Shown here: positions 1 to 64,000 of the stretch, piece by piece | How the letters are laid out: every line of letters starts with the position of its first letter | Position numbering within the stretch: the stretch's first letter is position 1 | Assembly (NCBI RefSeq): GCF_024499055.1 | Contig: NZ_CP071249.1 | Coordinates: 1,798,001-1,862,000, forward strand | DNA length: 64,000 nt | Direction of reading: 5' to 3' | DNA from: Turicibacter bilis | GTDB lineage: Bacteria > Bacillota_I > Bacilli_A > MOL361 > Turicibacteraceae | Made by a program: the position numbers and the translations under genes | Notes under the pieces: generated by a model | Database searches by the model: none | The model's input: the letters and a program-made list of their open reading frames with translations, nothing else | Told to the model about the DNA's origin: nothing

Positions 1-1221
1 TAAGAATGATGTTAATACCATTCCAACACTGATAGCTAATGTTAAATCAAATAAAACAGTTAAGAAAAATGTTGATAATAAGACAACGACATCACTTTTT
101 GGCGCACTTAATAACTTTTTAAACATACGCCATTCGCTCATATTATAAGAAACCATAATTAAGACAGCAGCTAATGTCGCTAGCGGGATCATTTTTACAA
201 GTGGCATTAAGAATAATAAAATAAATAGTAACGTAATGGCATGAACAACTCCTGCAATTGGAGTACGCCCCCCATTTTTAATATTCGCAACTGTTCGCGC
301 AATCGCACCTGTTGCAGGCATTCCCCCAAATAAACCAGAGGCAATATTGGCAACACCCTCAGCAACTAACTCCATATTTGAACGATGCTTACTTCCAATC
401 ATTCCGTCTGAAACAACGGCTGAAAGTAATGATTCAAGAGAACATAAGAAAGCGATAGTGAAAGCTGGTGACAACAAAGTTTCAATTTTACTCCATGTTA
501 TATGTGGAATTGACGGCATTGGGAATGACGATGATAAATTCGTGTATTGGGTCCCAATCGTTTGAACATCTAATTTTAAAAAGGCAACTAGAGCCGTCGT
601 CACAATAATTGAAATTAATGAAGCGGGAATTTTCTTATTAATTTTTGGCCAAATAATTAAAATAGCTAATGCAATAGCTCCAATCATAAATGGCATCCAT
701 TGTATTTGATCAAATGATGCAAAATAAAGTTTCCACTTATCAATAAATCCTGTTGGGACCGCACCAAGATTCATCCCAAAGAAGTCTTTAATTTGTGAAC
801 TAAAAATGGTTAATGCAATCCCACTCGTAAATCCAACAGTAATTGGATAGGGGATATACTTGATGACACTTCCTAATTTCAATAATCCAAATAAAATTAA
901 AATAATTCCAGCTAAGATCGTTGTAATTAATAATCCTTCCGTTCCATGAGCAGCTACAACACTATAAACAACCACCATAAATGTTGCACTCGGTCCACCA
1001 ATTTGAACACGACTTCCACCAAGTAAAGAAATAAAGAAACCTGCAATAATAGCGGTATATAGCCCCTGTTCAGGGGAAACACCTGAAGAAATAGCTAACG
1101 CGATTGATAGTGGCAATGCGATAATTGCGACAATCAATCCAGCAATAACGTCTTTGACGAATTGCTCCTTATTATAAGTTTTCATAACTGATAGTAACTT
1201 AGGCTTTAACCTTGTCGACAC
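1..1221 (-). CDS. SulP family anion (sulfate-type) permease, C-terminus beyond window edge
   Basis: Multi-pass inner-membrane carrier of the SulP/SLC26 family, which moves sulfate, bicarbonate or dicarboxylates; the substrate cannot be told from sequence. The N-terminal stretch reads KPKLLSVMKTYNKEQF followed by DVIAGLIVAIIALPLSIALA, the usual opening of bacterial SulP proteins, then many hydrophobic segments (e.g. QIGGPSATFMVVV, GGMPATGAIARTVANI). The best start is a GTG at 1219-1221 with AGGGAG about 8 nt upstream; an in-frame ATG at 1183-1185 is the alternative. About 407 residues are visible and the reading frame is still open at base 1, so the end of the membrane domain and any STAS domain lie outside. 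It stands alone on the minus strand, tail-to-tail with nothing visible here. Confidence 0.9.
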   Translation of the reverse strand, partial: MSTRLKPKLLSVMKTYNKEQFVKDVIAGLIVAIIALPLSIALAISSGVSPEQGLYTAIIAGFFISLLGGSRVQIGGPSATFMVVVYSVVAAHGTEGLLITTILAGIILILFGLLKLGSVIKYIPYPITVGFTSGIALTIFSSQIKDFFGMNLGAVPTGFIDKWKLYFASFDQIQWMPFMIGAIALAILIIWPKINKKIPASLISIIVTTALVAFLKLDVQTIGTQYTNLSSSFPMPSIPHITWSKIETLLSPAFTIAFLCSLESLLSAVVSDGMIGSKHRSNMELVAEGVANIASGLFGGMPATGAIARTVANIKNGGRTPIAGVVHAITLLFILLFLMPLVKMIPLATLAAVLIMVSYNMSEWRMFKKLLSAPKSDVVVLLSTFFLTVLFDLTLAISVGMVLTSFL

Positions 1222-1311
1222 CTTTCATACTCCCTTTCGAATTAGTTGCTTCAGACATTATTTTTTCTAATATTTAGCAATTTAAAACAACGATTAATAT
1301 TATACCACAGG

Positions 1312-1347
1312 AAAAAGCCTCCATAACACGTTATGAAGGCTTTTTTT
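1312..1347. terminator. Rho-independent terminator after the helicase gene
   Basis: The inverted repeat AAGCCT...AGGCTT around a second arm pair CATAAC/GTTATG has T-runs on both strands. It lies just past the stop codon of the minus-strand helicase gene. Confidence 0.75.
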
Positions 1348-1364
1348 ACACATTATTCTTACAA

Positions 1365-2978
1365 TTATCTACCTTTTGGAGCTGTTGCACCTGGTGCAGT
1401 TTTTTCAGCACGAACTGGTTTACCGTTAATTAATTTAGAGTTTAATTTACGGATAATTGCATTTGCATGTGCTTTATCTACATTAATGAATGAGAATTTT
1501 TTATAAACATCGATATCTCCGATTGCACGAGCTGGGATATCTGATTTTTTCGTTAACATTCCAACGAAGTCTTTAGCTTTAACTTTTTGTTTAGATCCAA
1601 CGTTTACGAATAAACGAACTTCGTTTTTACGCATACCTTTAGATTTATTGTTTGATGTCACTTCTTCGATATGTGCGTACTCTTTCGTACTTTGACCAAT
1701 GTTCATACGTAATAATCCTGCAGCAACTTGTTCTAAGCTGTATCCTTTTTCTAAGATTGCAGCAATTAATTCGTTTTCTTTTGTAAAGTCTTGTCCTTCT
1801 AAGTTAGCAATCACATCTTCGATAACGTTACTTGAACGTTTTTCTTGGATTTGCTCAACTGTTGGGATAGGCATTTTAGACATTTTTGTTTTTGTATAGT
1901 CTTCGATACGACGGATACGGAACATATCTTTTCCGAATACAAATGTAATTGATAATCCAGTCATACCTGCACGACCTGTACGTCCGATACGGTGTACATA
2001 GTTTTCTTCATTTAAAGGAATATCGTAGTTGAATACTGCTTCAACGTTGCTTACGTCGATTCCACGAGCTGCAATATCAGTTGCTACTAAGATATTAACG
2101 TTTTTACGACGGAAGCTATTCATAACGCGGTCACGTTGAGCTTGTTTTAAATCTCCGTGTAACCCTTCAGTTACGTATCCCTCTTCTTGTAATTTAGAAA
2201 CTAATTCATCAACTTCACGTTTAGTGTTTGTGAACACGATTGATGAAGTTAATCCCATCATATCGATGCAACGGATCATTGCATGAACGCGGTCTTGACG
2301 TTTTACTTCAACGAAGTATTGATCGATTTTTTTGTTTGATAATTCTTCTGAAACAACTTTAACGATTTCAGGAGATTTTTGATAAGTTTTAGCGATGTTC
2401 ATGATTTCACGTGCCATTGTCGCTGAGAACATAACTGTTTGACGAGATTCAGGAGTTTTTTCTAAGATTTCTTCGATATCATCTTTGAATCCCATGTTTA
2501 ACATTTCATCAGCTTCATCTAAAACTAACATTTTTAAGTTTTCTAATTTTAAAGTTCCACGGCGCATGTGGTCCATAACACGCCCTGGCGTACCAACAAC
2601 GATTTGAACACCTTTTTTAAGCGCGCGGATTTGAGGATCGTATGATTGTCCTCCATAGATTGATAAAATGTGCACGTCACGCATATTGCGAGCGAACTTT
2701 TTAGATTCTTCATGAACTTGGACAGCTAATTCACGAGTTGGACATAATACTAATGCTTGAACGTTGCGATTCTTAGGATCGATTTTCTCAAGGATTGGTA
2801 ACATGAATGCAGCAGTTTTTCCTGTTCCTGTTTGTGCTTGTCCGATAATATCTTTTCCAGATAATACAACTGGGATTGCCTCTGCTTGGATTGGTGATGG
2901 TTTAACGTAACCAATTTCTTCAATTGCCTTTAAAATTGCAGGCGATAAAGCAAGATCTTTAAATGTAATTTCAGTCAT
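1365..2978 (-). CDS. DEAD-box ATP-dependent RNA helicase with DbpA-type RNA-binding tail
   Basis: 537-residue cytoplasmic RNA helicase, related to DeaD/CshA/DbpA proteins that remodel rRNA and mRNA, especially in the cold. Motifs are in order: Q-motif region GYVKPSPIQ, Walker A AQTGTGKT (48-55), PTRELA, GTPGR, DEADEML, SAT, VATDIAARGID and HRIGRTGRAG. After the two RecA domains (to about residue 370) comes a linker and then, from about 450, a compact RNA-binding domain (NEVRLFVNVGSKQ ... DIPARAIGDIDVYKKFSFINV) typical of the DbpA C-terminus, followed by a short basic tail. The RBS AAAGGAAG sits just ahead of the ATG. The leader carries a hairpin with a T-run (3005-3060) that may attenuate expression. 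Confidence 0.95.
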   Translation of the reverse strand: MTEITFKDLALSPAILKAIEEIGYVKPSPIQAEAIPVVLSGKDIIGQAQTGTGKTAAFMLPILEKIDPKNRNVQALVLCPTRELAVQVHEESKKFARNMRDVHILSIYGGQSYDPQIRALKKGVQIVVGTPGRVMDHMRRGTLKLENLKMLVLDEADEMLNMGFKDDIEEILEKTPESRQTVMFSATMAREIMNIAKTYQKSPEIVKVVSEELSNKKIDQYFVEVKRQDRVHAMIRCIDMMGLTSSIVFTNTKREVDELVSKLQEEGYVTEGLHGDLKQAQRDRVMNSFRRKNVNILVATDIAARGIDVSNVEAVFNYDIPLNEENYVHRIGRTGRAGMTGLSITFVFGKDMFRIRRIEDYTKTKMSKMPIPTVEQIQEKRSSNVIEDVIANLEGQDFTKENELIAAILEKGYSLEQVAAGLLRMNIGQSTKEYAHIEEVTSNNKSKGMRKNEVRLFVNVGSKQKVKAKDFVGMLTKKSDIPARAIGDIDVYKKFSFINVDKAHANAIIRKLNSKLINGKPVRAEKTAPGATAPKGR

Positions 2979-3004
2979 TCTTTGCTTCCTTTCTATTTAA
3001 ACAC

Positions 3005-3060
3005 AAAAAAACGTAAATGAACCAACGATCACTTACGATAGTGTATGTTTTTACGAAGTG
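3005..3060 (-). promoter_or_regulatory. Candidate attenuator hairpin in the helicase leader
   Basis: Read on the minus strand, CGTAAA (3055-3050) can pair with TTTACG (3017-3012), with a second hairpin CACT...AGTG inside, and the outer stem is followed directly by seven Ts (3011-3005), about 25 nt before the helicase start codon. This is the form of an intrinsic terminator in a 5' leader. Cold-shock helicase genes are often controlled through their leaders; that this one is so is inference. Confidence 0.45.
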
Positions 3061-3524
3061 TCCACTTATTATACAATAATTTTTTTTCATTTGCAATACG
3101 AGTCAGATGATGTTATCGCTTCCGCTACGCCTATTCTATTTAAGTCTACACAAATGTATACCCAATGTGAATTCTATAGATGGATGTGCTCTAATTCAAG
3201 CCAAATTAGCTTTATTAGCATCCAGTTCTGCTCGTCTTAACGGATGATTTGTTAACTTTTAGCCAACCATTAATTCTTATTGTCTGGTTCGAACCCCTAC
3301 GTTATTTCTGTGTCCCAATTTAAACATTTTTATCAACTTTATTATGAACGAATTTATCTCTTAATTTTCATTGATAAAAAAGAAAAATGAGTTATTTTTT
3401 CCCATTTAGATTCAAGTGATCATCTCAACTGCTGTTAATGAATGGGCATGGCTAATCATTCATGTAATAAAGATGAAAAATATGATATAATGTTTCAAGA
3501 TAAATTACACGGAGGTGTTGTTAC
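3061..3524. other. Intergenic region with extended -10 promoter for the ABC-F gene
   Basis: No convincing gene is seen: the only open frames are short and lack a ribosome site. Near the end, TGATATAAT (3483-3491) is an extended -10 element (TGnTATAAT with TATAAT at 3486-3491) for the plus-strand ABC-F gene; no good -35 is visible. The RBS is GGAGGTG, about 9 nt before the ATG. Confidence 0.5.
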
Positions 3525-5108
3525 ATGCTTACAGTCTCTAATGTCGGTTTACGATATGGTGATAAAAAGTTATTCGAAGAAGTTAACTTAAAATTCACTC
3601 CTGGAAACTGCTACGGTGTTATCGGAGCAAATGGAGCTGGAAAATCTACTTTTTTAAAAATCTTAGCAGGTGAAATTGAACCTAATACAGGACACGTAAG
3701 TTATCCAAAAGATTTACGTATGTCAGTTTTAAAACAGGATCATTATCAATATGATGAATTACCAGTTTTAGAAACTGTTATCCGCGGAAATGAACGTTTA
3801 TTCCAAATCACTGAAGAGAAAAATGCATTATACATGAAGCCTGACTTCAATGAGGAAGATGGAATTCGTGCAGCTGAACTTGAAGGTGAATTCGCTGAAT
3901 TAAACGGATGGGAAGCTGAATCTGATGCGGCTGCTTTATTACAAGGATTAGGAATCCCAACTGAATTACACGATAAATTAATGAAAGATTTAACAGGGGC
4001 CGAAAAGGTCAAAGTTTTATTAGCTCAAGCTTTATTCGGAAATCCTGATATTTTAGTTCTTGATGAGCCTACCAACCACTTAGATATCCAATCAATCAAC
4101 TGGTTAGAAGAGTTCTTAATCAACTTTGAAGGGACAGTTATCGTTGTATCCCATGACCGTCACTTCTTAAACAAAGTGTGTACACACATCTGTGATGTTG
4201 ACTTTGGAAAAATCAAATTATTCGTTGGTAACTACGACTTCTGGTACGAATCAAGTCAATTATTAAACCGTATGGCTAAAGAAGCTAACAAGAAAAAAGA
4301 AGAACAAATTAAAGAATTACAAGATTTCATCGCTCGTTTCTCGGCTAATGCCTCTAAATCTAAACAAGCGACATCTCGTAAAAAATTATTAGATAAAATC
4401 AAATTAGAAGACTTAGAGCCATCAAGTCGTCGCTATCCATACGTTGGATTCAAACCTGAACGTGAAGTTGGAAATGATATCTTAATGGTTGAAGGGTTAA
4501 CAAAAACAGTGGATGGAGTTAAAGTGTTAGATAACGTTAGCTTCATGGTTCGTAAAGACGATAAAATTGCATTCATCGGAGACGAAATTGCTGTTACAAC
4601 CTTATTCAAAATCTTAAATGGAGAAATGGAAGCAGATAGTGGAACATTCAAGTTCGGTGTTACAATCAAAACTGCTTACTTCCCAAAAGATAACTCAGAA
4701 TTCTTTAACGGTTCTGAATTATCACTAGTTGACTGGTTACGTCAATATTCTGATGACCAAACAGAAAGCTACGTTCGTGGATTCTTAGGACGCATGTTAT
4801 TCTCTGGTGAAGAAGCCCTTAAAAAAGCTTCAGTTTTATCAGGGGGAGAAAAAGTACGTTGTATGTTATCACGCATGATGTTAGCAAATGCCAACGTTTT
4901 AATGCTTGATCAACCAACTAACCACTTAGACCTTGAGTCAATCACAGCACTTAATAACGGATTAAAAGACTTCACAAGCAACGTCTTATTCGCATCACAT
5001 GACCACCAATTCATCCAAACAATTGCTAACCGTATTATCGACATCAAAGAAGACGGTTCAATCGTTGACAAACAAACAACATACGATGAATATTTAGCTT
5101 TAGCATAA
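3525..5108 (+). CDS. ABC-F family translation factor, YkpA/YbiT-like, with degenerate second ATPase site
   Basis: 527-residue soluble ABC-F protein with two nucleotide-binding domains and no membrane segments; the family acts on ribosomes. Domain 1 has Walker A GANGAGKS (34-41), a diverged signature LTGAEK and Walker B LDEPTNHLD with the catalytic Glu. The linker is rich in charged helix (EANKKKEEQIKELQDF) as expected for the ribosome-contacting P-site motif. Domain 2 is unusual: the Walker A position reads GDEIAVTT, without the GK, and Walker B reads LDQPTNHLD, so the catalytic Glu is Gln463; its signature LSGGEK is intact. From memory, the degenerate Walker A is shared by Bacillus YkpA, whereas the Glu-to-Gln change may be special. 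A structured RNA begins at the stop codon. Confidence 0.93.
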   Translation: MLTVSNVGLRYGDKKLFEEVNLKFTPGNCYGVIGANGAGKSTFLKILAGEIEPNTGHVSYPKDLRMSVLKQDHYQYDELPVLETVIRGNERLFQITEEKNALYMKPDFNEEDGIRAAELEGEFAELNGWEAESDAAALLQGLGIPTELHDKLMKDLTGAEKVKVLLAQALFGNPDILVLDEPTNHLDIQSINWLEEFLINFEGTVIVVSHDRHFLNKVCTHICDVDFGKIKLFVGNYDFWYESSQLLNRMAKEANKKKEEQIKELQDFIARFSANASKSKQATSRKKLLDKIKLEDLEPSSRRYPYVGFKPEREVGNDILMVEGLTKTVDGVKVLDNVSFMVRKDDKIAFIGDEIAVTTLFKILNGEMEADSGTFKFGVTIKTAYFPKDNSEFFNGSELSLVDWLRQYSDDQTESYVRGFLGRMLFSGEEALKKASVLSGGEKVRCMLSRMMLANANVLMLDQPTNHLDLESITALNNGLKDFTSNVLFASHDHQFIQTIANRIIDIKEDGSIVDKQTTYDEYLALA

Positions 5109-5284
5109 AAAGCTGAGAGATGCGCTTAACTCGGCGTAAAAGTGGAGCCCCCATTCTAACTAAAAGTTAGGTTTCCACCACTGATGGGGTGATATTGCCT
5201 ATCGTTCGGTAGGAGACTTTATAGAGCAGTTGCGCCTCGAAGCTAGATTCGGGCATGACGCTCATTTCTAAGCTTTTATATACT
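5107..5284 (+). ncRNA. Candidate structured RNA, copy A, directly after the ABC-F gene
   Basis: The first bases overlap the ABC-F stop codon. AAAAGCT (5108-5114) can pair with AGCTTTT (5271-5277), closing a region of about 165 nt. Inside are a hairpin around CTAACTAAAAGTTAG, a second around CCTATCGTTCGGTAGG, and a third, CCTCGAAGCTAGATTCGGG, whose 14-nt core CTCGAAGCTAGATT (5236-5249) followed by GGGCA recurs in the RNA after yebC (11142-11255). A strong terminator follows. I could not match it to a known Rfam class; it is not a TPP riboswitch despite a CTGAGA string. Confidence 0.5.
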
Positions 5285-5318
5285 TAACCACGTACATTTT
5301 TGTACGTGGTTTTTTATT
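5285..5318 (+). terminator. Rho-independent terminator of ABC-F gene/ncRNA A
   Basis: AACCACGTACA pairs with TGTACGTGGTT across a short T loop, followed by a T-run. The stem ACCACGTAC is the same as in the terminator after the second RNA copy. Confidence 0.9.
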
Positions 5319-5450
5319 TTTTCATCATTTTGATGACAGATAGAGTCAAATACTCAAAGTTTATCACTAGTTTTGCGATGCCGTATAAATGCCTACGCTC
5401 CTGATTATAATGAATATACCAAGGATAATCGTTTATAAGGGGGAGCAAAA

Positions 5451-5885
5451 ATGATTACACTAAGACCTATTTCAAAAGATAATTTCTGGGACTGCATAGA
5501 TCTAGCGGTCCATCCCGAACAACAAAGCTTTGTCACTTCAAATGCTATTTCAATTGCCCAGTCTAAGGTACAGCCTGAATGTATCCCACTAGCCATCTAT
5601 CATGAGGATGTGATGGTAGGATTCGTCATGTATTGCCTTGATACTGACGATGATGAGTATTGGATTTATCGCCTGATGATTGATCAACACTATCAAAATC
5701 AAGGATTTGGTACTGAAGCTCTCCACCAAGTGATTGAACTCATCAAAGATGATAAAACTCGTCACCAAATCTTTTTAGGTGTTCATATTGAAAGTGAATC
5801 TGCGATTCATCTCTATAAACAAGTAGGATTCGAATTTAATGGACAAATTTTTGGTCAAGAACATGTTATGGTGCTAAATTATTAA
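5451..5885 (+). CDS. GNAT family N-acetyltransferase, BltD/spermidine acetyltransferase-like
   Basis: 144-residue single-domain GNAT enzyme transferring acetyl from acetyl-CoA to an amine. The acetyl-CoA loop is seen as RLMIDQHYQNQGFGTEAL, with QxxGxG, and the C-terminal part SESAIHLYKQVGFEF is typical of the fold's last helix. The opening MITLRPISKDNFWDCIDLAV and the residues QQSFVTSNAISIAQ resemble Bacillus BltD, a spermine/spermidine acetyltransferase, so a polyamine substrate is a reasonable guess but not shown. The start has RBS AAGGGGGAGC about 6 nt upstream. It appears monocistronic. Confidence 0.85.
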   Translation: MITLRPISKDNFWDCIDLAVHPEQQSFVTSNAISIAQSKVQPECIPLAIYHEDVMVGFVMYCLDTDDDEYWIYRLMIDQHYQNQGFGTEALHQVIELIKDDKTRHQIFLGVHIESESAIHLYKQVGFEFNGQIFGQEHVMVLNY

Positions 5886-5987
5886 TTTTTTTCATCATAC
5901 TGTAAAACATCATCTTCTTAACTTTTTACTGAAATAGCGCTCTACTCTCTAATAAAGATACGCCAATTGATCTATCTCAAATAAAAC

Positions 5988-6030
5988 AAGGAAACAGCGA
6001 TGAAGTTGTTTCCTTATTTTGTTATTTTCA
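5988..6030 (+). terminator. Rho-independent terminator
   Basis: AAGGAAACA and TGTTTCCTT form a stem followed by TATTTTGTTATTTT. It lies about 100 nt after the acetyltransferase gene. Confidence 0.6.
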
Positions 6031-6116
6031 TTGTATTTTCCTTTTTTTTCATCTAAAATGATTACTGAATCACTTATTTTGGGGAATTTTTAAAATGATG
6101 AAAATGGAGGAGTTTT

Positions 6117-6818
6117 ATGCAGCGTAATATTTCAAAGAAGCCAATTATTATTTTAGGTAGTTTATTGACTCTATTAATAGTGGTTACCCTCATTTATGGG
6201 GTTTCATCAGCTAAAAATAAAGAACTAAAACTTGAACAATTAATCGACACATCTTATGAAGTCTTAGATGTTCGTCGTCATAAAAAAGAAAAAACCTATG
6301 AGGTTGATATTCAAGCTGAGCTCTCGTATGCTGATAATATTTTACTAGCTAATAAATTATTAAAAGAACTTGAACAATATGATCAAACAAATGCCGTGAA
6401 GTTAAACATGAACGTTTATCAACAAAAACCAACAAAAACGACAAAAGATTCAGTTGATTTCACCGATCAAGCATATCGCTATACCATTGAAACAAATGGT
6501 TCTTACATTTATCAATACGAGCCACTCCATACAGCGAATTTAACTAACGATTTATTATTCTCAACTGAATGGGAGATTAAAGATTCACAGCTATCTAAAA
6601 ATGAACTCACTTTCAGTGCCATCTTACCGAAAACATTATCACCAGAAGAAGTGACATCACTATTAAATGAGTTAGCCGATGAAATGATTCGTTACAATTT
6701 TAAAAATACCGAAAAAGCTTCGGCCACGATTCAATCAGAAATTAGTGATACAGAAACTTATTACTATTTATCTGAGCAGCCAAATTATTTAATTTATAAA
6801 ACACGTTTAATCGGTTAA
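6117..6818 (+). CDS. Membrane-anchored extracytoplasmic protein of unknown function
   Basis: 233 residues with a single N-terminal membrane anchor (about residues 9-30, PIIILGSLLTLLIVVTLIYG) and a soluble outside domain of mixed helix and strand. I do not recognise a family. The gene ends 14 nt before the next one, which also encodes an exported protein, so the two probably form an operon. RBS GGAGG precedes the ATG. Confidence 0.75.
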   Translation: MQRNISKKPIIILGSLLTLLIVVTLIYGVSSAKNKELKLEQLIDTSYEVLDVRRHKKEKTYEVDIQAELSYADNILLANKLLKELEQYDQTNAVKLNMNVYQQKPTKTTKDSVDFTDQAYRYTIETNGSYIYQYEPLHTANLTNDLLFSTEWEIKDSQLSKNELTFSAILPKTLSPEEVTSLLNELADEMIRYNFKNTEKASATIQSEISDTETYYYLSEQPNYLIYKTRLIG

Positions 6819-6832
6819 GGGGGAACTCAGTT

Positions 6833-7696
6833 ATGAAATATCCAATCATTTTTTTATTTTCGCTTTTACCAGCTTTCTTAACAAGTAACCAAGAAACATT
6901 AAAGCCAATTAATATTCCTGTCGATATTCATGAAGATTTTGCATCATTAGATGACATCATGGCTACTTTAGAAGGAAGTGTGACTTTAGATGAAGAAACA
7001 GATACTTATACATACAGAATTCAAGGTCAAGAAATTAAACTAAATCTTAACTACGGATATAGCGAGGTGAATGGCGAAAATGAGGCTTTATTCATAGAAA
7101 TTGACAAAGAAACAAATTTAATGACGATTAAATGGGTAACACCTCAGCTCATTGATGATGAAATTTATGTTCCTATTCAATATATCGAGCGAGTATTGGA
7201 TGCAACTTATACAGACCATGCCTTTACCGTTCAAGTCAAAGAAACCGTTGTTGAAGAAGAGGACTCTGACGAAGAAGAACTTATCCGAGAAGTCACTCCT
7301 GAAGATGAGCAAGAAATACCGAAGCCATCCAATACATCAAAACCAAATCAAATCGAACAAAAGCCAACTCAAACTCCTAACACTCCGAACGATGCGGAAC
7401 AAAAACCAACCCCTCCTATACAAACAGAAGATGAGCAACCGAGTGATGAACCTACTCAAACTCCTATTCAACCTGAATCAAAACCTGAAGAAGAACCTAA
7501 GCCACCTGTAGAGGAAGATAAAGAGGAATCTGAAGATCCACAACCACCAATTGATGACTCAGAAGATTTTAACCCCCTCCCTCCAATCAATCATCCAGCT
7601 GATTCCGAAAAAGAGGAAGAGTCTGAGTCAGAGAATTCAAATGAAGATTTAATGTTATCTGATCAAGTCTCTCAGTCAGAACAGGTTGATAACTAA
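6833..7696 (+). CDS. Secreted protein with copper-amine-oxidase-N-like domain and acidic Pro-rich tail
   Basis: 287 residues. A signal peptide (MKYPIIFLFSLLPAFLTSN) is followed by a compact domain to about residue 140 with the pattern of the Cu-amine-oxidase N-terminal (stalk) repeat, e.g. LIDDEIYVPIQYIERVLDATY, often used in Firmicutes surface proteins. The second half is low-complexity, dense in Glu, Asp, Pro, Gln and Thr (EPTQTPIQPESKPEEEPKPP), probably an extended spacer through the wall. There is no LPxTG motif or membrane tail. It shares an operon with the anchored protein upstream. Domain naming is by eye. Confidence 0.65.
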   Translation: MKYPIIFLFSLLPAFLTSNQETLKPINIPVDIHEDFASLDDIMATLEGSVTLDEETDTYTYRIQGQEIKLNLNYGYSEVNGENEALFIEIDKETNLMTIKWVTPQLIDDEIYVPIQYIERVLDATYTDHAFTVQVKETVVEEEDSDEEELIREVTPEDEQEIPKPSNTSKPNQIEQKPTQTPNTPNDAEQKPTPPIQTEDEQPSDEPTQTPIQPESKPEEEPKPPVEEDKEESEDPQPPIDDSEDFNPLPPINHPADSEKEEESESENSNEDLMLSDQVSQSEQVDN

Positions 7697-7701
7697 ATTA
7701 T

Positions 7702-7737
7702 AAAAAAGGCAAAATGGAATTTCCATTTTGCCTTTTT
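7702..7737. terminator. Bidirectional terminator between convergent genes
   Basis: AAAAAGGCAAAATGG and CCATTTTGCCTTTTT form a perfect 15-bp stem with loop AATT, with T-runs on both strands. It serves the secreted-protein gene and the convergent CPBP gene. Confidence 0.92.
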
Positions 7738-8662
7738 ATGTTGTTATAATAGTCAGAATAATTACGACAAAGCTAATGACGAGGTAACCAATCATCCCTC
7801 CATTACCAAAAATGGTTTGAACTAATCGATGGCGATGAATATAATAGGTTCCTGAATTCAGATTGATTTTTTTCATCAGTTTAATTAACCCAACAATTCC
7901 TACAACAAGAATCGTAAAAACGACTCCTATGGCTAACGCAATTCGTATCACTTCTGTACCATCACCTAATATAGCTGGCATAATAACGGCGCTCATCCCA
8001 TTAATAAAGATATGTAAAATGATAGCATACTGAACTCGATTAGTTTTTAATGTGACATAGGCAAAAATAGCTCCTAAAGCTGTGGCATAAAAAACTTGAG
8101 ATAAATTTCCGTGATACACTCCAAAGGTAACTGCTGAAACTAAAATAGCCACTTTATCGCCATATAATTTGATTTTATCGATTAGAATTTTCCTAAATAG
8201 GATTTCTTCAATAATAGGGGATAAAATGACGCCACAAATAAATAATCCGATTGAAGACGTCCCAACAACGAGATTTTCTCCAACATTTGTAATGAAATTT
8301 CCTTTTAAAGATTCAATGGCTGCCATTAATAATAGGGTGAATAAATTAAAGACGTACGCCAATGTGTAAGCTATACATCCATATTCAATGAGATTAAAAA
8401 GTTTTAGTTTCTGTACACCGTCCATTGAAACACTAGGTAAATCTTTAACCATCCAACAAAATAAAGGAAATCCAATTAAGTAAAAACTAATCACTATTAA
8501 TATCCAAGTGAGCCATTGTGATTGCAAACAAGGAGAATCCATGGTTTTTAAAATCGCGATTATAGCCAGTTGAATCCCATTTACTACTAGAAAACTAATC
8601 ACCAATGAAAATCCGATTCGACTAAATACTTCTTTAGGTTGTAATTCCAATTTCAAATTCAT
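7736..8662 (-). CDS. CPBP (CAAX-like) intramembrane metalloprotease
   Basis: 308-residue integral membrane protein with about eight hydrophobic segments. The CPBP/ABI signature is clear: EEILFRKIL (EExxxR) and the downstream FGVYHGNLSQ with its metal-binding His, then a third conserved patch ending in HIFINGMSA. In bacteria such proteins process or give immunity to peptides, or have unknown substrates. The start is taken at the ATG at 8662 because GGAGGGAAGGGAG, the ribosome site, overlaps an earlier in-frame ATG (8677). It is the last gene of a minus-strand group but lies 48 nt from the small gene upstream. Confidence 0.88.
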   Translation of the reverse strand: MNLKLELQPKEVFSRIGFSLVISFLVVNGIQLAIIAILKTMDSPCLQSQWLTWILIVISFYLIGFPLFCWMVKDLPSVSMDGVQKLKLFNLIEYGCIAYTLAYVFNLFTLLLMAAIESLKGNFITNVGENLVVGTSSIGLFICGVILSPIIEEILFRKILIDKIKLYGDKVAILVSAVTFGVYHGNLSQVFYATALGAIFAYVTLKTNRVQYAIILHIFINGMSAVIMPAILGDGTEVIRIALAIGVVFTILVVGIVGLIKLMKKINLNSGTYYIHRHRLVQTIFGNGGMIGYLVISFVVIILTIITT

Positions 8663-8709
8663 CTCCCTTCCCTCCAAAATAAAAACTAGAGAGCTTCTCT
8701 AGTTTTCAT

Positions 8710-8868
8710 TTAATAGTCCTTATAATCTTTGAATTTTTCTTTTTCAGTTTTTCGTTCTCGTTGTCGTTCTGTAACCTTTGCGATGAGTAAGCCAATTACA
8801 ACTAGAATTCCACTCAGATAAAAAAGTAATATCCCACCAATAATCATGTTTACCCATATCGCTGTCAT
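8710..8868 (-). CDS. Small membrane protein of 52 residues coupled to ybjQ
   Basis: Open frame MTAIWVNMIIGG...FKDYKDY with one long hydrophobic helix (about residues 8-30) and a very charged tail (ERQRERKTEKEKFK). It begins 1 nt after the stop codon of the YbjQ gene, so translation is probably coupled. Such small helix-plus-charged-tail proteins often follow YbjQ-type genes in Firmicutes, though I cannot name a family. Confidence 0.6.
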   Translation of the reverse strand: MTAIWVNMIIGGILLFYLSGILVVIGLLIAKVTERQRERKTEKEKFKDYKDY

Positions 8869-8869
8869 C

Positions 8870-9184
8870 TTATTTCACCACCACAGCTGTTCCATAGGCC
8901 ACCATCTCTGCTGCTCCAGCCATCACAGCAGATGACATTAATCGAACCCCTACAATCGCATTTGCTCCAATACTTTGTGCCTCATCTGCCATTCGTCCAA
9001 ATGCAATTTGACGAGCTTCGATGAGCATCTCATTATAGCCGTTGAGTTCTCCACCAACAATTGTCTTAAGTGAAGCACTGATATCCTTTCCAATATGCTT
9101 AGAACGTACCGTACTTCCTTTGACTAGTCCCTTAACTTCAACAATCTCTTTCCCTGGAATTGAATCTGTTGTCACAATCAACAT
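8870..9184 (-). CDS. YbjQ/UPF0145 family protein
   Basis: 104 residues, soluble, full length for the family. The conserved pattern is present: GKEIVEVKGLVKGSTVRSKHIGKD, the helix ARQIAFGRMADEAQSIGANAIVGVRL, and a C-terminal strand ending AYGTAVVVK. Members form pentameric barrels and are labelled heavy-metal binding, with no firmly established function. The RBS GGAGGGA precedes the ATG. It is probably cotranscribed with the small membrane gene after it. Confidence 0.92.
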   Translation of the reverse strand: MLIVTTDSIPGKEIVEVKGLVKGSTVRSKHIGKDISASLKTIVGGELNGYNEMLIEARQIAFGRMADEAQSIGANAIVGVRLMSSAVMAGAAEMVAYGTAVVVK

Positions 9185-9426
9185 TTTGATTCCTCCCTCC
9201 GCTATCTATTAAAGTATATGACGAATTTATCCTACTTATGTCTAATAAAAATCCATCCCCCCTAGGATTCAAAATGTATAGTTATTCTCAATCAAGCTTC
9301 CTTTGATTTTAATAGAACCTGTGGATAACTAAATCACGAAATCCATCACCTTATTAAGTCATTGCTCCTGATTAGATAAAAAAACTTCTATTATATTTTT
9401 ATATCCAACCTTAAAAAGCAATCAGC

Positions 9427-9455
9427 TTGTTTGAAACCATGACTTCAGATAAAAT
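9427..9455 (+). promoter_or_regulatory. Sigma-A type promoter for the BFD-like gene
   Basis: TTGTTT (9427-9432), a 17-bp spacer, and TAAAAT (9450-9455), 32 nt before the start codon. The 300-bp gap before it (from 9185) otherwise holds only a perfect DnaA-box 9-mer at 9320-9328. Confidence 0.6.
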
Positions 9456-9486
9456 GGAAACATAAAGAAAAAAAGGAGGAAGTATA

Positions 9487-9672
9487 ATGGATTTAAATCA
9501 AAAAATTTGCTACTGCTTCAATGTAACAGTTGGAGATATTAAAAAAGAAATTGAATCAGGTTCAACAACATTACAAGAAATTCAATCAGAAACAAAAGCA
9601 GGAACGGCTTGTAAAGGATGCGTTAAACGTCTACAAGAAACAATTGATGCTTTATTAGCAGAAAAAGCTTAA
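9487..9672 (+). CDS. BFD-like [2Fe-2S] small protein
   Basis: 61 residues, a single BFD-type helical domain binding a [2Fe-2S] cluster. Cysteines are C8, C10, C42 and C45 (CYC ... CKGC), the exact C-X-C-X31-C-X2-C spacing of bacterioferritin-associated ferredoxin. BFD proteins accept or donate electrons, in E. coli to release iron from bacterioferritin; no bacterioferritin is next to this gene. RBS AAGGAGG is strong. It is monocistronic between its promoter and a perfect terminator, and two longer relatives lie at 39.7 and 42.7 kb. Confidence 0.9.
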   Translation: MDLNQKICYCFNVTVGDIKKEIESGSTTLQEIQSETKAGTACKGCVKRLQETIDALLAEKA

Positions 9673-9684
9673 TCGTATAAGATT

Positions 9685-9716
9685 AGAGGAGGTCTAAATT
9701 TAGACCTCCTCTTTCT
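9685..9716 (+). terminator. Rho-independent terminator of BFD-like gene
   Basis: AGAGGAGGTCTAAA and TTTAGACCTCCTCT form a 14-bp perfect stem followed by TTCTC. The T-run is short but the stem is very stable. Confidence 0.85.
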
Positions 9717-9830
9717 CATATTAAAAAATGTTAAATAGCCTAGATAATTACTCACTTTAACTAGCTCAGGGAATACAAACTATTCAAGCATATCACCTAT
9801 AAGTAATAAACTTCATATCTTTATTTCCTA

Positions 9831-10043
9831 TTATCCTCCAATTAAGAAATCGAAGATATTTTCTAAATCACTTGTTGTTCCTTTATACATTTCTGTATAC
9901 TTACATTTCGTACAAGTAATAGTCGTAAATCTACGATTTTGTACATCAAACAATTTAGAAATTCCACTACCTGTGGCACAAAATTCATCTACTTCATAAC
10001 TGTTATTTTCACATTTGGGACAAACATACTTTTCAATCTTCAT
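9831..10043 (-). CDS. Zinc-ribbon nucleic-acid-binding-type protein
   Basis: 70 residues with two Cys pairs, CPKC near the N-terminus and CTKC near residue 43, forming one zinc ribbon; the stretch FTTITCTKCKYTEMYKG is typical of the small Zn-ribbon family annotated as nucleic-acid binding (PF09855-like). No function is known for the family. The gene has RBS GAGGT upstream and stands alone. Confidence 0.8.
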   Translation of the reverse strand: MKIEKYVCPKCENNSYEVDEFCATGSGISKLFDVQNRRFTTITCTKCKYTEMYKGTTSDLENIFDFLIGG

Positions 10044-10319
10044 AACCTCACCTCATTTAGTAAAAAATAATCTACTCATTATCAATATTAGTTATACATT
10101 ATATGAAAAAAAAGAACTTGAATATGATGATTATTTCTTTTAGATACACAGAACAATTTATATTAATCTAGATAAAAACTTTTATAAAAGAATAGTTTTC
10201 TTTCATAGACGTATCTATAAAGTCTAACTTCAGATTATCATATTTTAATTCACTAAGATGTCAATTTATGTCTAATATTGCATTTTTCAGGGATGAGAAG
10301 TCCATAATTCGGATAAAAC

Positions 10320-10349
10320 TTGAAAAGATAGGAGTGAGAGGAGTATAAT
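10320..10349 (+). promoter_or_regulatory. Sigma-A type promoter for yebC-like gene
   Basis: TTGAAA (10320-10325), 18-bp spacer, TATAAT (10344-10349), giving a leader of about 60 nt before the start codon at 10418. The rest of the 10044-10417 gap is AT-rich and shows nothing else. Confidence 0.75.
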
Positions 10350-10417
10350 AAATAAATGTATAGTTAGTATTCTGACAATCGTCATTTAATAAAAATTACA
10401 ATTAGGAGTGATACCCA

Positions 10418-11143
10418 ATGGGTCGTAAGTGGAATAACATTAAATACGGTAAAGCTGCAAAAGATGCCGCTCGTTCAAAAGTTTTAGCTCGTTTCGGAAA
10501 AGAAATTTACATGGCAGCTAAAAATGGTGATCCAGATCCAGCCTTAAACCGTAACTTAGCTTCTGTTATTGACCGTGCTAAAGTTGCAGGGGTTAACCGT
10601 GAAATCATTGACCGCGCAATCAATAAAGCAAAAGGTGGTTCAGATGAGAACTATGATTTCATCCGTTATGAAGGATATGGACCAAATGGTTCTGCCGTTA
10701 TCGTTGATACATTAACAGACAACGTAAACCGTACAGTTGCTGAAGTTCGTTCAGCTTTCAATAAAAATGGTGGAAAAATCGGTGTAAGTGGTGCCGTAGC
10801 CTTCATGTTCGAAGCAACTGCATTATTCGGATTCAATGGAAACTCTGCTGATGAAATTTTAGAAGGATTAATGGAAGCAGACGTAGACGTTCGTGACGTT
10901 GAAGAAGAAGATGGAGAAATCACAGTATACGCTGATCAAGATCAATTCCATGCCGTACAAACAGCATTAAATGAAATGGGAATCACTGAATTCGAAGTTG
11001 CTGAATTAACAATGTTACCAACATCAACAGTAGAATTAGAAGGTGACGCATTAGCTAAATTCTTAAAATTATTAGACGTTTTAGAAGACTTAGACGATGT
11101 ACAACAAGTACACCACAACGTAGAATTACCAGAAGAAGAATAA
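10418..11143 (+). CDS. YebC/PmpR (TACO1) family protein, YeeI-type
   Basis: 241-residue soluble protein of the YebC family, full length. It opens [20 protein letters not shown] and contains [19 protein letters not shown] and the [19 protein letters not shown] motif that define the family; this version matches the YeeI branch of Firmicutes. Family members have been described as DNA-binding regulators and, more recently, as factors helping ribosomes through proline-rich stretches; which applies here is not shown. Codon use is clean and highly biased, as for a well expressed gene. A structured RNA follows the stop codon. Confidence 0.93.
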
Positions 11144-11255
11144 AAGGTTGCCCTAAAGGATAACAATATCTAAATTCTAACGAATTAGATATTCTAAAAA
11201 GTTGCAGGTAACTCGAAGCTAGATTGGGGCACTTTTTCCTACTCTAGTCTTCTCT
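11142..11255 (+). ncRNA. Candidate structured RNA, copy B, directly after yebC
   Basis: Starts at the yebC stop codon. AAAAG (11142-11146) with TGCCC (11149-11153) pairs with GGGCA (11227-11231) and CTTTT (11232-11236), closing a region of about 95 nt. Inside is a strong hairpin ATATCTAA/TTAGATAT and then CTCGAAGCTAGATT (11212-11225), identical over 14 nt to copy A at 5236-5249 and likewise preceded by GTTGC and followed by GGGCA. The two copies differ elsewhere, so this is a shared RNA core rather than a recent duplication. Confidence 0.5.
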
Positions 11256-11288
11256 GTACCACGTACGTAGTACGTGGTATTTTTATTT
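11256..11288 (+). terminator. Rho-independent terminator of yebC/ncRNA B
   Basis: ACCACGTAC (11258-11266) and GTACGTGGT (11270-11278) with a T-rich tail. It has the same stem sequence as the terminator after RNA copy A. Confidence 0.9.
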
Positions 11289-11404
11289 TAAAATTAAGAG
11301 GATAGAAAAATCTCCTCATATCTCATCAGATGAAGGATGATAATAACAATAAAGTACGTATTTACGCTATTTATTATTTTCTCTACTGAAAGGAAGTTTA
11401 CCAA

Positions 11405-11785
11405 ATGGAAATTAAAACGAAACATAAGAAGTTCAAAAGCTTTACAGACTTATATAGCTTTATGGTTGATGGGCATTTAGAAGAAATCAGTGTCACTATG
11501 AAATACCCAGATGGAACTAAAAGTAATGGAATTATGCCAATTGATATGGTTTTATCATTCAAATGTATTGAAGATATCAAGTCATTAGATAAAGAATTAA
11601 AAGAGTTAGCGACTAAGCATAATGAAGATATTAATAAGGTTAGAGAAATTGCTGAAACTTATAATGAAATGAATCATTTTGATGATGAAGAAGGCGAGAT
11701 TCAATCTCAACTAGAAAATATCGAATCAAGCAATGAATTAAAACAAATCATTCAACAATTAGTGAATGAACGTCTACAAGCTTAA
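11405..11785 (+). CDS. Hypothetical soluble protein, helical
   Basis: 126 residues. The N-terminal part (KSFTDLYSFMVDGHLEEISVTMKYPDGT) looks like a small mixed domain and the rest is charged helix with coiled-coil character (SLDKELKELATKHNEDINKVREIAETYNEM). No family recognised. The RBS AAAGGAAG is present and a terminator follows, so it appears to be a real monocistronic gene. Confidence 0.7.
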   Translation: MEIKTKHKKFKSFTDLYSFMVDGHLEEISVTMKYPDGTKSNGIMPIDMVLSFKCIEDIKSLDKELKELATKHNEDINKVREIAETYNEMNHFDDEEGEIQSQLENIESSNELKQIIQQLVNERLQA

Positions 11786-11808
11786 TCACTTATTTTAAAT
11801 AATGTTCT

Positions 11809-11841
11809 AAAACAGCTTCTAATTAGAAGCTGTTTTTTTAA
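11809..11841 (+). terminator. Rho-independent terminator
   Basis: AAAACAGCTTCTAATTAGAAGCTGTTTT stem-loop followed by a T-run, just after the hypothetical gene. Confidence 0.9.
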
Positions 11842-11919
11842 TTTCTATTATAAACAGATAAGTATTCTACCTCTCAAGTAGAAAATAAAAAAGACTGATA
11901 TGTTTTACCTATCAAGGCA

Positions 11920-12363
11920 GCGGGATAGTGGGGCATTCTATGGGAGGAGCCATTGCGACGTACTATGTTTTAAAATATAATGCTCATAGTGTTTCAAAAC
12001 TTGTTCTTTTAGGCGCTGCTATTCTAGCTTGGATTAAAACTACCGAGTAGAATTATGACTATACGAAGAATTCATTGCTCAACGCTTGAACAACCGACCT
12101 AAATTTATTCAATTAGTTCGTAATCTTTTCTTCTATCAATACACAACCTGTGAAACAGTTGTCTGATTCACTAATTTATGTCTGAAAGCAGCGGGATGGT
12201 CTACTGCTAAATCTTTAATGGCTTTACGCGATGAACAATTATTTAATGACCTATCCAATATCAAAATTCAAAACTCATCTCGCTCACTGAAAGTGGACAC
12301 GCTGCATTTTTTGAAGAAAAAGATAAAGTTTCTAAAGCCATTGTCAAATTTGCAACCTCATAA
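11920..12363 (+). pseudogene. Remnant of an alpha/beta hydrolase
   Basis: Translated fragments in different frames match an alpha/beta hydrolase. Around 11928-12000 the frame reads VGHSMGGAIATYYVLKY, with the GHSMGG nucleophile elbow, and soon stops. At 12188-12280 another fragment reads AAGWSTAKSLMALRDEQLF. After a frame change the final piece, LTESGHAAFFEEKDKVSKA, holds the catalytic-His region and ends at TAA 12361-12363. The start of the protein and the middle (acid residue region) are missing. The string GCAGCGGGAT occurs at both about 11918 and 12188, so a deletion between short repeats may have caused part of the loss. Confidence 0.75.
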
Positions 12364-12390
12364 AAAAAGGGACATCCCTTCTTTTTTAAT
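12364..12390 (+). terminator. Rho-independent terminator after the hydrolase remnant
   Basis: AAGGGA and TCCCTT form a short stem with loop CA, followed by CTTTTTT. It has survived the decay of its gene. Confidence 0.6.
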
Positions 12391-12416
12391 CTTTAGTATT
12401 CTTTATCAGCAGATAG

Positions 12417-12445
12417 TTGACCGATAGGACTAATCCTCCTATAAT
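12417..12445 (+). promoter_or_regulatory. Consensus sigma-A promoter for the ABC exporter operon
   Basis: TTGACC (12417-12422), exactly 17 bp, TATAAT (12440-12445), 43 nt before the first start codon. Confidence 0.85.
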
Positions 12446-12488
12446 ACTGATATATTGAAAAATAAGGAATTTATCAGGGGGAAATTTT

Positions 12489-13382
12489 ATGACTACAAAT
12501 GTCATCGAAATTAGACAATTAACGAAAGATTATGGTAATAATCGCGGAATTTTTGATGTCTCATTATCAGTTAAGAAAGGCGAAGTGTTTGGATTTTTAG
12601 GCCCTAATGGAGCAGGTAAATCTACAACGATTCGACATTTAATGGGGTTTATTCAAGCCGATCAAGGAAGTTGCCAAATCAATGGACTTGATTGTTTAAG
12701 AGATCATGCCCGTATTCAACAAGCACTTGGCTATCTTCCAGGTGAAATAGCCTTCATGGATGATATGACAGGCCTTGAATTTATTAAATTTATGGCAAAA
12801 ATGAAAGGAATGACTGATTTAACCAAAGCGTATGAATTAATGGAGCGCTTCGAGCTCAATCCACAGGGGAAAATAAAAAAAATGTCTAAAGGAATGAAGC
12901 AAAAAATCGGGATTATTTGTGCCTTTATGCATGACCCTGAACTGTTAATTTTAGATGAGCCAAGCAGCGGATTAGATCCATTAATGCAAAATCGTTTTAT
13001 TGAATTAGTGTTAGAAGAAAAGCAACGTGGAAAAACGATTTTTATGTCCTCCCATATTTTTGAAGAAATTGAACGCACATGTGACCGAACAGCGATGATT
13101 AAAGATGGACGTCTCATTTCAATTGAAGAACTTCAAACGTTAAAGGCTTCTAAACATAAAACTTATCAAATCATGTTTGCCACAGAAGAACTGGCAGAAC
13201 AATTTATGAATGAGGGCTTTGAATGCGAACAAGTGGAGTCAACCGTCGTCAAAGTTCTCCCCCGAAATAATCTAAACTATTTATTAGCTACCCTAAGTCG
13301 CTATGATATTGTCGACTTAGATATAACGAAACTAACACTTGAAGAATTATTCTTACATTTTTATGGAGGGAATGAATCATGA
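12489..13382 (+). CDS. ABC transporter ATP-binding protein (ABC-2 type exporter)
   Basis: 297-residue ATPase subunit. Walker A is GPNGAGKST (about 38-46), signature KMSKGMKQKIGI, Walker B LLILDEPSSGLDP, H-loop SSHIFEEIE. The C-terminal 70 residues form the extra domain common to DrrA/CcmA-type exporter ATPases. It overlaps the permease gene by 4 nt (ATGA), so the pair is translationally coupled. The permease has features of the ABC-2 class, so export of a drug, lipid or peptide is likely, but no substrate can be named. Confidence 0.93.
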   Translation: MTTNVIEIRQLTKDYGNNRGIFDVSLSVKKGEVFGFLGPNGAGKSTTIRHLMGFIQADQGSCQINGLDCLRDHARIQQALGYLPGEIAFMDDMTGLEFIKFMAKMKGMTDLTKAYELMERFELNPQGKIKKMSKGMKQKIGIICAFMHDPELLILDEPSSGLDPLMQNRFIELVLEEKQRGKTIFMSSHIFEEIERTCDRTAMIKDGRLISIEELQTLKASKHKTYQIMFATEELAEQFMNEGFECEQVESTVVKVLPRNNLNYLLATLSRYDIVDLDITKLTLEELFLHFYGGNES

Positions 13383-14176
13383 ATCTAACGTTATTTAAAC
13401 GTGAAATAAAATCAAATTATAAGGTCTTTTTCATCATCTTTGCTGTTCTTTTGATGTATACAAGTGTGGTCACTAGCATGTTTGATCCCAACCTGGGATC
13501 TATTTTGGAACAATTTTCTCAAACAATGCCTGAACTGATGAGTGCTTTTGGGATGACGAGTCCCGGTTCAACGTTTATTGAATTTTTATCATCTTATTTA
13601 TACGGCTTTATTTATCTCGTCTTCCCACTCATTTTTGAAATCATTGTTGCGAATAAGTTGGTTGCCCGCTACGTCGATCGCGGATCAATGGCCTACTTAT
13701 TATCCACACCCGTGAGTCGAAAAACCATTATTATGACACAAATTTCGGTTCTGTGGATAACTTTAGCTGCTTTAATTTGCTTGATGACGCTTGCTCAAAT
13801 CATTGTTTCTCACTTGATGTTCCCAGGTGATTTAGATGTTTCTCGTCTGATTTACATGAATATTGGATTATATTGTCTTCATTTAGCGATAAGTGGTATC
13901 TGTTTCTTTGGTTCTTGTATTAGTAATGAAATGAAAAACTCTTATCTAATCGGGGCTGGAATCCCAATTCTTTTTATTCTCATTCAAATGCTCTCAAACA
14001 TTAGTGATAAACTCGACTCACTTAAATATGTCACTTTATTAACCTTATTCCCAGCCCAAGAGATTGCTAGCCATGAAACGAATGGTCTTTTCCAAGCTGG
14101 GATTCTACTGCTAATCGCTACTCTCCTTTATTCACTTGGTGCCTATCTCTTTACTAAGCGCGATTTACCTCTTTAA
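13379..14176 (+). CDS. ABC-2 type permease subunit
   Basis: 265 residues with about six hydrophobic segments. The N-terminus (MNLTLFKREIKSNYKVFFIIFAVLL) is the usual amphipathic lead-in plus first helix of ABC-2 permeases, and SMAYLLSTPVSRKTIIMTQ matches the conserved cytoplasmic elbow loop (LLSTPVSR). Its start overlaps the end of the ATPase gene. Two perfect DnaA-box 9-mers (13700-13708, 13752-13760) lie within the coding sequence. Confidence 0.9.
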   Translation: MNLTLFKREIKSNYKVFFIIFAVLLMYTSVVTSMFDPNLGSILEQFSQTMPELMSAFGMTSPGSTFIEFLSSYLYGFIYLVFPLIFEIIVANKLVARYVDRGSMAYLLSTPVSRKTIIMTQISVLWITLAALICLMTLAQIIVSHLMFPGDLDVSRLIYMNIGLYCLHLAISGICFFGSCISNEMKNSYLIGAGIPILFILIQMLSNISDKLDSLKYVTLLTLFPAQEIASHETNGLFQAGILLLIATLLYSLGAYLFTKRDLPL

Positions 14177-14181
14177 AATTT

Positions 14182-14213
14182 AAAAGGTCTCACCAATCGG
14201 TGAGACCTTTTTT
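14182..14213. terminator. Bidirectional terminator
   Basis: AAAAGGTCTCACC and GGTGAGACCTTTT stem with loop AATC, between convergent genes. Confidence 0.92.
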
Positions 14214-14215
14214 CA

Positions 14216-14500
14216 TCAATCATTTTCATCCTCTCGTTGACGTTCAATAAATCCATACATTCCATCATTTAATTCAATGGTTAGCTGACCATCATTCGAA
14301 ACAAAATAATATCCATAAGGCTTACAATCTTCTGAGTATTTAATCGTTCCTAAGACATTCGTTGTATCTTGTTGACTAATGGTAAAAACATCTCCATCAT
14401 TTAATGTCGTTAAAACTTCTCCTAAATCAGCATAACAATTAAATTTCTTCGTTTTTTCATCAAAAATAATTTGCACATACATATTATGTGTTGCCATCAT
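14216..14500 (-). CDS. Hypothetical small acidic protein
   Basis: 94 residues, soluble, strand-rich: it reads as two or three beta hairpins (MYVQIIFDEKTKKFNCYADLG, DVFTISQQDTTNVLGTIKY, GYYFVSNDGQLTIELNDGMYGF) and ends in an acidic tail. No family recognised. Two ATGs are adjacent at the start; RBS AGGAAGG lies upstream, so either can be used. Monocistronic. Confidence 0.6.
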   Translation of the reverse strand: MMATHNMYVQIIFDEKTKKFNCYADLGEVLTTLNDGDVFTISQQDTTNVLGTIKYSEDCKPYGYYFVSNDGQLTIELNDGMYGFIERQREDEND

Positions 14501-14684
14501 ATCAACCCTTCCTAGTATTACAATTACTCTTAGTTTGGATAGATTCTTCTTTTTAATGTGTCATTTTTCTTTCAAATATCGACTTTTTTAATCATATGGG
14601 ATTGATTTTAACACCTGATGCTAAGTTTCTCATTCCATGTGACACAAATTTAAAGTAAGAATTCAACTAATCAAAGCCTTTAGC

Positions 14685-14714
14685 TTGCTTATAGCATACT
14701 AAAGTGCTTATAAT
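14685..14714 (+). promoter_or_regulatory. Sigma-A type promoter for the alcohol dehydrogenase gene
   Basis: TTGCTT (14685-14690), 18-bp spacer, TATAAT (14709-14714), followed by a short leader with RBS AGGGGGG before the ATG at 14744. Confidence 0.75.
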
Positions 14715-14743
14715 AAGCTCAAAAGCAATAGGGGGGATGTCTC

Positions 14744-15901
14744 ATGAATCAGTTTAATTTTTATAATCCAACAAAAATTATTTTTGGCCGTGATCGATTT
14801 AATGAGTTAGATCATTTAGTGCCAAAGGATGCTAAAGTCCTTGTCTTATATGGCGGTGGAAGTGTTAAAAAATTTGGAACACTTGATCGTGTTTTAGCAG
14901 CTTTACCTAATCGTGAGATTTTAGAATTCGGTGGAATTGAAGCTAACCCTCGTTACGAAACATTAATGAAGGCTGTTGATGTGGTACGTGCAGAAAAGAT
15001 TGATTTCTTATTAGCTGTCGGTGGTGGATCAGTCATCGATGGAACAAAATTTATCGCCTTAGCAAGTTACTATGATGGAGATGGACTTGATTTATTACGT
15101 GATCGAAGCATCACAGCTAACTTAAAACAAGCTTTACCATTAGCTGCAGTCTTAACATTAGCTGCAACAGGTTCTGAGATGAATCGCGGAGGCGTTGTTA
15201 GTTCACCGATTGGGAAATTAGGATTTGGAAATGACTTAGTCTTCCCTAAATTCTCATTAGTGGACCCAAGCTTAACATTTACTTTACCAGAAACACAAGT
15301 GGCAAATGGAGTTGTCGATACATTTGTTCATGTGATGGAACAATACATGACATATCCAGCGGAAGGACGTTTCCAAGACCGTACGTCTGAGGGAATTTTA
15401 AAAACTTTAATTGAAATCGGACGTGCTACAATCGATAACCCAACAGATTATGATTTACGCGCTAATCTTGTTTGGTGTGCAACGATGGGATTAAACGGTT
15501 TAATTGGAGCCGGCGTTCCTCAGGACTGGGCAACTCATCGAATTGGTCATGAATTAACAGCCCTTTTTGGAATCGATCACGCCAAAACATTAGCAATCAT
15601 TATGCCATCTTTATGGAATATCATGCGTGACACAAAACGCGAGAAACTTTTGCAATATGGTGAACGTGTCCTAAATATTACGACTGGTAGCGAAGAGGAC
15701 CGTATTGACCAAATCATTGAAACAACTCGTCAATTCTTCGAAAGCTTAGGAATCAAAACAAGATTGAGTGACTATGGAATTGGCGCGGATCAAATCGACT
15801 CAATTCTCGCAGCACTTGAATTACACAATATGACGGCATTAGGAGAAAGAGGAGAAATCACACTAGAAATTAGTCGCAAAATCTTAGAAGGGGCTATTTA
15901 A
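14744..15901 (+). CDS. Iron-containing alcohol dehydrogenase, YqhD/BdhA type
   Basis: 385-residue soluble NADPH-type dehydrogenase of the group III alcohol dehydrogenases, probably reducing aldehydes to alcohols. It opens MNQFNFYNPTKIIFGRDR, with the cofactor-loop GGGSVKKFG (about 39-47) and GGGSVIDGTKFIA (about 94-106), which define the YqhD branch. Likely metal ligands are in NGVVDTFVHVMEQ (Asp and His) and in THRIGHELTALFGIDHAKT (two His). Length is as expected. It is monocistronic with a clear promoter and terminator. Substrate (butanal, methylglyoxal or other) cannot be read from sequence. Confidence 0.92.
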   Translation: MNQFNFYNPTKIIFGRDRFNELDHLVPKDAKVLVLYGGGSVKKFGTLDRVLAALPNREILEFGGIEANPRYETLMKAVDVVRAEKIDFLLAVGGGSVIDGTKFIALASYYDGDGLDLLRDRSITANLKQALPLAAVLTLAATGSEMNRGGVVSSPIGKLGFGNDLVFPKFSLVDPSLTFTLPETQVANGVVDTFVHVMEQYMTYPAEGRFQDRTSEGILKTLIEIGRATIDNPTDYDLRANLVWCATMGLNGLIGAGVPQDWATHRIGHELTALFGIDHAKTLAIIMPSLWNIMRDTKREKLLQYGERVLNITTGSEEDRIDQIIETTRQFFESLGIKTRLSDYGIGADQIDSILAALELHNMTALGERGEITLEISRKILEGAI

Positions 15902-15989
15902 TGATTAAACTAGTATAAAACATCAAAACTATCAAATAATATAAGATGAGTCCAGGTGGGACTCTCCTCAAATTAGCTTCACTATAAAG

Positions 15990-16027
15990 AAAAAATCCCT
16001 ATGACCTTCGGGCATAGGGATTTTTTC
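15990..16027. terminator. Bidirectional terminator
   Basis: AAAATCCCTATG and CATAGGGATTTT stem with a CCTTCGGG-type loop and T-runs on both strands, between convergent genes. Confidence 0.92.
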
Positions 16028-16250
16028 ATTTCATTTCAAACGCTTTACTTTCAAATTCATGTTTAGTAAAGAATAATCTAACAATAATCTCATAAGCCAT
16101 ACAGCCAATAACACCGCCGAGCAACGCCCAACTTAATTGTTTTAAAATGGGAATCATCTTTCTTCTCAGAATAAAATAAACAGGTAAATAAAAAATTGCT
16201 GAAACAATCATTAACAATGAGCCTGTTACTAAATAATCAAAAATCTCCAT
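16026..16250 (-). CDS. Small two-helix membrane protein, unknown
   Basis: 74 residues with two hydrophobic helices (about 8-27 and 42-60) joined by a basic loop (RRKMIPILKQ) and a charged C-terminal tail. No family recognised. RBS AGGAGGA lies just before the ATG. Confidence 0.6.
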   Translation of the reverse strand: MEIFDYLVTGSLLMIVSAIFYLPVYFILRRKMIPILKQLSWALLGGVIGCMAYEIIVRLFFTKHEFESKAFEMK

Positions 16251-16391
16251 TAGCCTATCCTCCTTCTTACACTTTACTACTAATTTAGCAATAAATTTTC
16301 ACAAGAAGGAGGATATTGACTCAATCGGAATTTATCACCAAAATACTGAAATTGTCACTCTTTAAATACAATCTTCATCTTTTTTCAATCA

Positions 16392-16988
16392 TTAAAATTG
16401 AACAGCAATCTCTTGTGCTTGTTGAATGGCTTGACTTAATATTTCTTCTAATCCTTCAGGATTTGAATCAGTATTATCTACTGCTAATGTTTGAATGTCT
16501 TCAATGCCAAAGAAACCTAAAATTGTTCTTAAATAACGATCGCCCATCTCATATGGCATGTCTTTATATTCACCACCACGAGTCACAATATGAATGGCTT
16601 TTTTATTTTGGCATAATCCCACTGGGCCTTCTGCAGTATACTTAAACGTAATTCCAGTCACACTTATATAATCAATATAAGCTTTTAAAATAGCAGGAAT
16701 ACTTAAATTCCACATTGGTGCTGCAAAAATATATTTATCTGCCTCAACAAATTGATAAGCATATTTTAAGTGTGGATGTTTTTTACTTTCTTCTGTTTTT
16801 GGGCCAAACAAAACACCTAAATCTTCTGGTCTTAAAAAATCAATGCCTTCTTTATATAAGTCTAAAACGACTACTTCGTCATTTGGATGTTGTTTTTTAT
16901 AGCTTTCTACAAATTCATCAGAAATCCTAAAAGTACGTGATTGTCCTTCTGGTTTAATATTCGCTTTAATATATAATACTTTACTCAT
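16392..16988 (-). CDS. azoR: FMN-dependent NADH azoreductase
   Basis: 198-residue flavodoxin-like enzyme reducing azo dyes and quinones with NADH and FMN. It carries the family signature PMWNLSIPAILKAYIDYI (about residues 92-109) that binds the flavin, an N-terminal strand MSKVLYIKANIKPEGQSRT, and VTRGGEY further on. Length is normal. The RBS GGAGCGAT is close to the ATG. It may share a transcript with the short remnant upstream (17057-17203). Confidence 0.92.
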   Translation of the reverse strand: MSKVLYIKANIKPEGQSRTFRISDEFVESYKKQHPNDEVVVLDLYKEGIDFLRPEDLGVLFGPKTEESKKHPHLKYAYQFVEADKYIFAAPMWNLSIPAILKAYIDYISVTGITFKYTAEGPVGLCQNKKAIHIVTRGGEYKDMPYEMGDRYLRTILGFFGIEDIQTLAVDNTDSNPEGLEEILSQAIQQAQEIAVQF

Positions 16989-17056
16989 CGTATCGCTCCT
17001 TTACTACTAACTAGTGATATTTACGAAAAATAATAGTCTAAACTTATACTTCCTGT

Positions 17057-17203
17057 TTAGATTATGTAAATCTCATATTCTTTATACTGACAAGGTCCCC
17101 TGTCTAAAATTGTCTTTAGAACTTCTTTTTCTTTATCGATTAAGACATTAAAAATTTCAGTAATATTTGAAAAATAACTTCCACTAATTAAGTTTTTATT
17201 ACA
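17057..17203 (-). pseudogene. Possible remnant of a small gene upstream of azoR
   Basis: On the minus strand a frame reading SGSYFSNITEIFNVLID and then KEKEVLKTILDRGPCQYKEY to a stop at 17057-17059 looks protein-like, but it has no start codon in frame; a good RBS with TTG start about 17218 opens another frame that stops within eight codons, so a single-base loss could have broken it. The rest of the 16989-17426 gap holds only a terminator and a possible 31-codon hydrophobic frame without ribosome site. Confidence 0.3.
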
Positions 17204-17237
17204 TATTAATGATTTTAATCAATTCACCTTCCAAAAT

Positions 17238-17270
17238 AAAAAGCACCTCCTTTAGAGATGCTCTTATATT
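17238..17270 (-). terminator. Possible terminator
   Basis: On the minus strand GAGCATCTC and GAGGTGC form an imperfect stem followed by TTTTTATTTT. It lies between the small membrane gene (17427-17684) and the azoR region. The same bases also contain an AGGAGG-type ribosome site. Confidence 0.45.
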
Positions 17271-17426
17271 CAAACGTATTAATTGATTTCAACTAATAAT
17301 TTTTTTAATGATACCAGTTTAATTAAACAAATGAAGATACCGCATCCTATGACTCCAGTAAAGAAATTAATCATAATAAGTTCAATTAATTTTTAAGAAA
17401 ATGTAGGAAAAGTTATGAAGAAATTC

Positions 17427-17684
17427 TTAAGATTTTAGGTTTGATTTATATAATTTTAAAAAGAGACGAACTAGTTGAATCATTATTAAAATTACAATAA
17501 CGAATACAAAAACACTTATCCACAGATTAGAAATTTTCATCATTAGATAGAGTAGCGCAACGATTAATATTAAATAAAGTGCGGCAACCAAAAGAAAAAT
17601 CACCCATCGAATTGGACGACTAATCTGATTAGACTGAATCATCGCAAAACACATATCAATTAAAACCTCCAAAATAAAATTCAT
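17427..17684 (-). CDS. Small membrane protein, unknown
   Basis: About 85 residues with two long hydrophobic helices (WVIFLLVAALYLILIVALLYL and ISVFVFVIVILIMIQLVRLFL region) and basic ends. The ATG at 17684 is favoured because GGGGTGA lies 8 nt before it; a TTG two codons upstream is the alternative. No family recognised. A DnaA-box 9-mer (17516-17524) lies within it. Confidence 0.55.
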   Translation of the reverse strand: MNFILEVLIDMCFAMIQSNQISRPIRWVIFLLVAALYLILIVALLYLMMKISNLWISVFVFVIVILIMIQLVRLFLKLYKSNLKS

Positions 17685-17762
17685 AAACAATCACCCCGTT
17701 TCATCTCCTATTTATCATAGATGATAAATGACTTAAAATTTGTCGATTAAAAAATAGGCAAT

Positions 17763-17798
17763 AAAAAAATCATAGTACTAACATACTATGATTTTTTT
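17763..17798 (-). terminator. Rho-independent terminator of uppP
   Basis: AAAAAATCATAGTA and TACTATGATTTTTT form a long AT-rich stem with loop CTAACA, next to the uppP stop codon. Confidence 0.85.
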
Positions 17799-17805
17799 AA
17801 TGAAA

Positions 17806-18633
17806 TTAAGCAGCAATGAACCAGAAATACGCAAGAACGATAATTCCTAATACAATGCGATACCAACCGAATACTTTAAAGTCATGTTTCTTGATGTATC
17901 CCATTAAGAACTTAATCGCTAAGATTGAAACGAAGAATGCTACTAACGTTCCTGTTCCTAATATAATAGCTTCGGCGGATGTAAAAACAAATCCAAACTT
18001 TAATATTTTTAATAAACTTGCTCCAAGCATGACCGGAATCGCTAAGAAGAACGTAAACTCTGAAGCGACATAACGTGAGGCACCAATTAAAATGGCTCCG
18101 ACGATTGTTGCCCCAGAACGAGATGTTCCTGGTACCAACGCTAATAATTGGAAGACTCCAACCATGAAGGCAAATTTATATGTAATCTGTGTTAAATCAT
18201 TAATGACTGGACGACGTCCTTTATTACGATTTTCAACAACAATAAATAAGACTCCATAAATAATTAACATTAAGGCAACTGTTAGTGGGTTAAATAAATA
18301 CTCATCAATGACATCGTCAAATAATAAACCAATGACAGCAGCTGGTAAACAAGCAACAACAATCTTGAACCATAAATTCATCGTATCGTTTTTAACTTTA
18401 AATCCACCTTTAAATTCAAATGGGAATAACTTATCCCAAAATAAACAAACAACCGCCATAATCGCTCCAAGTTGAATAACAACGAAGAACATTTCCATAA
18501 ACTCAGGCGTCATATTTAATTTAATAAACTCATCGACTAAAATCATATGTCCTGTACTACTTACAGGTAGCCATTCCGTAATCCCCTCAACAATTCCTAA
18601 GAAGATTACCTTTAAAATCTCAATAAAATCCAC
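17806..18633 (-). CDS. uppP: Undecaprenyl-diphosphate phosphatase
   Basis: 275-residue polytopic membrane enzyme (UppP/BacA) that dephosphorylates undecaprenyl pyrophosphate to recycle the peptidoglycan lipid carrier; over-expression gives bacitracin resistance. Both catalytic motifs are present: [14 protein letters not shown] near residue 17 and PGTSRSGAT near residue 168. Length and about eight helices match the family. RBS AGGAGGG precedes the start. It is monocistronic. Confidence 0.96.
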
Positions 18634-18793
18634 AACTAACCCTCCTAAATTCTAATCTTTAATCAATCCCCAATCAGCATTGATTTCTATAACCTCTTTA
18701 TGATACTACGGATTACTTGTTAAGAAAATACTAAAATTGCATAAACTTACATCGCAATATCCGTTATAATAATTAAAAAAAGGGGGATAATGG

Positions 18794-19633
18794 ATGAAAA
18801 AATTAAAAATATTTCTTATAACGCTCATTGGAGTCATGATATTGGGTATTTTCTTGTATTCACAAAACAAATGGATTAGCGTGGAGCAGATCACTGTACA
18901 GTCAACACGACTTCCACAAAATTTTGACGGATTTAAAATCATGCATCTCTCTGATTTACATGGACAATACTTTGGAAAAAATCAGAGTGATTTACTTAAA
19001 AAAATTAATACTTTTAAACCAGATTTAATTGCTATTACAGGGGACCTTTTCGATTCATCTTATGATGATGAAGCAAGTTTTAGCTTAATCGAACAGCTAA
19101 GTGATTATCCTGTTTATTTTGTGACGGGAAATCATGAAGCGTGGGAAAGCCATTTTAAAGAATTAAAAGAACGCCTTGTCCAAATGGGAGTCCGCCTATT
19201 ACATAATGAACATGCAACGTTAGAGATTAATGGTCAATCAATTGAATTAGTCGGAATTGATGATCCTGATTTTGGTTCATCTGTGGATAACAATTTACGT
19301 ATTGCATTACAAGAGAGTGAGTCAAATAAATTTAAACTTTTATTGTCCCATCGTCCTGAAGTATTTGAAACTTACGTTGAATCAAATATTGATCTTGTCT
19401 TATCTGGACATGCTCATGGTGGACAATTTAGACTTCCTTTCATTGGAGGACTAGTTGCCCCAAATCAAGGACTCTTCCCTGAGTTTTCAGAGGGAACTCA
19501 TACCAAAAATCAAACAACGATGATTATTAGCCGAGGCCTTGGAAACAGTATTATTCCGCAACGGCTCTTTAATCGTCCACATTTAATTGAAATCACATTA
19601 AAAGCGGGTGCATTTATGCACCCGCTTTTTTAG
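18794..19633 (+). CDS. Membrane-anchored metallophosphoesterase, YkuE/YaeI-like
   Basis: 279 residues. One N-terminal membrane anchor (residues 6-24) is followed by a calcineurin-type phosphoesterase domain with all metal motifs: HLSDLHG, ITGDLFD, GNHEAW, SHRPEV and SGHAHGGQ. Relatives such as YaeI cleave UDP-2,3-diacylglucosamine or phosphodiesters; the substrate here is unknown. RBS GGGGGAT precedes the ATG. The last ten codons form the gene's own terminator (19601-19632). A second, diverged paralogue is at 40013-40840. Confidence 0.9.
   Translation: MKKLKIFLITLIGVMILGIFLYSQNKWISVEQITVQSTRLPQNFDGFKIMHLSDLHGQYFGKNQSDLLKKINTFKPDLIAITGDLFDSSYDDEASFSLIEQLSDYPVYFVTGNHEAWESHFKELKERLVQMGVRLLHNEHATLEINGQSIELVGIDDPDFGSSVDNNLRIALQESESNKFKLLLSHRPEVFETYVESNIDLVLSGHAHGGQFRLPFIGGLVAPNQGLFPEFSEGTHTKNQTTMIISRGLGNSIIPQRLFNRPHLIEITLKAGAFMHPLF
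19601..19632 (+). terminator. Terminator embedded in the 3' end of the phosphoesterase gene
   Basis: AAAGCGGGTGCAT and ATGCACCCGCTTT form a 13-bp perfect stem with loop TT, then a T-run that includes the stop codon TAG (19631-19633). The hairpin encodes the residues KAGAFMHPLF. Confidence 0.9.
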
Positions 19634-19692
19634 CTCGGTAAGATAGTGATGTGCTATATGGATTTCATAAAAAAGATGAAATGATTTAAATA

Positions 19693-21387
19693 TTATAATT
19701 GTTGATCTTCCACAGCGTCTAACCAAGCTTTAATATCTGTGATAATAGAGCTAACACATCCATTTTCAAATGGAGATTTTAAATTGGCATATTCAACTAA
19801 TCCTAAGAATGATTTTGTTCCTCCAACTTCACATAAACGTACGTAGTCATTCCATGCAACTTCTTGGTTATCATGCATACGTTTCCAGAACTGTAACGCA
19901 CAGATTTGCGCTAATGTGTAATCAATGTAGTAGAATGGACTACCAAAAATATGCGATTGTTGGAACCACCAACCACCGCGCTCTAAAAAGTCACATCCTT
20001 CATAGTTTTTGTGTGGTAAGTATTGTTTCTCAAGTTCACGCCAAGCCGATTTACGTTGGGCTGGCGTTGCATCTGGATTATAGTAAACAAAATGTTGAAA
20101 CGCATCGACAACAATTCCATAAGGAATAAATTTAATCGCTGATCCTAAATGAGTAAATTTATACTTTTCAGTATCTTCTTTAAAGAATAAGTTCATCCAA
20201 GGCCAAGTGAAAAACTCCATACTCATTGAGTGAATTTCACAGCTTTCATAAGTTGGGAAGTTTAATTCAGGTGTCTCAATCCAACGTGACGAGTAAACTT
20301 GGAAAGCATGTCCCGCTTCATGCGTTAGAACGTCAATATCTCCTGCAGTTCCATTAAAGTTTGAGAAAATAAATGGTGCTTTATATTCTGGGATATAAGT
20401 ACAATATCCCCCACCTGCTTTCCCTGGTTTATTCACTAAATCTAATAACTCACTATCAACCATGAAATCGAAGAATTCTTTTGTTTGTGGCGACAATTCA
20501 TGATACATTTTCACACCATTTTCTAAAATCCATTCTGGTTCTCCTTTAGGTGTGGCATTTCCTGTTGTAAATTCAAACTTTTCATCGAAATAACGGAGTG
20601 TTCCATATCCTAAACGTGCCTCTTGGCGATTATATAATGAGGTTGCCACTGGCACAATATAATCTAAAACTTGCTTACGGAAGTTTTCAACCATTTCAGG
20701 ATTATAATCACTACGTGTCATACGAACATATCCTAGTTCAACGAAATTATTGAATCCTAATTTTTTTGCGATACGTGTACGAACTTTAACTAATTGATCA
20801 TAAATCTCATCAATTTCTGCTTCATGCTCCTCGAAAAAGGCATATTTAGCTTTTGAAGCAGCTTCACGAACATTACGATCTTCACTTAATAAATATTTCC
20901 CCATTCCAGGTAGGGTACGTTCTTCACCATCAAATGGAATTTTAGCTGACGCTAATAATTTCGTATATTGGCTCGATAATTTATTTTCCTCTTGTAAATC
21001 TGCAATAATTTCAGGAGAAAAAGCTTTTAAACGATAATCTAAAATGGTAAAGAATTGTTTACTTAACTTTTCTTCTAATTCATTTCGATAAGGTGATGAA
21101 ACGACGGCATCATAAAATAATGAATTAATTTCTTCATAAAGCGGTCCATATTCATCCCAATAATTTTGCTCAGCATCATAAAATTCATCACGTGTATCAA
21201 TGCTGTGACGAATTGATGCTAATGTAGCCATCGTCTCAATATGATTACGTGTCTCATTAATTTCAGTCACGATATTTAGTTGCTCTGAGGCACTTGATGC
21301 CACCTTAAATTGATCAATTAATGACGTCATCGTCGCTTTATATTGATCAAAGTCTGGTCGTTCATATTTAAACTCAGAAAATTTCAT
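19693..21387 (-). CDS. pepF: M3 family oligoendopeptidase F
   Basis: 564-residue cytoplasmic zinc oligopeptidase of the PepF group that degrades peptides of roughly 7-17 residues. The zinc site THEAGHAFQVY (HExxH near residue 355) is followed about 25 residues later by the conserved Glu region FPTYESCEIHSMSMEF. The N-terminal half is all helical, as in the family, and length is normal. RBS AGGAGTGAG precedes the ATG. It is monocistronic and divergent from the ADP-ribosylglycohydrolase operon, with 250 bp between. Confidence 0.94.
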   Translation of the reverse strand: MKFSEFKYERPDFDQYKATMTSLIDQFKVASSASEQLNIVTEINETRNHIETMATLASIRHSIDTRDEFYDAEQNYWDEYGPLYEEINSLFYDAVVSSPYRNELEEKLSKQFFTILDYRLKAFSPEIIADLQEENKLSSQYTKLLASAKIPFDGEERTLPGMGKYLLSEDRNVREAASKAKYAFFEEHEAEIDEIYDQLVKVRTRIAKKLGFNNFVELGYVRMTRSDYNPEMVENFRKQVLDYIVPVATSLYNRQEARLGYGTLRYFDEKFEFTTGNATPKGEPEWILENGVKMYHELSPQTKEFFDFMVDSELLDLVNKPGKAGGGYCTYIPEYKAPFIFSNFNGTAGDIDVLTHEAGHAFQVYSSRWIETPELNFPTYESCEIHSMSMEFFTWPWMNLFFKEDTEKYKFTHLGSAIKFIPYGIVVDAFQHFVYYNPDATPAQRKSAWRELEKQYLPHKNYEGCDFLERGGWWFQQSHIFGSPFYYIDYTLAQICALQFWKRMHDNQEVAWNDYVRLCEVGGTKSFLGLVEYANLKSPFENGCVSSIITDIKAWLDAVEDQQL

Positions 21388-21638
21388 TTATCTCACTCCT
21401 AACATAGATTCGATTTACCTTATAATTTGCGCTATCTAAAATAACTCATTCCAACTTGTTTCCCCACATCTTAGATAATTTAAGGTATTACCGCTATTAT
21501 ACTATATCCTCTTATATTTTGTATGTTTTTACCAAATGTTTTTTTAATTGGACACTTTGCATTGACTATTTCCATCATTTGTTCTAAAATCTTAACCATT
21601 AGGTGTCTTGTCACCTGTAAACTTAAGGAGAGATTCAT

Positions 21639-22634
21639 ATGATCAATCAAATTCTTGGGACACTGTATGGAATGGCAATCGGAGATGCCATGGGAATGCC
21701 ATCAGAACTCTGGAGTCGTCAAAAAGTTAAAAATTTTTTTGGTAATATCCATACTTTCCTAGATGGACCTAGTGAAAACGAGGTCGCTTACCAATATAAA
21801 AAAGGGCAGTTTACGGATGATACGGCCCAAGCTCTTCTCGTACTAGATTCACTTATCGCAAAAAACTTCCACTTCGAGCCTGATGATTTTGTTGAACGGT
21901 TATTAAATTGGGCTAAAGAGGAAAAAGCTTTTGAAAAAAATATCTTAGGTCCAAGTTCTAAAGCAGCTTTACTCGGTATTCAAGCAGGCGATGATGTCAC
22001 AAAAATTACGAACCAAGCACAAACAAACGGGTCAGCGATGCGTATTGCACCAATTGGGTGTTTATTTCACCCTAAACAAAAAGCTGAATTAATTAAATTC
22101 GTTAGTCAAATTTCTAAAGTCACTCATAGTAGCGATGTGACCCTTGCTGGTGCTTGTATGATTGCCGCTGCTGTCAGTGGAGCTATGGCTTATGACACTT
22201 TTGATCAAATCTTAGAATTTGTCTATTCAACAGAGGCACCTGCAAGAGAATTAGGATTCGAAACCATTAACCCTTCATTAAGTACGCGTACCCGTTTAGG
22301 CATTGAATTAGCTAAACAACATGCAGGAGATGATGAAAACTTTCTAGAGTCTATCTATCAAACCATTGGATGTGGTGTTTTAATGAGTGAATCTGTTCCT
22401 GCCGCCTTGTCTATTGCTTATTATGCTAAAGATGTCGAACATTGTAGCTTACTTTGTGCTAATTTAGGGGGCGATACCGATACAATTGGAGCGATGGCTT
22501 GTGCCATTCGTGGAGCATATGAAGGTTATTCTTCCATTCGTTCCGAACTCATTGTAGAAATTAATCAATCCAATTCAGTTAATTTTATAAGATATGCGAA
22601 CCACTTAAACGAGGCAAGGGGGACTTTGACATGA
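21639..22634 (+). CDS. ADP-ribosylglycohydrolase (DraG/ARH3) family protein
   Basis: 331-residue soluble enzyme of the ADP-ribosylglycohydrolase fold. Both magnesium motifs are seen: FTDDTAQALLV (TDDT near residue 59) and LGGDTDTIGAMACAIRGAYEG near residue 280, plus the N-terminal GMAIGDAMGMPSE. Family members remove ADP-ribose from proteins, or cleave ADP-ribosyl or inosine-like nucleosides. It overlaps the next gene by 4 nt and heads a three-gene operon with a PfkB kinase and a PnuC-like carrier, which points to nucleoside or ADP-ribose salvage rather than nitrogenase control. Confidence 0.92.
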   Translation: MINQILGTLYGMAIGDAMGMPSELWSRQKVKNFFGNIHTFLDGPSENEVAYQYKKGQFTDDTAQALLVLDSLIAKNFHFEPDDFVERLLNWAKEEKAFEKNILGPSSKAALLGIQAGDDVTKITNQAQTNGSAMRIAPIGCLFHPKQKAELIKFVSQISKVTHSSDVTLAGACMIAAAVSGAMAYDTFDQILEFVYSTEAPARELGFETINPSLSTRTRLGIELAKQHAGDDENFLESIYQTIGCGVLMSESVPAALSIAYYAKDVEHCSLLCANLGGDTDTIGAMACAIRGAYEGYSSIRSELIVEINQSNSVNFIRYANHLNEARGTLT

Positions 22635-23536
22635 AAATATTAGTTTTGGGTAACGCCATTGTTGATGTCATACTCAATATTAAACATTTACCTCAAACAG
22701 GAGATGATATTTACTGTGAAAAACAAGCCGTCAATATTGGGGGATGTGCATATAATGTTGCAACTATTTTAAAACACTTTAATGTGAATCATGATCTTGT
22801 CGTTCCGATTGGCGAAGGTTCATATGCAACCATGATTAAACAAGAACTTATTCATGAAGGCTATCAGCTTCATATTCAAGATGACCGTGCTGATAACGGT
22901 TATTGTCTTTGTTTAGTAGAAGATGGGGGAGAGCGGACTTTTATCACCGTTCCAGGTATTGAGAAAGACTATAAATTAGAATGGCTATCTCAATTAGATG
23001 CCTCTAATTACGATGCGGTTTATTTATCAGGTTATGACATGGAAGGAAAAAGTGGAGAAATCATTAGTCAGTGGTTAAGTGAACAATCCATTCCAAACAT
23101 TTACTTTGCTCCAGGTCCACGCATTACCTTTATTGAAGAGGAGACAATGAATAAACTTTTAAATTTAAAACCTATTTTACATCTTAATCAATCAGAAGCT
23201 TTATCATTTACTCAAACAACTGAATTATTAGAAGCAGCTCAATCTTTAGTTGAACGAACACAAAATGAAGTCTTTATTACACTAGGGGAAAAGGGCGTTC
23301 TTCATTATCATGAAATGGCTAACTTCATTCCATCGGTACCAGCAACTGTTGTAAATACCATCGGAGCAGGGGATAGTCATTTAGGAGCAATCTTAGCAAT
23401 GCGTGCACTTGGATATGACACTTTAACGTGTTGTGAAGTTGCTAATAAAGTAGCAGCAAAAGTTGTGAGTTTAGAAAGCAGTAAATTAGAAAAAGAAAAT
23501 TTTAATAAGGGGGACTTTCTTTTATGTCAACATTAG
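22631..23536 (+). CDS. PfkB family (ribokinase-like) sugar/nucleoside kinase
   Basis: 301 residues. It has the N-terminal GNAIVDVILNIKHLP and the di-Gly motif NIGGCAYNVATIL (PfkB signature 1), and the C-terminal signature NTIGAGDSHLGAILA with the catalytic base Asp (usually GAGDxFxG; here His replaces the aromatic residue). These kinases phosphorylate ribose, nucleosides, fructose phosphates or similar. Its position between a glycohydrolase and a nicotinamide-riboside-type carrier suggests a nucleoside or ribose substrate. Both ends overlap neighbouring genes (4 nt upstream, 13 nt downstream). Confidence 0.9.
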   Translation: MKILVLGNAIVDVILNIKHLPQTGDDIYCEKQAVNIGGCAYNVATILKHFNVNHDLVVPIGEGSYATMIKQELIHEGYQLHIQDDRADNGYCLCLVEDGGERTFITVPGIEKDYKLEWLSQLDASNYDAVYLSGYDMEGKSGEIISQWLSEQSIPNIYFAPGPRITFIEEETMNKLLNLKPILHLNQSEALSFTQTTELLEAAQSLVERTQNEVFITLGEKGVLHYHEMANFIPSVPATVVNTIGAGDSHLGAILAMRALGYDTLTCCEVANKVAAKVVSLESSKLEKENFNKGDFLLCQH

Positions 23537-24213
23537 TGATGAAAACAAAAAACTATTTTAGCGATTGGACATTATTCGAAATTTCATGGTTAATCATTTC
23601 CACCTTAACCATGTTAACGTTAAGTATCGTTTGGGGAGATTCACCTATGGCACTGATTAGTGGAGTAACAGGTATTATTTCAGTTGTTCTTTGTGCCAAA
23701 GGTAAAATTTCAACCTATGCATTTGCCTGTGTTAACGTTGGACTTTATGCGATTATTGCTTATCAAAATCGACTATTTGGTGAAGTCATGTTAAATGGAT
23801 TTTACTATTTACCAATGAATATCGTTGGTTTTTATATGTGGCGTAAACAAAAAGATGATGAAGGAACAGTTATTGCACGTCGTTTAACAGCTAAACAAAT
23901 CATCTTATTAATTATTGGATTATTAATCGCTATTACAGCTTACTGGCGTGTTCTTGTTGCACTTGGAGGAAATCTTCAATTAATTGACTCAATTACAACT
24001 ATTCTTTCGATTGTTGCCTTCTTACTGCAGATTGGTCGTTTTATGGAACAATGGATTTTGTGGATGATTATCAATGTCTTTTCCATTACGATGTGGTCAC
24101 TATTACTCGGAACACCGGAAGGTAGCGTCACAATGATTATCATGTTCTCAGCTTATCTAATTAATGGAGTCTATGGATTTAGAAACTGGTTAAAATTAAG
24201 CAAGGTCAATTAG
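23524..24213 (+). CDS. pnuC: PnuC-type nicotinamide riboside transporter
   Basis: 229-residue membrane protein with about seven helices, the PnuC size. Characteristic patches are GVTGIISVVLCAKGKISTYAFACVN compressed here as the N-terminal conserved region, FYYLPMNIVGFYMWRK in the middle, and QWILWMIINVFSITMW near the C-terminus. PnuC proteins facilitate uptake of nicotinamide riboside or related vitamins, trapped by phosphorylation inside the cell. The gene starts inside the kinase gene (RBS AAGGGGGA within it), which is what one expects if the kinase traps what the carrier brings in. Confidence 0.9.
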   Translation: MSTLVMKTKNYFSDWTLFEISWLIISTLTMLTLSIVWGDSPMALISGVTGIISVVLCAKGKISTYAFACVNVGLYAIIAYQNRLFGEVMLNGFYYLPMNIVGFYMWRKQKDDEGTVIARRLTAKQIILLIIGLLIAITAYWRVLVALGGNLQLIDSITTILSIVAFLLQIGRFMEQWILWMIINVFSITMWSLLLGTPEGSVTMIIMFSAYLINGVYGFRNWLKLSKVN

Positions 24214-24310
24214 TCACCCACTTATCTAGTTCATTCGATATCAAAATAGAAATATATCTTCCCCTTTTAAATTAATATCCTATATAAATTCTTTTAAACT
24301 TCTATATTTA

Positions 24311-24345
24311 GAAAAGACTGTCATTCATCCTGACAGTCTTTTAAT
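24311..24345. terminator. Bidirectional terminator
   Basis: AAAAGACTGTCA and TGACAGTCTTTT form a perfect 12-bp stem with loop TTCATCC, between the pnuC operon and the convergent vanY-like gene. Confidence 0.92.
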
Positions 24346-25092
24346 TTAATCCCATAAAAAGCTCGTTCGATTCATCACACTTAAAACATAATCTTCTAAA
24401 ATTAATTGATCCTGATAAATCTCGGTAGCAGCTTGTACCCCTACATAACGAAGATGCCATGGCTCATATTGATAACCTGTTTCCGCCGTTCGATCTTGTG
24501 GATATCTTACAATAAAACCAAATCGATAGGCATTTTCAGCGACCCACTTGCCTTCTTCTGTTTCTCCAAACAATTCGGTTAGTCCACCGTGAACAGTGTC
24601 TGACGTAACATCAATCGTTAAACCCGTCTGATGTTCACTATGTCCAGGTCGTGCGCTATATGTATCAGCTGCCTCGACTCCATCTTGTTCCACATATCGT
24701 TCATATAAAGAAGCTTGTGTCGCATAAGAGCGATAACCACTTCTAGCGATTAATTCATAACCTTCTTTTTTGGCAGCTGTGAATAATTCTTTTAAAGCAT
24801 CAGCGGCCTCTTTTCTTAAATAATTCGCTTCGTTATTCTTATCATTATTATAGAGAGGCACTTCTAAAAAGACTAAATCATCTGGTTCATAATCTTCTGG
24901 CAAACTATAATTTTTGTTTACTAAAACACTTAAACTATCAGGATTTTCGACTTGTATAATATCCTGATAAAAGGCAGGTACACTATCCTCATTCAACGGT
25001 GCAGCTTCTGCTCCTGCTGAAACCATCGTTATGATTCCAATCATCATGAATAAACCACTCACTACCATCATTAAAATCTTTATTCTACTCAT
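24346..25092 (-). CDS. VanY-type D-alanyl-D-alanine carboxypeptidase (M15B)
   Basis: 248-residue exported wall hydrolase. A signal peptide or anchor (residues 4-31, ending AGAEAAPL) precedes the M15B domain with ARSGYRSYATQASLYERYV, the zinc motif ARPGHSEHQTGLTIDV (SxHxxGxxxD) and the final EPWHLRYVG. It trims D-Ala from stem peptides. RBS AGGAGGA precedes the ATG. Only about 25 bp separate the start from the presumed left end of the IS110 element, so its native promoter may have been displaced. Confidence 0.93.
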   Translation of the reverse strand: MSRIKILMMVVSGLFMMIGIITMVSAGAEAAPLNEDSVPAFYQDIIQVENPDSLSVLVNKNYSLPEDYEPDDLVFLEVPLYNNDKNNEANYLRKEAADALKELFTAAKKEGYELIARSGYRSYATQASLYERYVEQDGVEAADTYSARPGHSEHQTGLTIDVTSDTVHGGLTELFGETEEGKWVAENAYRFGFIVRYPQDRTAETGYQYEPWHLRYVGVQAATEIYQDQLILEDYVLSVMNRTSFLWD

Positions 25093-25117
25093 CTTACATC
25101 CTCCTCGTATAATAAGT

Positions 25118-25518
25118 TTAAGCCCTTCATTGAGGGCAGGTATTGCTCTTTGAAAACTGAATCATTCATTGATTTTTCTTTACCTAAATACTTCTGTTGG
25201 TTGATCTCTTTTTGTCTCAGATACCCTCGGACATTCCATCATATAGGTAATGGAATTGGATCCATCAGGAATATACTTTTTCCTCCTGTAGTTCGACTAC
25301 ATTTGAAGACTGTGACCCAGACCCAAACTGTTCGACAGACGCACAAGCTGTATCGACTCTTTCTATGTTCCTCTTCTTAACAGGGTTGAGGGCAGCACTC
25401 ATAGCTAAAGTCTTTAGAATACTTATACGCGAGGTTGTCGCCACGTTTGGGGCCCTAGGGATGTCCAGCCGTATCCGAGTTTATTCCAAATTCATTCAAA
25501 AGAAAGGAGGTCCCTTCT
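25118..25518 (+). ncRNA. Candidate bridge (guide) RNA region of the IS110 element
   Basis: IS110-group elements with a long left non-coding end encode a bridge RNA there that pairs with donor and target DNA. This 400-nt segment has no open frame, is unusually GC-rich for the window, and contains the 10-mer TTGAGGGCAG twice (about 25131 and 25385), which could mark the donor-binding loop and the element end. The assignment rests on the family and position, not on a folded model. Confidence 0.4.
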
Positions 25519-26760
25519 ATGAAATTATTTGTCGGTATTGATGTTAGCTCTGAAAAACTTGATGTTTGTTTTCTTGATAGTTCAGACACGACGTTAAAAG
25601 AAGTTACCCTTCCTAATAACATTAACGGTGCCTCTTCTATCAAAGAAGATGTTCTCCAGTTTCACCAATCATTTAACTATGAAAAAATCGTGATTGGAAT
25701 GGAGTCTACTTCGATTTACAGTTTTCATCCTGCAACTTTTTTATCTGAAGATCTTGAACTAAAATCCTTAGGTCTCGTTGAAGTCGTTATCCAAAACCCT
25801 AAGTCCATTCATCGTTATAAAGGGCTTTTTGAAGAAGATAAAAACGATCGAATTGATGCCTTTCGTATTGCCGACTTCTTACGTATTGAACGATTTAATA
25901 AGACAGTTTTAAAAGAGGAACGCTATGTCGCTCTTCAACGTCTGACTCGTTCGAGATATCAAATGGTTCATCAACTCACCGAATGTAAACAGCACTTTCT
26001 TGAGAACCTTTACTACAAGTGTAATACCCTCTCTAAAGAGCTCGATACCTCTGTTTTTGGTGCGACCATGCTCGATCTTCTTTCTGATGCACTAACCCTC
26101 GATGAAATGGCCGAAATGGAGTTAGAAGATTTAGCTAACCTTCTACAAGAAAAAGGTCGAGGTCGTTTTAGTGATCCACAGAAATTAGCTAAAACCATTA
26201 AAAAAGCTATTCGTGATTCTTATCGATTGGGTAAAGTCGTTCAAGAATCAGTAGACATGGTTTTAGCGACTTATGCACGATTAATCCAAACGTTGAAAAA
26301 ACAGATTAAAGATTTAGAAAAAAGCATTGTGGCGCTCTTTGAAATTGTAACAGAAGCCCAATGTTTAAAAAGTATTCCAGGTATCGGTATTGTTTATGCC
26401 GCCGGTATTGTCGCTGAAATCGGTCAAATTGAACGTTTTGAAAATGAAGCCCAATTAGCCAAATATTGCGGTCTCTACTGGAAAAAAAATCAGTCTGGAA
26501 ACTTTGAATCGGAACGTACACCACTGACACGAACAGGCAACCAATATCTTCGGTATTATATGGTTGAAGCTGCCAACTCTATCAGACGACACGAAGATAC
26601 TTACCGCTTGTATTACCAGAAAAAATACGATGAAGTTCCGAAATTTAAACACAAACGAGCCCTCGTCCTAACCGCTAGAAAATTAGTGCGTTTGGTGGAT
26701 ACGCTGTTACGTAACCACCAACTCTACACGCCGGAAAGGAGCGTATCACTCAAAAGCTAA
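25519..26760 (+). CDS. IS110-family DEDD transposase
   Basis: 413 residues, intact. The N-terminal RuvC-like DEDD domain shows KLFVGIDVSSEKLDV (first Asp), GMESTSIYS (Glu) and DRIDAFRIADFLR (two Asp). A coiled-coil spacer follows. The C-terminal Tnp domain reads LKSIPGIGIVYAAGIVAEIG, then GLYWKKNQSGNFESE with a Ser where the family's nucleophile lies, and GNQYLRYYMVEAAN. RBS AAAGGAGGT is strong. Codon use differs from neighbours (more Cys/Arg codons of the ACGxxx type). The reading frame is complete, so the copy could be active. Confidence 0.93.
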   Translation: MKLFVGIDVSSEKLDVCFLDSSDTTLKEVTLPNNINGASSIKEDVLQFHQSFNYEKIVIGMESTSIYSFHPATFLSEDLELKSLGLVEVVIQNPKSIHRYKGLFEEDKNDRIDAFRIADFLRIERFNKTVLKEERYVALQRLTRSRYQMVHQLTECKQHFLENLYYKCNTLSKELDTSVFGATMLDLLSDALTLDEMAEMELEDLANLLQEKGRGRFSDPQKLAKTIKKAIRDSYRLGKVVQESVDMVLATYARLIQTLKKQIKDLEKSIVALFEIVTEAQCLKSIPGIGIVYAAGIVAEIGQIERFENEAQLAKYCGLYWKKNQSGNFESERTPLTRTGNQYLRYYMVEAANSIRRHEDTYRLYYQKKYDEVPKFKHKRALVLTARKLVRLVDTLLRNHQLYTPERSVSLKS

Positions 26761-27019
26761 CTGATTGCTTTTGAATCCTTTCTGTCTGGCGCTAGGCTAA
26801 ATTTTTAAAAAATTAGCCGAGGGTCTAGTTCAGTGCGCCCAACTTTTAAAAATCTTTATCTATTTTTTTCAATCATATACTTGACTTAATACCACAAGTC
26901 TTCACCACTTAATTGCCTTATTATTGAATAAAATTTTATTTTTTAAACAATTTTAGGTAAAATGGTCACAAAAGATACGATTAATCCGTTTTAAGAGTAG
27001 GATTTGAAAGGAGAGTGAG

Positions 27020-27219
27020 ATGATGCAAGCGAGGTCATTAAATGAAACCTTGGTAACAGCAGATGAATTACAATGACAAGGGAAGTATTTCATAATGGTG
27101 ACATTCTTGAATCTGAATTAAGTAGCCAAGTAACAAGTAATCCTGTGGATAACTCAGAATTTGTCATAAAAATGCTATTTCCCGGTCTATTAGATTTATC
27201 CACAATTCAAAAGATTTAA
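27020..27219 (+). other. Two tiny overlapping open frames, possibly remains of a gene
   Basis: After a good ribosome site (GGAGAGTGAG) an 18-codon frame MMQARSLNETLVTADELQ ends at 27076 and a 48-codon frame beginning MTREVFHNGDILESELSSQV starts inside its last codons (27073, ATGA overlap). Both then run into the broken vanZ gene at 27262. They may be one frameshifted gene. The second frame contains two perfect DnaA-box 9-mers (27144-27152, 27196-27204). The rest of 26761-27261 shows nothing. Confidence 0.3.
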
Positions 27220-27261
27220 ATCAATGACAAATATATTACGTTAAATAAGGAGGAATAACAC

Positions 27262-27761
27262 TTGGTTCATCTGCTTTTATTCACGCTAATTTTCGCTACT
27301 CCCATTTATCTGCTCTATACTTTAAGTTTAAAACTATTAAAAAAAGAACAGATTGGAAACTTCCCATCTGCCTCATTGAATTTATTTTTTATTGTTACTT
27401 CGTTAATCTTTTACGCGTAACAGGGATATTTAACATTTACTTACGTAATTTTTCTGACTTTCACACTTCTCCAACTATCTTTCCTATTATCAATACATTA
27501 AAACGAGTTACTCTAAATATCCTACGATTTGTTCCCTTTGGCCTTTTAGTTGCTCTACTCAAACAATCAAGACGAAACATTTTAATTGCTTCCCTTATTA
27601 TCTCAGTGACAATTGAGGCACTTTAATATTATAATGGTCGTTTTGCTGATATTGATGATATCATTTGGAATATTTCAGGTGCATTAATTAGTTATCTCAT
27701 CTATCTTAGTTATCGAAAAATAAAAGATTTACTCATGATTCCAAAAGCAGCTACAAATTAG
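27262..27761 (+). pseudogene. Broken VanZ-like membrane protein gene
   Basis: From a TTG start with RBS AAGGAGGA the frame reads HLLLFTLIFATPIYLLYTLS and stops at TAA 27418-27420. Shifting frame near 27400 continues the protein (RVTGIFNIYLRNFSDF ... NILRFVPFGLLVALLKQS), which then meets a nonsense TAA where the family has Gln (IEAL-stop), and resumes with YNGRFADIDDIIWNISGAL to a final TAG at 27759-27761. The motifs FVPFGLL and DIDDIIWN are those of VanZ proteins (teicoplanin-resistance-type membrane proteins). One frameshift plus one nonsense mutation. Confidence 0.8.
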
Positions 27762-27772
27762 CTGCTTTTTGC
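27743..27772. terminator. Terminator between the vanZ remnant and the convergent amidase
   Basis: AAAAGCAGC and GCTGCTTTTT flank TACAAATTA; it overlaps the ends of both genes. Confidence 0.75.
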
Positions 27773-28455
27773 TTGTTCGTTTAAAAAGTTTTCAATTCCT
27801 TCCATAATACCAGTCACCACTTTATCTTGATAGCCTTTAGTTTGAATAAGCTCACGTTCAGTATCATTTGAGAGATAGGCACTTTCAATTAAACAAGCTG
27901 GCATTTTAGATTCTCGAATAACGACTAGATTAGTTACTGCCCTAACATGACGATCTTTAGCTTGTGTATAATTAATCAGCGCTTCTTGAATACAGTTTGC
28001 TAATTGATCATCGTGTGTTTCTTTCCCAGGGTTATAAAAAACTTCAATCCCATGAACACTCGAATCTTTAAAGCTATTTTGATGAATACTAATAAGTAAA
28101 TCACCTTTCGCTTTATTGGCTAATTTCGTGCGATTAATTAAACTAATCGCTGTATCATCGGTTCGGGTCATCACAACTTTATAGCCTTTTGTTTCTAATC
28201 GTTTTTGTAATTTTAGTGCGATTTGAAGATTAATATTTTTTCCTGAACTCCTTGTTTAACACTACCTGGATCCGTTCCACCATGACCCGCATCAATAATA
28301 ATAATTTTTTTAGTGGAACTCAAGAATCGATCCAACCATTGTGTTTTTTGTACCGGAGCAGCAAAACCTATTTGAAACGGAATAAATAAAAGACCTATCA
28401 TAAGAAAAGCGATGATAAATCTAGTAACATGTTTAGATTTTAATTGATTGATCAA
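27758..28455 (-). pseudogene. N-acetylmuramoyl-L-alanine amidase (Amidase_3), frameshifted
   Basis: The first part (TTG start at 28455, RBS AAGGGAAG) gives a signal segment and the first zinc motif IIDAGHGGTDPGS, then runs out of frame after GVQEK. The second part restarts in another frame with MTRTDD, ISIHQNSFKD, HGIEVFYNPG, and the catalytic-Glu region ACLIESAYLSND. Adding one A to the A6 run at 28236-28241 joins the halves as EKNINLQIALKLQ, exactly as in the intact neighbour. So a single-base deletion in a homopolymer splits a 233-residue amidase. Confidence 0.88.
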
Positions 28456-28490
28456 ATTTCATCTTCCCTTCGTCTGATAGCTAATTGTTT

Positions 28491-28530
28491 TGTCGAATAT
28501 AAAACTATTATGTAGTATAGTTAATTCTCT
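28491..28530 (-). promoter_or_regulatory. Conserved promoter/operator of the frameshifted amidase
   Basis: On the minus strand TTAACT, then the 17-bp spacer ATACTACATAATAGTTT, then TATATT. The spacer holds an ACTAT...ATAGT inverted repeat and is almost the same as upstream of the other amidase (29395-29436), while flanks differ. Confidence 0.5.
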
Positions 28531-28571
28531 CCAAAACATACGATAAAAGAAAAACCAGAATGTTCATATCA

Positions 28572-29297
28572 TCATTCTGGATTTCGGTCTAATTCATTTA
28601 AGAATTCTTCAATTCCTACTACTATTCCTTTCACTACTTTATTTTGATAATCGTCCGACATAATCAAATCAAGTTCATCATCATTAGAAATAAATGCTGT
28701 CTCGACTAACACAGCGGGCATTATTGTTTCACGTGTCACGACTAAACCATTATCTGAGTGAATTCCGCGATTTTTTGCCCCTGTTTCATTAATTAGTGAC
28801 TCTTGAATCATTTGCGCTAATTGTTGATCGTTTGTTGTTTTGTCACTATTGTAATATACTTCTATTCCATGAACACTTGCATCTTGAGCATAGCAATTTT
28901 GGTGAAGACTAATAAATAAGTCTGCCTCTTTTTCATTGGCGAAATCTGAACGTTCTCTTAGAGAGAGAGAGTTATCATCTTCACGAGTCATTAAAACAGA
29001 ATATCCATTTTCATGTAATACTTCTTGAAGTTTTAAGGCAATTTCTAAATTAATATCTTTTTCTAAAATACCATGACTATCACTTCCCGGATCAATACCC
29101 CCATGACCCGCATCAATAATAATCAATGGCTGAGTAGTGGTAACGGTGCGTTCAGTTTCATAATAAGATTGTGCAATCATAGTTTGCGAGGTTTTTGAAT
29201 AATAAATTGATAATGCAAGACCGCCCATGATTGCTACCATTAAGAATAATGAAATTAAATGAAGCTTCATTAAGCGCCTCTTTCGGTTTCTTCTCAT
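28572..29297 (-). CDS. N-acetylmuramoyl-L-alanine amidase (Amidase_3)
   Basis: 241 residues, intact. A basic N-terminus (MRRNRKRRL) and one membrane segment (about 12-30) export or anchor it; the domain has IIDAGHGGIDPGSD (first zinc His), the Glu in ILEKDINLEIALKL, ISLHQNCYAQ, HGIEVYYN, and the catalytic Glu in PAVLVETAFISND. It cleaves the bond between MurNAc and L-Ala in peptidoglycan. It lies just upstream of a paralogue of the same layout, a tandem duplication. The two ORFs share an upstream element but have separate leaders. Confidence 0.93.
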   Translation of the reverse strand: MRRNRKRRLMKLHLISLFLMVAIMGGLALSIYYSKTSQTMIAQSYYETERTVTTTQPLIIIDAGHGGIDPGSDSHGILEKDINLEIALKLQEVLHENGYSVLMTREDDNSLSLRERSDFANEKEADLFISLHQNCYAQDASVHGIEVYYNSDKTTNDQQLAQMIQESLINETGAKNRGIHSDNGLVVTRETIMPAVLVETAFISNDDELDLIMSDDYQNKVVKGIVVGIEEFLNELDRNPE

Positions 29298-29394
29298 ACG
29301 GTTCTCCTTTCTCTTTTAACCCTTTTGATTTAAGGAGATTGTAATACACAAACCTTAGAAAAACCTTAAACATCCTTTTTGATGACATTTTTCC

Positions 29395-29436
29395 TGTCGA
29401 AGATACGACTATTATGTAGTATAGTTTATTTCGACT
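29395..29436 (-). promoter_or_regulatory. Conserved promoter/operator of the intact amidase
   Basis: On the minus strand TAAACT, a 17-bp spacer ATACTACATAATAGTCG and TATCTT. It shares 14 spacer bases with the element at 28491-28530, indicating co-regulation of the paralogues. Confidence 0.5.
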
Positions 29437-29493
29437 GAACAATACTATGAAGAGGCGAACGCCTGAATTTTTTTAAAAGATGGAGTGAATCAC

Positions 29494-30207
29494 ATGCTTA
29501 GAAAACTCGATCATCGATATATGGGTGGCGCTGTTTATGATTGGTTAGAAACAACCTATCATTTTTCATTTGCCGATTATTATAATGAAGCAAATATTAA
29601 CTTTGGAGTTCTTCGTGTCCTAAATGACGATATAATCGCTCCTCATACCGGATTTGATACACATCCCCATAAAGACATGGAAATCATCACTTATGTCATT
29701 GAGGGAGAACTCACTCATAAAGATAGCATGGGGAATGTCGGCGTCTTAAAACGTGGACAAATGCAATATATGAGTGCGGGAACAGGTATTACTCATAGTG
29801 AGTATAACAATACTGACATTCCTTTACGCTTACTTCAAATTTGGATTGTACCGGATAAAAGAGGGCATCAACCAACATATGGCGAATATCACTTTGACTG
29901 GGAAGCACGTCATAACCAATGGCTTCATATGGTTTCTGACATCCACGAGGATGCTCCTATCACTATTAATCAAGATGTGAATATTTATACCATTTTATTA
30001 GATGAAGGAAATATCGCTGATATTAATGTAGCCTTTGGACGTCAAGCCTATCTCATGCAAATCGAAGGCTTCTCAACGGTCAATGAGATTGCTGTAAAAG
30101 AAAAAGATGCGCTTGAAATTATCGAAGATAATATTCATATTGAAGCAACTCATACGTCACACTTCATTGTTATCGATATGCCAAAATCCTCTCATCCTTA
30201 TATGTAA
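29494..30207 (+). CDS. Pirin family bicupin protein (YhhW-like)
   Basis: 237-residue soluble double cupin. The single-metal site of pirins is present in the N-terminal cupin: TGFDTHPHKDMEIITYV (two His) and AGTGITHSEYN (His and Glu). Relatives such as YhhW show quercetin dioxygenase activity in vitro, but the physiological role is not settled. The ATG at 29494 is chosen because ATGGAG lies 8 nt upstream; a GTG three codons earlier would overlap the ribosome site. Monocistronic. Confidence 0.92.
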   Translation: MLRKLDHRYMGGAVYDWLETTYHFSFADYYNEANINFGVLRVLNDDIIAPHTGFDTHPHKDMEIITYVIEGELTHKDSMGNVGVLKRGQMQYMSAGTGITHSEYNNTDIPLRLLQIWIVPDKRGHQPTYGEYHFDWEARHNQWLHMVSDIHEDAPITINQDVNIYTILLDEGNIADINVAFGRQAYLMQIEGFSTVNEIAVKEKDALEIIEDNIHIEATHTSHFIVIDMPKSSHPYM

Positions 30208-30237
30208 AAAAGCAAAGGCTAGTGCCTTTGCTTTTTA
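30206..30237 (+). terminator. Rho-independent terminator of pirin gene
   Basis: AAAAAGCAAAGGC and GCCTTTGCTTTTT, perfect stem with loop TAGT. Confidence 0.93.
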
Positions 30238-30303
30238 AACTTTTCCTCTTTTTTCTTTCAATTAAACATGTTATGTTAAGACCAAAAGGGGGGAATTGTT
30301 AGT

Positions 30304-30771
30304 ATGAGAACACTTCAATTTTTAATCGGATTTTTACTCATTTTAATAGGTGGATTTTCGCTTATCACATATACCTTTCATTTAAATAACGAGCTCATTC
30401 ATCATCTATGGTTTTTATGCGTGTTAATCCCAGGTCTTTACTTTGAGATGAACTATTTTCAAACGAAAAAAAATCCTGGGCAACTAGTCCCAGGAGGAAT
30501 TTTAACCGTAATTGGATTATTATTTTGTTTTGAAATTTTAACAGAATGGCATTATTCTAGTTATACGTGGCCTGTTTACTTACTAGCTGTAGCATTTGGA
30601 TTGTTACAACTTTATTCATATGATCATAAAGACAAAGGACTCTTAATTCCCATTACGATTCTTTGCTTCATTTCACTTCTTTTTTATGTTCAACTTTTCA
30701 TTTCATCATCACTACTACTTGCTATTTGCTTAATTATCATTGGACTTTATATTCTCTTTCAAAAAAGATAA
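30304..30771 (+). CDS. Hypothetical membrane protein, five or six helices
   Basis: 155 residues, nearly all membrane helices with short loops (e.g. GFLLILIGGFSLITYTF, LVPGGILTVIGLLFCF, LLAICLIIIGLYILF). The pattern of paired short helices with Gly resembles small membrane modules found in LiaF/DUF5668-type proteins, but I cannot assign a family. RBS AAGGGGGG precedes the ATG. Flanked by terminators, so it is a single-gene unit. Confidence 0.65.
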   Translation: MRTLQFLIGFLLILIGGFSLITYTFHLNNELIHHLWFLCVLIPGLYFEMNYFQTKKNPGQLVPGGILTVIGLLFCFEILTEWHYSSYTWPVYLLAVAFGLLQLYSYDHKDKGLLIPITILCFISLLFYVQLFISSSLLLAICLIIIGLYILFQKR

Positions 30772-30800
30772 GGTACGAGGTTTATCCTCGTACCTTTTAT
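30769..30800 (+). terminator. Rho-independent terminator
   Basis: AAGGTACGAGG and CCTCGTACCTT stem with loop TTTAT, right after the membrane-protein gene. Confidence 0.9.
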
Positions 30801-30810
30801 TGATTATTAG

Positions 30811-30845
30811 ATAAAAAAAGACTTAAGCCAAAGCTTAAGTCTTAA
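30811..30845 (-). terminator. Rho-independent terminator of the abgT-like gene
   Basis: AAGACTTAAGC and GCTTAAGTCTT stem with loop CAAA; on the minus strand it is followed by a 7-T run. Confidence 0.92.
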
Positions 30846-30853
30846 TGATTAAA

Positions 30854-32413
30854 TTAGAATCCTGGTAAGAAGATTGAAGCACCAGGTCCTAATGGTAAGT
30901 TACATACGAACCATACAATTAATAATAATGTCCATCCGATTAATAAGAATACTGAGTAAGGAACCATTGTTGAAATTAAAGTTCCGATTCCTGATTTCTT
31001 ATCGTATCGAGCAGCAAATGTTACGATTAATGCGAAGTAGCTCATTAATGGAGAGATTAAGTTTGTTGTTGAATCTCCGATACGGAAAGCCATTTGTGTG
31101 AATTCTGGTGTGAATCCAACTTCCATTAACATCGGAACGAATACTGGAGCTAAGATTGCCCATTTAGCTGAAGCTGATCCCATGAAGATGTTAATGAACG
31201 CTACAACTAAGATGAATAAGATGACTAATGGAATACCTTGTAATCCGATTGCTTTTAACATCTCTGCACCTTTGTTTGCAATGATTGTTCCTAAGTTTGA
31301 ATAATTGAAGTAAGCAACGAATTGAGATGCGAAGAATACTAACACAATGTATGATCCCATTGAAGCCATACTTTTACCCATTAAGTTCATGACATCTTTA
31401 TCATTCTTAACCACTTTAGCTCCAACTCCATATGCAATCCCTGCAATGGCAAATACTAAAGCAATGATAAGAACCATTGAATCCATGAATGGTGATTTTA
31501 AGATTCCTTGAATCCCTGCATCAGTTCCACGTAAGAATCCGTTAGCTGGAACGACTAATGCTGCTAAACCTGCAACTGATAATAATGTTGCGATTCCAGC
31601 GAAACGTAACCCGCGTTGTTCTTCTTTAGAAACTGTCATTGCACTTTCTTCAACTGTCGCATCACCTGTATATTTTCCTAAACGTGGTTCAACGATTTTT
31701 TCAGTTACAATTGTACCGATAACTGTAATTAATACTGTTGAAGCGATTAAGAACCACCAGTTACCTGTCATCTCTACTACATAATTTGGATCGGCTAATT
31801 TAGCACCTTCTGTTGTTAATCCTGCTAATAATGAATCAGTAGGACCAACCATCACGTTAGCACTGAATCCACCAGATACCCCGGCGAATGCAGCTGCAAG
31901 ACCTGCAATTGGGTGACGTCCCATACTTAAGAAGATAATAGCTCCTAATGGGATTAACACAACGTATCCTGCATCAGATGCGATACTTGATAAAACCCCT
32001 GCAAGTACAACTACAACTGTAATTAAACGTTTTGGAGTACTCATTACTAATTTCTTTAATAATGATCCAATTAAACCTGTTCCTTCAGCAAGTCCAACCC
32101 CAAGTAAAGCAACTAATACTGTTCCAAGTGGGGCAAACCCTGTGAAGTTTGTTACTGCTGATTTAAATAAATATTGAACACCTTCTCTTGATAAAAGGCT
32201 TTGAACTGTTACCGTCATTTCTTCAACCGTATTCGTCGTACGATTGATCCCCTCATAAGTTACTGATACACCTGCAGCTGATAAGATAGCTGATAAAACA
32301 ACAATTACTGCACTTAAAATTAAGAAAATTGTTGCTGGGTGTGGTAATGCATTACCGACTTTTTCTACCCGGTCTAGAAGAGTTAATTTCTTCTTTTTCA
32401 CTTTCTCACTCAT
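30854..32413 (-). CDS. AbgT family transporter (p-aminobenzoyl-glutamate type)
   Basis: 519-residue membrane carrier with about 12 helices. It opens MSEKVKKKKLTLLDRVEKVG then NALPHPATIF, the usual AbgT start, and has the family patches SDAGYVVLIPLGAIIF and GSASAKWAILAPVFVPM and TTNLISPLMSYFAL. AbgT proteins import p-aminobenzoyl-glutamate (a folate breakdown product) or export antimetabolites such as sulfonamides. The ATG at 32411-32413 is preferred to one 22 codons upstream because AAGGAGG lies 7 nt before it. No abgA/abgB peptidases are adjacent. Confidence 0.93.
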   Translation of the reverse strand: MSEKVKKKKLTLLDRVEKVGNALPHPATIFLILSAVIVVLSAILSAAGVSVTYEGINRTTNTVEEMTVTVQSLLSREGVQYLFKSAVTNFTGFAPLGTVLVALLGVGLAEGTGLIGSLLKKLVMSTPKRLITVVVVLAGVLSSIASDAGYVVLIPLGAIIFLSMGRHPIAGLAAAFAGVSGGFSANVMVGPTDSLLAGLTTEGAKLADPNYVVEMTGNWWFLIASTVLITVIGTIVTEKIVEPRLGKYTGDATVEESAMTVSKEEQRGLRFAGIATLLSVAGLAALVVPANGFLRGTDAGIQGILKSPFMDSMVLIIALVFAIAGIAYGVGAKVVKNDKDVMNLMGKSMASMGSYIVLVFFASQFVAYFNYSNLGTIIANKGAEMLKAIGLQGIPLVILFILVVAFINIFMGSASAKWAILAPVFVPMLMEVGFTPEFTQMAFRIGDSTTNLISPLMSYFALIVTFAARYDKKSGIGTLISTMVPYSVFLLIGWTLLLIVWFVCNLPLGPGASIFLPGF

Positions 32414-32688
32414 AGAATACCTCCTTGATTTCAATCCCTTTCCCATAATTTGGGTGAGGTAGTTTATATGGTTAAACATATCTAATTATATCTATAAAAT
32501 TCGACTAATTTCCACTGTATTTTTTTTCCATATGGTTAAAAATACATTATTTTTCTACAATTTTAGGCATAACATTGTATATTATTTGTCAAAATACCAA
32601 CTTATATCTATACTAATATCATTCAATCATATAAATTGTAAAAAAATAATAAAATTTGATTTCAAAAATTGAAAGGAGGTAATGATTC

Positions 32689-34062
32689 TTGAGTCATCTC
32701 ATCATTTTAATACTTTCACTTAGCACGATTATGATTTTAGCTTACCGAGGATACTCGACAATTATCACCGCCCCCATTATTTCACTCATAACTTTATTTC
32801 TGACTTTTGGATTAGATAGTCATCTGATGGCTAACTATACTCTAGTGTATATGGACGGATTTGCGGGATTTGTTAAAAACTATTTTCCACTATTTTTAAC
32901 AGGAGCAATTTTTGCTAAGTTGATGGAGGAAACGGGTTATGCGCATGCAATTGCTCACTTTATAACCAAATGGATCCAACCTAAGCGAGCGATTTTAGCC
33001 GTTGTCCTTTCCGGTGCACTCCTAACTTATGGAGGTGTTTCTCTTTTTGTCGTTGCTTTTGTTCTTTATCCCATTGCAACATTACTCTTTAAAGAAGCCG
33101 ATATTCCAAAACGACTCATTCCTGGAACAATTGCTCTTGGTGCTTTTACATTTACGATGACAGCTTTACCAGGAAGTCCTGAAATTCAAAACGTTATTCC
33201 TATGACTTACTTCAAAACAGATACTTTTGCTTCTCCAATTATTGGCCTCATTGCTAGCATCTTGATGTTTACTTTAGGAATGATCTACCTAAACTTTCGA
33301 GCAAAATCTGCCCATAAAAATCATGAGGGCTATGGGTTTAATGAAGAAATGAAATCAAAAACGTCTTCTAAAAAACCATCAATTTGGTTAGCTATCTCCC
33401 CGATTGTAATCATCTTCACCTTGAACCTCTTCTTCTCAAAAGTCTACTATCCGAATGTAGATGGGACTTATCTAGAATCATTCAATACAACACTCGATAG
33501 TATGTCTGGAACATGGAGCGTTATTATCTCAATCGCAATTGCGATTTTATTTATCCTTTTATTGAATATCAAAAAAATTAAAAACCTCCAATCTATTTTA
33601 GATACCGGAGTTAAAAATTCATTTATTCCCCTTTTAAACTCAAGTGCTATTGTCGGTTATGGAAGTATCATTAAAACACTTCCTATTTTCCTTGGAATTC
33701 AAACCATGATTTTAAACCTTTCACCGAATCCAATTATTGCTGAGGCCCTTTCAGTTAATATCATTTGCGGTCTAACTGCCTCTGCCTCAGGTGATCTTGG
33801 AATTACCTTAAATGCTTTAGCACCAACATTTTTACAAATGAGTGAGCCTCTTGGAATTACACCAGAAATTCTACATCGTATTGCGTCTTTATCATCTGGC
33901 GGGTTAGATACACTTCCTCATAACGGAGCCGTCATTACAACACTAGCGATTTTTGGCCTAACACACAAACAAGCTTATAAAGATATCTTTGTGACATCCG
34001 TTGTTATTCCAATCTTCGTTACTTTCTTGATGGTATTAGGGACCTCTCTAATTTTTGTATAA
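32689..34062 (+). CDS. GntP family permease
   Basis: 457-residue carrier with about 12 helices of the gluconate/ion-transporter superfamily. Recognisable patches are ITAPIISLITLFLTFG, GAIFAKLMEETGYAHAIA, TYGGVSLFVVAFVLYPIA and SASGDLGITLNALAPTF with LDTLPHNGAVITTLAIFG near the end. Closest in look to the hydroxybutyrate/organic-acid branch (YxjC-like) rather than true gluconate permeases. The start is a TTG at 32689 with GGAGGT 8 nt upstream; the nearby ATG is out of frame. Divergent from the AbgT gene, terminator after it. Confidence 0.88.
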   Translation: MSHLIILILSLSTIMILAYRGYSTIITAPIISLITLFLTFGLDSHLMANYTLVYMDGFAGFVKNYFPLFLTGAIFAKLMEETGYAHAIAHFITKWIQPKRAILAVVLSGALLTYGGVSLFVVAFVLYPIATLLFKEADIPKRLIPGTIALGAFTFTMTALPGSPEIQNVIPMTYFKTDTFASPIIGLIASILMFTLGMIYLNFRAKSAHKNHEGYGFNEEMKSKTSSKKPSIWLAISPIVIIFTLNLFFSKVYYPNVDGTYLESFNTTLDSMSGTWSVIISIAIAILFILLLNIKKIKNLQSILDTGVKNSFIPLLNSSAIVGYGSIIKTLPIFLGIQTMILNLSPNPIIAEALSVNIICGLTASASGDLGITLNALAPTFLQMSEPLGITPEILHRIASLSSGGLDTLPHNGAVITTLAIFGLTHKQAYKDIFVTSVVIPIFVTFLMVLGTSLIFV

Positions 34063-34064
34063 AA

Positions 34065-34094
34065 TAAAAACGCCGATTCATCGGCGTTTTTTTA
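34065..34094. terminator. Bidirectional terminator
   Basis: AAAACGCCGAT and ATCGGCGTTTT stem with loop TC, between convergent genes. Confidence 0.92.
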
Positions 34095-34482
34095 ATCTTA
34101 TTAAGTAATAAAATCCGACTCCAATCCCACCACAAGTTATCCCTACCATTAGATGATTAAAAATAAATCCCATCATCATCATTAAAATCATCCCTATGAT
34201 CAAAATACTATTCTCTATTAAATCATCTTCAGACGTCTCAACTTCTTGTTCATAAAATCCTAAACGCTCTAATGTTCTGAGGTTAATTCGATCTCTTAAT
34301 AATTCATCTAAACTTACATTAAACCAATCTGATAATGCCATTAAACTATGCATATCTGGTATTTCGTCCCCTTCTTCCCACTTTGCAACTAACTGTTGTG
34401 GAACACCAATTTCTTCTGCCAGTTTTTCCTGGGAAATCCCTTTCGCTCTTCTTAATAATTGTAGTTTTTCGTTAAACTCCAT
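34078..34482 (-). CDS. XRE-family regulator with C-terminal membrane helices
   Basis: 134 residues. The N-terminal 62 residues are a Cro/C1-type helix-turn-helix (LRRAKGISQEKLAEEIGVP, then QLVAKWEEGDEIPDMHSL). The C-terminal part has two hydrophobic helices (ENSILIIGMILMMMMGFIF and GITCGGIGVGFYYLIRL), a layout common in small membrane-tethered regulators of Firmicutes. RBS AAGGGGGAT precedes the start. It is divergent from the M28-like gene with 130 bp between and may regulate it, though nothing in the sequence proves that. Confidence 0.85.
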   Translation of the reverse strand: MEFNEKLQLLRRAKGISQEKLAEEIGVPQQLVAKWEEGDEIPDMHSLMALSDWFNVSLDELLRDRINLRTLERLGFYEQEVETSEDDLIENSILIIGMILMMMMGFIFNHLMVGITCGGIGVGFYYLIRLKKRR

Positions 34483-34612
34483 CTCTTATCCCCCTTTTTA
34501 CTTCTATCGTATTCATTTTCTATAATAGATATACATTTCTCATCAAGACAGGAACCTATTTACTACTTTTCTACTATGATATAGAAGCGATAGAAATAAG
34601 GAGGAGGACAGT

Positions 34613-36592
34613 ATGGACTACCAAAAAGATTTAGATGCCTTTTATGATTCTATTAATGTTGATTATGCGGCCTATGTGGCTAATACTCTTTCTCAGTTTG
34701 GATCAAATGAAACTCTTGGATTTCGAATGGCTGGTTCAGAAGCAGAACTTGCAGCCGGTCATTTTTTATACCAAGAATTTAACAGCATTGGTTTAAAAAA
34801 TGTTCGAAAAGAAAAAGTAATCGTTGATTCATGGGAGTTTAAGAATGGAGAGCTCTATTATCTAGATCAAAAGAATACACCCAAAAAAATCACTTTAAGC
34901 GCCTATGCAAGCAACTGTATTCGTGAGAATAAAACCTTTGACCTTGTTTATGTGGGGAAAGGAACAAAAAAAGATTACGAGAACATCGACGTTAAAGGAA
35001 AATTAGTACTCATTGATTTAGACTCTTATATTGGTTGTCAAATTGGTATTTGCGCCTTACAGGCCAGACACAAAGGAGCTTATGGAATCATTGCTGCTCC
35101 TATAAATGAAAATCAAAAACTTCCAACTGATGCGCTCACTTATGAAAACTTTACGGCACCCGCTGATATTCCAGCCTTTTCGATTAGTTTAAAAGATGGT
35201 TATATTCTTAAAACATTATTAATTCAATCACCTTCTTCTAAGATTTCGGTTATCTTGAATTGTTATAGTAAAGTTTCACCTGATAGTACCTCATATAATA
35301 TTATTGGTGAGATTCCAGGTAGAGATACCAATGATATTATTTTAGTTATGTCTCATTATGATGGATTATTTCACAATTTTCATAGCGGAGCTTGTGGGTG
35401 TGGTTTACTACTAAGCTTAGCCCGTGCTTTAATTAATAGTCATTATATTCCGAGTAAAACAATTATCTTCATTGCCCATAGTGCGAAAGAATGGGGATTA
35501 ACAAATTCCTCTTTCAATTGGTCCATTGGTGGATATCAACAGATTACTAAAAATCATCCTGAATGGGCCGAAAAAGCATTCGTTGCTATTAATTTAGAAG
35601 GTTTTGTCGCTCATGATGAATACGATTATCATCATATCCGTACGGCTTATGAATATAAGGAATTGGTTAATGCGATTCAAAAAATTGTAACGGGCTGTCC
35701 TTATAAACAAGGTTGTCTCATTGATGCACCAACCACCATCTTAAGTGATGACTTTGCCTACTCTCAAAGTGGGGTACCTACGATTATTAGTTATCGCCCA
35801 ATTAACGAGAACCATTTAACGACTTATCAGACAAACTATGACCTAATTCACAATCACTTTAGTCGATCAGCTTTTGAATATTGTCATAAACTATATGGAA
35901 CGATCATCATTTTATTTGATCAAATGAAGATTAAGCCCTTCAATTTTGAGAAACTGTTTCATGCCTTAGAAGAAAGTCTCGACTTTGAATCTTATCATCA
36001 TTATAAAGAGCTCTATTTCCTCATCCATGATGCGAAATGGTGCGCTAAAAATCTTTATGAGTTTACTCAACGTAATCACTTTACTGATTCTGAAGCGAAA
36101 TATATTAATCAACAGCTTCACTATCTCTACTTAATGATTCAGCAATCTTTTGTACGACTTTCATGGTATGGAGCAAATATTTTCCCACACGAAGCTCATC
36201 AAGAAAATATCCTTCATCTTCGTGAGGCGATTCGACTATTAAAAAAAGAAAAGCTAAAATCTGCCGTTGAACAGCTTTGTCGAGTTGACCTGAATCTCTA
36301 TGCCTTCTACTTCGATAAAAAAACATATCAATTCTATATTCATCAGTCCTGTCATCAAGATGACGAACATTTAACTTGGGGACGAGATTTATTATTAAGT
36401 GAGCTCGATCTTTATGATATTATTGAAACGCTTCAGCGTAAGCATTCTTGGGAAGATATTTATGTTGAAATCCAGCATCTAAAAGAGATCTTAAAAGAAG
36501 AAGAGTTTCGCCAAGAAAAAGTGATTGAAGAAGAAATGGTGCATCTTAAACAAATCATTGATTGGATGCGCTCATTGTATCGACGTCCATAA
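34613..36592 (+). CDS. M28-like peptidase homologue lacking key catalytic residues
   Basis: 659 residues, soluble, no signal peptide. Residues about 90-215 form a PA-type insert (DLVYVGKGTKKDYENIDVKGK) and 235-420 the M28 fold. The first ligand region reads MSHYDGLFHNFHSGACGCG: His and Asp of HYD are there but the bridging Asp after it is missing. The normally Glu-Glu motif reads AHSAKEWGL, so the general-base Glu is Lys. Later NLEGF and LSDDFAYSQSGVPTI are retained. The last 230 residues are helical and unlike other M28 proteins. Probably inactive or with altered chemistry. RBS AAGGAGGAG is strong. Confidence 0.8.
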   Translation: MDYQKDLDAFYDSINVDYAAYVANTLSQFGSNETLGFRMAGSEAELAAGHFLYQEFNSIGLKNVRKEKVIVDSWEFKNGELYYLDQKNTPKKITLSAYASNCIRENKTFDLVYVGKGTKKDYENIDVKGKLVLIDLDSYIGCQIGICALQARHKGAYGIIAAPINENQKLPTDALTYENFTAPADIPAFSISLKDGYILKTLLIQSPSSKISVILNCYSKVSPDSTSYNIIGEIPGRDTNDIILVMSHYDGLFHNFHSGACGCGLLLSLARALINSHYIPSKTIIFIAHSAKEWGLTNSSFNWSIGGYQQITKNHPEWAEKAFVAINLEGFVAHDEYDYHHIRTAYEYKELVNAIQKIVTGCPYKQGCLIDAPTTILSDDFAYSQSGVPTIISYRPINENHLTTYQTNYDLIHNHFSRSAFEYCHKLYGTIIILFDQMKIKPFNFEKLFHALEESLDFESYHHYKELYFLIHDAKWCAKNLYEFTQRNHFTDSEAKYINQQLHYLYLMIQQSFVRLSWYGANIFPHEAHQENILHLREAIRLLKKEKLKSAVEQLCRVDLNLYAFYFDKKTYQFYIHQSCHQDDEHLTWGRDLLLSELDLYDIIETLQRKHSWEDIYVEIQHLKEILKEEEFRQEKVIEEEMVHLKQIIDWMRSLYRRP

Positions 36593-36599
36593 ATGCATA

Positions 36600-37012
36600 G
36601 TATAATAATCTATATAGAAACAGAAATGTATTTCATCATTCTATATCAGTCTTAGTTAATCGATTGGTTTAATACTAAGACAGACTATAGTCCAGCTAAA
36701 AGTTTTCCGATATGAAAAACTTATCTGGACTTATATATATACATAGCAAAATGTATTTCATATACTAACCATCAGGCTTAGTACACAAGTCTTTTTGATA
36801 AAAAGGCCAACTATAGTAGGGCTGGGGCACCTAGCGATTTCTCAAAGAAATCTAATCCCCCACTACTAGGGCATGGGCCACCTGCCGTTTCCAACGGAAA
36901 TGTATCCTCCGCTGGTAGGGCATGGGTTACCTGCCATGCGAAGCATTTATCCTCAACCGGCAAGACTTTAGTTTTTACGATGTTAAAAACTTATCTGGAC
37001 TTATATATATCA
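36600..37012 (+). repeat. Head-module-tail repeat, locus A (three hairpin modules)
   Basis: Two head-plus-tail units and a module block. AAATGTATTTCAT occurs at 36624 and 36749. Tail hairpin 1 runs from GTCCAG (36690) to CTGGAC (36725-36730). A 26-nt identical stretch containing AAAACTTATCTGGACTTATA is at 36715-36740 and again, exactly 270 nt later, at 36985-37010. Between them lie three tandem modules of about 50 nt (36814-36869, 36866-36919, 36916-36962), each with GGGCnnGGGnnACCT, an inner hairpin (e.g. GATTTCTCAAAGAAATC, ATGCGAAGCAT) and then ATCC(T/C)C. Related copies are at 51721-51890 (minus) and 61710-61772. Confidence 0.8.
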
Positions 37013-37032
37013 TTGATAAGGTTGTGATTGTC

Positions 37033-37491
37033 ATGCAAAAATTCAATGCAAAAATTATCGAAGCACCAAGAGGGGGAGCCTACGTTGAAATTCCCTTTAA
37101 TGTTGAAGACATCTACCATGCAAAAAGAGTTAAAGTAAAAGCCTTATTTGAGACGATTGAATATCGTGGATCACTTGTTAAAATGGGAACTGATTGTCAT
37201 ATTCTTGGCATGCCAAAAGCCATTCGCGAGAAACTAAATAAACAAATTGGAGATTCAGTGTCTGTGACCATTGAAAAAGACGAAGAAGAACGAATCATCG
37301 AACTTCCAGTGGAATTTAAAGAAATCCTCCATCAGGAAACTGAAGCATTAGCCTTTTGGGAGACACTCTCATACTCTAATCAAAAAAAGTATATGACTTG
37401 GATAACTTCTGCTAAAAAAGAAGACACAAAAATGAAACGAATAGAGTCAGCTATCCAAAAATTAATCAATAAAGAACGCTATGTTAGATAA
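37033..37491 (+). CDS. DUF1905/YdeI (OmdA-like) protein
   Basis: 152 residues. The N-terminal 95 residues match the DUF1905 barrel (NAKIIEAPRGGAYVEIPFNV, then YRGSLVKMGTDCHILGMPKA, the GDSVSVTIEKD strand) and the rest is the helical YdeI/OmdA tail (ALAFWETLSYSNQKKYMTWI, then AKKEDTKMKRIESAIQKL). Function unknown. The ATG at 37033 is chosen; the open frame continues 37 codons upstream but that stretch lies wholly in the repeat, so it is not real coding. The repeat's tail hairpin therefore ends only 20 nt before the start codon. Confidence 0.85.
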   Translation: MQKFNAKIIEAPRGGAYVEIPFNVEDIYHAKRVKVKALFETIEYRGSLVKMGTDCHILGMPKAIREKLNKQIGDSVSVTIEKDEEERIIELPVEFKEILHQETEALAFWETLSYSNQKKYMTWITSAKKEDTKMKRIESAIQKLINKERYVR

Positions 37492-37676
37492 CGTTATTGA
37501 TAAGTGGGATAAAAAAATGGATTGGATAAGGTTAAATATAAAGTCATTTTTGTAATAACTTTTGTAAGAAATTAAATACTGTTCATAAATTTATAACCGA
37601 AAAAATGAGTTGTGCAAAAAGCACTACAAAAACAAAGAAGTTTTTAATAGAAAAGTCTCAGAATCATTGATCATAA

Positions 37677-37715
37677 CAAAAAAGCAGCCATTATAAAAAT
37701 GACTGCTTTTTGTTT
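37677..37715. terminator. Likely terminator
   Basis: AAAAAGCAG...CAT and ATG...CTGCTTTTT form an imperfect stem with T-runs on both strands. The remainder of 37492-37804 shows no gene. Confidence 0.65.
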
Positions 37716-37804
37716 GTAAAAACTGAGGTAAATTTAGTTGTTCAATCCTAAACCTGAAACTATTTAGTATTTAAACTGACTCAACATATAAATGTCTAAG
37801 ACAC

Positions 37805-38050
37805 TTAACCTAAAGCTACAAACAATAATGCAAAATATAATAGAGGAATTAGGTTTAATACTAGTCCTAAAAGACTTACCCACTTTTTCTCATATTTCAA
37901 AAATAGCGATAATATAGATAAGACTATCCCGATAATTCCTAATACAATCATAGCTATCATCGAAGAAGTTAAATAAGCAAATACTAAAATATTTAATAGA
38001 CATCCAATAACAATACTAACTAATCCTAATTTTTTAGATAAACTAGTCAT
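37805..38050 (-). CDS. Small three-helix membrane protein, unknown
   Basis: 81 residues in three hydrophobic segments (LGLVSIVIGCLLNILVFAY, MIAMIVLGIIGIVLSILSLF, LLGLVLNLIPLLYFALLFVAL), resembling DUF4190-type small membrane proteins. The ATG at 38050 is favoured over 38059 because AGAGG precedes it by 10 nt. Confidence 0.55.
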   Translation of the reverse strand: MTSLSKKLGLVSIVIGCLLNILVFAYLTSSMIAMIVLGIIGIVLSILSLFLKYEKKWVSLLGLVLNLIPLLYFALLFVALG

Positions 38051-38243
38051 GATTTCCATTCCTCTTTTAAAAAATATTATACATATATTGTAACAAATAA
38101 AAAGAAAAGATTCAAAAATTTAACACTTCAATACACCGAAATAACAGGAAGGTAGCTGTCGCATTTATACATGTAAAGGAATTGCCTCAGAATTCACTAT
38201 TAAATGATATCAGTTCCATTAATTTTTTCATATCGTAAAAAAT

Positions 38244-39515
38244 GAGTCTTCACCAGAAATGGTGCTTGACTAAATAAATGCTTATATTTACCTATAAAAA
38301 AAACATCTAAAATCTTGTACTTTAGTAAGTGCGACCAAACCAAAGTTAGGAGATTTTAGATGCACTTACATCATATCAATGATTTAATTCAATTACAAGA
38401 TGTTACAGTCAGTAACTATCATATTTCTGAAGATCATGTTTTATTTTTAAGCCTGTGTCCAACAAAGAGTAAACAACCTTGTCCTTGTTGCCATACTCAA
38501 GCATTTGTTATTTGTAAAGGTAGCCGTCAAAAACTACGTCAAGTTAGACATTTACGTTGTTTCAATCGTGAAACCATTTTATTGATTCCGATGAAGCGGC
38601 TTTTCTGTAAACAGTGTGAAGTTTCTTTTTTGACAGGTAAAACTCGTTATACAAACGATTATAAACGTGAACTTTCTAAACCGTTAGTCGGTACCACTGT
38701 TAAACAACTAACAGATACGTTCAAGGTCCCTTACTCAACCGGTGAACGCTTCATTAAGCAACATCTTGCTCATTTAATTCCGTCTATTCAAAGAAAAGTG
38801 ATAACTGCTGCTCAAGGATCAACTCGGCTCATATTAGGCATTGATGATTTTGCGATTCGAAAAGGTCATACTTATAATACAGGATTTCATGACCTAAGAA
38901 ATGGTAGCCTGTTAACATTAGTCATGGGAAGAACTTATCAAACGTTAATTCAAAATCAAGGCTTAATGAATCAACTCAAAGAATTGAAACCCTACGCTGT
39001 TGTGATGGATTTAGCACGTTCTTATCACAAGTTTGTCACTAACACCGGAAAATCGCAAATATCTGAAACGAAATAAAAACCTTATCGGTAAACGATATGA
39101 TTCTTTGAGCGAGAAAGAAGAACGAAAATTAGGAAAACTTCTAAGCTATTCAAAAGAACTGACGGAAGTGTATGCCATTAAAGAATCACTGATTAATTGG
39201 TATGAATTAAGTAATGAAACAAATTCTTATAGACGTTTAATTCAATGGATTGATCGAGCTAAAGCCCTAAATATTCCTGAATTAACTGAAGCACTTAAAC
39301 CTTTTAAAAATTGGACAGAAGAAATTTCTAATTACCATAAGTGTCGTTACACAAATGGTGCAGTAGAAGGACGAAATAATAAAATTAAAACATTAATTCG
39401 AAGAAGTTATTTTCTTCCGAATCGAACGATCTATGAGAATAGAATCTTCTTAGAATGTAATGAGCGATTTTTTATAGATGAATTAAGTGTCAAGAACCAA
39501 TTTTGGTGTTGAGCC
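38244..39515 (+). mobile_element. ISL3-family insertion sequence with exact ends and 8-bp target duplication
   Basis: Left inverted repeat 38244-38270 begins GAGTCTTCACCAGAAATGGT; right inverted repeat 39489-39515 read inward begins GGCTCAACACCAAAATTGGT; 20 of 27 positions agree. On the outside the 8-mer TAAAAAAT is duplicated (38236-38243 and 39516-39523), as expected for ISL3. The element is 1272 bp, shorter than usual for the family, because the transposase gene has lost an internal part. No passenger gene. Confidence 0.93.
38360..39512 (+). pseudogene. ISL3-family transposase, internally deleted and frameshifted
   Basis: First frame (38360-39076): N-terminal zinc finger CPCCHTQAFV...CKQCEVSF, HTH region and the first part of the DDE domain (ILGIDDFAIRKGHTYNTGF, VVMDLARSYHKFVTN). 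The family then normally has a DxxHxxR-type segment of some 30-60 residues; here it is missing and the frame changes at about 39045, continuing as ENRKYLKRNKNLIGKRYD through YTNGAVEGRNNKIKTLIRRS (the catalytic-Glu region) to 39512. So the copy cannot make an active transposase. Confidence 0.88.
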
Positions 39516-39612
39516 TAAAAAATTTTAATGAAAATATATAATATATTGATAGCATATCAATGTTTTCATGAGTTTAGTTTGAAATAAATAATTTGAAACA
39601 ACACGTCGATGA

Positions 39613-39642
39613 TTGGACTTAACGTGAGTTATTCTCTATAAT
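39613..39642 (+). promoter_or_regulatory. Sigma-A type promoter for the second BFD-like gene
   Basis: TTGGAC (39613-39618), 18-bp spacer, TATAAT (39637-39642), 46 nt before the start codon. Confidence 0.75.
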
Positions 39643-39688
39643 GGATAATTGAAAAGCTTAACCAAAATAGAGAAATGAGGGAAAAATA

Positions 39689-39988
39689 ATGAAATTAGAA
39701 AAAATTCAAAAACCAGATTACTTAAAAGTTCGTCATGCAATGATTGCAGGGGCTCGTACGATTGAAGATGTTAAAGTAATGACAGATCTTGATACAGTGG
39801 AATACGAAAACGACATTAAAGCTATCTTAGCAAGTATCTGTGGATGTAAAGGAACTTCATTAGAACAAGTAGTTACTTTAGCAACTGAAGGAAAAACAGT
39901 TGAAGAAATCAAAGAAATTACAGGAACTGCTACAGCTTGTGGACGTTGTATTCATTTATTAGAAGCTGTTGTGGCTGCCAAAAAATAA
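39689..39988 (+). CDS. BFD-like [2Fe-2S] protein with 45-residue N-terminal extension
   Basis: 99 residues. The C-terminal half is a BFD domain with C51, C53, C84 and C87 (ICGCKG...ACGRC), spacing C-X-C-X30-C-X2-C. The first 45 residues, QKPDYLKVRHAMIAGARTI and on, form a conserved extension that looks like a second, cysteine-free copy of the helical half. The nearby protein at 42653-42952 has the same build (99 residues, RHA-xxx-GARTI). RBS ATGAGGG precedes the start. Role in iron or electron handling is inferred from the fold only. Confidence 0.82.
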   Translation: MKLEKIQKPDYLKVRHAMIAGARTIEDVKVMTDLDTVEYENDIKAILASICGCKGTSLEQVVTLATEGKTVEEIKEITGTATACGRCIHLLEAVVAAKK

Positions 39989-40016
39989 AACTCCATCACT
40001 GGATGGAGTTTTTTAT
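39987..40016. terminator. Bidirectional terminator
   Basis: AAAACTCCATC and GATGGAGTTTT stem with a short ACTG loop, shared with the convergent phosphoesterase. Confidence 0.9.
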
Positions 40017-40840
40017 TTTGTTTTTAAATAAAAAACGGTAATCTGTGGCACATTGAACAATCGAAAAGGTGCTTTTGTATTTCCAATTCCCGTATTAACA
40101 TATAAATTCATATCACGATTAATCTCATAAAACCCACGTACATATTTTTCAGCTAACGCTGTTGTCATTAAAGGTCCAACAAACGGGATGTATACCTGTC
40201 CTCCATGACTATGTCCCGCTACCACTAAATCGACTGGATAATTGATAAAATCATCAGCTAAATCAGGCTCATGTAACATTAAAACATTAAGGTGATTTTC
40301 TTGTATGCCTTTCATTGTCTGAACCGAATCATAATATCCAATCAAGGCATCATCAGCTCCAAAGAGACTAAGCGTCGTTCCTTTAATATTCAACGTTTCA
40401 TGATTATTGAGTAACACGTTAAAACCAGCTGATTCCATTAAATCTTCATAAAAACGTTCAGCTCCCCCACCATAATCTCGATTCCCAAAAACAGCGTATT
40501 TTCCAAATTTAGATTTGATTTTAGATAAAACGATTGCTATTTCATCGATAGCTCCATCATAATTAGCCGCATTATCCATTAAATCACCCGTAAATAAAAC
40601 GAGATCTACGTCTTGTTCATTGATTTTATCAACGACTTCTTGTAAATCTTCAAGCGTAAAAAAGTCACCTATATGTGTATCTGAAAATTGCACGACTTTA
40701 ATCGCTTCGCCTTGAATTTTACTAAGTGGCACATCATGAAAAATCACTCGTAACAACTTTGGTTCAACAAAGGTTGAATAAAGTATGATTAAAATTCCAA
40801 ATAAAATCAAATACCCTAATCGCTTAAAAAATACTTTCAT
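40013..40840 (-). CDS. Membrane-anchored metallophosphoesterase, YkuE/YaeI-like, with GNRD variant
   Basis: 275 residues with one N-terminal anchor (YLILFGILIILYSTFV) and a phosphoesterase domain: QFSDTHIGD, FTGDLMDNA, FGNRDYGGG, LMLHEPDLAD and VAGHSHGGQ. The third motif, usually GNH(D/E), reads GNRD, so the catalytic His is Arg. All other ligands are in place. It is a diverged paralogue of the enzyme at 18794-19633. RBS GATGAGCAG precedes the start. Substrate unknown. Confidence 0.87.
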   Translation of the reverse strand: MKVFFKRLGYLILFGILIILYSTFVEPKLLRVIFHDVPLSKIQGEAIKVVQFSDTHIGDFFTLEDLQEVVDKINEQDVDLVLFTGDLMDNAANYDGAIDEIAIVLSKIKSKFGKYAVFGNRDYGGGAERFYEDLMESAGFNVLLNNHETLNIKGTTLSLFGADDALIGYYDSVQTMKGIQENHLNVLMLHEPDLADDFINYPVDLVVAGHSHGGQVYIPFVGPLMTTALAEKYVRGFYEINRDMNLYVNTGIGNTKAPFRLFNVPQITVFYLKTK

Positions 40841-40980
40841 CTGCTCATCCTCTATACTCTCGTTTGTTATCTTTACAAAATTATATTGTACTCCCCTTAA
40901 ATTTAAATCACAAATACTATTTTTAAATTAATTTCACTTTAAATGTCGAAAGATTTATTAATCTATTTAATCCTTATTAA

Positions 40981-41009
40981 TTGCTTTTATTTGGAAATTT
41001 TAGTATAAT
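40981..41009 (+). promoter_or_regulatory. Sigma-A promoter for the brnQ leader transcript
   Basis: TTGCTT (40981-40986), exactly 17 bp, TATAAT (41004-41009). It would start a leader of almost 290 nt before the brnQ start codon. Confidence 0.85.
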
Positions 41010-41050
41010 AAGCTCAATCATATTTTATAATTAAGAAAGGATGACGCCAG

Positions 41051-41098
41051 ATGAATTCAACATTAACTAATCTGTATGATTATAGCTATTATTGTTAA
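41051..41098 (+). CDS. Candidate leader peptide of 15 residues
   Basis: A short frame MNSTLTNLYDYSYYC with AAAGGATG 8 nt upstream, about 35 nt after the promoter's expected start. Four of the last seven codons are Tyr, plus Asp, Ser and Cys. It is followed by a strong hairpin and two terminators before brnQ, the layout of ribosome-mediated attenuation. The amino acid it would sense is not obvious, as BrnQ carriers move Leu, Ile and Val. Confidence 0.5.
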   Translation: MNSTLTNLYDYSYYC

Positions 41099-41124
41099 GT
41101 TTGTATTTATGCTTGGAGTCATTC

Positions 41125-41275
41125 CCATCATAGGTACAAACTTTTAGACGTTTGTCTCTATGATGGCTATCTCTTATATAAAATAGATGCCACATAGATA
41201 AAAAACTATGTGGCCCTTTTATTAAAAGCTTATCGAATTACCACATAGTCTATTGAAACTATGTGGTTTTTTTAT
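41125..41275 (+). promoter_or_regulatory. brnQ leader: large hairpin and tandem terminators
   Basis: Hairpin 1: CCATCATAG (41125-41133) with ACAAAC pairs GTTTGT and CTATGATGG (41158-41166). Terminator 1: GCCACATAG (41189-41197) pairs CTATGTGGC (41206-41214), then a weak T-run. Terminator 2: ACCACATAG (41240-41248) pairs CTATGTGGT (41259-41267), then seven Ts. The two terminators share their stem, so the 5' arm of the first can pair with the 3' arm of the second, allowing alternative folds. Confidence 0.6.
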
Positions 41276-41303
41276 TCATACGATAGAAAAGAGGAGAAAA
41301 AAG

Positions 41304-42584
41304 ATGAAGCAAAAAAAAGATATCATTATTGTAGGATTTGCATTATTTTCAGTATTTTTCGGAGCAAGTAATTTAATTTTCCCACCATTTATCGGGGTTA
41401 CTTCCGGAAGTGAATGGTTAACAAGCTTTTTAGGGTTTGTTTTAGGGGATGTCGGAATTATTTTACTTTCAATTTATGCCATCGCTAAATGTGGTGATTA
41501 TCAATCCATTGTTGGACGTGCAGGTAAAAATTTTGGACTAAGCCTAGAAATTATTATGATGCTTTGTTTAGGGCCAATTTTAGCTATTCCTAGAACAGCC
41601 GCAACTACATTTGAATTAAGTATTACACCATTAATTCCAGGAGTAAACTCAGTCTTTTTCTCAATTATCTTCTTTGCCTTAACCCTTATATTAACGATTC
41701 GTCCAACAAAAGTAATGGATATTATCGGGAAGTTCCTAACTCCTGTTTTATTAATTTGTCTAGCTTTCTTGATTGGAAAAGGAATTATATCTCCACTTGG
41801 AACATTAAATAATGAAATTGAATCGAATGAATTATTCGTCACTGGATTAACACAAGGATATCAAACAATGGATGCTTTAGGAGTTGGAGGAATCACTGCA
41901 TTCATAATAGCTTCCTTCAAAGGAAAAGGATATACCTCACAGGAAGAACGTATTAAGTTAACGATTAACGCAACGATACTTGCTTGTTGTGGGCTGGCCT
42001 TAATATATGGTGGGTTAACTTACTTAGGGGCAACTGTTTCTAATCAATTTGATGCCACTGTTTCTCAAACTGCTTTATTAGTTGCAATTACTCATCAATT
42101 AATGGGACAATCAGGAACAATTATTTTAGGTATTATTGTCGCATTAGCTTGCCTAACAACAGCAATTGGTCTAACTTCTATTACAAGTAAATATTTCGAA
42201 GACGTGACAAACAAAAAACTAAAATATGAACACATCGCTATTTTTATTTGTACCTTTAGCACAATTGCCTCAACAATTGGAGTCGATCAAATTATTGCGC
42301 TATCAGTTCCTATCTTAACTATCATTTACCCAGTATCCATTATCCTAGTTATTTTAAGTGTCTTAAAAAAATTCTTTAGTAACAATTTATCCTTCGTTTT
42401 TGCAGGATACACAACATTACTAATCAGTGCTCTATCTGCCGCTAATGTTTCATTTATGAATGAACTACCTTTAGCAAATTTAGGTTTAAACTGGCTTCTA
42501 CCATCTTTACTTGTCGCAATAGTAGGAGAAATGATTGGCACTAAAAAATTATTAACCGTCAAAAGTCCTATTAAAGAATTATAA
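41304..42584 (+). CDS. brnQ: BrnQ family branched-chain amino acid carrier
   Basis: 426-residue membrane protein with about 12 helices, sodium- or proton-coupled importer of Leu, Ile and Val (LIV-II). It has the family opening VGFALFSVFFGASNLIFPP and GPILAIPRTAATTFELSI, both strongly conserved. The ATG at 41304 is used: AAAGAGGAGAAAAAAG is its RBS, and codons further upstream in the frame run through the terminator. It is followed 68 nt later by a BFD-like gene that may share the transcript. Confidence 0.93.
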   Translation: MKQKKDIIIVGFALFSVFFGASNLIFPPFIGVTSGSEWLTSFLGFVLGDVGIILLSIYAIAKCGDYQSIVGRAGKNFGLSLEIIMMLCLGPILAIPRTAATTFELSITPLIPGVNSVFFSIIFFALTLILTIRPTKVMDIIGKFLTPVLLICLAFLIGKGIISPLGTLNNEIESNELFVTGLTQGYQTMDALGVGGITAFIIASFKGKGYTSQEERIKLTINATILACCGLALIYGGLTYLGATVSNQFDATVSQTALLVAITHQLMGQSGTIILGIIVALACLTTAIGLTSITSKYFEDVTNKKLKYEHIAIFICTFSTIASTIGVDQIIALSVPILTIIYPVSIILVILSVLKKFFSNNLSFVFAGYTTLLISALSAANVSFMNELPLANLGLNWLLPSLLVAIVGEMIGTKKLLTVKSPIKEL

Positions 42585-42652
42585 ATAGGTATATTAACGG
42601 AGGTAATCTCTCATTCTAAAAATATAATCTATACAGAAAGGAAGCATTGCCG

Positions 42653-42952
42653 ATGTCTTTACCAAGAGAAGAATATATTGAAATTCGTCATGCTCAAGCT
42701 AAAGGAGCTCGTACGATTGATGACATCTTAAAAATGACGTCCATTCAAGCTGATACTCCTGAAAAAATGAAAGAAATTGAGGATGTTCTATATCTTGCAT
42801 GTAGCTGCAAAAAGGTATCAGTTGAAGAAGTAGCGATTGCTGTTCAAAATGGTGCAGATACAGTTGAAAAAATCCAAGAGCTTACAGAAGCAGGGACAGT
42901 CTGTGGACGCTGCATCCCAATCTTAGAAAATATTTTAGAACTTAAACATTAA
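42653..42952 (+). CDS. BFD-like [2Fe-2S] protein with N-terminal extension
   Basis: 99 residues with C50, C52, C84 and C87 (ACSCKK...VCGRC), spacing C-X-C-X31-C-X2-C. The N-terminal 45 residues (PREEYIEIRHAQAKGARTI, then DDILKMTSIQ) match the extension of the protein at 39689-39988. The ATG at 42653 is favoured; a TTG two codons upstream is too close to the ribosome site AGAAAGGAAG. It lies after brnQ on the same strand. Confidence 0.8.
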   Translation: MSLPREEYIEIRHAQAKGARTIDDILKMTSIQADTPEKMKEIEDVLYLACSCKKVSVEEVAIAVQNGADTVEKIQELTEAGTVCGRCIPILENILELKH

Positions 42953-42978
42953 AGACCTTGCGGAGCAAGGTCTTTTTC
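42951..42978 (+). terminator. Rho-independent terminator
   Basis: AAAGACCTTGC and GCAAGGTCTTT stem with loop GGA, then TTCATT. Confidence 0.9.
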
Positions 42979-43093
42979 ATTACATCATATTTTTTAAACG
43001 TTGCATCACTTGTGGATAACTTTGATATTCCTTAATTTTATTGTAAATATTGCGTCATCCGTTTACATTAACAGATTCATTAAGTTGATAAGA

Positions 43094-43134
43094 AAAAGGG
43101 GTTATCTATTTTGAGATAGTCCCTTTTATTTTAG
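43094..43134 (-). terminator. Terminator of merR-like gene; one of two matching inverted repeats
   Basis: AAAAGGGG...TATCT and AGATA...CCCTTTT form an imperfect hairpin. It is almost identical, in reverse orientation, to the hairpin at 45345-45379 at the other side of the merR-MATE pair. Confidence 0.75.
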
Positions 43135-43941
43135 TTGAACTTGAATTTGAATTTGCGTTAAATAATTATCGTATCCAATAACTGAAATTTCATCTAGAAT
43201 AAACTCTTCGTAGGAATAACCTGAGAATTCCAGGTTATTTTGTTTAGCAAATTCAATCATTCGATCATAGGTTTGATACGTTGTATCGTATGACCCACGA
43301 TGATAAGCAATCAAATATAATCCTTTTGGTTTCAAAAAAACCGTCTGAGCTTGAGTGACATCTTCGATTCGAGAATAAAAATGAGTATAGTCTAGATACT
43401 CTTTCTTAGCTAACCGCTGTGGATCAATCATGACTCCTACAGAATCCCAAGTCGTATATGAATTAAAATCTTCCCGCTTCATAAACTCAGATAAATGATC
43501 AAAAAATTCTCGATGATTAAATTGATCTAATTCAGGACTAATCATAAAATATTCTGCTTCCATCTGCTTTAACTCAATTTCATCGCCTATTAACAAGATC
43601 GCTCGTTTTGTCATTTCGACTTTTTCATGCATGATTTGTTTTAAAGTCTTTAAATGTTCAATTTCTCGATCAATTTGATCTATCTTCTGAGAAAAAAGGT
43701 GGATCAGTTGTTCTGGACTGCGACTATCTAAATAAGTTTTAATTTCTTGCAGTGACATTCCCATTTCCTTTAATACCGAAATCACCCCAAAAACTTCAAA
43801 CTGTTGATAACTATAGTAACGGTAACCATTAGGCTTTTTAATCGCTGGTTTAAAAATTCCAATCTCATCGTAATGAAAAAGGGTCTGCTTTTTAACCCCC
43901 CAAAGTTTTGCAAATTCTCCAGTCGTAAAATACTGATTCAT
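43126..43941 (-). CDS. MerR family regulator with GyrI-like effector domain
   Basis: 271 residues. The winged helix ([41 protein letters not shown]) occupies residues 1-70, a dimerising helix follows ([20 protein letters not shown]), and from about 120 a GyrI/BmrR-like ligand domain ([32 protein letters not shown]). It is the layout of BmrR-type drug-sensing activators. It is divergent from a MATE exporter, with a 19-bp spacer promoter in between, so it very likely controls that gene and itself. Confidence 0.92.
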
Positions 43942-43955
43942 ACCTCATGCTCCTC

Positions 43956-43986
43956 TTGACTATACGGTAACCATATACTTTATGAT
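43956..43986 (+). promoter_or_regulatory. MerR-type promoter/operator of the MATE gene
   Basis: TTGACT (43956-43961) and TATGAT (43981-43986) are 19 bp apart, the long spacer typical of MerR-activated promoters. The spacer holds the dyad TATACGGTAACCATATA (43961-43977), centred on GGTAACC. Confidence 0.85.
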
Positions 43987-44011
43987 AATTAAGAAAGGTG
44001 GGATTAACCTA

Positions 44012-45337
44012 ATGAATACAGATAGTAAACAGTTAACCTTTAAATCATTTATGGCTTTTACAACGCCAACGATGATTATGATTGTTTTTTTATCACTTTA
44101 CACGATCATTGATGGAATTTTTGTCTCACGATTTGTTGGACAAAATGCATTATCAGCCATTAATATCACGCTTCCACTGATTAGCTTAACGTATGGGATT
44201 GCATTTATGTTTGCAACCGGTGGTAGTGCCATTGTAGCAAAAAAATTTGGGGAAGGCAATTCGTTGGAAGGGAAACAAAATTTCTCATTCATTGTTTTAT
44301 GCAGTGTGATTATTGGGATGTTCTTAATGATTATAGAACTTACATTTCTTACAAATCTACTAAAGCTTCTTGGTGCAACAGAGAATCTTTATTCTTATTG
44401 TTATGAGTATGGATTTATTATCACTTTATTTACGCCAATTGCAATCCTAAAATCATTGTTTGATTATTTCATGGTGACCGCAAACAATCCTAAATTAGGA
44501 CTCATAAATACGTTAATTGGTGGATTTACGAATATGATTCTTGATTATGTCTTTATCGTTGTTTTTAATTTAGGGATTTCAGGCGCTGCGTTAGCAACAG
44601 GGATTGGACTTTTAATTCCTTCTATGATTGGTTCAATCTATTTCATGAACCAAAAAAATTATCTTCATTTCACGAAGCCTAAATTAAAATGGGATGTTCT
44701 CATTCAAAGTATGTCAAATGGATTATCAGAAATGGTCACAAACTTATCCACAGCTGTCACGACACTTCTTTTTAATCTAATGATGATTAAGTATTTAGGT
44801 GAAGATGGGGTTGCTTCGATTACCATTGTTTTATATGCTCAATTCTTATTAATGTCTGTGTACTTAGGATTTTCATCAGGAGCAGCCCCTTTAATTAGTT
44901 TCAGTTATGGTGAAAACAATCATCCACAATTAAAACAATTAATCAAATATAGCTATCACTTCATTAGCGTTGCCTCAGTTGTAACGTTTGTACTTGCCTT
45001 AATTCTTGCGTCAACCATTATTAAGATATTTACCGGTGGTGAAACTGAGGTCTATCATATCACAAAAAGTGGCTTTTATCTGTTCTCCTTTAGTTTCTTA
45101 CCGATTGGAATTAATATTTTTGCTTCCGCTATGTTCACTGCTTTTTCTAACGGAAAAGTATCAGCACTAATTTCAGTTTTAAGAAGTTTAATTCTCGTCA
45201 TCATCGGTGTTATCCTCTTACCAATCCTCCTCGGAGTGAACGGTATTTGGTTAACCATCCCATTTGCTGAGTTCATCACTGTCGTGATTTCTATTAGTTT
45301 AACGAAAAGATATGCTAGTTATTATCATTATGAATAA
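44012..45337 (+). CDS. MATE family multidrug efflux transporter
   Basis: 441-residue carrier with 12 helices in two related halves, of the MATE family (Na+- or H+-coupled export of cationic drugs). It opens TFKSFMAFTTPTMIMIVFLSLYTIIDG compressed as the usual first two helices with the conserved FVSRFVGQNALSAINITLPL loop, and the second half has a matching GEDGVASITIVLYAQFLL. The ATG at 44012 is used because the earlier in-frame start would overlap the promoter -10. Preceded by AAAGGTGGG. Regulated by the divergent MerR protein. Confidence 0.92.
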   Translation: MNTDSKQLTFKSFMAFTTPTMIMIVFLSLYTIIDGIFVSRFVGQNALSAINITLPLISLTYGIAFMFATGGSAIVAKKFGEGNSLEGKQNFSFIVLCSVIIGMFLMIIELTFLTNLLKLLGATENLYSYCYEYGFIITLFTPIAILKSLFDYFMVTANNPKLGLINTLIGGFTNMILDYVFIVVFNLGISGAALATGIGLLIPSMIGSIYFMNQKNYLHFTKPKLKWDVLIQSMSNGLSEMVTNLSTAVTTLLFNLMMIKYLGEDGVASITIVLYAQFLLMSVYLGFSSGAAPLISFSYGENNHPQLKQLIKYSYHFISVASVVTFVLALILASTIIKIFTGGETEVYHITKSGFYLFSFSFLPIGINIFASAMFTAFSNGKVSALISVLRSLILVIIGVILLPILLGVNGIWLTIPFAEFITVVISISLTKRYASYYHYE

Positions 45338-45344
45338 AAACATT

Positions 45345-45379
45345 AAAGGGGCTGTCTCAAAATGAGATAACCCCTTTTC
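45345..45379. terminator. Terminator after the MATE gene; mate of the 43094 hairpin
   Basis: AAAGGGG...GTCTCA and TGAGATA...CCCCTTT hairpin with T-runs on both strands; serves the MATE gene and the convergent SH3-domain gene. Confidence 0.85.
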
Positions 45380-45380
45380 A

Positions 45381-45944
45381 TTATTTAAATGTTAAATATT
45401 CCGCATAAACGTATCCAATTTCTCCTTCAAAAGAAATTTGAATCCATTCATCACTATAATAACGATCTAATACCTTAACCTTGTCTCCTGCATCTAAATT
45501 TCCGATGATATCTGTTCCTGTTGCTGCTTTCGCACGAACATTTACTCCATCAACATTACAATAAGCCTCATTATTATTTGTTTGAACTGGAGTTTGTTCC
45601 TGTTGTACTGGTTTTTCAGATTGTTGCTGCCCAGTTTCATGTGTTTGATCTGACGACTGCTCATTTGATGAATCTGTTGCTGGTGGTGTCACTTCTTCTT
45701 GCTTTTGATCAACCGATGTATCTTGATTTACATCTATTGAATCATCTGATGTTTCCACTTCAACTTTATCATAAGTTAAATAATCATTTTCAGATTTAGG
45801 TTGCTCATATGTAGCAGCCATAACACCTGTATAAACAATTAATCCCGCACCTAATGCTGTTAAAAGCCCGATAATTGAAACACCAAGCTTCTGTGTCCAT
45901 GAAGTGACTTTTCCATCAAATTCATCTTTTTTCTTCGATTTCAT
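45381..45944 (-). CDS. Membrane-anchored protein with C-terminal SH3b domain
   Basis: 187 residues. A short basic cytoplasmic N-terminus, one membrane helix (LGVSIIGLLTALGAGLIVYTG), a low-complexity outside spacer rich in Thr, Ser, Gln, Glu (DQTHETGQQQSEKPVQQEQT), and a bacterial SH3 domain at the end (CNVDGVNVRAKAATGTDII, DEWIQISFEGEIGYVYAEYL). Such domains bind peptidoglycan or peptides. A role in wall sensing is plausible but not shown. RBS GGGAGGG precedes the start. Confidence 0.85.
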   Translation of the reverse strand: MKSKKKDEFDGKVTSWTQKLGVSIIGLLTALGAGLIVYTGVMAATYEQPKSENDYLTYDKVEVETSDDSIDVNQDTSVDQKQEEVTPPATDSSNEQSSDQTHETGQQQSEKPVQQEQTPVQTNNNEAYCNVDGVNVRAKAATGTDIIGNLDAGDKVKVLDRYYSDEWIQISFEGEIGYVYAEYLTFK

Positions 45945-46074
45945 CTTAATCCCTCCCGTGTTAAATCCTGTTGCAAAATCATTAAATAAATCGAGAATTT
46001 TATTATTTTAATTAATCATATCATAATTTAGTAGAATAATTATGTATTTTTCACTGACATTATCCCCCAATTAA

Positions 46075-46117
46075 AAAAGATTCAGCCTCAGTTTCCTACT
46101 GGACCGAATCTTTTATG
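46075..46117 (-). terminator. Likely terminator of the lipoprotein gene
   Basis: AAAAGATTC and GAATCTTTT flank an imperfect inner stem; T-run on the minus strand. Confidence 0.6.
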
Positions 46118-46119
46118 CT

Positions 46120-46776
46120 TCAGTTTTCATCTTCTAAAAATTCAACTTGAGGCCGTGTTCCTACCCCATCATAAGTTATTAAATAATCGACTCGATTCTC
46201 TTTATACTCAATCACAATTTTAGTATGTGGAATGCCTTCCGGTAATGAACATTCTATATCTAAGATTTGACCATCTTCGACAATTTGTGTCTCTAATAAA
46301 GGAGTACCTTCAATTAACTTATCATCTTCATATCTAACTTGATAAATTGTAATCTTTGAGCCAATATGTTGTGGAATAACCAACAGTCGTTCATCACTTG
46401 GTTCTTGATTATATTCAATCACATCCAAATGGTCTACTATAGCTAATTGTTGCTCTGTTGGTTCATGAATAATAGCAGCGAGTTGTTTCTCACTCATCTG
46501 TAACTGTAGTAATTCCACTGCCTGATTGACCGTCGCACTCACAAGACAATCGACACGCTCCTCATTTTCGTCTGTTTGATTAATAGGTTCTTCGATTTGA
46601 TCTGATTTTAAAACTGGTGTTTTAATTTCTACCTCGGAGTCAATAGGCGGCTTTTGTCCTTCAGCTGGAATATTTATAGAGGGTTGTGGATAAGTAATAT
46701 CCATTGGTTGATTACTCGACTGACATGCTGATAAAATTCCAATTAAAATCCCTATTAACCCCCACTTTAATTTCAT
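46120..46776 (-). CDS. Lipoprotein of unknown function
   Basis: 218 residues with a lipoprotein signal (GLIGILIGILSACQSS; lipobox LSAC with Cys18), a Pro/Glu-rich spacer to about residue 75, a helical stretch QAVELLQLQMSEKQLAAIIH, and a strand-rich C-terminal domain. No family recognised. RBS GGAGGATG precedes the start. A DnaA-box 9-mer (46685-46693) lies inside the coding sequence. Confidence 0.75.
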   Translation of the reverse strand: MKLKWGLIGILIGILSACQSSNQPMDITYPQPSINIPAEGQKPPIDSEVEIKTPVLKSDQIEEPINQTDENEERVDCLVSATVNQAVELLQLQMSEKQLAAIIHEPTEQQLAIVDHLDVIEYNQEPSDERLLVIPQHIGSKITIYQVRYEDDKLIEGTPLLETQIVEDGQILDIECSLPEGIPHTKIVIEYKENRVDYLITYDGVGTRPQVEFLEDEN

Positions 46777-46970
46777 GATTCATCCTCCCTACAACGAGTT
46801 CTTTTACTAGTATTAGTCTATGCAACAGCAATTCAATCGAAACAAATCATCCCTATTTTCACTCTCATTTTTTCGACATAATCTTTATTTCTAGCGTCAG
46901 TAAACGCTTTTATTTAACAAGTGATGTATGATATGGTAGGATTATCATTTCTATCCTAGGGGGAATTTTT

Positions 46971-47741
46971 ATGGCAATAGTAGAAGTAAATTTTCATTCA
47001 ACATGTCTCAACCGAATGGTCACTTATAAAGCAATTATTCCAACCGAGCATCCAATCAAAAATCAACCCTTCAAAACACTCTATCTTTTACATGGATTTA
47101 CAGATAATCATACTCAATGGTTGATGGGCTCACGTATTGCTCTACTTGCCGAGCAAGCTCGTCTAGCAGTTATTATGCCGGCAGGAGAAAATAGCTTTTA
47201 TGTCGATGATGAACGACGTGGTCATCTATATGGTGAATTTATCGGTCGTGAGCTTGTAGAACAGACACGAGAAATGTTCCATCTTTCAACGAAACGTGAA
47301 GATACCTTTATTGCTGGCCTTTCAATGGGGGGATACGGAGCTGTTCGAAATGGCTTAAAATATCACGAAACATTTAGTCACATCGCTGGCCTTTCTTCAG
47401 CCTTTATCTTGGATCGTGCTCTAAACTCAACACCACATGCTGAATCGATTCTTGAACGTCGTTCCTATTTTGAAAGCATCTTTGGAAACTTAGATGAGCT
47501 CATCGGAAGTGATAAAGATTACAAAGCATTAATTCAAAAGTTAAAAAATGAAGCTGTGGATATTCCACAACTTTATCTCGCATGTGGAACAGAAGATTTC
47601 TTAATTGAACAAAATCGTGATTATCGTGACTTCCTAAAACAAGAAGCTATTGAATTTACATATGTTGAATCCCCTGGAATTCATGACTGGAAATTCTGGG
47701 ATACCTACATTGAAAAAGTGATCGAATGGTTACCTTTATAA
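46971..47741 (+). CDS. Esterase, tributyrin/acetyl esterase (EstA/esterase D-like) family
   Basis: 256-residue cytoplasmic alpha/beta hydrolase. The oxyanion loop LLHGFTDNHTQW, nucleophile elbow AGLSMGGYGAVRNGL, acid region CGTEDFLIEQN and catalytic His in SPGIHDWKFWDTYI are all present; this set matches Firmicute tributyrin esterases and S-formylglutathione hydrolase relatives. It cleaves short-chain esters. RBS AGGGGGAAT precedes the ATG. Monocistronic with its own terminator. Confidence 0.92.
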   Translation: MAIVEVNFHSTCLNRMVTYKAIIPTEHPIKNQPFKTLYLLHGFTDNHTQWLMGSRIALLAEQARLAVIMPAGENSFYVDDERRGHLYGEFIGRELVEQTREMFHLSTKREDTFIAGLSMGGYGAVRNGLKYHETFSHIAGLSSAFILDRALNSTPHAESILERRSYFESIFGNLDELIGSDKDYKALIQKLKNEAVDIPQLYLACGTEDFLIEQNRDYRDFLKQEAIEFTYVESPGIHDWKFWDTYIEKVIEWLPL

Positions 47742-47745
47742 AATA

Positions 47746-47775
47746 GAAAGTTCGGCGAATGCCGAACTTTTTATT
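47746..47775 (+). terminator. Rho-independent terminator of the esterase gene
   Basis: AAAGTTCGGC and GCCGAACTTT stem with loop GAAT, then a T-run. Confidence 0.93.
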
Positions 47776-48135
47776 TATTTAATGAAAAGTAAAATTACTG
47801 ATTTCCTATCAAATAGCCCATTTTATAAAATGATTAAACTTCTCACTTTTTCACTATAAAACCCATTTTTTCACTGTTTAAAGTTAATAAACGATAAACA
47901 TACTATATATAAACTAAAATTAGCGACTTTTTATATGCGAAATATCTATTATTTTTTTCAAATTGTGAGGATATATTTCCAAAATACGATTGATAAACTA
48001 ATAAAATATAAATCATTTTCAATGAATTTCTACTTTTTTTATATACTAATACTACCGAGATTTTTATGATTTTGTGCTATGCTAAATTCAAATAATATCG
48101 GTTCACAATGATGTTATAGAATGGAGTTTTTATAT
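47776..48135. other. AT-rich intergenic stretch
   Basis: About 360 bp with no open frame of note, no clear hairpin and no recognised promoter pair; it must hold the promoter of the following lipoprotein gene. Confidence 0.5.
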
Positions 48136-49041
48136 ATGACAAAAACCTCTTCCTCAAAACTACATTTTACATTGCTTCTTCTCATTAATATCACGCTCTT
48201 ATCCGCTTGTCACTCAGGTGATTTAAGTAAAGAAAATCGACTTAGCACCTCTGTTAATTTAAGCGATGCTCCCTTAGAAATCAATATTCTCGAAACAGGA
48301 AAATCGGATTGTATCGTTATTAAAGTTGAGGATAAAACGGTGATGATTGATACAGGTCTTGATCAAAATGGTGAAAAAATCGCAGATTTTCTAGAAAAAG
48401 AACAAATTGATGTCATTGATTACCTCATTATTTCTCATCTAGATAAAGATCATATTGGTGGAGCCGAAACTATTTTAGATGAAGTAGCCGTTTCAAAGGT
48501 GATTCAGCCTAACTATACCCGTGATACAAAACAATATAAACAATATACAGAAGCACTAAAAGACCATGAACTAAATCCCATTTATCTAGCAAATGATATG
48601 ACCTTTAAACTGAATGATGCAACATTCATCATTTCTCCTCCATTACAAGAAGAATATGAACTATCTAATGACTATTCACTCATTACTTCTGTTTCATATG
48701 GAGACCAAAGCTTCCTATTTGCAGGAGATGCTGAAAGTATCCGCCTTAGCGAATTTTTAGCGACAAGTCCACTACACTATACATTATTAAAATTACCTCA
48801 TCATGGTAGATATAGTGAAAAACTCGATGAATTATTAACAGCTATTTCACCAACCTATGGAATTATTACTTGTTCAGAAGAAGAATATGCGGATACAGAG
48901 GTGCTTGAATTATTAGCAAAACATCATGTCCAAACACTCATGACGAGTGATGGACCTATCGTCATTCGAAGTGATGGAAAAAATATTAGTGTGCATCAAC
49001 AACTAAAAACGATTATTTCTTTCAAACAAAAAGGAGACTAA
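48136..49041 (+). CDS. Lipoprotein with ComEC-like metallo-beta-lactamase domain
   Basis: 301 residues. Lipoprotein signal (LLLINITLLSACHSG; LSAC) followed by a metallo-hydrolase domain of the ComEC/Rec2-associated type: DCIVIKVEDKTVMIDTG, SHLDKDHIGG (HxxxDH), FLFAGDAES and LPHHGRYS. ComEC's own domain is thought to be a nuclease; the stand-alone lipoprotein forms are probably exported phosphodiesterases or nucleases. The ATG at 48136 is used because GGAG at 48122-48126 is its RBS, which overlaps an earlier ATG. Its stop codon lies within its terminator hairpin. Confidence 0.88.
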   Translation: MTKTSSSKLHFTLLLLINITLLSACHSGDLSKENRLSTSVNLSDAPLEINILETGKSDCIVIKVEDKTVMIDTGLDQNGEKIADFLEKEQIDVIDYLIISHLDKDHIGGAETILDEVAVSKVIQPNYTRDTKQYKQYTEALKDHELNPIYLANDMTFKLNDATFIISPPLQEEYELSNDYSLITSVSYGDQSFLFAGDAESIRLSEFLATSPLHYTLLKLPHHGRYSEKLDELLTAISPTYGIITCSEEEYADTEVLELLAKHHVQTLMTSDGPIVIRSDGKNISVHQQLKTIISFKQKGD

Positions 49042-49063
49042 ATTAACTTAGTCTCCTTTTCTA
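49028..49063. terminator. Bidirectional terminator overlapping the CDS end
   Basis: AAAAGGAGACTAA and TTAGTCTCCTTTT perfect stem with loop ATTAAC; it includes the stop codon of the ComEC-like gene and reaches the stop of the convergent gene. Confidence 0.92.
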
Positions 49064-49714
49064 TTGTTCAATTTGTTTAATTAATGCTTGTATCTCACCT
49101 TTTAATCTATCTGAACTCTGAATTAAGTCATTTGCTAACTCCTTGACCCCATCATCTTCCGTTTGTTGCAAAATACTATTCATAAAGATCGTCCACACCT
49201 CACATTGTTTTGACAATCGTGTTAAAAAGTCCATATCAATACTATTCCCAATTAAAACAGTAGGTTGCTCACCTTCAACTTTAAGATTCGTTAAAATTTG
49301 TTGATAAATCTCTTCATAGCTGGATAAATAGGTAGCTTCTTTGGTTTCATCATAAACAGGATTCTCACTAACCTTCTTTTGAACTTTATTAATTTTCTTT
49401 AAATTTAATTTTAACTCATCAACAAATTGGTCGACCGGCTCTTTTAACTCTTTTCGTTCACCGTACTGAAGTTCATTTTTAGATAAAGCAATTAATGCTC
49501 GTTGATATTGTAGCACTTGATTTAAAAAATCAGTATTTAAATCTCCTGTTTTTTCTGTAGAACCAAGGCTATCTTTTAGTTCGAGATAAATTAAATCAAT
49601 TTTCTTCAAGTAATCACTTTCTTTTAAATTTGACTCATCAGCTGCCTTTACAGAATAGGTTAAAAGAAAAATTGAAATAAATGCGAACAATAGTTTTCTA
49701 AATAGTTTCATCAT
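49061..49714 (-). CDS. Secreted all-helical protein, unknown
   Basis: 217 residues with a signal peptide (LFAFISIFLLTYSVKAAD) and an almost wholly helical, charged mature part (KESDYLKKIDLIYLELKDSL, KLNLKKINKVQKKVSE). No family recognised. RBS GGCGGTGA precedes the start. Adjacent to the ComEC-like gene but convergent, so they are not cotranscribed. Confidence 0.7.
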   Translation of the reverse strand: MMKLFRKLLFAFISIFLLTYSVKAADESNLKESDYLKKIDLIYLELKDSLGSTEKTGDLNTDFLNQVLQYQRALIALSKNELQYGERKELKEPVDQFVDELKLNLKKINKVQKKVSENPVYDETKEATYLSSYEEIYQQILTNLKVEGEQPTVLIGNSIDMDFLTRLSKQCEVWTIFMNSILQQTEDDGVKELANDLIQSSDRLKGEIQALIKQIEQ

Positions 49715-50467
49715 TTCACCGCCTCATTCATGCATTCATAATTATTATTTAATAATCATCTGCTATTTATGTAAGCTAAATGCTCCTCAAAAGATGTCGA
49801 ACTTCTCTTTTATAATTTAACATTTTTTTTACACCGGATTAGGTATGCTTAAGATACAAAAATCCTACCAAATTATTTCCCAAACCGACAATACAAGTTA
49901 AATACATGTTAATTTTAATTTATAGAGCGTATCTATTAATAAATTCAATAAGCCATTTTCGAGATAGGGAGATAACTGGAAAAAGTGAGGTTAAAAAGTT
50001 TAAAAATACTTAATTTATAGTTTTATAATAGTGTTTGAAAATGAAGAATTGGTAGAATAATAGAGGAAAATAGGAAATCTGATAAAAAAGATAGCCCCAG
50101 TAGAGAAAAAAAGAGGACATAAAATAGAGAACACGAAAGAGGATATTAAAAACAAGAATAAAGAAGACTTAATAAAAAAGACTGATTTTATAAAAATCAG
50201 TCCAAAAATTGATTTCTTTATCGTCCCTTTATAAAAGTGAAGAAACTAAATAGCTAAGGATAAATAGTATTTTAAAAATAAAACAGAAGTCTAAAAGATT
50301 TGATTAGAATGCGTCTCTCTTTTCCATGTTATTGTTACTCCATCGATTACCTTAATTGAAATATAAAAATCTTTAATAAAATGAGCTAAATAATATCAAA
50401 ATTCAACAAAATCAGTTATAATGTAGGCATAGTATTACTTCAATTTAATTAAGAGGAGTGATTAAAA
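49715..50467. other. 750-bp purine-rich, AT-rich gap
   Basis: The plus strand is unusually A/G-rich from about 50030 to 50190. One hairpin, GACTGATTTT/AAAATCAGTC (50179-50204), stands out. No open frame has a ribosome site. A TATAAT at about 50416 may serve the small gene at 50468. Confidence 0.45.
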
Positions 50468-50656
50468 ATGGAGATGGAAAATAAAAAAACGAAAAAACGT
50501 GGTCTTGCTGCTCTTTTAATTACAGGAGCCGTTGTTGGAATTGGTGTAGGTACTACTCATGTAATCAAAAAAGTAGCTCAACAAAAAGCTAAAGCTGATG
50601 AAATGAAACGTCTAAAAGAGCTTGAAGATGAAGAGTTTGATGACTTATTTGAATAA
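50468..50656 (+). CDS. Small single-helix membrane protein
   Basis: 62 residues: basic start (MEMENKKTKKRG), one Gly-rich membrane helix (LAALLITGAVVGIGVGTTHVI) and a charged helical tail ending in Asp/Glu (LEDEEFDDLFE). No family recognised. RBS AAGAGGAG precedes the ATG and a strong terminator follows. Confidence 0.7.
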   Translation: MEMENKKTKKRGLAALLITGAVVGIGVGTTHVIKKVAQQKAKADEMKRLKELEDEEFDDLFE

Positions 50657-50658
50657 TT

Positions 50659-50696
50659 AAAAACACCTCAGTTGTTAACAGTTGAGGTGTTTTTTT
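50659..50696 (+). terminator. Rho-independent terminator
   Basis: AAAACACCTCA and TTGAGGTGTTTT stem with a GTTAAC-containing loop, then a T-run. Confidence 0.92.
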
Positions 50697-50823
50697 AGCT
50701 CTTTTTTCTATAAAAACCCATATTTCAACAATTTTCGCACTAATTAAACTCCCTTTTTATCCACACTTTCACTAAATCTCCTATCCCGGCTTCCATCTGG
50801 ATAAAGATCATCAATTCTTTTTC

Positions 50824-51570
50824 TTAATCTGTGGATGATTCTAAATGTTTAGGTATTTCCCCTTCAGGAATCGTTCCATCTAACGATAAATAATAGTGTC
50901 GAATTGGTTTTAACTCATCATCCAATTCATACACCAATGGTGTTCCTGTTGGGATATTTAAATTGGCAATTCCATCACTTGAAATGTTATCTAAATACTT
51001 TACCAGCGCTCTTAATGTATTCCCATGAGCCGCAATAATCACACGTTTTCCTGCTAATAAATCTGGCACAATATGTTCATGCCATTCTTCTAAAACGCGT
51101 TTTTCAGTATCAGAGAGGTTCTCAGTTAACGGTAATTCTTCTTCTTTTAAATCATGATACTTAAATTCATGTCCTGGATAACGTGGATCCTCTTTTGTTA
51201 ACTCTGGTGGACGGACCTCAACATAACGACGCCATTTATGGACTTGTTCTTCCCCATAAATTTCAGCTGTTTTTTGCTTATTTAACCCTTGTAAGGCACC
51301 ATAATGACGCTCATTTAATTTCCATGACTTATGAACGGGAATCCACATTAAATCCATCTCATGAAGAATAATCCACAGCGTTCGAATGGCGCGTTTAAGG
51401 CGTGACGTGTAGGCAATATCAAACTCAAGTCCATTTTCAAGTAGAACTTTAGCTGCCATTCTAGCCTCTCTTAATCCATTTTCAGATAATTCTACATCTG
51501 TCCATCCTGTAAATTTATTTTCTAAATTCCAAACACTTTCACCATGACGAATTAACACTAATTTAATCAT
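50824..51570 (-). CDS. gpmA: 2,3-bisphosphoglycerate-dependent phosphoglycerate mutase
   Basis: 248 residues, glycolytic interconversion of 3- and 2-phosphoglycerate. The catalytic RHGES with His9 ([19 protein letters not shown]), the partner Glu in [13 protein letters not shown], and the second His in [12 protein letters not shown] are all present. The ATG at 51570 is used: AAAGGAGG lies 8 nt upstream and the protein then has the standard length; the 39 upstream codons in frame are not real. Single gene. Confidence 0.96.
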
Positions 51571-51720
51571 TAAACAACCTCCTTTCTTTCTAAGTATATG
51601 TCTACTTTTGAAATAACTTTCTTTTATCATTAAATTTTCAACCAATTCTAGTGAAATTCTATCCCAATTAAAACTAATTAGTAACAAGCAGTTTTACTTC
51701 AATTAACTTGTTCTAAACAG

Positions 51721-51890
51721 ATTTATATATATATCCTGATAAGTTTTTTATAACGTAAAAACTTTTAGCCTTAGTAGTGAGAGATTAGATTTCTTTCAGA
51801 AATCGCTAGGTGACCCAGTATTAAAAAGGCTTAAGAACTACGCCTAGTTCAAAAATGTGAACTACATTTCGTTATATATAGTGACTGTTT
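51721..51890 (-). repeat. Head-module-tail repeat, locus B (one hairpin module)
   Basis: On the minus strand: a head with ACGAAATGTAGTTC, a segment with AAGCCTTTTTAATA, one module GGGTCACCTAGCGATTTCTG followed by AAAGAAATCTAATC and CACTACTA, then the tail hairpin GCTAAAAGTTTTTACGTTAT and AAAAACTTATC(A)GGA followed by TATATATA. The module is nearly identical to module 1 of locus A and the order of parts is the same, but there is one module instead of three. Confidence 0.78.
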
Positions 51891-52219
51891 AATAACATAT
51901 CTGTGACTCAGACCGACTTTAGGAATATTAAATCATTCTACATTTTATAAAATCACGAATTCTTAGTCATCTTTTATCTCCTGTAGATCAACTTTGCTAG
52001 CAACAACTTTTTACTTCTGCTAATCTTTATTATTCTGGCTATATTGGAGATATTCGCTCTTATTTAGCGATAAATTCGCCATGATTCAGAAATCGATTGC
52101 ACGATGAGTGTTCAATAAAAGACAGGTTATCATCGTAACTATTTGTTTCTTATTTATTGGATGGTTCCTTATATTCACACCACGTCCTATTACCCTAATT
52201 CTCAATTATTATGCATTAT

Positions 52220-52273
52220 TTATCCACATTTCCTAAAAATGTTCCACATGGAACTTTTTGGTTCTGTGGATAA
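52220..52273. promoter_or_regulatory. Two DnaA boxes bracketing a parS-like palindrome
   Basis: TTATCCACA (52220-52228) and TGTGGATAA (52265-52273) face each other around TGTTCCACATGGAACT (52240-52255), which differs at two of 16 positions from TGTTCCACGTGGAACA, a parS form bound by ParB. It lies in a 830-bp gap (51571-52402) that otherwise holds the repeat and no gene. Confidence 0.45.
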
Positions 52274-52326
52274 GTGTTTTTTTATAGCCAATTTCCTAAA
52301 ACTCTATCTAAATTTGTCAAAACAAA

Positions 52327-52352
52327 AGGGGAACTTTTTATTAAGTTCCCCT
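52327..52352 (-). terminator. Rho-independent terminator of the ugp operon
   Basis: AGGGGAACTT and AAGTTCCCCT stem with loop TTTATT; on the minus strand a T-run follows. Confidence 0.88.
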
Positions 52353-52402
52353 ATCTTATAGGTTTGAATAATCAGTTTTATTAAGTAAAAAGATTGATTT
52401 TG

Positions 52403-53503
52403 TTATGAGATACGTTCTTCTGTGTCTATATCAAAGATGTGCATCTGATCAAGATTCAGATAAACATCGATTGCATCTCCCATCTTTTTATCAGTTGTTC
52501 CATTAACACGTACAACAACCGTTTCTTCTTCACGTTTTACATGGATATAACTTTCTGCTCCCATTAATTCAACGACATCAACGATTCCGTTTATTTTAGT
52601 ATCTGCCTGTGTCATTGGTATTTCATCCATATGTTCTGGTCTAATTCCTAAAATAACTTCTTTTCCAATATAACCAGATTTCATTAATTTTTGGCTCATT
52701 GTTTCTGATAATAAAATTTGTTCATGTCCAATCGCAACAACTACTCCATCTTTATGCTTCATTACTGTTCCATTCATAAAGTTCATCTGTGGACTCCCAA
52801 TGAAGCTTGCTACAAATTTATTTTTAGGATAGTTATAAATATTTTGAGGGGTATCAACTTGTTGAACGACTCCTTTATTCATCACAACAATTCGTGTTCC
52901 CATTGTCATTGCTTCTGTTTGATCATGCGTCACGTAAATAAATGTTGTTCCTAACTTTTTATGTAACTTTGTAATTTCTGTCCTCATTTGTACTCGAAGT
53001 TTAGCATCTAAATTCGATAAAGGTTCATCCATTAAGAAAACTTTCGGTTGACGCACGATAGCTCGTCCTAGTGCTACCCTTTGTCGTTGCCCTCCTGATA
53101 AGGCCTTCGGTTTACGATCTAAAAGTGACTCAATATCTAAAATTTTAGCTGCTTCTTTAATCTTTGTATCAATTTCTTCTTTTGGAACTTTTCTTAATTT
53201 TAAAGCAAATGCCATATTATCATAAACTGACATATGTGGATAAAGAGCATAGTTTTGGAATACCATCGCAATATCACGATCTTTAGGTTCAACATCTGTG
53301 ACTAATTTATCGCCAATAAATAAGTCTCCCTTTGAGATTTCTTCAAGACCCGCAATCATTCTTAACGTCGTTGATTTCCCACATCCAGATGGTCCAACAA
53401 AAATAATGAATTCTTTATCTTCAATATCTAAATTAAAATTATTGACTGCTGTCACATCTCCATCATAAATTTTATAAATATTTTTTAGTGCTAAACTCGA
53501 CAT
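52403..53503 (-). CDS. ugpC: UgpC/MsmX-type sugar ABC transporter ATPase
   Basis: 366 residues. Walker A GPSGCGKST, signature LSGGQRQRVALGRA, Walker B VFLMDEPLSNLD, H-loop VTHDQTEA; the C-terminal 120 residues form the MalK-type OB domain (FVASFIGSPQMNFMNG, LGIRPEHM). It powers import with the two permeases and binding protein encoded upstream, and MsmX-like ATPases may serve several sugar systems. It is the last gene of the operon, 26 nt after the GDPD gene. A DnaA-box 9-mer lies at 53235-53243. Confidence 0.93.
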   Translation of the reverse strand: MSSLALKNIYKIYDGDVTAVNNFNLDIEDKEFIIFVGPSGCGKSTTLRMIAGLEEISKGDLFIGDKLVTDVEPKDRDIAMVFQNYALYPHMSVYDNMAFALKLRKVPKEEIDTKIKEAAKILDIESLLDRKPKALSGGQRQRVALGRAIVRQPKVFLMDEPLSNLDAKLRVQMRTEITKLHKKLGTTFIYVTHDQTEAMTMGTRIVVMNKGVVQQVDTPQNIYNYPKNKFVASFIGSPQMNFMNGTVMKHKDGVVVAIGHEQILLSETMSQKLMKSGYIGKEVILGIRPEHMDEIPMTQADTKINGIVDVVELMGAESYIHVKREEETVVVRVNGTTDKKMGDAIDVYLNLDQMHIFDIDTEERIS

Positions 53504-53529
53504 AACTCTTTATCCTCCTAGATATAGTC

Positions 53530-54255
53530 CTACATTTCTTCTTCCATAATTTCATTTAACAATGCTGGATAATCCGTAAATATTCCATCTGCTCCGGCAG
53601 CAATTAATTTTCTCATATAAATAGGTGAATTAACGGTATAAATATTCACCTCTAATTGATTCTCATGAGCTTCTTTAATTAACGCTTCTGATACTAATTT
53701 TAAATCAGGATGAATCGCATCTGCTTGTAATGATTTGGCATACTGAATCACTTGATCAATCGGTTTATGATATAAAAAACCAGTCTTAATATATGGGGCA
53801 ATTTCTTTGCATCGTTTAATTGATTTAGGATTAAAACTTGAAATTAAAATTTGATCTTGTACCTGATACGCTTTGATTAATCGAATCACATCTTCTTCAA
53901 TCCTATTATATGGAATTACATCTGTTTTTAACTCAATATTTAGTGTGACTGGATGTTTTTTCACCAGTTCTAAAACTTCTTCAAGCGTTGGAACGCGGCA
54001 CTCTTTTGAATCCTTAAATAGTTGCTTTCTACATGTTAATGCTCTTAATTCATCTAATGTCAAATCTTTTACAAGCCCTCTTGCTTGAAATGTTCGTTCA
54101 ACATCTTCATCATGAATGACAACTAATTTTCCATCTTTCGTTTTGTGGACATCTAACTCAAGTCCATTTGCACCTGCTTTAATCCCTTCCTTAAAAGCAA
54201 GCAATGTATTCTCAGGATAATCCCCACTAGCTCCTCGGTGAGCAAAATTAATCAT
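53530..54255 (-). CDS. ugpQ: Glycerophosphodiester phosphodiesterase (UgpQ-like)
   Basis: 241-residue TIM-barrel enzyme splitting glycerophosphodiesters into glycerol-3-phosphate and an alcohol. Catalytic and metal residues are seen in FAHRGASGDYPENTLLAF, LELDVHKTKDGKLVVIHDE and TLNIELK. No signal peptide, so it works inside the cell on imported diesters. It is within the ugp operon, 10 nt after the HAD gene. This is the standard companion of ugp uptake. Confidence 0.94.
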   Translation of the reverse strand: MINFAHRGASGDYPENTLLAFKEGIKAGANGLELDVHKTKDGKLVVIHDEDVERTFQARGLVKDLTLDELRALTCRKQLFKDSKECRVPTLEEVLELVKKHPVTLNIELKTDVIPYNRIEEDVIRLIKAYQVQDQILISSFNPKSIKRCKEIAPYIKTGFLYHKPIDQVIQYAKSLQADAIHPDLKLVSEALIKEAHENQLEVNIYTVNSPIYMRKLIAAGADGIFTDYPALLNEIMEEEM

Positions 54256-54265
54256 ACTGAGCCTC

Positions 54266-55051
54266 CTAAATGATATTTAAATTTTTTAACGCATTATAAA
54301 TTCCATTTTCATTAATATGATCCGTAATATAACTTGCGCGTTCTTTTAATTGATCACAGCCATTCCCCATAGCAATTGAATAATCTACCTCATTAAACAT
54401 TTCTAAATCATTAAATCCATCTCCAAAGGCGTAGTACATCATATCCTTGTTTATCTCATTTTCTTTAATATATTTAATGGCGCTCCCTTTACTACAACTC
54501 TTATTAAAGATGTCATAGCCTTCTTCTACATCAATTAATTTCACAAAACTAAATGATTCATAGCTTTCCTTCATCGCTTCAATTTCTTCGTCTTTAATGT
54601 GAGCATTAATTTGAAAGATTTCATACTCATCTATTTGATCTAAGACATTTTCTTCTAAAGCGGATAATGGCATATTATATTTCTCTGAAAAGTTTTTAAC
54701 CCATGAATCTTCAATTTTTCCCTTACTTTCGGTTAATAAATGAATACAATAAGGAATATCTTTTTCTTCAAAGTACGTTAATAATTGGCGAACTTTTGTT
54801 TTATCCATATATCGTTTATAAATGACTTCATCATTCACTGTAATTAATGATCCATTAGCGGAAATGATTGTTTTAAACATTTTATAAAACTCTTCTTGTT
54901 TCACCATAGCGAGGGATCTTCCCGTCGCTATAGCTACCTTTACATTATTATTTTTTAATTTTTCAATGGCTTTAATCGTACTCTCGCAAATGGTATTTTC
55001 TTCTCGACAAACTAATGTATTATCAACATCAAAAAAGATTGATTTATTCAT
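54266..55051 (-). CDS. HAD superfamily Cof-type phosphatase
   Basis: 261 residues. Motif I reads FFDVDNTLV (DxD), then ATGRS, the lysine of motif III near KGSAIKYIKENE, and motif IV FGDGFNDLEMF; a type IIB cap lies between residues 85 and 190. These enzymes dephosphorylate sugar phosphates or similar. Being embedded in the ugp operon, it may act on glycerol phosphate or a product of the GDPD. The start at 55051 is chosen, with GGATGGGG before it; an earlier ATG (55063) overlaps that site. Confidence 0.88.
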   Translation of the reverse strand: MNKSIFFDVDNTLVCREENTICESTIKAIEKLKNNNVKVAIATGRSLAMVKQEEFYKMFKTIISANGSLITVNDEVIYKRYMDKTKVRQLLTYFEEKDIPYCIHLLTESKGKIEDSWVKNFSEKYNMPLSALEENVLDQIDEYEIFQINAHIKDEEIEAMKESYESFSFVKLIDVEEGYDIFNKSCSKGSAIKYIKENEINKDMMYYAFGDGFNDLEMFNEVDYSIAMGNGCDQLKERASYITDHINENGIYNALKNLNII

Positions 55052-55067
55052 TGTGTGCCCCATCCTA

Positions 55068-56378
55068 TTAATTGTTCGCTTTATTATATTTGTCTAAAGC
55101 AGTATTAATTGTTTTAGCAATATTTGATACAGCATCTTGAGCAGTTAATTCATTATTTAAAACTTTTTCAATATTTTCTTCAACCGATGCACGAGCTTCT
55201 GCGAAAACTCCAAGTAATGCACCTGATTGATTGTTTAATTCACGTAATTGATCAATCGCTGTTTGGAATTCCGGATTATTAGTTAAATGTTCCACCATAC
55301 TTGGAATTTCATAAGCATCTTTTGTCACTGGGAAGTATCCTGTCGCCTGTGCCCATGTTGCTTGGCTTTCTGCACAAACCATGAACTTAATGAATTCAAA
55401 AGCAGCCTCGGCTTTTTCATCATCACCTTTATCGATTACCCACAAAGAACCTCCGCCAATTGAAACTCCACCTTTATCAGTAGTCGTTACTGATGGTAAA
55501 TAAGCTGTTCCTAATTCAAATGAATCGTCTATTTTACTCTTAATATCTGTTAAAGAGGCTGTCGAAGCAATGGTCATCGCCACTTTACCTGATGCGAATG
55601 CATCCATTACTGAGTCACCATTACGTCCGAAGTTCACCACTAATCCTGAATCAATTAGCTCTTTCCATCCTTCGATAATATTTAATGCACCATCATTAGA
55701 GTCAAACACAACCTCTGTTGCAACTCCTTCACGACCATTTCCTTCATTTGCATAATCTAATTGTTGTTTAATTAAGAATTGTTCAAAGAACCATCCGTAA
55801 ATTTGCATTGAATAGCCATAACGACCATTTGTCGCTAATTTTTCTGAGAATTCAAGAATTTCATCAAAGTTAGTTGGCGCTACTTCTTTATCTAACCCTG
55901 CCTCTTCAAATGCTGTTTTATTATAGTAAAGAATTGGTGTTGATGTATTAAATGGCATTGAATATAAATTACCATCAATCGTGTAATAATCAGCAATCGC
56001 TTCTTCTAAACCTGATACATCATAACCATCTGCATCAATTAGCTCTTGCATTGGAATCGCATATCCACTATCAATCATCCACTTTGTTCCGATATCATAG
56101 ACCTGCATAACATCTGGACCTGAATTTCCAAGTGCCGAACTTTTTAATTTGTTAATCGCATCATCATATGCCCCCTGATACTCTGCAACAACTTTAATGC
56201 CTTCTTGAGAGCTATTAAATTCTTCTACTAAAGAAGCAATGGCCTCTCCACCTTTTCCACCCATTGAGTGCCAAAACGTTAATTCTGTTACGTCACCTGT
56301 TGCTTGATTTCCACTACTACATCCAACTAATAAAGATGTTCCTAAAACCCCTGCTAATGATAATAAATTTCTTTTCAT
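55068..56378 (-). CDS. ugpB: Extracellular solute-binding lipoprotein (UgpB-like)
   Basis: 436-residue binding protein of the family 1 solute-binding group. Lipoprotein signal (LLSLAGVLGTSLLVGCSSG; lipobox LVGC) followed by ELTFWHSMGGKGGEAIASLV, GNSGPDVMQVYDIG and the typical hinge-side stretch ATNGRYGYSMQIYGWFFEQF. The match to UgpB proteins and the GDPD in the operon point to glycerol-3-phosphate or glycerophosphodiesters as the ligand. RBS AGGAGGA precedes the start. Confidence 0.9.
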   Translation of the reverse strand: MKRNLLSLAGVLGTSLLVGCSSGNQATGDVTELTFWHSMGGKGGEAIASLVEEFNSSQEGIKVVAEYQGAYDDAINKLKSSALGNSGPDVMQVYDIGTKWMIDSGYAIPMQELIDADGYDVSGLEEAIADYYTIDGNLYSMPFNTSTPILYYNKTAFEEAGLDKEVAPTNFDEILEFSEKLATNGRYGYSMQIYGWFFEQFLIKQQLDYANEGNGREGVATEVVFDSNDGALNIIEGWKELIDSGLVVNFGRNGDSVMDAFASGKVAMTIASTASLTDIKSKIDDSFELGTAYLPSVTTTDKGGVSIGGGSLWVIDKGDDEKAEAAFEFIKFMVCAESQATWAQATGYFPVTKDAYEIPSMVEHLTNNPEFQTAIDQLRELNNQSGALLGVFAEARASVEENIEKVLNNELTAQDAVSNIAKTINTALDKYNKANN

Positions 56379-56398
56379 CCTCTTTTTCCTCCTATTTT

Positions 56399-57223
56399 TT
56401 ATCCTTTTACTGACCCTGCTGTCATCCCTGCTACTAATGACTTTTGACCAATGATAAACACTAAAATTGATGGGATTAAGATTAAAATAGCCCCTGCTAA
56501 GACAACCCCATAATTACTTCCTTCAGCGAATTGTAACATACTAATCCCAATTTGAACCGTGCGATTATTTCCATTATTAATCGTTAATAATGGCCATAAA
56601 TATTGATTCCATGTTCCAATAAACGTATAAATTGATAAAGAAGCAATTGCTGGTTTAGAAATTGGTAATAAGATATTCATTAAGAATTTTAAATTTGTAC
56701 AACCATCAATCTTCGCAGCTTCTAATAATTCCTTAGGGATGGTTAGATAAAACTGACGAATTAAGAATATCCCCATCGCTGATGTTAAGAACGGAACAAT
56801 CAAAACGTGTAAGCTATCCGTCCATCCCCAAGAACTTACTGTTAAAAAGTTTGAAATAATCGTTGTTTCTGCCGGAATCATCATGGTCGATAACACCAAT
56901 AAAAATAGTAATTTCTTATATTTAAAATCATAAAATGCAAAAGCGTAAGCAGCTAAGCTTGAGGTAATCACCTGACCTATTGTTACAAAAATCGAAACAA
57001 TAAAACTATTTATAATAAATCGAAATAATGGAACTGCGCTTAATGCCTCTTTATAATTATCTAAATTAAAATGACTTGGAAATAACTTAGGTGGATATTG
57101 AGAAATCTCACCTTGAGACATAAAACTTAATGATAAAGCATATAAAAGCGGTGAAATAATAAGTAAGCCCACGATAATATTAACAATGGTTAAAATAACT
57201 CGATTTCTTTTAGATGTTTTCAT
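56399..57223 (-). CDS. ugpE: Sugar ABC transporter permease (UgpE-like)
   Basis: 274 residues, six helices, MalG-type. The EAA loop that couples to the ATPase is EAAKIDGCTNLKFLMNILLP. Its start overlaps the stop of ugpA by one base. It forms the membrane channel with UgpA. Confidence 0.92.
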   Translation of the reverse strand: MKTSKRNRVILTIVNIIVGLLIISPLLYALSLSFMSQGEISQYPPKLFPSHFNLDNYKEALSAVPLFRFIINSFIVSIFVTIGQVITSSLAAYAFAFYDFKYKKLLFLLVLSTMMIPAETTIISNFLTVSSWGWTDSLHVLIVPFLTSAMGIFLIRQFYLTIPKELLEAAKIDGCTNLKFLMNILLPISKPAIASLSIYTFIGTWNQYLWPLLTINNGNNRTVQIGISMLQFAEGSNYGVVLAGAILILIPSILVFIIGQKSLVAGMTAGSVKG

Positions 57224-58155
57224 TATTGATAATGGACTCCTTTCTTCTCAAATTTAAATTGTAATAATGTCACAATCATCATGATGACAAATAAAACAAG
57301 AGCTTGTGTACAAGCTGTTTCAAATCGTCCATTGAAGAAAGCTTCACGATAAATTGAGTGAACGAGTACATTCGTTGAATCTCCAGGTCCACCTTGTGTT
57401 AATAATTTGATTTGACCAAATGCTTGGAAAGCATTAATTAAATTCATAAAAATGACTAAGAACATTTGGGGTGAGACCATCGGAATGATAATATTTTTTA
57501 ATTTATGAAAGAAATTCGCTCCATCAATCGCTGAACTTTCTAATAACTCAGTTGGAATATTGCGAAGTCCTGTCGTTAAAAAGATAAAATTAAGACCTAG
57601 ATTTAACCAAGTGGTTACAACAGCTACAGAGATTAACGCATATCTAGGATCAGTTAACCATCCAATTTCTTGACCTAATACGAAGTTTAAAACTCCATTC
57701 GTTGGATGAAAAATCATTGTCCAAATAGCTGCTGCTGGTGCTGATGCAATGGCCATAGGTAACGAGAACATTAATTCATAGATTCTATTTCCTTTTAATT
57801 TGTTATTAGCTAATAGGGCTAAGACGAAACCAATGATCACTGATGGTGTAGCGACTAAAAAAACAAACTTAAATGTCACAATAATTGAGCTATAAAATTC
57901 GGGCGATTGAAATAACTCAATAAAATTTTCTAATCCTACAAATGATTTAATTTCTCCTCTTAAATTCGTTTGAGATAAACTCAAAATAATCGTTTTAACA
58001 AATGGATAAAATACGAAAACCATAAAGACTGCAAAAGCGGGGGTTAAATAAAGAAATGGCTCCACTTTGCTTATTAACTTTACTTTTTTCTTTTTACTCA
58101 CTTGTTCCTTGTCTACAAACTTTATTTTTGTAGAAATCATAGATTGTTGTTCCAT
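57223..58155 (-). CDS. ugpA: Sugar ABC transporter permease (UgpA-like)
   Basis: 310 residues, six helices, MalF-type, with EAA loop ESSAIDGANFFHKLKNIIIP and NGVLNFVLGQEIGW after the fourth helix. The ATG at 58155 is used because TAGGAGGAG lies 6 nt upstream; an earlier ATG overlaps this RBS. It is the first gene of the operon ugpA-ugpE-ugpB-HAD-GDPD-ugpC, all within short distances. Confidence 0.92.
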   Translation of the reverse strand: MEQQSMISTKIKFVDKEQVSKKKKVKLISKVEPFLYLTPAFAVFMVFVFYPFVKTIILSLSQTNLRGEIKSFVGLENFIELFQSPEFYSSIIVTFKFVFLVATPSVIIGFVLALLANNKLKGNRIYELMFSLPMAIASAPAAAIWTMIFHPTNGVLNFVLGQEIGWLTDPRYALISVAVVTTWLNLGLNFIFLTTGLRNIPTELLESSAIDGANFFHKLKNIIIPMVSPQMFLVIFMNLINAFQAFGQIKLLTQGGPGDSTNVLVHSIYREAFFNGRFETACTQALVLFVIMMIVTLLQFKFEKKGVHYQ

Positions 58156-58230
58156 GTGGGCTCCTCCTAAATACAATTCGAACTACAAGGTCAACTATAG
58201 CATCCTTATTTTAAGCGATAATGAATTTAC

Positions 58231-58297
58231 TGTTAAAAATTGTTAATAAATCGTGTTTATTGTTAATATTCGGATAAAAATATTAATTCACCGTTAA
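58231..58297 (-). promoter_or_regulatory. TTAACA direct repeats upstream of the ugp operon (Pho-box-like)
   Basis: On the minus strand TTAACA occurs exactly at 58236-58231, 58246-58241 and 58266-58261, i.e. at 10 and 20 bp steps, with a near copy TTAACG at 58297-58292. PhoP boxes of Bacillus are TT(A/C/T)ACA repeats with 4-6 bp between. Phosphate control of ugp is well known in other bacteria. The binding protein is not proven here. Confidence 0.45.
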
Positions 58298-58312
58298 AAT
58301 TATTAGAAAAGC

Positions 58313-58350
58313 ATAAAAAGAGAGACTATATTTATTGATAAGTCTCTCAA
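58313..58350 (-). terminator. Terminator-like hairpin far upstream of ugpA
   Basis: GAGAGACT and AGTCTCTC pair across a 13-nt loop; on the minus strand CTTTTTATG follows. There is no minus-strand gene upstream, so it may end a small unannotated transcript or read-through from the other strand. Confidence 0.45.
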
Positions 58351-58491
58351 ATTAATTGCTATGATTTCTTCTTTCATTAAATTTTAAATCATCAATTCTT
58401 TATAAATATTCCATATTTATTATAAAAATTAATTTTCTGGCAAATAATAAAAATAATTGAATATTTTATGATAAATGAAAGGATGGAGTTA

Positions 58492-59673
58492 ATGGCATTC
58501 GATAAAATTATTCTTAAAAACTTACTTAAAAACTTCAATAGCGTCCCCTTCACTGTTCAATTTTGGGATGATGAGTTTTTTACAATTGGTGAGGGAGCAC
58601 CAGTCTTTAAAGTTTTTATTCGTGAACCAATTAATCAAAAAGATCTATTAACAAGTACCTCTTTAGCCCTTGGTGAAGCCTATATGGATAAAAAAATTGA
58701 GATTGAAGGTGATCTTTATACAGCACTAGATGCCATCTTAAGGCATATTGATCACTTCACAACCGATTTTAAGGCACTTCCTAAACTATTTCATAATAGT
58801 ACAGCGAAAGCTAAGCAAAAAGAAGAGGTTTCCTCACACTATGATATTGGAAATGATTTCTATAAACTCTGGCTCGATGATACACTTTGTTACTCATGTG
58901 CTTATTTCAAACACGAAAATGAATCATTGCATCAAGCACAACTTAATAAAATTGATCATCTTCTTGCTAAGCTTCAATTAAAAGAAGGTGAATCCCTACT
59001 CGATATCGGTTGCGGTTGGGGATGTCTTTTAATTACAGCAGCCAAAAAATATAAAGTTAAAGGTGTTGGAATTACGCTGAGCCAAGAGCAATTCGATGAA
59101 TTCTCTAAACGTATTAAAAACGAACAACTTGAGGATTACTTAACAGTCAAATTAATGGATTATCGCGATCTTGAACATTCTAATTTACAATTTGATAAAG
59201 TCGTTAGTGTTGGGATGCTTGAGCATGTCGGACGTACAAATTACGATCTATTCTTAAAAAATGTCAATGCCGTTTTAAAACCAGAAGGGATTTTCGTTCT
59301 TCACTACATTAGTGGCGTTAAAGAAGGTGAGGGAGATGCATGGATTCGAAAATATATCTTCCCTGGTGGAACCATCCCTTCTTTACGGGAAATCATCTCT
59401 TTGTCTGCTAACTATAACTTCCATGTCATAGATGTTGAAAACTTACGTCCTCACTATCGCATGACACTTCTTCATTGGTACAAAAACTTCGAAGACCATA
59501 TTTATGAAATTAGCAAAAAATTCGATGAACGCTTTATTCGAATGTGGCGAATGTACTTATGCTCTTGTGCGGCATCATTTAATAATGGTGTCATTGATCT
59601 TCACCAAATTGTGTTCACTAAAGGAGTAAATAATCATCTTCCACTCACACGCGATTACTTATATGAGAAGTAA
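58492..59673 (+). CDS. cfa: Cyclopropane-fatty-acyl-phospholipid synthase
   Basis: 393-residue SAM-dependent enzyme that adds a methylene bridge to unsaturated acyl chains of membrane lipids. The C-terminal Rossmann domain has LLDIGCGWGCLL (about 170-181) for SAM, and HYDIGNDFYKLWLDDTLCYS is the signature of the family; VSVGMLEHVG and the carbonate-site residues near it are present. The N-terminal 100 residues are the lipid-binding domain (VFIREPINQKDLLTSTSLALGEAYMDKKIE compressed). The ATG at 58492 follows GGATGGAG; earlier starts overlap it. Confidence 0.95.
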   Translation: MAFDKIILKNLLKNFNSVPFTVQFWDDEFFTIGEGAPVFKVFIREPINQKDLLTSTSLALGEAYMDKKIEIEGDLYTALDAILRHIDHFTTDFKALPKLFHNSTAKAKQKEEVSSHYDIGNDFYKLWLDDTLCYSCAYFKHENESLHQAQLNKIDHLLAKLQLKEGESLLDIGCGWGCLLITAAKKYKVKGVGITLSQEQFDEFSKRIKNEQLEDYLTVKLMDYRDLEHSNLQFDKVVSVGMLEHVGRTNYDLFLKNVNAVLKPEGIFVLHYISGVKEGEGDAWIRKYIFPGGTIPSLREIISLSANYNFHVIDVENLRPHYRMTLLHWYKNFEDHIYEISKKFDERFIRMWRMYLCSCAASFNNGVIDLHQIVFTKGVNNHLPLTRDYLYEK

Positions 59674-59685
59674 TCTTATAAATAA

Positions 59686-59717
59686 GAAAAGCGAGAACTC
59701 AAAGAGTCTCGCTTTTG
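59686..59717. terminator. Bidirectional terminator
   Basis: AAAAGCGAGA and TCTCGCTTTT with inner CTC/GAG pairs, between cfa and the convergent xpt. Confidence 0.9.
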
Positions 59718-59720
59718 CTT

Positions 59721-60296
59721 TTATTCTTCTATAAATTCAATGATTCCTTCACCTAATTTACTTACACGTGCTAGGGAATACACGTCATATCCTTTATCGA
59801 TTAATAATTGACGTCCTGGTTGGAATGATTTTTCAATAACAATTCCAATTCCCGCTACTTTTGCTCCTGCTTCTTCAACTAAGCGAATCGCACCTAAAGC
59901 CGCTTCACCATTGGCTAAGAAATCATCAATAATTAAAATATGATCATCTTCTGAGATGTATTTCTTAGATAATGTTAATTCATAATCTGTTGCTTTTGTA
60001 AAGGAATGAACAGTTGTTTGATACACGTCACCTTTTAAAATTTTAGATGCTTGTTTTTTTAATGTCACCATCGGTAAGTTCATTTGCATTGCTGTCATAA
60101 CCGTCGGTGCAATTCCAGAACTTTCAATCGTAAAGATTTTAGTCACTCCATGATTTTCGAAATATTTCTTAAACTCAGTTCCGATGTTATACATTAAATG
60201 AGCATCAACCCCATGATTTAAAAAAGAATCTACCTTTAGAACTGTCTCATTTAATGCCATTCCATCATTTAAAATTCGTTGTTTTAAAGCTTCCAC
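59721..60296 (-). CDS. xpt: Xanthine phosphoribosyltransferase
   Basis: 191 residues, converts xanthine and PRPP to XMP. The PRPP loop is [19 protein letters not shown], and [15 protein letters not shown] is typical of the Xpt group; length is standard. The start is GTG at 60294-60296, directly after the TAG of pbuX with GAGG 7 nt upstream, so translation is coupled to pbuX. Both genes lie under the purine riboswitch. Confidence 0.96.
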
Positions 60297-61652
60297 CTAA
60301 GCAACCTCCACTTTTTTTAACTTTTCTGCACTCACTTGAGTCTCTTTTAATACTAAATTTAAAACTAATGCAACAATCGTTCCTGTTGAAATTCCTGATG
60401 AAAAAATCATTTGTAACGCTTCAGGTAATCCCGAAATAAACTCTGGGCGGAACGTTACACCTAAACCTAATGCCATTGAAGTTGCAATAATTAAAAGATT
60501 ACGGTCTGTTAACTCAACACGACTTAATGTCTTAATTCCAGCTGCAGCCACCATACCAAACATCACAAGTCCAACCCCGCCTAAAACAGGTTGTGGAATT
60601 CCATTAATGACACCTGCTAACTTAGGGAATAGCCCTAAACAAACAAGTAAAATACCTGCCATTACTGCTACATGCTTACTTGCAACTTTCGTTAAAGAAA
60701 TTAAACCAACATTTTGGCTAAATGATGTATTAGAGAATGACCCTACTAATCCACCACAAATACTACCAAAACCATCAGCTAAAATTCCAGCCCCAATTTT
60801 TTTATCTGTCATTTCAACATCAGATGTTTCTCCAATGGCTTTTAAACATCCGACTGTTTCAATCGTCGTTACGAAATAAGCAGGAATAAATGCTAAAACA
60901 GCCTTCCAATCAAAAATGATTCCATACTCCAAAATGTTAGGAATCGTAAACCAACTTGCCTCTGTTACTGCTGTAAAGTCAACCATCCCAAATGGAATAC
61001 AAACCACATAACCAACAATCATCCCAATTAAGATAGAAGCACTACTAATCATTCCTTTACCATAACGATTTAATAATAGTGTAACAACTAAAACTAACAT
61101 CGCAATAGAGATATTTAATAAACTTCCATAATCAGCTGAACCCGTTCCACCAGCTGCCCAGTCAATAGACACGGGTAATAACGTTAATCCAATTAAACAA
61201 ACTACTGTTCCTGTTACAATTGGTGGGAATAACTTCATTAACGGTTTAATAAAGAAACTTAAAATAATTTCAAATAATGAACCTAAAATCGTTGCTCCAA
61301 CAATACCAGCCATTCCTAACGTTGATCCTACTGAAATCGCAGGAGACACAAACGTAAAATCTGTTCCCATAATACAAGCCACGCGAGCCCCAACAGGCCC
61401 TACTCCATAAGCTTGAATAATAGTTGCTAGACCGGCTGCTAAAATTGAAGCACTAATTAGTGACGTGGTCATGGCACTATCAAATCCTAATGCTCCTGAA
61501 ATAACAAGTGGGACGACGACAATTCCTGAAAAAGCTGCAAAAATATGTTGCAATCCAAATAAAACTTTCTTTCCAACCGTCGGATTATCATCGACTCCAT
61601 AAATTAAATTTGTTTGACTCCCAATTTGTTCTTTGTTACTCATCTTCATCAT
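60297..61652 (-). CDS. pbuX: Xanthine permease (NCS2 family)
   Basis: 451-residue NCS2 (nucleobase-ascorbate) carrier, about 14 helices, importing xanthine with protons. Marks are NPTVGKKVLFGLQHIFAAFS (signature opening), GTDFTFVSPAISVGSTLGM, and SFSNTSFSQNVGLISLTKVAS, the last of which includes the NCS2 substrate-site region. Two ATGs follow the RBS AAAGGAGTG; the second (61649) is better spaced. The order pbuX-xpt is the reverse of Bacillus subtilis. Confidence 0.95.
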   Translation of the reverse strand: MMKMSNKEQIGSQTNLIYGVDDNPTVGKKVLFGLQHIFAAFSGIVVVPLVISGALGFDSAMTTSLISASILAAGLATIIQAYGVGPVGARVACIMGTDFTFVSPAISVGSTLGMAGIVGATILGSLFEIILSFFIKPLMKLFPPIVTGTVVCLIGLTLLPVSIDWAAGGTGSADYGSLLNISIAMLVLVVTLLLNRYGKGMISSASILIGMIVGYVVCIPFGMVDFTAVTEASWFTIPNILEYGIIFDWKAVLAFIPAYFVTTIETVGCLKAIGETSDVEMTDKKIGAGILADGFGSICGGLVGSFSNTSFSQNVGLISLTKVASKHVAVMAGILLVCLGLFPKLAGVINGIPQPVLGGVGLVMFGMVAAAGIKTLSRVELTDRNLLIIATSMALGLGVTFRPEFISGLPEALQMIFSSGISTGTIVALVLNLVLKETQVSAEKLKKVEVA

Positions 61653-61709
61653 ACACTCCTTTTTCTAATAGAAACAGAGAAATAGTCTACATTATGAAAA
61701 ATTATCCTC

Positions 61710-61772
61710 AGTTCCTAGGCCTTTTTTAATTCAAGGCTAACTATAGTCCAGATAAAATTTATCTGGACTTAC
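61710..61772 (+). repeat. Head-module-tail repeat, locus C (no module)
   Basis: AGGCC/GGCT-type arm followed by AACTATAGTCCAGATAAAAT and TTATCTGGACTTA: the GTCCAG...CTGGAC tail hairpin of loci A and B without the hairpin modules. It lies between the riboswitch terminator and pbuX, inside the pbuX-xpt leader. Confidence 0.65.
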
Positions 61773-61798
61773 CTACTTATGGCCAAGTAGTTATAAAA

Positions 61799-61832
61799 AA
61801 AGCAGCACCCCATTTTAAAACGAGGTGCTGCG
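61799..61832 (-). terminator. Expression-platform terminator of the purine riboswitch
   Basis: On the minus strand CAGCACCTCGTTTTAAAATG then GGGTGCTGC and a T-run. The CACCTCG arm overlaps in meaning with the ACGAGG of the aptamer P1, which gives the competing fold. Confidence 0.85.
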
Positions 61833-61880
61833 CGAATAGATATATAATAAAAAATTATATATCAAAAAATCATCCAACAA

Positions 61881-61952
61881 CGCCTCGTAGTCCGCACTTT
61901 TACGGTTTGCAGGTAGAAACGCCCAGTCCATATTACCAGGTATATACGAGTC
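61881..61952 (-). promoter_or_regulatory. Purine riboswitch, guanine class
   Basis: On the minus strand: P1 CTCGTA...TACGAG, P2 CCTGGT/ACTGGG with loop AATATGG, junction CGTTTCTACC, P3 loop ACCGTAAAAG, then GGACTACGA. The base that decides specificity (xpt C74 position) is C in GGACTACGA, so it should bind guanine, hypoxanthine or xanthine and not adenine. With the terminator below it acts as an off switch for pbuX-xpt. Confidence 0.95.
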
Positions 61953-62063
61953 TATATTCATTTTTACCACTTTATTATATTATGTTGTTCTTAAAATTAC
62001 AATGAATTTCCATATTTATTAATTTTTTTTGTAAATAGCTATCTCAATTTTCATAGAAAAATG

Positions 62064-62095
62064 AAAAGCCACCTCTATCATTAAGGCGGCTTTTA
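62064..62095 (-). terminator. Rho-independent terminator of the rRNA methyltransferase gene
   Basis: AAAAGCC(A)CCT and AGG(C)GGCTTTT stem; T-run on the minus strand. Confidence 0.8.
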
Positions 62096-62102
62096 AATAT
62101 GA

Positions 62103-63473
62103 TTAATTCCAACGTAATCCTTTTGGATAATGATTCTTTAACATATTGTTTGCAAGTTTAGCCCATCCTAGTGAGTAACCATCGACACAAATTAAATACC
62201 ATCCCTTTTCTCCTTCAAAGGGAATTGTCTCACCGCGTAAATAAGCACGAATTTCATCACTATCTGCTGCAAATGAGATAGAATGCTTCACGTCTTGTGG
62301 ACTTAATGATAACGCCAAGGCATGTGAAGGTTCAAAACGATTTTTCTTCATTGTTCCTAAATGCCACCCAGCACGAACCACTTTTAATTTATCAAAGGTT
62401 AGCATCTCCTCTGGAACAATATATAATTGATCACCGAATAACACGTAATCCCCTTTAGGAACTTCAACTAATGCAACTTTCGCGAACATTAAAAATTCTT
62501 GAATCTTCTTCTTATCATTTAATGGCTTCACATACTGACGTTTTGGCTCTTTAAACTCAGCATCTTCTGTTTTTCTTAATACAGCAACATAGTGTCCTTC
62601 CCCATGGATATAGTGTGGCCATAAACGGTAAGTTTCTTCAATGCCTTCAGCCTCACTATTTGACCATTCACGACGTCCCGGTTTAAAGCCCTCATAAGCT
62701 TTCATCGATTCAATTTTAAATTCGGGATGTGATTCAATAAACGCGCCAATTGCTTGCTCATTTTCTTCTGGTGCAAACGTACAAGTTGAATAAACAATAC
62801 GTCCGCCTGGTTTTAACATCGTAGCAGCCTCTTCTAAAATATCAGCTTGACGATCTGCACAAATTCGAACGTTTTCTAAACTCCATTCTTCTTGTGCCAC
62901 TTCATCTTTTCTAAACATTCCTTCTCCTGAACATGGCGCGTCAACAACGATACGATCGAAATATGAAGGGAAATGCTTTGCTAATTTCTGTGGGCTTTCG
63001 TTAACCACAACTGCATTTTTAATTCCCATGCGCTCAATGTTTTGCGAAAGAATTTTAGCACGCTGTGGATAAATTTCATTCGTGATTAACAATCCTTCTT
63101 GCTGCAACTGAGAAGCCACATGTGTACTTTTTCCACCTGGAGCTGCACATAAATCTAGTACTTTTTCACCTGGTACAGCTTCAACAAAAGTCCCAACTGA
63201 CATCGCACTCGGTTCTTGAATATAATAAACACCTGCTTCATGATAAGGATGTTTGCCTGGACGGTCAGCTTGCTGATAAAAATAACCTTCAGGGACCCAT
63301 GGAATTGATTTTAAATCAAACTTATTTAATGTTTCAAACTGGTCTAATGTTGTTTTTAATGTATTAACACGTAGCCCAAGAGACTTCTCTTGTTCATAGC
63401 TATTAATAAACGCTTCATACTCCTCTTTAAGTAACGTCTGCATTTTATCTAAAAAGTCTTTTGGTAACGACAT
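62103..63473 (-). CDS. rsmF: RsmF/YebU-like 16S rRNA (cytosine-C5) methyltransferase
   Basis: 456 residues. SAM domain of the NOL1/NOP2/Sun group: VLDLCAAPGGKSTHVASQLQ, the two catalytic Cys in DAPCSGEGMFRK and VYSTCTFAPEE, and the N-terminal GLRVNTLK. After about residue 290 comes the extra C-terminal part typical of RsmF (VEVPKGDYVLFGDQLYIVPE, RGETIPFEGEKGWYLI). It methylates a cytosine in 16S rRNA, most likely by family. RBS AAAGGATG precedes the start. Single gene. Confidence 0.93.
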   Translation of the reverse strand: MSLPKDFLDKMQTLLKEEYEAFINSYEQEKSLGLRVNTLKTTLDQFETLNKFDLKSIPWVPEGYFYQQADRPGKHPYHEAGVYYIQEPSAMSVGTFVEAVPGEKVLDLCAAPGGKSTHVASQLQQEGLLITNEIYPQRAKILSQNIERMGIKNAVVVNESPQKLAKHFPSYFDRIVVDAPCSGEGMFRKDEVAQEEWSLENVRICADRQADILEEAATMLKPGGRIVYSTCTFAPEENEQAIGAFIESHPEFKIESMKAYEGFKPGRREWSNSEAEGIEETYRLWPHYIHGEGHYVAVLRKTEDAEFKEPKRQYVKPLNDKKKIQEFLMFAKVALVEVPKGDYVLFGDQLYIVPEEMLTFDKLKVVRAGWHLGTMKKNRFEPSHALALSLSPQDVKHSISFAADSDEIRAYLRGETIPFEGEKGWYLICVDGYSLGWAKLANNMLKNHYPKGLRWN

Positions 63474-63642
63474 TTTGATTCATCCTTTCATCTTTAACTC
63501 TATCTATGGATTATAGTACAAAAGACGAAGTCTTTAAACAACTACTCTTTATAAATTTATCGAGATTTAATGCATTTTTTTCTGCATTATAAAAACAGAT
63601 TATTATCCTGGATAGTTATCTCCCCTATGACCGCTCTCCTGC

Positions 63643-63736
63643 TGTGGATAAGAAAACTAAAATCATAATCTCTTCCTATGTGATACGCTTGTACCTTGTG
63701 GATAATACTGAACTGCTCTAAAAATGGTTATCCACA
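63643..63736. promoter_or_regulatory. Cluster of three perfect DnaA boxes
   Basis: TGTGGATAA at 63643-63651 and 63697-63705, and TTATCCACA at 63728-63736, in a 445-bp gap (63474-63919) with no gene and a further box inside the rsmF gene at 63064-63072. All match the DnaA 9-mer exactly. Could be a DnaA-titrating site. Confidence 0.55.
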
Positions 63737-63888
63737 AATTCATTTATAGCACTCAGTCGATATGAGTCAGATCTTTTCGATTTCCCCGTCAATCCCATCC
63801 CGTTAAATAAGCTATTCTATTATTAGTTACTTCAGCGATTTTAATGACTAGTTAGCATCTCCTTTAAATAAGTTCTATCTTACAAATT

Positions 63889-63917
63889 AAAAAGACGTTC
63901 ATTTTGAACGTCTTTTT
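63889..63917 (-). terminator. Rho-independent terminator of the last gene
   Basis: AAAAAGACGTTCA and TGAACGTCTTTTT, perfect stem with loop TTT. Confidence 0.9.
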
Positions 63918-63919
63918 AG

Positions 63920-64000
63920 CTAGATTTTTTTAACAAATTCAGATTTTAAGCTCATTGCTCCGAATCCATCAATTTTACAATCGATATCATGACCATTTGC
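63920..64000 (-). CDS. C-terminus of an unrecognised protein (runs off window)
   Basis: The last 26 codons of a minus-strand gene: HDIDCKIDGFGAMSLKSEF then VKKI and TAG at 63922-63920. The terminator just after it shows the frame is real. I do not recognise the family from this piece. Confidence 0.6.
   Translation of the reverse strand, partial: ANGHDIDCKIDGFGAMSLKSEFVKKI

Follow-up and report, generated by a model that had tools for sequence, protein, structure and literature searches.

Dispersed repeats of Turicibacter bilis as probable IS630-type MITEs with a separately inserting hairpin module

We found that a repeat present at several loci of the analysed window (the whole stretch of 64,000 nt of Turicibacter bilis DNA) belongs to a family which, in all likelihood, consists of genus-level IS630-type MITEs. 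As judged from the sequences, these elements would be mobilised in trans by a resident IS630 element, and the hairpin modules within them would represent a separately inserting cargo that expands in tandem. This reading is based on the family itself, the ends of its members, the partner IS, precise insertions of modules in comparison with empty copies, and base-pair covariation; the parts that we infer are the trans-mobilisation, the TA target, and the tandem growth by unequal recombination or re-insertion.

Distribution of the family

A sequence search with locus A of the window gave matches at about 60 places of the 2.79-Mb chromosome to which it belongs, and a mechanical inventory of the searched stretches gave approximately 55-60 elements of 110-580 bp, which are short, dispersed and devoid of coding capacity. 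The parts recur in the order head, modules, tail, and the number of modules counted per copy between the conserved head and tail ranges from 0 to 9 (none in about half of the elements and 1 to 9 in the rest; the copy with nine lies at 2525600-2526180). The original prediction of a dispersed, defined and modular element is thus borne out far beyond chance by these matches and by the terminal pattern described below. Mobility, which had also been proposed, is very probable from the dispersed copies and from ends that match a resident IS630.

The family was present in all four congeners searched with locus A (one genome per species) and no match to this locus was found among the other 35 relatives searched, which places the family in one of the 32 genera of the relatives sample. 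Turicibacter was also the only named genus with two matches to the exact 20-nt tail. The occurrence of this tail in one Treponema MAG contig and one Clostridia MAG contig, where there is no module, is probably the result of chance or misbinning. Carriage by phages was considered and rejected: eight IMG/VR contigs share a 17-mer, but none contains a module. The open-access papers searched gave no account of such a repeat in Turicibacter.

Elements of the window

The order of head, module and tail was seen at all three loci named by the original prediction, which had assigned three, one and no modules to loci A, B and C, respectively. The counts for B and C stand, and locus A proved to be composed of two tandem elements, with 0 and 3 modules (Table 1). 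The 26-nt exact direct repeat reported within locus A does exist, and corresponds to the tail of each of these two elements (38 nt, 92% identity, spacing 270 nt). Locus C is larger than the 61710-61772 initially given. A truncated head, absent from the earlier description, constitutes a further locus of the window. Copies of A1 (98-99% identity) are found at 2428584 and 2206279 of the own genome, and A2 has a relative with three modules at 2647285 (79%).

Table 1. Coordinates of the elements and modules (window positions) and of the two IS630-family copies (positions in the own genome)
Feature	Position	Strand	Description
Truncated MITE head	~11842..11922	+	TATAAACAGATAAGTATTCTAC type, without tail
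MITE A1	36610..36737	+	complete, 0 modules; left TIR, head, right-end palindrome GTCCAG..CTGGAC
MITE A2	36735..37007	+	complete, 3 hairpin modules; in tandem with A1, TATA common to both
Module 1 of A2	36822..36872	+	GGGNCACCT-stem-loop-ATCC..TAGGG; covariance model E=2.6e-7
Module 2 of A2	36873..36922	+	covariance model E=3.3e-14
Module 3 of A2	36923..36967	+	covariance model E=3.9e-4
MITE B	~51726..51880	-	1 module; gpmA ATG ~150 nt downstream
Module of B	51767..51818	-	covariance model E=4.8e-9
MITE C	~61665..61775	+	0 modules; right palindrome (tail hairpin) shortened
IS630-family element, copy 1	1449043-1450217		1175 bp, inverted ends
IS630-family element, copy 2	1542331-1543505		1175 bp, inverted ends

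The predicted non-coding location was confirmed: A and B are situated in intergenic or leader regions, and C precedes a pbuX-type xanthine permease gene, in its leader between a purine riboswitch (61868-61969, minus strand) and the permease start (61652, minus strand). The riboswitch is accompanied by an apparent terminator hairpin, and MITE C is thus inside a riboswitch-controlled leader. A different repeat of the window, comprising the paralogous stretches 28237-28302 and 29058-29123 (66 nt with 77% and 57 nt with 75% identity, 821-904 nt apart), looks as if it came from a duplicated gene.

Terminal inverted repeats and the IS630 partner

The elements start with CTATATA(G/C/T)AAACAGAAATGTATTTCAT and end with AAAACTTATCTGGACTTATATA. 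Reverse-complementing of the right end revealed imperfect TIRs of about 27 nt (CTATATAGAAACAGAAATGTATTTCAT / AAAACTTATCTGGACTTATATA), which contradicts the initial view that a simple TIR is lacking. A degenerate terminal pattern gave 67 forward and 63 reverse matches, compared with 10 and 7 for the reversed control.

The partner was sought by pairing terminal patterns up to 4 kb apart in the own genome, and two nearly identical IS630-family copies were identified. Each has two overlapping ORFs, the first with winged-helix domains (HTH_33) and the second with DDE_3 (Pfam, E=3.3e-42); these frames probably encode an IS630-type transposase made by frameshifting. The sister species (G001) has approximately seven copies of 93-94% identity, whose left end (CTATATAGAAACAGAAATGTATTTCAT) is identical to that of the MITE over 27 nt. 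The right ends have GAAAAACTTATCTG in common and differ in the outer GACT/TTTC stretch. Because the TIRs match a resident IS630-family element with a DDE_3 transposase, we read the repeats as IS630-type MITEs. The original statement that the repeat is not an IS fails in so far as it implies no relation to an IS.

The partner IS630 was absent from G002, G003 and G004, although MITEs or MITE-like ends persist there. In G001, the genome richest in IS copies, the MITE copies are 93-98% alike (up to 98% to the query); those of G004, where the IS is absent, are more diverged (72-82%). Most MITE copies are bordered by TATATA-like sequence and both ends of the element are themselves TATATA, so that the TA target duplication of the IS630 family is, for these elements, a prediction. 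Judging from the ends and the partner, the transposase of the resident 1.17-kb IS630 would move the MITEs in trans into TA-rich intergenic sites, and a MITE would carry its modules along when moved.

Sequence and structure of the hairpin module

The module is a nested hairpin of 42-68 nt, composed of GGGTCACCT, a stem CCTRSC/GSTAGG, an inner hairpin of variable length and sequence, and (T)ATCCTCC. The proposed pairs hold in 96.1% of the cells of an alignment of 32 distinct modules, with 56 double-sided changes against 16.3 +/- 3.2 in shuffled data, a signal which is gone after sliding by 1-3 columns. Up to four or five pair types were recorded at each inner pair in a larger set, which was chosen partly on inner pairing, so that its diversity alone is informative. 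A GGGU/AUCC pseudoknot is at most a candidate: 69.6% of cells can pair, more than at the other offsets tried, but both sides hardly vary.

The covariance model detected at least 142, 53, 14, 45 and 33 modules in five congeners. In 247 genomes of the class, matches outside the genus were weak and confined to one other genus of the family. In that genus (G006; L248, L254 and L260), a related hairpin (GGGTCCCCGCCCTTCC..TATCCTCC) occurs in a different repeated element, which in L260 is bounded by GGGTACCTCTAATAA inverted ends. Within the window, a module-like match at 5142-5191 (E=3.7e-5) was not counted as a module, as it lies in a single-copy structured leader. This structured-looking region with a terminator (5108-5320), upstream of a gene at 5451, had no Rfam match at threshold.

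Conserved pairing might suggest that the MITE, its modules or both are chiefly regulatory RNA (an attenuator or small RNA) selected at each locus. Such a role would fit the compensatory changes that maintain the pairing, the location of B and C in leaders, and the folding of the 0-module element, which is better than that of shuffles (z about -3.1 and -3.8). It would not fit the weak folding of individual modules (z -0.2 to -1.9), the lack of a consistent gene class, or the Rfam search, in which the module had no match at the gathering threshold in the window and three module-rich loci. Moreover, no element positions common to different species were seen, and G001 has no element at the place orthologous to locus A. 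We therefore regard a primarily regulatory function as very unlikely.

Modules as separate insertion units

Most modules of the own genome are located in MITE arrays between GTCCAG and TAAAAGTTTT, in 0-9 copies. This would be expected of a plain BOX- or BrickBuilt-like MITE with an internal minisatellite, whose module number changes by unequal recombination alone and which involves no separate mobile unit; such MITEs are known, as exemplified by BOX (PMC3049150) and BrickBuilt (PMC4596501). An explanation of this kind is nevertheless improbable in the light of two observations: single modules lie with precise junctions within IS3, ISL3, IS66 and Rpn-nuclease genes, as net insertions of 44, 45 or 49 nt relative to empty copies, and in MITEs 912253 and 1387187 the module array lies at a different position with both flanks kept. 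Because of these precise gene insertions and displaced arrays, we consider the module a separate insertion unit and the MITE one of its carriers.

One IS3 element of T. bilis (G000) has several modules in its two genes, each of which is a precise insertion when compared with seven other copies. In ISL3, six copies from G003 contain a 44-nt module at GCCGA^GGGAGC (site A), the filled copies being 1237 nt and the empty ones 1193 nt long; this difference of 44 nt was seen against five of the six module-free copies. At site B of ISL3 (CATT^TTAAATC), a 45-nt module is present in G000, G001 and G004, and two modules in G003. In three Rpn-type genes (PF12784) of G002 and G003, the same two coding sites (A and B), defined by empty paralogues, are each occupied by one or two modules. 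Smaller inserts of about 20 nt (TACCCGCAAGGGGTACGCCGA; L100, ~4335-4355) and 17 nt (L121) were also noted in IS3 copies in comparison with empty ones.

Modules occupy the same codon position in diverged host genes, whose flanks are 51-87% identical while the modules are 88-100% identical. At IS3 site 4 the module is identical at 45 of 45 positions and the upstream flanks at 73-80%; in two IS66 tnpC genes, 61-65% identical around the site, a 46/46 identical module is found at the same codon. With modules more alike than their flanks, the conserved position points either to vertical descent under strong constraint or to site-specific insertion that took place repeatedly.

Constancy of codon position across species would also be expected if the module were intron-like, that is, skipped in translation (as in T4 gene 60 or the byps of Magnusiomyces) or removed from RNA, with the host gene remaining functional. 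Several features are in line with this. Modules are in sense orientation at 9 of 11 coding sites, six ISL3 copies with an out-of-frame site A module are found at six chromosomal places, and the frame is restored when exactly 44 nt (ISL3 site A) or the complete insert (Rpn sites A and B) is taken out. The Rpn genes with modules at two coding sites have a downstream dN/dS of 0.05-0.07. The dN/dS contrast between module-free and module-bearing Rpn genes is compromised by recent cassette exchange. However, the length of insert that restores the frame varies by 1-2 nt between sites, and matched pairs of take-off and landing codons fit some sites but not all, Rpn site B being the clearest failure. 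The most widely shared site, ISL3 site B, has its 45-nt module in frame and stop-free in G000, G001 and G004, and such in-frame, open sites suggest selection for read-through; IS3 site 4 (48 nt) is likewise in frame, yet has a stop in some copies. Several out-of-frame hosts have suffered further damage (a frameshift and TGA in L190, stops in L153 and L163), and the six empty ISL3 copies could provide for the movement in trans of the filled ones. Moreover, the filled Rpn genes hardly differ between sites A and B, and their insertions may therefore be recent. Taken together, these points make a spliced or bypassed module hardly probable.

Under the preferred reading, of MITEs with a separately inserting cargo, the module would insert into MITEs, other insertion sequences and Rpn-type nuclease genes, and would then expand in tandem, up to about nine copies in one MITE and 14 in one array elsewhere. 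This growth may proceed by unequal recombination or by renewed insertion at the border of the module itself, TAGGGAAT^GGGTC. Two arrays deserve separate mention: 14 tandem modules at the end of an acetyltransferase-like gene of G003 (L168:2067-2863), and eight tandem modules outside any recognised MITE in G000 (2351161-2351630; L183:662-1130), of which seven are identical 58-nt copies.

Comparison with known systems

The description of the repeat as BOX-like in concept is apt as regards layout, which alone was compared: an end A-(B)n-end C arrangement with n varying from 0 to 9. BOX of Streptococcus pneumoniae and S. suis (boxA-(boxB)n-boxC) is intergenic and has two end modules around variable tandem middle modules; it would be structured if transcribed, and similarity of its TIRs to a resident IS was proposed to underlie its mobilisation (PMC3049150). 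The Turicibacter elements differ in the 27-nt match of their ends to an IS630-family element and in a middle module that also occurs alone in genes of other mobile elements; no sequence relation to BOX was noted. RUP, an IS630-Spn1-related MITE of S. pneumoniae, is similar as a small repeat with IS630-family TIRs that was proposed to move in trans (PMC3049150), but is a simple unit of 107 bp that has no variable modules. In BrickBuilt of Porphyromonas gingivalis, as in our elements, a leader and a tail with inverted ends enclose a repeat that is present in zero to several tandem copies (PMC4596501). BrickBuilt differs in its 23-nt repeat, which has no covarying hairpin, in its IS5-type ends, and in its location, reported to be intergenic in all cases.

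REP/RAYT palindromes and IS200/IS605-derived PATEs are comparable as short hairpins that are spread genome-wide, often in tandem. The modules described here do not have the REP layout, and IS200/IS605 (Y1) transposases were rejected as their mobiliser, the ends of the resident Y1 genes of G000, G001 and G003 being devoid of modules. Bypass elements (T4 gene 60, Magnusiomyces byps) share with the modules the character of hairpin-bearing inserts of about 45-50 nt in coding genes, but in Turicibacter the frames and flanks follow no single rule, and no sign of bypass was seen.

Significance

As the composite repeat is BOX-like and has an evident IS630 partner in the same genome, the trans-mobilisation of a modular MITE becomes directly testable. 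Nesting in the genus is three deep, from the module to the MITE or IS and from these to the chromosome. The composite MITE varies on the theme of BOX, RUP and BrickBuilt (PMC3049150, PMC4596501), and novelty in kind, if any, would lie in the hairpin unit that stands by itself. It is conceivable, though we hold it to be doubtful, that the module represents a self-standing mobile or homing class, spread by MITEs and ISs, that recognises defined codons in genes for transposases and nucleases and whose precise insertion adds a net 44-49 nt in the common types. If so, the way in which it integrates (RNA-templated or by a single-strand hairpin) would set it apart from all the small-element classes considered. 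The presence of a minimal hairpin at the same codon of diverged transposase genes constitutes a natural experiment on the spread of a small DNA or RNA element and on its tolerance by genes.
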